Below, one piece after another: positions 1 to 9,198 of a stretch of 9,198 nt of DNA. A program made the position numbers and the translations under genes. Source of the stretch: Acidobacteriota bacterium (lineage in GTDB: Bacteria; Acidobacteriota; Terriglobia; Acidiferrales; UBA7541); NCBI GenBank assembly GCA_003224135.1, contig QHYO01000092.1, positions 1 to 9,198 on the forward strand. The letters are read 5' to 3'. The first letter of the stretch is position 1, and each line of letters opens with the position of its first letter. The notes below the pieces were generated by a model. The model had not been told where the DNA came from and searched no databases. It saw nothing but the letters and a program-made list of their open reading frames with translations.

Positions 1-20
1 AAACTGTTTCCTGCGGGGTG
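1..20 (-). promoter_or_regulatory. Possible ribosome binding site of the next gene beyond the left edge
   Basis: Read on the minus strand, the last bases of the window contain CAGGAAACAG, a purine-rich stretch with an AGGA core about 8 nt from the edge. It lies 35-40 nt downstream of the CheW stop codon. This would suit the Shine-Dalgarno of a further minus-strand gene starting right at or just beyond position 1. In related gene orders this would be a methyl-accepting protein or CheA, but nothing of that gene is visible. Confidence 0.3.
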
Positions 21-47
21 TTCGGCCGAGCCGTCACACCGCAAATC

Positions 48-578
48 TCAAATGGTCGGCCCGGGGAAAACTTCCAGGAGCCTGGGCAGATCCAAAACCA
101 GCGCCAAGCGATCGTCGTGGCGCAGCATGCCGATGCAATGCGGGACGTTTTCCGGCGCTTGATGCAGCATGTCGTCCGAAGTTACGGAGTACGTGCCAAC
201 GACTTCGTCAGAGGCGATCCCGATGCGGACGTCTTCGTGGCTGCCTTCCACGCGCATCGACGCAACGACTACATGCTTGGGCAAAAGTCCCGGACGGCGG
301 CCTTCGGTCATGGCAATGTCGACCAACGGAACGATCGCGCCCCGTAAGTTGAAAATGCCCATGAGGTAGCTCGGGCCGAGAGGAAGCTTGGTGACAATCG
401 GCCACTCAAGCACTTCCTCGACGTCGAGCACCGGCAGACAAAAGCGTTCGCGACCGCTGCGGAAGACGCAGTATTGCGATTCCGCCGGACGCTCTTCGAG
501 CGGGCCGATGGCCTCCAGCATTTCTGCCGTATCGGCATCGGGAGGAAGCGGCGCGAGTTGGAATTCGTCATTCATCAT
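48..578 (-). CDS. cheW: CheW-like coupling protein
   Basis: This is a 176-aa single CheW domain. CheW bridges chemoreceptors to the kinase CheA at the inner face of the membrane; in pilus (Chp-type) systems the equivalent is PilI. After a short acidic N-terminal tail, the run YCVFRSGRERFCLPVLDVEEVLEW and the central GIFNLRGAIVPLVDI block are the hallmark CheW strands (the usual form is IRGxVIPVVDL). They are followed by VRIGIASDEVVGTYSV. The length matches the family. I start at the ATG at 578 (a second ATG follows at 575). The frame is open to 671, but that extension overlaps the upstream regulator and is low-complexity Arg-rich sequence. It lies 5 nt after the stop of the PilH-like gene, so the two are cotranscribed. 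No strong Shine-Dalgarno is seen, which suggests coupling to the upstream gene. Confidence 0.9.
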   Translation of the reverse strand: MMNDEFQLAPLPPDADTAEMLEAIGPLEERPAESQYCVFRSGRERFCLPVLDVEEVLEWPIVTKLPLGPSYLMGIFNLRGAIVPLVDIAMTEGRRPGLLPKHVVVASMRVEGSHEDVRIGIASDEVVGTYSVTSDDMLHQAPENVPHCIGMLRHDDRLALVLDLPRLLEVFPGPTI

Positions 579-583
579 GAATT

Positions 584-946
584 TCAAGCAAAACGGCGGA
601 CGGCCCGCAAAAGTTCCTCGCGCGTAAATGGTTTCGTGACATAGGCGTCGGCGCCCTGCTGTTCGCCCCAATATTTGTCACTGGCGGTGTCTTTCGAAGT
701 GACCAGAATCACGGGAATGGATTGGAACTCCGCGCTGCCTTTCAGTTCGCGGCACACCTGAAAACCGTTGCGCTCGGGCATGACTACGTCGAGCAGAATT
801 ACGCTCGGATGAAGAGTGGCGATGGTCTCTTCGACTCGGCGCGGATCATTCAGCCCAAAAGACTGGTAGCCCTCGTGTTCGAGAAGGCTTTGCATGAGCT
901 TTACCTGCGCTGGTGAGTCGTCGACGATGAGGACCTTTTTGAGCAC
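584..946 (-). CDS. Single-domain response regulator, PilH/CheY-like
   Basis: This is a 120-aa receiver domain with nothing attached. All phosphorylation residues are present: acidic pair D9-D10, phosphoacceptor D53 (LLDVVMPERNG), T83 and K105 in the TKPF motif. The stretch around 90-104 (DKYWGEQQGADAYVTKP) resembles PilH of twitching systems more than flagellar CheY. It would take phosphate from a CheA-type kinase and act as an output or phosphate sink. The start is GTG at 946, preceded by GGAGA about 8 nt upstream. CheW follows after 5 nt. A sigma-54-type promoter (982-997) sits about 25 nt upstream of the likely untranslated leader. Assignment to pilus rather than flagellar control is inferred from the motif and from the lack of flagellar genes here. 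Confidence 0.9.
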   Translation of the reverse strand: MLKKVLIVDDSPAQVKLMQSLLEHEGYQSFGLNDPRRVEETIATLHPSVILLDVVMPERNGFQVCRELKGSAEFQSIPVILVTSKDTASDKYWGEQQGADAYVTKPFTREELLRAVRRFA

Positions 947-981
947 GACGAGTTTCTCCGGAGTTCTCCACGGACTAGAGG

Positions 982-997
982 TGCACGTCGGCGGCCA
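982..997 (-). promoter_or_regulatory. Predicted sigma-54 (-24/-12) promoter for the PilH/CheW operon
   Basis: On the minus strand the bases read TGGCCGCCGACGTGCA. This has the invariant GG and GC of sigma-54 promoters with exact 10-nt spacing, and the flanks TGGC and TGCA fit the TGGCAC-N5-TTGCA consensus. The start of transcription would fall near 971, giving a leader of about 25 nt that holds the GGAGA ribosome site. A GTCTCAG-type inverted repeat lies about 150 nt upstream. Such boxes can arise by chance; the combination with the repeat is what makes it credible. Confidence 0.55.
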
Positions 998-1060
998 CGT
1001 TCGCGGGTACGACTGTGAATGTTGCGATGGCTGAGAATTGCAACAGATTCAAGAACTTAC

Positions 1061-1075
1061 GCACCGAGCGGGTGC
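1061..1075 (-). terminator. Small hairpin after the pseudo-receiver/DHp gene
   Basis: GCACC and GGTGC form a perfect 5-bp stem with a 5-nt loop, starting 2 nt after the minus-strand TAA at 1078-1080. What follows is not a clear U-run (GTAAGTTCTTG). At best it is a weak terminator or RNA-stabilising hairpin separating the PilZ operon from the PilH/CheW operon. Confidence 0.3.
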
Positions 1076-1077
1076 CG

Positions 1078-1758
1078 TTAGTTTCTTGTGGAGAGGCTTG
1101 CTCGAGCCTCGTCCGTCTCAGCCTGAGATGCATTCTCAGCCTCGCGCATCTCGCTGGCGAGTGATGAGAATCGCTGCATAATTTCGTTAATCCGCAGGGT
1201 CATATTGTGCATGGTCTTAATCTGGTGCAACGACTGGGCACTGAGCTGGCCGGGTTCCAGGAGCAACAATTCGGCATTTCCGAGGATGGTGGTCAACGCA
1301 TTGTTCACGCTGTGCTTCATGTCCGACATGTATCGGCCGAGCACGGCCTCGCGTTCGCTTTGCAATGCGCGGGACATTGCTTGCTTCGCCTGGCGGCCCG
1401 CGTGAACACGGCGGAGCGATTCCTCCGCTACCAGGACGAGCGTTTGCGTCCAGTCTTCTCGCAAAGGCACATGAAGCAACCGCGGGTAGCGCGAATGCAA
1501 TTGCTGAATCTCGCGAGAATCGGCAGCGCAAAGGATCACAGCGACGCCCGGATGAACGGTGCTTAAGATTGCGGAGAGCTTGTTCTCGCTAACAGGGCCA
1601 AGCACCACAAGGTCGAATGTTTCGCCACCCTGAGCTTTCCAAAGGCTGCTGTTCAGAACGGTGATAGAGGGCGCGTGGCGTTCAGCGGGCCAGCAGGAAC
1701 TGAGCAGGCGGGCGAACTCAGGATCGTCCGTAAGGATCAAAACCTTAGCGTTCTTCAA
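1078..1758 (-). CDS. Pseudo-receiver plus DHp (HisKA-like) protein lacking a kinase domain
   Basis: This is a 226-aa protein in two parts. Residues 1-115 fold like a receiver (KVLILTDDPEFARLL, acidic pair D11-D12). The phosphoacceptor position is lost (VVLGPV, Gly54 in place of Asp), and so is the conserved Lys before Pro (HVPL, 96-99). Residues 140-200 form a dimerisation/phosphotransfer helix pair with an H-box at H149 (KHSVNNALTTILGNAELLL). There is no ATP-binding domain: the protein ends in a polar Glu/Ala-rich tail. The acidic residue that normally follows the H-box His is Ser150, while the Asn at +4 (N153) remains. It therefore probably cannot autophosphorylate and may act as a phosphotransfer, phosphatase or docking partner (inference). 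The start is TTG at 1758 with GGGAG upstream. It lies 45 nt after the 479-aa gene and is probably the last gene of that operon. Confidence 0.8.
   Translation of the reverse strand: MKNAKVLILTDDPEFARLLSSCWPAERHAPSITVLNSSLWKAQGGETFDLVVLGPVSENKLSAILSTVHPGVAVILCAADSREIQQLHSRYPRLLHVPLREDWTQTLVLVAEESLRRVHAGRQAKQAMSRALQSEREAVLGRYMSDMKHSVNNALTTILGNAELLLLEPGQLSAQSLHQIKTMHNMTLRINEIMQRFSSLASEMREAENASQAETDEARASLSTRN
1115..1129. promoter_or_regulatory. Inverted repeat GTCTCAG-C-CTGAGAT, predicted enhancer site
   Basis: This is a 15-bp inverted repeat matching GTCTCAG-N-CTGAGAC at 13 of 14 arm positions. It lies within the codons of the polar C-terminal tail of the pseudo-receiver/DHp gene. Its centre is about 150 nt upstream of the predicted start from the sigma-54 box at 982-997, a usual distance for NtrC-type enhancers. 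A half copy (TTCTCAG) follows at 1133-1139. Confidence 0.55.
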
Positions 1759-1803
1759 GTGTCCCGGCTCCCGGAAATCTTCGGCTGTGAGCGAAAAGCG
1801 CGC

Positions 1804-3243
1804 TTATAGCTTTTCTGCTTCGTCAATCGCCGAGTTCAAACGTTTGGCGCTGATGCCCATATTGACCGCTGCTTCGGTATCCTTGGCCTGCTTTGCGATG
1901 TCCACTTGCTCAAGGAGACGTGTAACTTCCAGTCGAGCGACAGCAAGCGCGCGATCAAGGTTGGTGGCGTTGCCCGTTTCGCGGGTGGATTCCGTCGCCG
2001 CGGCGACCAGGGCGCGCGCGACAACAGCGCGGCGAAGATCTTCGGCAGAGGGCCCATCTTCGCTGACAAAAGCACTGACTTCCCAGGAAGATAGGAGGAC
2101 GCGAGCTGGCCCCTGGCGAATCGTGGTCATCGAGCGTCCGCGTGACGGCGGCGCCGCGATCAACTGCTCCCAGATTTGCTCCATGCAGGTTTCAAAATCG
2201 AGATTGGCAGGAACCTCGGTCCTGACTGAGACCTTCGGAGATTCCGTTTGCGGGATTCGGGCGAAAGGAGCGGCCTTTGTTGCCAACGGGCCGTGCAGAG
2301 CTTGATTCGCGGTTTGTTTCGAGGCGATTTTTTCGAGGCAGCGTTCGACATCGGCACGCAAGCCCAAAAGTTTTGCAAACGCCTGGCTGACGGTTCTTTC
2401 CGTGTATTCCTTTTGGAATGGCTGCTTCCAGTCTTCGGCAACTTGTTTGACGCGAGCGATCGGCTCATTTGCCGAGAGACCGGCATGCTCGCAATCGAGA
2501 AAGCGGATGCCGCCTGCTTCGAGTTGCGCCAAACCGGCTCGAATGGCGATCAGGTCGGCATGCATGAGTTCGATCAGCGTCCTGCGCAGCAAGAAATTGA
2601 AGCGGATGAACGCCAGCAACGCGGACGGATCGTAGAACATTCCACCGGCAGATTCCTTCACGCGCCGGCCCTGTTCGATGAAGTTTGTATTGAGGATTTC
2701 GCGGAGGCTGCGAAAGGTCTTCAGCGTGTCGATCACTTTTTCAAGCGGCTCGCACCAGGAAAGAGGGGTGCTGTCAACTTCACCAAGCACCGGAAGCATG
2801 ACTTGCGCCGCATCGGCGAGGTCGATTTGCTTGTGATAGATCTTGGCGGGTGCGCAAAGCGCGAAATACTGCACCAGAAGGAAGTCAATTTTGTCGCGAT
2901 CAATGCTGCTTTTTATGGATTTTCGCAGATGACGAAGAATGAGGGCACGTAAACCGCTCTCGCTTGCGTTCAGCGTGGTCATCTGCAAAAGATGGCGAAG
3001 TTGGTGGACCATGACGCGCTGGTCCATCGAATTCGTCCATGTGAGAACGCTGTCCAAGAGTTCAGCGTCGGCCTTCGCGGGAAGATTGCGGCGATCCGGC
3101 CCAAACGGAATTTCGAATTCCAATTGTTTGGCGAGAGCCAGATAGATGGGAAAGAGCGAGCGAAGCTCCTCCCATTGTTCTTGCCGCCCGATCTCGCCTT
3201 TCACCAGGCCTGGAATCTTCAGAGTTGTCAGAGAATTATTCAC
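1804..3243 (-). CDS. Conserved-looking protein of unknown function, 479 aa
   Basis: I do not recognise a named family. The protein appears soluble and mostly alpha-helical, with no signal peptide and no membrane segment. Three parts can be seen. An N-terminal helical body of about 290 residues is rich in Leu, Arg and Lys and carries several long amphipathic helices. A Pro/Thr/Lys-rich linker lies around 315-345. A C-terminal part is Ala/Glu-rich with probable coiled coil over the last 70 residues (ARLEVTRLLEQVDIAKQAKD). I start at GTG 3243, which overlaps the PilZ-like gene stop as GTGA (translational coupling). A TTG at 3258 in frame is possible and would add five residues. Its place between a PilZ-like gene and a DHp protein, under a predicted sigma-54 promoter, suggests a signalling, scaffold or motility-related role, but this is context only. 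Confidence 0.8.
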   Translation of the reverse strand: MNNSLTTLKIPGLVKGEIGRQEQWEELRSLFPIYLALAKQLEFEIPFGPDRRNLPAKADAELLDSVLTWTNSMDQRVMVHQLRHLLQMTTLNASESGLRALILRHLRKSIKSSIDRDKIDFLLVQYFALCAPAKIYHKQIDLADAAQVMLPVLGEVDSTPLSWCEPLEKVIDTLKTFRSLREILNTNFIEQGRRVKESAGGMFYDPSALLAFIRFNFLLRRTLIELMHADLIAIRAGLAQLEAGGIRFLDCEHAGLSANEPIARVKQVAEDWKQPFQKEYTERTVSQAFAKLLGLRADVERCLEKIASKQTANQALHGPLATKAAPFARIPQTESPKVSVRTEVPANLDFETCMEQIWEQLIAAPPSRGRSMTTIRQGPARVLLSSWEVSAFVSEDGPSAEDLRRAVVARALVAAATESTRETGNATNLDRALAVARLEVTRLLEQVDIAKQAKDTEAAVNMGISAKRLNSAIDEAEKL

Positions 3244-3584
3244 GGCCTTTTCACCCAAGAACAGTTTCCGTCGGCAAATTCCACAGCGACGGCCTTGCGC
3301 CCTTCGTGATACTGAACCGCGATTACTGTTGCTATGGTCTCGCCGTTTCCTTCGACGCGCTTAAGCCGGACACGGTCGCCAAACTCCAGCGGCAGCGACG
3401 AACTAAAAATGGCCCTTTCTCGGCTGGCAAACTCCACGAGCACAGATTCCCGCACTTGCCCTGAGGTCACGACGACGCGAACCTGAACGGGTTCCGCCGC
3501 CGGGAAAAAACGCACCAACTGCTCCGTGCAGCCGGAACTCGGCTGGCCGGTGTGCGCGAGTGTTGTCGTTCTTGGTGTATCCAC
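3240..3584 (-). CDS. PilZ-like domain protein
   Basis: This is a 114-aa protein, mainly beta strands from residue 25 onward: RFFPAAEPVQVRVVV, then SVLVEFAS, then PLEFGDRVRLKR, ATVIAVQYHEGRKAVAVEF. This is the pattern of the short PilZ-like barrels common in Acidobacteriota. PilZ domains usually bind cyclic-di-GMP through an RxxxR motif and a (D/N)xSxxG loop; neither is evident here, so the family call is moderate and ligand binding is doubtful. The frame is open to a TTG at 3731, but the predicted sigma-54 promoter at 3679-3694 would start RNA near 3668, inside that extension. I therefore chose GTG at 3584, just before the VDTPRTTT segment. No classic Shine-Dalgarno is seen. Its stop overlaps the next gene (GTGA). 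Confidence 0.65.
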   Translation of the reverse strand: MDTPRTTTLAHTGQPSSGCTEQLVRFFPAAEPVQVRVVVTSGQVRESVLVEFASRERAIFSSSLPLEFGDRVRLKRVEGNGETIATVIAVQYHEGRKAVAVEFADGNCSWVKRP

Positions 3585-3678
3585 TAAAGCCGCCCACTTC
3601 CGCCACCGAATGCAGCGCCCAACCACGGGTTCGGACACACCCGACGTCGCGCTGCACACACAGAGCAGAGAGGAGTAA

Positions 3679-3694
3679 TGCAAGAGAGCCACCA
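3679..3694 (-). promoter_or_regulatory. Predicted sigma-54 promoter for the PilZ operon
   Basis: The minus strand reads TGGTGGCTCTCTTGCA: TGG at -24, TTGCA at -12 and the exact 10-nt GG-to-GC spacing. Transcription would begin near 3668, leaving a leader of about 84 nt before the GTG at 3584. A GTCTCAG-type inverted repeat (3777-3791) and two half copies lie 110-190 nt upstream, as expected for an enhancer-dependent promoter. Confidence 0.55.
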
Positions 3695-3776
3695 AAGGAA
3701 GGCGAAAGTAGAAGAATGTGAAGTTTGTCAAAACAAAAGGCTTAGAAATTTCCGACGGTAGTTTTGTGGGTCAAAC

Positions 3777-3791
3777 GTCTCAGGCTGACAC
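3777..3791. promoter_or_regulatory. Inverted repeat GTCTCAG-G-CTGACAC, predicted enhancer site
   Basis: This site matches GTCTCAG-N-CTGAGAC at 13 of 14 arm positions. It lies in the gap between the activator gene and the PilZ-like gene, centred about 115 nt upstream of the predicted PilZ operon transcription start. Confidence 0.55.
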
Positions 3792-3797
3792 GTTTGC

Positions 3798-3854
3798 GTC
3801 TCAGTTCGCTCGACGATTTGCGTCAGAGAGCAGTTGGAGGAGCCTGACTGAGAC
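3798..3854. promoter_or_regulatory. Two half sites of the same repeat
   Basis: There is a perfect left arm, GTCTCAG, at 3798-3804 and a perfect right arm, CTGAGAC, at 3848-3854. The partner arms are poor. They extend the cluster that begins at 3777. Multiple sites of mixed strength are usual for cooperative binding by NtrC-type activators. The 3848 copy ends 3 bases before the activator gene's stop codon. Confidence 0.4.
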
Positions 3855-3857
3855 GAC

Positions 3858-4979
3858 TTATGATTGAGTGACGGTTTGCGGATTTTCAGCGCTAGAACGC
3901 ACGGAAATGTTATAGCGCTTGAGTTTGCGGTAAAGAGTGGCGCAGCTGATGCCAAGCATGCGGCCGGCGAGGGCTTTGTCTCCGTTGGCCTGCTCAAAAA
4001 CTTTTAGAATCGTCATGCGCTCCATTTCGGCCAGCGCAGTTGTGGACAAAGAAGAGCCATCCGGAAAGGACGTTTGCGTGGAGCCGCCTCCTTCGGCGCG
4101 AATCGCCGGCGGTAGATCGTTTACGTCAATCACCTGGCGATCGCCGAGTGTGACGGCTCGCGCGATACAATTTTCAAGTTCGCGGACATTGCCCGGCCAT
4201 TCATACTGCAGCAGGCTTTTCATCGCAGCCGGAGTGACATGCAGATTTGTACCGGGCGCATAACGGTTCAGAAAATGGTGCACCAGGACGGGGATGTCCG
4301 AGCGACGCTCACGCAAAGCGGGTAAATGCACGGTGACGACGTTCAGGCGGAAGTAGAGGTCCTTGCGAAACGTGCCTTCGCGATAGGCGGTTTCGAGGTC
4401 GCGGTTGGTCGCGGCGATCACGCGTACATCCACACTGCGGCTCTCATTGCTGCCCACGGGCCGGACTTCCCGTTCCTGGAGCACGCGCAGGAGTTTTGCC
4501 TGCATTTCCAACGGGAGTTCGCCGATTTCATCGAGAAAAATGGTGCCGCCGTTCGCGGCCTGGAAGAGTCCGGCTTTCGATTTCATCGCTCCGGTGAAGG
4601 CGCCTTTTTCGTAGCCGAAAAGTTCGCTTTCCATCAAAGTCGGAACCAGCGAACCGCAGTCGACGGCGACGAAGGGAGTTTGCGCCATGGCTCCCCGAAA
4701 ATGAATGGCGCGCGCGACGAGTTCTTTGCCGGTTCCGCTTTCGCCGGAAACCAGGACAGGAGTGCGAGTATCCTTCAGACGTGAAATCATGCGAAGGACA
4801 TCCTGGATGTTCGCGGAAGCGCCGATGATTCCGTCGAGGTTGTCTTCCGTGTTGACGCGCTCGCGCAAAAATGCGTTTTCCGTAACGAGGCGAACTTTTT
4901 CCGCCATTCGCTGCAACAGGAGCCGCATTTTTTCAACCCGAAAGGGCTTTTCGATGTAGTCGTAGGCTCCGAGCGTCAT
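3858..4979 (-). CDS. Sigma-54 activator, AAA+ and Fis-type DNA-binding part (C-terminal fragment of a broken NtrC-type gene)
   Basis: This 373-aa open frame is the larger part of an NtrC-family response regulator. It opens with the end of the receiver (LGAYDYIEKPFRVEK, including the conserved Lys). Then come a linker helix, Walker A GESGTGKE (79-86), the sigma-54-contacting GAFTGA loop (126-131), Walker B with GGTIFLDEIGE (144-154), the WPGNVRELEN block (261-270) and a Fis-type helix-turn-helix (about 335-356, KALAGRMLGISCATLYRKLKRY). All ATPase motifs look intact. It is separated from its receiver (4992-5267) only by an in-frame TAG; the reading frame is otherwise continuous, and the intact gene would encode 469 residues. 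ATG 4979 is 12 nt beyond the TAG, so reinitiation could yield a nearly receiver-free activator. It is the obvious candidate to bind the GTCTCAG-N-CTGAGAC sites nearby (inference). Confidence 0.85.
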   Translation of the reverse strand: MTLGAYDYIEKPFRVEKMRLLLQRMAEKVRLVTENAFLRERVNTEDNLDGIIGASANIQDVLRMISRLKDTRTPVLVSGESGTGKELVARAIHFRGAMAQTPFVAVDCGSLVPTLMESELFGYEKGAFTGAMKSKAGLFQAANGGTIFLDEIGELPLEMQAKLLRVLQEREVRPVGSNESRSVDVRVIAATNRDLETAYREGTFRKDLYFRLNVVTVHLPALRERRSDIPVLVHHFLNRYAPGTNLHVTPAAMKSLLQYEWPGNVRELENCIARAVTLGDRQVIDVNDLPPAIRAEGGGSTQTSFPDGSSLSTTALAEMERMTILKVFEQANGDKALAGRMLGISCATLYRKLKRYNISVRSSAENPQTVTQS

Positions 4980-4991
4980 GGCATCGACGGC

Positions 4992-4994
4992 CTA
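4992..4994 (-). other. In-frame amber stop inside the NtrC-type regulator
   Basis: Codon 92 counted from the ATG at 5267 is TAG, between MTGHGSIN and AVDAMTLGAYDYIEKPF. In homologous receivers this stretch is continuous (TGHGS-I-x-x-AVxAMxxGAYDYIEKPF). A single base change from CAG, GAG or AAG would explain it. The reading frame on both sides is the same. Confidence 0.85.
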
Positions 4995-5267
4995 GTTAAT
5001 GGAGCCATGGCCCGTCATGATCGCAACCTCGGTATGCGGAAACAGAGCCTTTGCCTGGCGCAAAAGTTCAACGCCGGACTGTGTGGGGAGCTTGAGGTCC
5101 GTAAGGATCAGGTCGGGAGCCTCCTGCTCGATACGGGCGACCGCAGTTTCGACGCTTTCGGCTTCGCTGCAGGCATAGCCGAGCGAATTTCCGATCGTCA
5201 TGCACAACTTGCGAATGCTTTGCTCATCGTCCACGACCAACAGCCTGACTTTTATCGAGTCGCTCAT
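4992..5267 (-). CDS. NtrC-type response regulator, receiver domain (N-terminal fragment)
   Basis: These 91 residues cover the first four-fifths of a receiver domain: acidic pair D13-D14 (LLVVDDEQSIRKL), phosphoacceptor D57 (LILTDLKLPTQSG) and T85 in MTGHGS. The switch Lys and last helix lie beyond the TAG at 4992-4994, in the same frame (IEKPF). On its own the fragment lacks the Lys needed for normal receiver switching and is probably unstable. It starts at ATG 5267, overlapping the stop of the preceding response regulator as ATGA, so translation is coupled. It should be read with the 3858-4979 segment as one gene whose product would be phosphorylated by the kinase upstream. Confidence 0.85.
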   Translation of the reverse strand: MSDSIKVRLLVVDDEQSIRKLCMTIGNSLGYACSEAESVETAVARIEQEAPDLILTDLKLPTQSGVELLRQAKALFPHTEVAIMTGHGSIN

Positions 5268-5659
5268 GGTTTTCCGAAAGTATTTTCCACAACAGAAATA
5301 AGTTTCTCAACGCGAAAGGGTTTTTCAATGCACGGAATTCCACTGTTCGCTAGCAACGCCTGGGTCTTGCTGTTTGCCGTGTCGCCAGTCATCAGGATCA
5401 TGCGATGCTGCAATTCCGGGCGATGATTGCGGATCCATTCATGGACCTCCGCTCCGTTGATAGCGCCGGGCATGCGAATGTCGGAGATGACTCCACCGAA
5501 ACTGCCGTCGACGAGACGTTCCAGGCCTTCGGCGCCCGACGATGCAGGAACAACGGTGTAGCCATGGCGTTCCAACGCGGCCCGTACGAAAGCGGTCACA
5601 GACGGTTCATCCTCGATCAAGAGAATCGAATTTAGCGTAGTTGTCGATTCAGTGCTCAT
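5264..5659 (-). CDS. Single-domain response regulator
   Basis: This is a 131-aa receiver domain with the acidic pair E16-D17 (ILLIEDEPSV), phosphoacceptor D60 (VISDIRMPG), T91 (LMTGD) and K113 (IEKPF); nothing follows the domain. The start is ATG 5659, which overlaps the histidine kinase stop as ATGA. The frame is open to 5755, but that extension lies wholly inside the kinase gene. Its stop overlaps the next gene (ATGA at 5264-5267). The set kinase, free receiver, NtrC-type regulator suggests either a phosphate sink or an intermediate that competes with the activator for the kinase (inference). Its closing IEKPFRVEK segment is nearly the same as that of the neighbouring activator, pointing to a shared kinase-facing surface. 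It is the only intact gene of this operon. Confidence 0.9.
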   Translation of the reverse strand: MSTESTTTLNSILLIEDEPSVTAFVRAALERHGYTVVPASSGAEGLERLVDGSFGGVISDIRMPGAINGAEVHEWIRNHRPELQHRMILMTGDTANSKTQALLANSGIPCIEKPFRVEKLISVVENTFGKP

Positions 5660-5910
5660 CGCCCCGCCTGTTTCGAGTTCGCGGCGGCAACTTCGGCCGC
5701 GGCGGGAAGTCGAATTGAGAAAGTGCTTCCGAATCCGCTGGCGTTGTTCCAGCACTGAATTTCACCGCCATGTGCGCGAACAATTCCATAGCAAATACTT
5801 AGGCCGAGACCAGTACCTTTGCCAGTCTGCTTCGTTGTATAAAACGGATCGAAGATGCGTTCGACGTCGGTGATGCCAGTACCATTGTCGGCCAAGCTGA
5901 TCTCAATGGA
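5656..5910 (-). pseudogene. Histidine kinase, end of ATP-binding domain (frameshifted part)
   Basis: This is the last third of the HATPase_c domain, read one base out of frame from the rest of the kinase. Reading from 5910 gives SIEISLADNGTGITDVERIFDPFYTTK, then GKGTGLGLSICYGIVRAHGGEI and a final Ala-rich tail. These are the G1 (DNGTGI), F (FDPFYTT) and G2 (GTGLGLS) boxes that must follow the N-box located just upstream in the other frame. No plausible own start exists beyond a TTG at 5895, so it is not a separate gene. The stop overlaps the following response regulator start (ATGA), which shows the original kinase gene ended here. Confidence 0.85.
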
Positions 5911-7963
5911 TTTTTCCGCGGCGGCCAGACTCCTCGATCGCGTCGTAGGCGTTGTTCAAAATATTCAGGAAGACCTGTTGCAGTTGCTGAGCGTCGCCCA
6001 TCACCGTCGGAAGACTTTCGTCGTATTCCTCGACGACTTCGACGCCGTGACTTTGCAGGTCGTAGCTGCGGAGTTTTGTGGTCTGCCTTAAGATGGCGCC
6101 GACGTTCACGAGTTCGCGCTTCACCGGACGCTGCCGGGCAAAGCTAAGCAGATCCTGCACCAGATCTTTGGTTCGCTGCGTCTCGTGCAAGATGATCTGG
6201 AGGTCTTCGCGCGCATTTCCGGTAACATCAGGATTTTCGAGAAGCAAATCCGTAAAACCCAGAATCGCGGCGAGAGGATTGTTGACCTCGTGCGCGACGC
6301 CGGACACGAGCCGCCCTAGAGTTGCCATGCGTTCCGCATGCGCCAGCTTCGCCTGCATCAATGCGGCGTCCGTGATGTCGGTCATCACAACTACAACGCT
6401 GTTCACGGTGTTCTGTTCGTCGCGCATGGGACTCAAGCTGATGGAAAAGTGGCCCAGCGTTCTGTCACTTCGACGTGCGCGTAACTCCAGATTTTCCACC
6501 TGGTGCCCGTGGGCGGTAGTTTCAAGTGCTGCCTCAAAATCCTTGCGTTGCCCAGCGTCCACCAAATCCACCAGGCGCCGGCCGATCATCTCTTCCTGCT
6601 TGTACCCTGTGTCGTAGCAGCGCCGGTTCGCGTAACTAATCAGGCCGGCGGTATCAAGAACCATGATCATGCTTTGCGTGGCGTTGAGAATCTTCTGGTT
6701 AAAGTCACGTTCGCGCTGTAGTTGTGCCTGAAACATCTTTTGCTCGGTTACATCGAGCATTAAGCCGCGAAATTGCTTGGTTTTTCCCTGGGAATCGCGC
6801 ACGGCGGTTATGTTCTGAAGCGTGTGAAGAATGGTGCCGTCTTTGCGGCGCAGCGACTCCTCGTGGTTCCGCAATACGCCAGTTTTGCGAATCGCGGCCA
6901 GCAAGTGGCCACGCGCGCTTGGCTCCGGATAGAGATAAGCGCCTACATCGTCACGCAACAACTCCTCGCGCGAGGCATACCCAAGCATTCGCACCATTGC
7001 GTCGTTCACATCCAGAAATCTTCCGTCTGGAGTGGCAAAGAAAAGCCCTTCCTGAATGCTGTCGTAAAGTTCACGGTAGCGACGCTCCGCTTCGCGACGA
7101 TCCGTGATGTCCTTCAAGACGTGAATTGTGCGCTCGTCGTCTTCAGTTGCGCCGCTGGCCCGCGAAGTGGAAACGAGGTAGATCTTCTCCGCAGAGGAAA
7201 TGATGTGCTCTTCCTTGCTCAATCCGGTGTACAGACAAAAAGGACAGGGAAGCGCGCCGTCTCCTTCGGCAAGCGTCCGCAAGCTGCTGACCGACTCTCC
7301 CACCAACGCAACAGGCGGAAGCCCGAGATGAGTCGCAAGTGAGCGGTTGGTACGTACGATTTTCCAGGCGCGGTCATGCACTACGATGAAGTCACTGATC
7401 GCATCAATGTCCTGTACCCATTGACGTTTCGATCGTTCGAGCTGCGAAAACCGCCGAAAGTTTTCAAGTGAGAGCGCGGCGTGACTGGCGAGCGCATGAA
7501 GCAACTTCTTTTCTTCTGTAACGATTTCCGGGCGCGCGCCAAAGATGCAGATCGCACCGAGAGGCTCGCCGTCGCTAGCATGGACAGGCACGACGAGCAA
7601 TTCGCTCGCACACGAAGTGCGAGACCTTTGGCGTGATGTCGCGTAAATGTCCTTACCCTGGCTGGCTTCCTTTGATCGGGCCAGTATTTCGTCTTCGTCG
7701 AGACCAAGAGCCTCTGTGTCTGCGGCGCCCTGCAGCTCCGCTTCTTGTCCGCGAATCACCACGACACCACACCAGACCGCGGACAGCATCCGTGCGACGC
7801 GCTCCGAGAATAGTTTCAGAAACTCCGGCAAGTTGCGCGAGTGCGCCGCGACAGTCGCCAGCTCCATGAGTTCGCTGGCGCGTTGCGCACTTGGGCGAAC
7901 GCGAACGTTGGTCCGTGCCGCTCGTGCCGATGCTCCCTCGGATTTGGATTTCTGGCGTCTCAT
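5903..7963 (-). CDS. GAF-PAS-PAS-PAS sensor histidine kinase, frameshifted near the C-terminus
   Basis: A cytosolic sensor kinase with no membrane segment. Counted from ATG 7963: a GAF domain about 30-170; a PAS domain about 185-290 containing CPFC (Cys240, Cys243); a second PAS about 295-410 ending in an ITAVRDSQGK/LDVTEQK PAC motif; a third PAS about 420-535; DHp with H-box HEVNNPLAAILGF (His558); then the start of the ATPase domain with the N-box NILNNAYDAI (667-676). The frame ends at residue 686 after GRRGKIH, just past the N-box. The G1, F and G2 boxes follow in the +1 frame (5656-5910). With one base less, the product would be 768 aa. As it stands it should lack kinase activity. The frame is open to a TTG at 8035, but ATG 7963 is preferred; no strong Shine-Dalgarno is present. 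Downstream, the two response regulators are coupled by ATGA overlaps, making them its likely partners. Confidence 0.85.
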   Translation of the reverse strand: MRRQKSKSEGASARAARTNVRVRPSAQRASELMELATVAAHSRNLPEFLKLFSERVARMLSAVWCGVVVIRGQEAELQGAADTEALGLDEDEILARSKEASQGKDIYATSRQRSRTSCASELLVVPVHASDGEPLGAICIFGARPEIVTEEKKLLHALASHAALSLENFRRFSQLERSKRQWVQDIDAISDFIVVHDRAWKIVRTNRSLATHLGLPPVALVGESVSSLRTLAEGDGALPCPFCLYTGLSKEEHIISSAEKIYLVSTSRASGATEDDERTIHVLKDITDRREAERRYRELYDSIQEGLFFATPDGRFLDVNDAMVRMLGYASREELLRDDVGAYLYPEPSARGHLLAAIRKTGVLRNHEESLRRKDGTILHTLQNITAVRDSQGKTKQFRGLMLDVTEQKMFQAQLQRERDFNQKILNATQSMIMVLDTAGLISYANRRCYDTGYKQEEMIGRRLVDLVDAGQRKDFEAALETTAHGHQVENLELRARRSDRTLGHFSISLSPMRDEQNTVNSVVVVMTDITDAALMQAKLAHAERMATLGRLVSGVAHEVNNPLAAILGFTDLLLENPDVTGNAREDLQIILHETQRTKDLVQDLLSFARQRPVKRELVNVGAILRQTTKLRSYDLQSHGVEVVEEYDESLPTVMGDAQQLQQVFLNILNNAYDAIEESGRRGKIH
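5911..5915 (-). other. Frameshift site: A5 homopolymer in the histidine kinase
   Basis: On the minus strand the run GGAAAAATCC shifts the frame. With four A's the reading would be GKSIEISLADNGTGI, a normal continuation between the N-box and G1 box. With five A's it runs into TGA at 5903-5905. This is not a canonical -1 slippery heptamer, and rescue needs a +1 (or -2) shift, so programmed frameshifting is unlikely. Confidence 0.85.
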
Positions 7964-7985
7964 GCCAATAGGGATGAAGCGATTT

Positions 7986-8043
7986 GTCTCAAGGTGAACG
8001 ATTCCACGCACATCCACGCTAATCGGCAATCTCAATCTGAGTC
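7986..8043. promoter_or_regulatory. Two weaker copies of the enhancer-type repeat
   Basis: One copy at 8029-8043 (ATCTCAATCTGAGTC) keeps 10 of the 12 outer arm bases of GTCTCA-N3-TGAGAC. Another at 7986-8000 (GTCTCAAGGTGAACG) keeps 9. They lie just upstream of the kinase ATG at 7963, so they could repress or autoregulate the kinase operon as well as assist activation of the TonB gene. Confidence 0.4.
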
Positions 8044-8106
8044 AATCACCGAACGGTTTGCTGTTGTTCATCACGGCACGCTCCCTGTACGAAGGGCCAG
8101 TAGGAC

Positions 8107-8121
8107 GTCTCAGCGTGAGAC
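8107..8121. promoter_or_regulatory. Inverted repeat GTCTCA-GCG-TGAGAC, predicted enhancer site
   Basis: This is a perfect 6-bp inverted repeat with a 3-base spacer, the best copy in the window. It is centred about 183 nt upstream of the predicted sigma-54 transcription start of the TonB-domain gene and about 150 nt upstream of the kinase ATG. Confidence 0.6.
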
Positions 8122-8270
8122 CTCAAACCCCGAGGAATCAGAGCGATTGAGAGGAAGTTGCTTTCCACGTGAGTCGCGACAGCTCCGAGAGGAAATCGTA
8201 AGTAGGTGTTTTCTAAGGAGTTGGCAGGTCTTGGCGTCCGACAATCGCGAAACTCGGTCGTCAGCAGCGC

Positions 8271-8286
8271 TGGCATCTGACGTGCC
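8271..8286 (+). promoter_or_regulatory. Predicted sigma-54 promoter for the TonB-domain/chemoreceptor unit
   Basis: The bases TGGCATCTGACGTGCC give TGGCA at -24 and TGC at -12 with exact 10-nt GG-to-GC spacing. The predicted start is near 8297, about 32 nt before the ATG at 8330. The element is nearly palindromic, so a minus-strand reading (GGCACG...TGCC) is also formally possible. The plus direction fits the short leader better. Confidence 0.6.
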
Positions 8287-8314
8287 TTTCCTCAAGCGGG
8301 GTAGTTCCCACATT

Positions 8315-8320
8315 GAGGAG
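8315..8320 (+). promoter_or_regulatory. Ribosome binding site GAGGAG
   Basis: A strong Shine-Dalgarno, GAGGAG, lies 9 nt before ATG 8330 and settles the start of the TonB-domain gene. The same frame is open far upstream, but that extension runs through the control region. Confidence 0.75.
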
Positions 8321-8329
8321 GATTTTGCG

Positions 8330-8671
8330 ATGAGATTCCGTTGGACCCGGCTCGCGACGTCGATGGTAGCGATGGCGGTGATAGCGACTAGTACGCACGC
8401 GCAGACGGCGGCCATTGATGAAGGCAAGCGCAAGGTTAAGGTGAAAAATTCGCCGGCTTACCCAGAACTCGCGCGACGCATGAATGTTTCCGGCAAGGTG
8501 AAGATCGAAGTGATCGTCATGCCAGACGGGCGTGTCAGGAGCACGCGCGTGATCGGCGGCCATCCACTGCTCGTGCAGGCATGCCAGGACGCAGTCAAGG
8601 AATGGAAATTCTTTCCGGCCCCTGAAGAGACGACTCAGATCGTCGAGTTCGATTTTCGCGGCAACAATTGA
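8330..8671 (+). CDS. Secreted TonB C-terminal domain protein
   Basis: This is a 113-aa protein. A typical Sec signal peptide covers residues 1-24 (MRFRWTRLATSMVAMAVIATSTHA, then QTAAID), with Arg residues, a hydrophobic core and an Ala-x-Ala-like cut site. Residues 35-113 are a TonB C-terminal domain: PAYPELARRMNVSGKVKIEVIVMPDGRVRSTRVIGGHPLLVQACQDAVKEWKFFPAP is the classic signature. Energising TonB proteins have an N-terminal membrane anchor and a long Pro-rich linker. This one has neither and would be a free periplasmic domain, so coupling to ExbB/ExbD is doubtful. It may bind envelope components or outer-membrane partners (inference). It is divergent from the kinase operon and 73 nt ahead of the chemoreceptor gene, probably cotranscribed with it from the sigma-54 promoter at 8271. 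Confidence 0.85.
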   Translation: MRFRWTRLATSMVAMAVIATSTHAQTAAIDEGKRKVKVKNSPAYPELARRMNVSGKVKIEVIVMPDGRVRSTRVIGGHPLLVQACQDAVKEWKFFPAPEETTQIVEFDFRGNN

Positions 8672-8744
8672 GCGCACCATTTGAGATTGAGAATGTTCGG
8701 GCTGAAGGTTTCATTGATTTGAGGGGAAGCGGAGGGTTTTCGCA

Positions 8745-9198
8745 ATGAGTATCGGTAAGAAATTGTATGCGGGGTTTGGCCTGGTGTTGGTCATTCTCGT
8801 TGGCTTGTTCCTTGTGAACAGCTTTGCGGCTCTGCGCGAGCGCACCGCCCGTTCGGAATCGGCTGCCTCGCTTAAGAGCGTGCAGACCATTGAAACCGTT
8901 CGGCTGCAGATCATGCTCAACCGTCTGAACCTCGATAATTTCCTGCTCAGCGGAGATCCGCGGGACGAAGAGAAGGTCAATAAGGGAATCACCGAATTGA
9001 CCGACGCACTGAAGCAGGGTGAAGCGCAGGCCGCCAACGACGTAGTTCGCACAACGCTCATCCAGGTAGAAAGCACGGAAGCCAATTGGTCGGACAATTT
9101 TGCCAAGCCCCTGCTTGCGAAACGGCACCAGGTGGACTCCGGCGATTCCACGGTTTCAGATTTGCAGATTTTTTACCTCCAGAAAGATCCCGCTTCAT
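8745..9198 (+). CDS. Methyl-accepting chemotaxis protein, N-terminal part (cut by window edge)
   Basis: The first 151 codons of a membrane receptor. The start is ATG 8745 with GGAGGG 8 nt upstream. A short basic start (MSIGKKLYAGFG) leads into one transmembrane helix (about 9-25, FGLVLVILVGLFLVNSF). A periplasmic helical sensor segment follows, containing NFLLSGDPRDEEKV, which resembles CHASE3/four-helix-bundle sensor domains (usual form YLLTGD). The second membrane helix, HAMP and the signalling hairpin lie beyond the edge. A histidine kinase with the same N-terminal layout cannot be excluded, but MSIGKKLYAGFG is typical of chemoreceptors. It would signal through a CheW such as the one at the left of the window. 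No separate sigma-54 box was found in the 73-nt gap after the TonB-domain gene. Confidence 0.75.
   Translation, partial: MSIGKKLYAGFGLVLVILVGLFLVNSFAALRERTARSESAASLKSVQTIETVRLQIMLNRLNLDNFLLSGDPRDEEKVNKGITELTDALKQGEAQAANDVVRTTLIQVESTEANWSDNFAKPLLAKRHQVDSGDSTVSDLQIFYLQKDPAS

Follow-up and report, generated by a model that had tools for sequence, protein, structure and literature searches.

A conserved inverted repeat as the likely enhancer of an NtrC-family activator and its predicted sigma-54 regulon of chemosensory and GGDEF genes in an uncultured Acidobacteria lineage

The inverted repeat GTCTCA-N3-TGAGAC is likely (probability about 0.86) the enhancer of the NtrC-family activator encoded in the same gene cluster, and this activator is predicted to co-activate four sigma-54 promoters, three of them in the window (the whole stretch of 9,198 nt that was analysed) and one elsewhere in the genome. 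The reading is supported because the layout around site 2 tracks the activator, the spacing between repeat and promoter is conserved, a sigma-54 gene is present, and the cluster encodes an NtrC-type protein; binding of the activator to the repeat is itself predicted from these sequence features. The preliminary description had proposed that the encoded activator governs a sigma-54 regulon, which these observations support, and had called it local and undescribed. No description of the motif or the regulon was found among the open-licence papers listed by topical searches. A purely local regulon was rejected, since one site sits on another contig upstream of a GGDEF gene. The coordinates of the features in the window are compiled in Table 1.

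Table 1. Features of the gene cluster, with putative enhancer sites and sigma-54-type boxes.
Feature	Position	Strand	Remarks
CheW	51..572	-	Pfam CheW; followed in relatives by MCP, CheR, CheA (L067 genes)
CheY-like receiver protein	587..946	-	Pfam Response_reg; first gene after promoter 1
Sigma-54-type box TGGCCGCCGACGTGCA	982..997	-	GG-N10-GC; faces CheY-like gene; 118 nt from site 1
HisKA-like protein	1081..1758	-	Pfam HisKA barely above cut-off
Enhancer site 1 (putative)	1115..1129	-	Inside 3' end of HisKA-like gene; 1 mismatch
484-aa protein, no known family	1807..3258	-	Conserved in 36/36 genus genomes
Small protein, predicted PilZ-like fold	3243..3584	-	Start codon set by comparison with relatives
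Sigma-54-type box TGGTGGCTCTCTTGCA	3679..3694	-	GG-N10-GC; 83 nt from site 2
Enhancer site 2 (putative)	3777..3791	-	Between activator and PilZ-like genes; 1 mismatch
Half site TGAGAC (minus-strand reading)	3798..3803	-	Adjoins site 2; kept in relatives
NtrC-family activator, AAA+ domain and Fis-type HTH	3861..4979	-	Separated from receiver by in-frame TAG
Receiver part of activator	4995..5267	-	In one frame with AAA+ part in L067
Stand-alone receiver protein	5267..5674	-	Domain search
GAF/PAS/HisKA sensor kinase	5903..8035	-	ATPase part in other frame (5656-5895) in this contig
Weaker second enhancer copy (putative)	8029..8043	+	Upstream of site 3; 3 mismatches
Enhancer site 3 (putative)	8107..8121	+	Between kinase and TonB_C genes; perfect to GTCTCA-N3-TGAGAC
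Sigma-54-type box TGGCATCTGACGTGCC	8271..8286	+	GG-N10-GC; 150 nt from site 3
TonB_C-domain protein	8330..8668	+	Pfam TonB_C; first gene after promoter 3
MCP gene start	8745..9198	+	Runs off contig; followed in relatives by CheW, CheR, CheA (L067)

Mismatches were counted against the pattern GTCTCAGNCTGAGAC, from which the repeats starting at 1115, 3777 and 8107 each differ by one. All three had been reported as copies of GTCTCAG-N-CTGAGAC with at most one mismatch; the repeat is real, but its consensus is better written GTCTCA-N3-TGAGAC. The weak or half copies listed at 3798, 3848, 7986 and 8029 were likewise recovered, the one at 3848 as TGAGAC at 3849, and a second copy lies 68-80 nt upstream of site 3 in 17 of 33 genus loci under a strict pattern. 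The repeats also exceed chance, as had been estimated: four matches with up to three mismatches occur in the window against 0.39 expected, a number reached in none of 200 shuffles. When the whole 4.54-Mb draft genome was scanned, the pattern appeared with up to one mismatch in only four places, namely sites 1-3 and one place on another contig, all of which precede target genes, and was thus nearly absent elsewhere. At up to two mismatches, there were 12 places compared to 7 for the reversed pattern, so the weaker matches are largely background.

Across 37 cluster loci, 115 sites were found with up to one mismatch, while 60 permuted repeats gave a mean of 1.5 and a maximum of 31. The exact motif is present in all 36 genomes of the genus and the reversed pattern in none; among class genomes outside the genus, the exact motif occurs in 33 of 226 and the reversed pattern in 14, indicating that isolated exact copies are often background. 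The exact copies in L133, L138, L140, L145, L148 and L099 have no clear conserved target. Inverted repeats are common in genomes, and, given the background among the weaker matches, these could have been chance occurrences, terminators or other non-regulatory repeats; the permuted-repeat and reversed-pattern controls, together with the fixed spacing in relatives, leave that explanation a negligible probability, and we judge it refuted.

When considering the promoters, a GG-N10-GC box alone proves nothing because loose boxes are common (107 in the window), and the weight rests on the conserved spacing in relatives. The three boxes linked to repeats score 16.0, 15.5 and 16.0 (sites 1-3) and are among eight boxes in the window scoring at least 15.5. 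The preliminary description had placed each repeat 115-185 nt upstream of a box, which holds for sites 1 and 3 but not for site 2, which lies closer (distances in Table 1, measured as the gap between the repeat and the GG of the box). Conservation upstream of the orthologous genes was observed at near-constant distance, both in the genus and in other genera. With up to two mismatches, site 1 is kept in 35 of 35 orthologous genus loci; sites 2 and 3 are kept in 33 of 34 and 32 of 33, respectively. Wherever site 2 is kept, its box stands 82-84 nt away (33/33), and the corresponding distance for site 3 is 148-152 nt (32/32), a variation of a few bases that blurs site 3 in a box-anchored profile. 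The other genera of the family show an almost identical layout of sites and boxes. Individual genomes deviate: site-3 copies are only degenerate in G009, site 2 is absent in G019, and in G260 sites 2 and 3 lie 63 and 139 nt from their boxes, shorter by about two and one helical turns, respectively.

Site 1 differs from the others in that it is located within the 3' coding end of the HisKA-like gene; the repeat is therefore not always intergenic. Its conservation might then be due only to the encoded protein, leaving the enhancer role to the other three sites (2, 3 and GGDEF), and in 34 of 35 loci the first base of its left arm is indeed A or T rather than G. We consider this very unlikely: codon identity is 0.89 under the motif (only 4 columns) compared to 0.61 over the gene's other 133 columns, every one of the 35 genus loci has the box 117-119 nt from site 1, and site 1 is kept 115-119 nt from a box in other genera, where the HisKA-like protein is 34-55% identical.

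The cluster activator matches Sigma54_activat in its AAA+ domain (E 1.6e-70) and HTH_8 in its C-terminal Fis-type helix-turn-helix (E 3e-10), bearing out the NtrC-family assignment made earlier, and the GAFTGA loop is present in 33 of 35 activator hits. In the window contig, the activator carries an internal stop, an in-frame TAG parting receiver from AAA+ domain, and the kinase frame is split; in the relative L067, receiver and AAA+ domain form one chain, and the GAF/PAS/HisKA and HATPase_c parts of the kinase share one frame. A sigma-54 gene is found in 35 of 36 genus genomes, including that of the window (C434).

Of the 61 family genomes with an orthologous activator, 55 have the site-2 layout, as does 1 of the 28 that lack the activator (22/26 and 0/27, respectively, outside the genus), counts that come from genomes related to each other and that partly reflect physical linkage, since site 2 adjoins the activator gene. 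A layout with a box one base too long was found in 3 of 89 family genomes. Paralogous activators were rejected as binders, with the motif at up to one mismatch in 0 of 24 of their loci. The repeat could instead be bound by another activator or repressor encoded elsewhere, the cluster activator using other sites, which would account for isolated exact copies lacking a clear box. Additionally, GGDEF homologues in five activator-negative family genomes have a box but no motif, which indicates that activators can change. Such a regulator is nevertheless unlikely, given that the layout tracks the cluster activator, that the distance from the repeat to sigma-54-type boxes is fixed, and that sites 1 and 2 persist in two genomes of another genus (g31) whose activator is on a different contig.

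The fourth genomic site lies 260 nt upstream of the GGDEF gene on C220 and about 195 nt from its box. The product is predicted to be a c-di-GMP synthase by its GGDEF domain (E 1.2e-37). This gene with its motif is found in 35 of 36 genus genomes; the motif is exact at the L143 and L150 loci, while two genomes (G007 and G010) show two mismatches. Outside the genus, three activator-positive genomes have a nearest GGDEF homologue (44-48%) that lacks the motif, and the DNA upstream of the homologues in two activator-negative genomes revealed no clear replacement repeat.

With the repeat as the enhancer of the cluster activator, the GAF/PAS kinase would phosphorylate the receiver of the activator, which would oligomerise and dock on the repeat via its Fis-type helix-turn-helix, possibly aided by the weaker neighbouring sites. 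The bound activator would then loop to RNA polymerase-sigma-54 at a box 83, 118, 150 or ~195 nt away, and its ATP hydrolysis would open the promoter. The predicted targets, with operons read from gene order, are CheY-CheW-MCP-CheR-CheA; the PilZ-like, 484-aa and HisKA-like proteins; TonB_C-MCP-CheW-CheR-CheA; and, in trans, the membrane GGDEF protein. The PilZ-like assignment is based on an AlphaFold2 model (pLDDT 83) whose best Foldseek hits were the PilZ-bearing BcsA and VCA0042 (E ~1e-3, probability 1.0, TM 0.58); the protein had no Pfam match, and the structure search for the 484-aa protein gave no usable match. As the expected output, two chemosensory systems and c-di-GMP signalling would be built up in concert.

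NtrC-type enhancers are usually regarded as tolerant of distance. From genus to genus, the three cluster promoters nevertheless keep near-fixed distances, while the DNA in between varies freely. We tentatively propose, at slightly less than even odds, a hard-wired circuit in which one activator drives two chemosensory arrays and a c-di-GMP synthase, with enhancer-promoter distances held within a few bases. The shortened spacings in G260 would be consistent with a loop in which the helix face is fixed by the geometry. The four promoters, with their different near-fixed enhancer distances, provide a natural series on the looping constraint in sigma-54 activation. The operator, regulator and targets constitute a concrete predicted regulon for a lineage of uncultured Acidobacteria (placed in subdivision 2 by some record titles), and they predict a single programme that comprises both chemosensory systems together with a PilZ-like and a GGDEF protein.

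The proposed regulon is new, and its mechanistic kind is already known. Among the matches listed to named NCBIfam regulators, the activator remained below every cut-off, the best being AtoC with 369.7 of 714 bits (441.5 of 714 for the full-length activator of L067). It is alike over its full length to Aquifex NtrC1 (4l4u; phmmer E 1.8e-102), as well as to further members of the NtrC family, in receiver, AAA+ domain and Fis-type HTH. The parts of the sources consulted describe two related arrangements. In the Desulfovibrio vulgaris sigma-54 regulome, conserved repeats that precede conserved sigma-54 promoters were assigned to neighbouring activators, with loops spanning about 100 bp or more (PMC4641369); repeat, promoter and neighbouring activator are common to both cases, but the organism and targets differ, and GTCTCA is absent from the main text of that paper. 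In Myxococcus xanthus CrdS-CrdA/Che3, a sigma-54 activator that is homologous to NtrC and has a dedicated kinase is tied to a chemosensory system controlling gene expression (PMC3510030), as an activator with a kinase is tied to chemosensory genes here; no enhancer motif is described for CrdA/Che3 in the portion of text consulted. In contrast to Che3, which acts on the phosphorylation of the activator (PMC3510030), the predicted role of the activator in our cluster is control of the chemosensory genes themselves.

The draft genome comprises 4.54 Mb in 804 contigs, is 85% complete, and contains the window as one entire contig (C629, 9198 bases). The minus strand encodes, on the kinase side, a GAF/PAS/HisKA kinase, a receiver protein, and an NtrC-family activator; its other genes encode a small protein with a predicted PilZ-like barrel fold, a 484-aa protein, a HisKA-like protein, a CheY-like protein, and CheW. 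The plus strand carries the gene for a TonB_C protein and the beginning of an MCP gene. In a relative's cluster with intact genes (L067), MCP, CheR, and CheA lie beyond CheW, and MCP, CheW, CheR, and CheA occupy the opposite arm, each CheA gene being cut by the stretch end; this gene order indicates that chemosensory genes continue on both arms. The 484-aa protein is mostly helical in structure prediction, with no structural match and no Pfam or NCBIfam family. Its counterparts in the 35 other genomes of the genus that were searched are 57–71% identical to it, and as a query against named genome records it matched 15 loci at 65–69% identity. A full acidobacterial cluster also occurs in a record titled Betaproteobacteria (L193, genome G006), a title that is apparently wrong.

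The activator fell below every NCBIfam cut-off among the matches listed. In this contig its gene is interrupted by an in-frame stop, and the sensor kinase is split into two frames, which may reflect decay or an assembly error. Relatives bear intact copies of both genes, and none of their activator matches, among those listed, contains an internal stop.

Coordinates of features in the window
Feature	Position	Strand	Remark
Site 1	1115		box faces CheY-like gene
484-aa protein gene	1807–3258	minus	
Site 2	3777		box faces PilZ-like gene
In-frame TAG, activator gene	4992–4994	minus	inside receiver domain, between receiver and AAA+ parts
Frame break, kinase gene	about 5896–5902	minus	
Site 3	8107		box faces TonB_C gene

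The preliminary description had read GTCTCAG-N-CTGAGAC repeats, for which GTCTCA-N3-TGAGAC is the better form, as candidate enhancers of three sigma-54-type promoters forming a local regulon of the encoded activator. Its account of the repeats at sites 1–3, of the satellite copies, and of the GG-N10-GC boxes stands, except that site 2 lies only 83 nt from its box. The repeat is indeed scarce: a scan of the whole draft found the pattern at up to one mismatch at four places only. The fourth, on contig C220, is a perfect match and precedes by 260 nt a GGDEF gene with the box CGGTCATTAGCGTGCA at −47.

Conservation upstream of orthologous genes was borne out in the clusters of 36 genus genomes, represented by 37 loci (the window, L063–L097, and L110), where nearly all loci keep sites 1–3 at a near-constant distance from the box. 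Of the 33 loci holding both flanking genes, 32 kept site 3, with the box 148–152 nt away in each; the exception, G009, has nothing but degenerate copies. At up to two mismatches, site 2 was found in 33/34 loci (absent from G019), with the box at 82–84 nt in 33/33, and site 1 in 35/35, with the box at 117–119 nt; the box scoring was crude, and in L077, L078, and L088 a different box outscored that of site 2. Site 3 matched GTCTCA-N3-TGAGAC perfectly in 31/33 cases, while site 2 (32/34) and site 1 (30/35) typically had one mismatch. The cluster loci held 115 sites at up to one mismatch; 60 permuted inverted repeats averaged 1.5 sites and reached 31 at most. For site 1, located within the HisKA-like gene, codon identity at conserved residues was 0.89 under the motif (four columns, which are few) versus 0.61 elsewhere (133 columns); together with the fixed box distance, this points to constraint at the DNA level. 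The exact motif occurred in all 36 genus genomes (1–3 copies each) and the reversed pattern in none. Among 250 genomes of the class, 57 had the exact motif, namely all 24 that belong to the genus and 33 of the remaining 226, the latter against 14 with the reversed pattern; a few of these 33 are activator-positive relatives (e.g., G061, G151, G209).

At the family level, activator orthologues (E at most 1e-140) were identified in 61 of 89 genomes and the exact site-2 layout in 56 (reversed pattern, 1/89). The layout was present in 55/61 activator-positive versus 1/28 activator-negative genomes (Fisher, 5.8e-16 overall, the genomes not being independent) and, outside the genus, in 22/26 with and 0/27 without it. 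The lone activator-negative genome with the layout, G022, has its activator gene cut by a contig end. Four of the six activator-positive misses (G284, G276, G260, and G254) bear weaker copies with the box at 83, 84, 63, and 83 nt; of the other two, G019 lacks site 2 and G012 is truncated by a contig end. Box distances in other genera were 115–119 nt for site 1, 82–84 nt for site 2, and 149–153 nt for site 3, the exceptions being sites 2 (63 nt) and 3 (139 nt) of G260. Co-occurrence is partly physical, because site 2 lies next to the activator gene. Paralogous activators (43–56% identity, 24 loci) had no nearby motif at up to one mismatch, and two had one at two mismatches; among orthologues, 5/6 had the motif downstream of their stop. 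Linkage does not explain the GGDEF site or the arrangement in genus g31, where both genomes have the activator on a separate contig, with no motif in more than 7 kb beside it, and keep sites 1 and 2 elsewhere.

Exact sites off the cluster fell mostly in one orthologous region upstream of the membrane GGDEF gene (27 aligned loci from 27 genomes), where TGAGAC is followed by GTCTCA-N3-TGAGAC, another half site (GTCTCG), and a AGGGCACAAACTTGCA-type box. In eight further genus genomes the gene was preceded by a motif with one mismatch (six) or two (G007, G010), giving 35/36; in G022 the gene was not found at E 1e-60. Of the 33 genomes in which the motif-to-box distance was measured, 32 gave 187–199 nt and G019 gave 211 nt. 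The nearest GGDEF homologue had a box and no motif (up to two mismatches) in five activator-negative family genomes; outside the genus, three activator-positive genomes lacked the motif at the nearest homologue (44–48%), and two more had no homologue at E 1e-60. This target may thus be genus-specific. In the activator-negative G129 (L215/L272) and G133 (L216/L273), the homologue has its sigma-54-type box at −50 and −47 and no GTCTCA motif, as if it were served by a different activator. Separately, an exact GTCTCA-N3-TGAGAC lies upstream of one orthologous gene in L129, L131, and L135 (G018, G032, and G025), where a clear GG-N10-GC box is absent; the gene is perhaps a further, lineage-specific target.

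The motif, its spacing, and its co-occurrence with the activator are observed features of these genomes. Binding of the repeats by the activator and activation of the promoters are predicted by analogy: signalling would pass from the kinase to the activator and, through the enhancer, to the sigma-54 promoter, as proposed from established knowledge of NtrC-family proteins. Between enhancer and box, both at site 2 in relatives and ahead of the GGDEF gene, there are further conserved short blocks, such as TAAGCC followed by TTTC, and TAACTCTAACGAAACA; one idea is that they form a bending-protein site.

Nothing relevant to the motif or regulon appeared among the topical literature matches listed, and GTCTCA is absent from the main text of the D. 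vulgaris sigma-54 regulome (PMC4641369). Among the systems compared, the nearest published analogue is CrdS–CrdA with Che3 of Myxococcus (PMC3510030).
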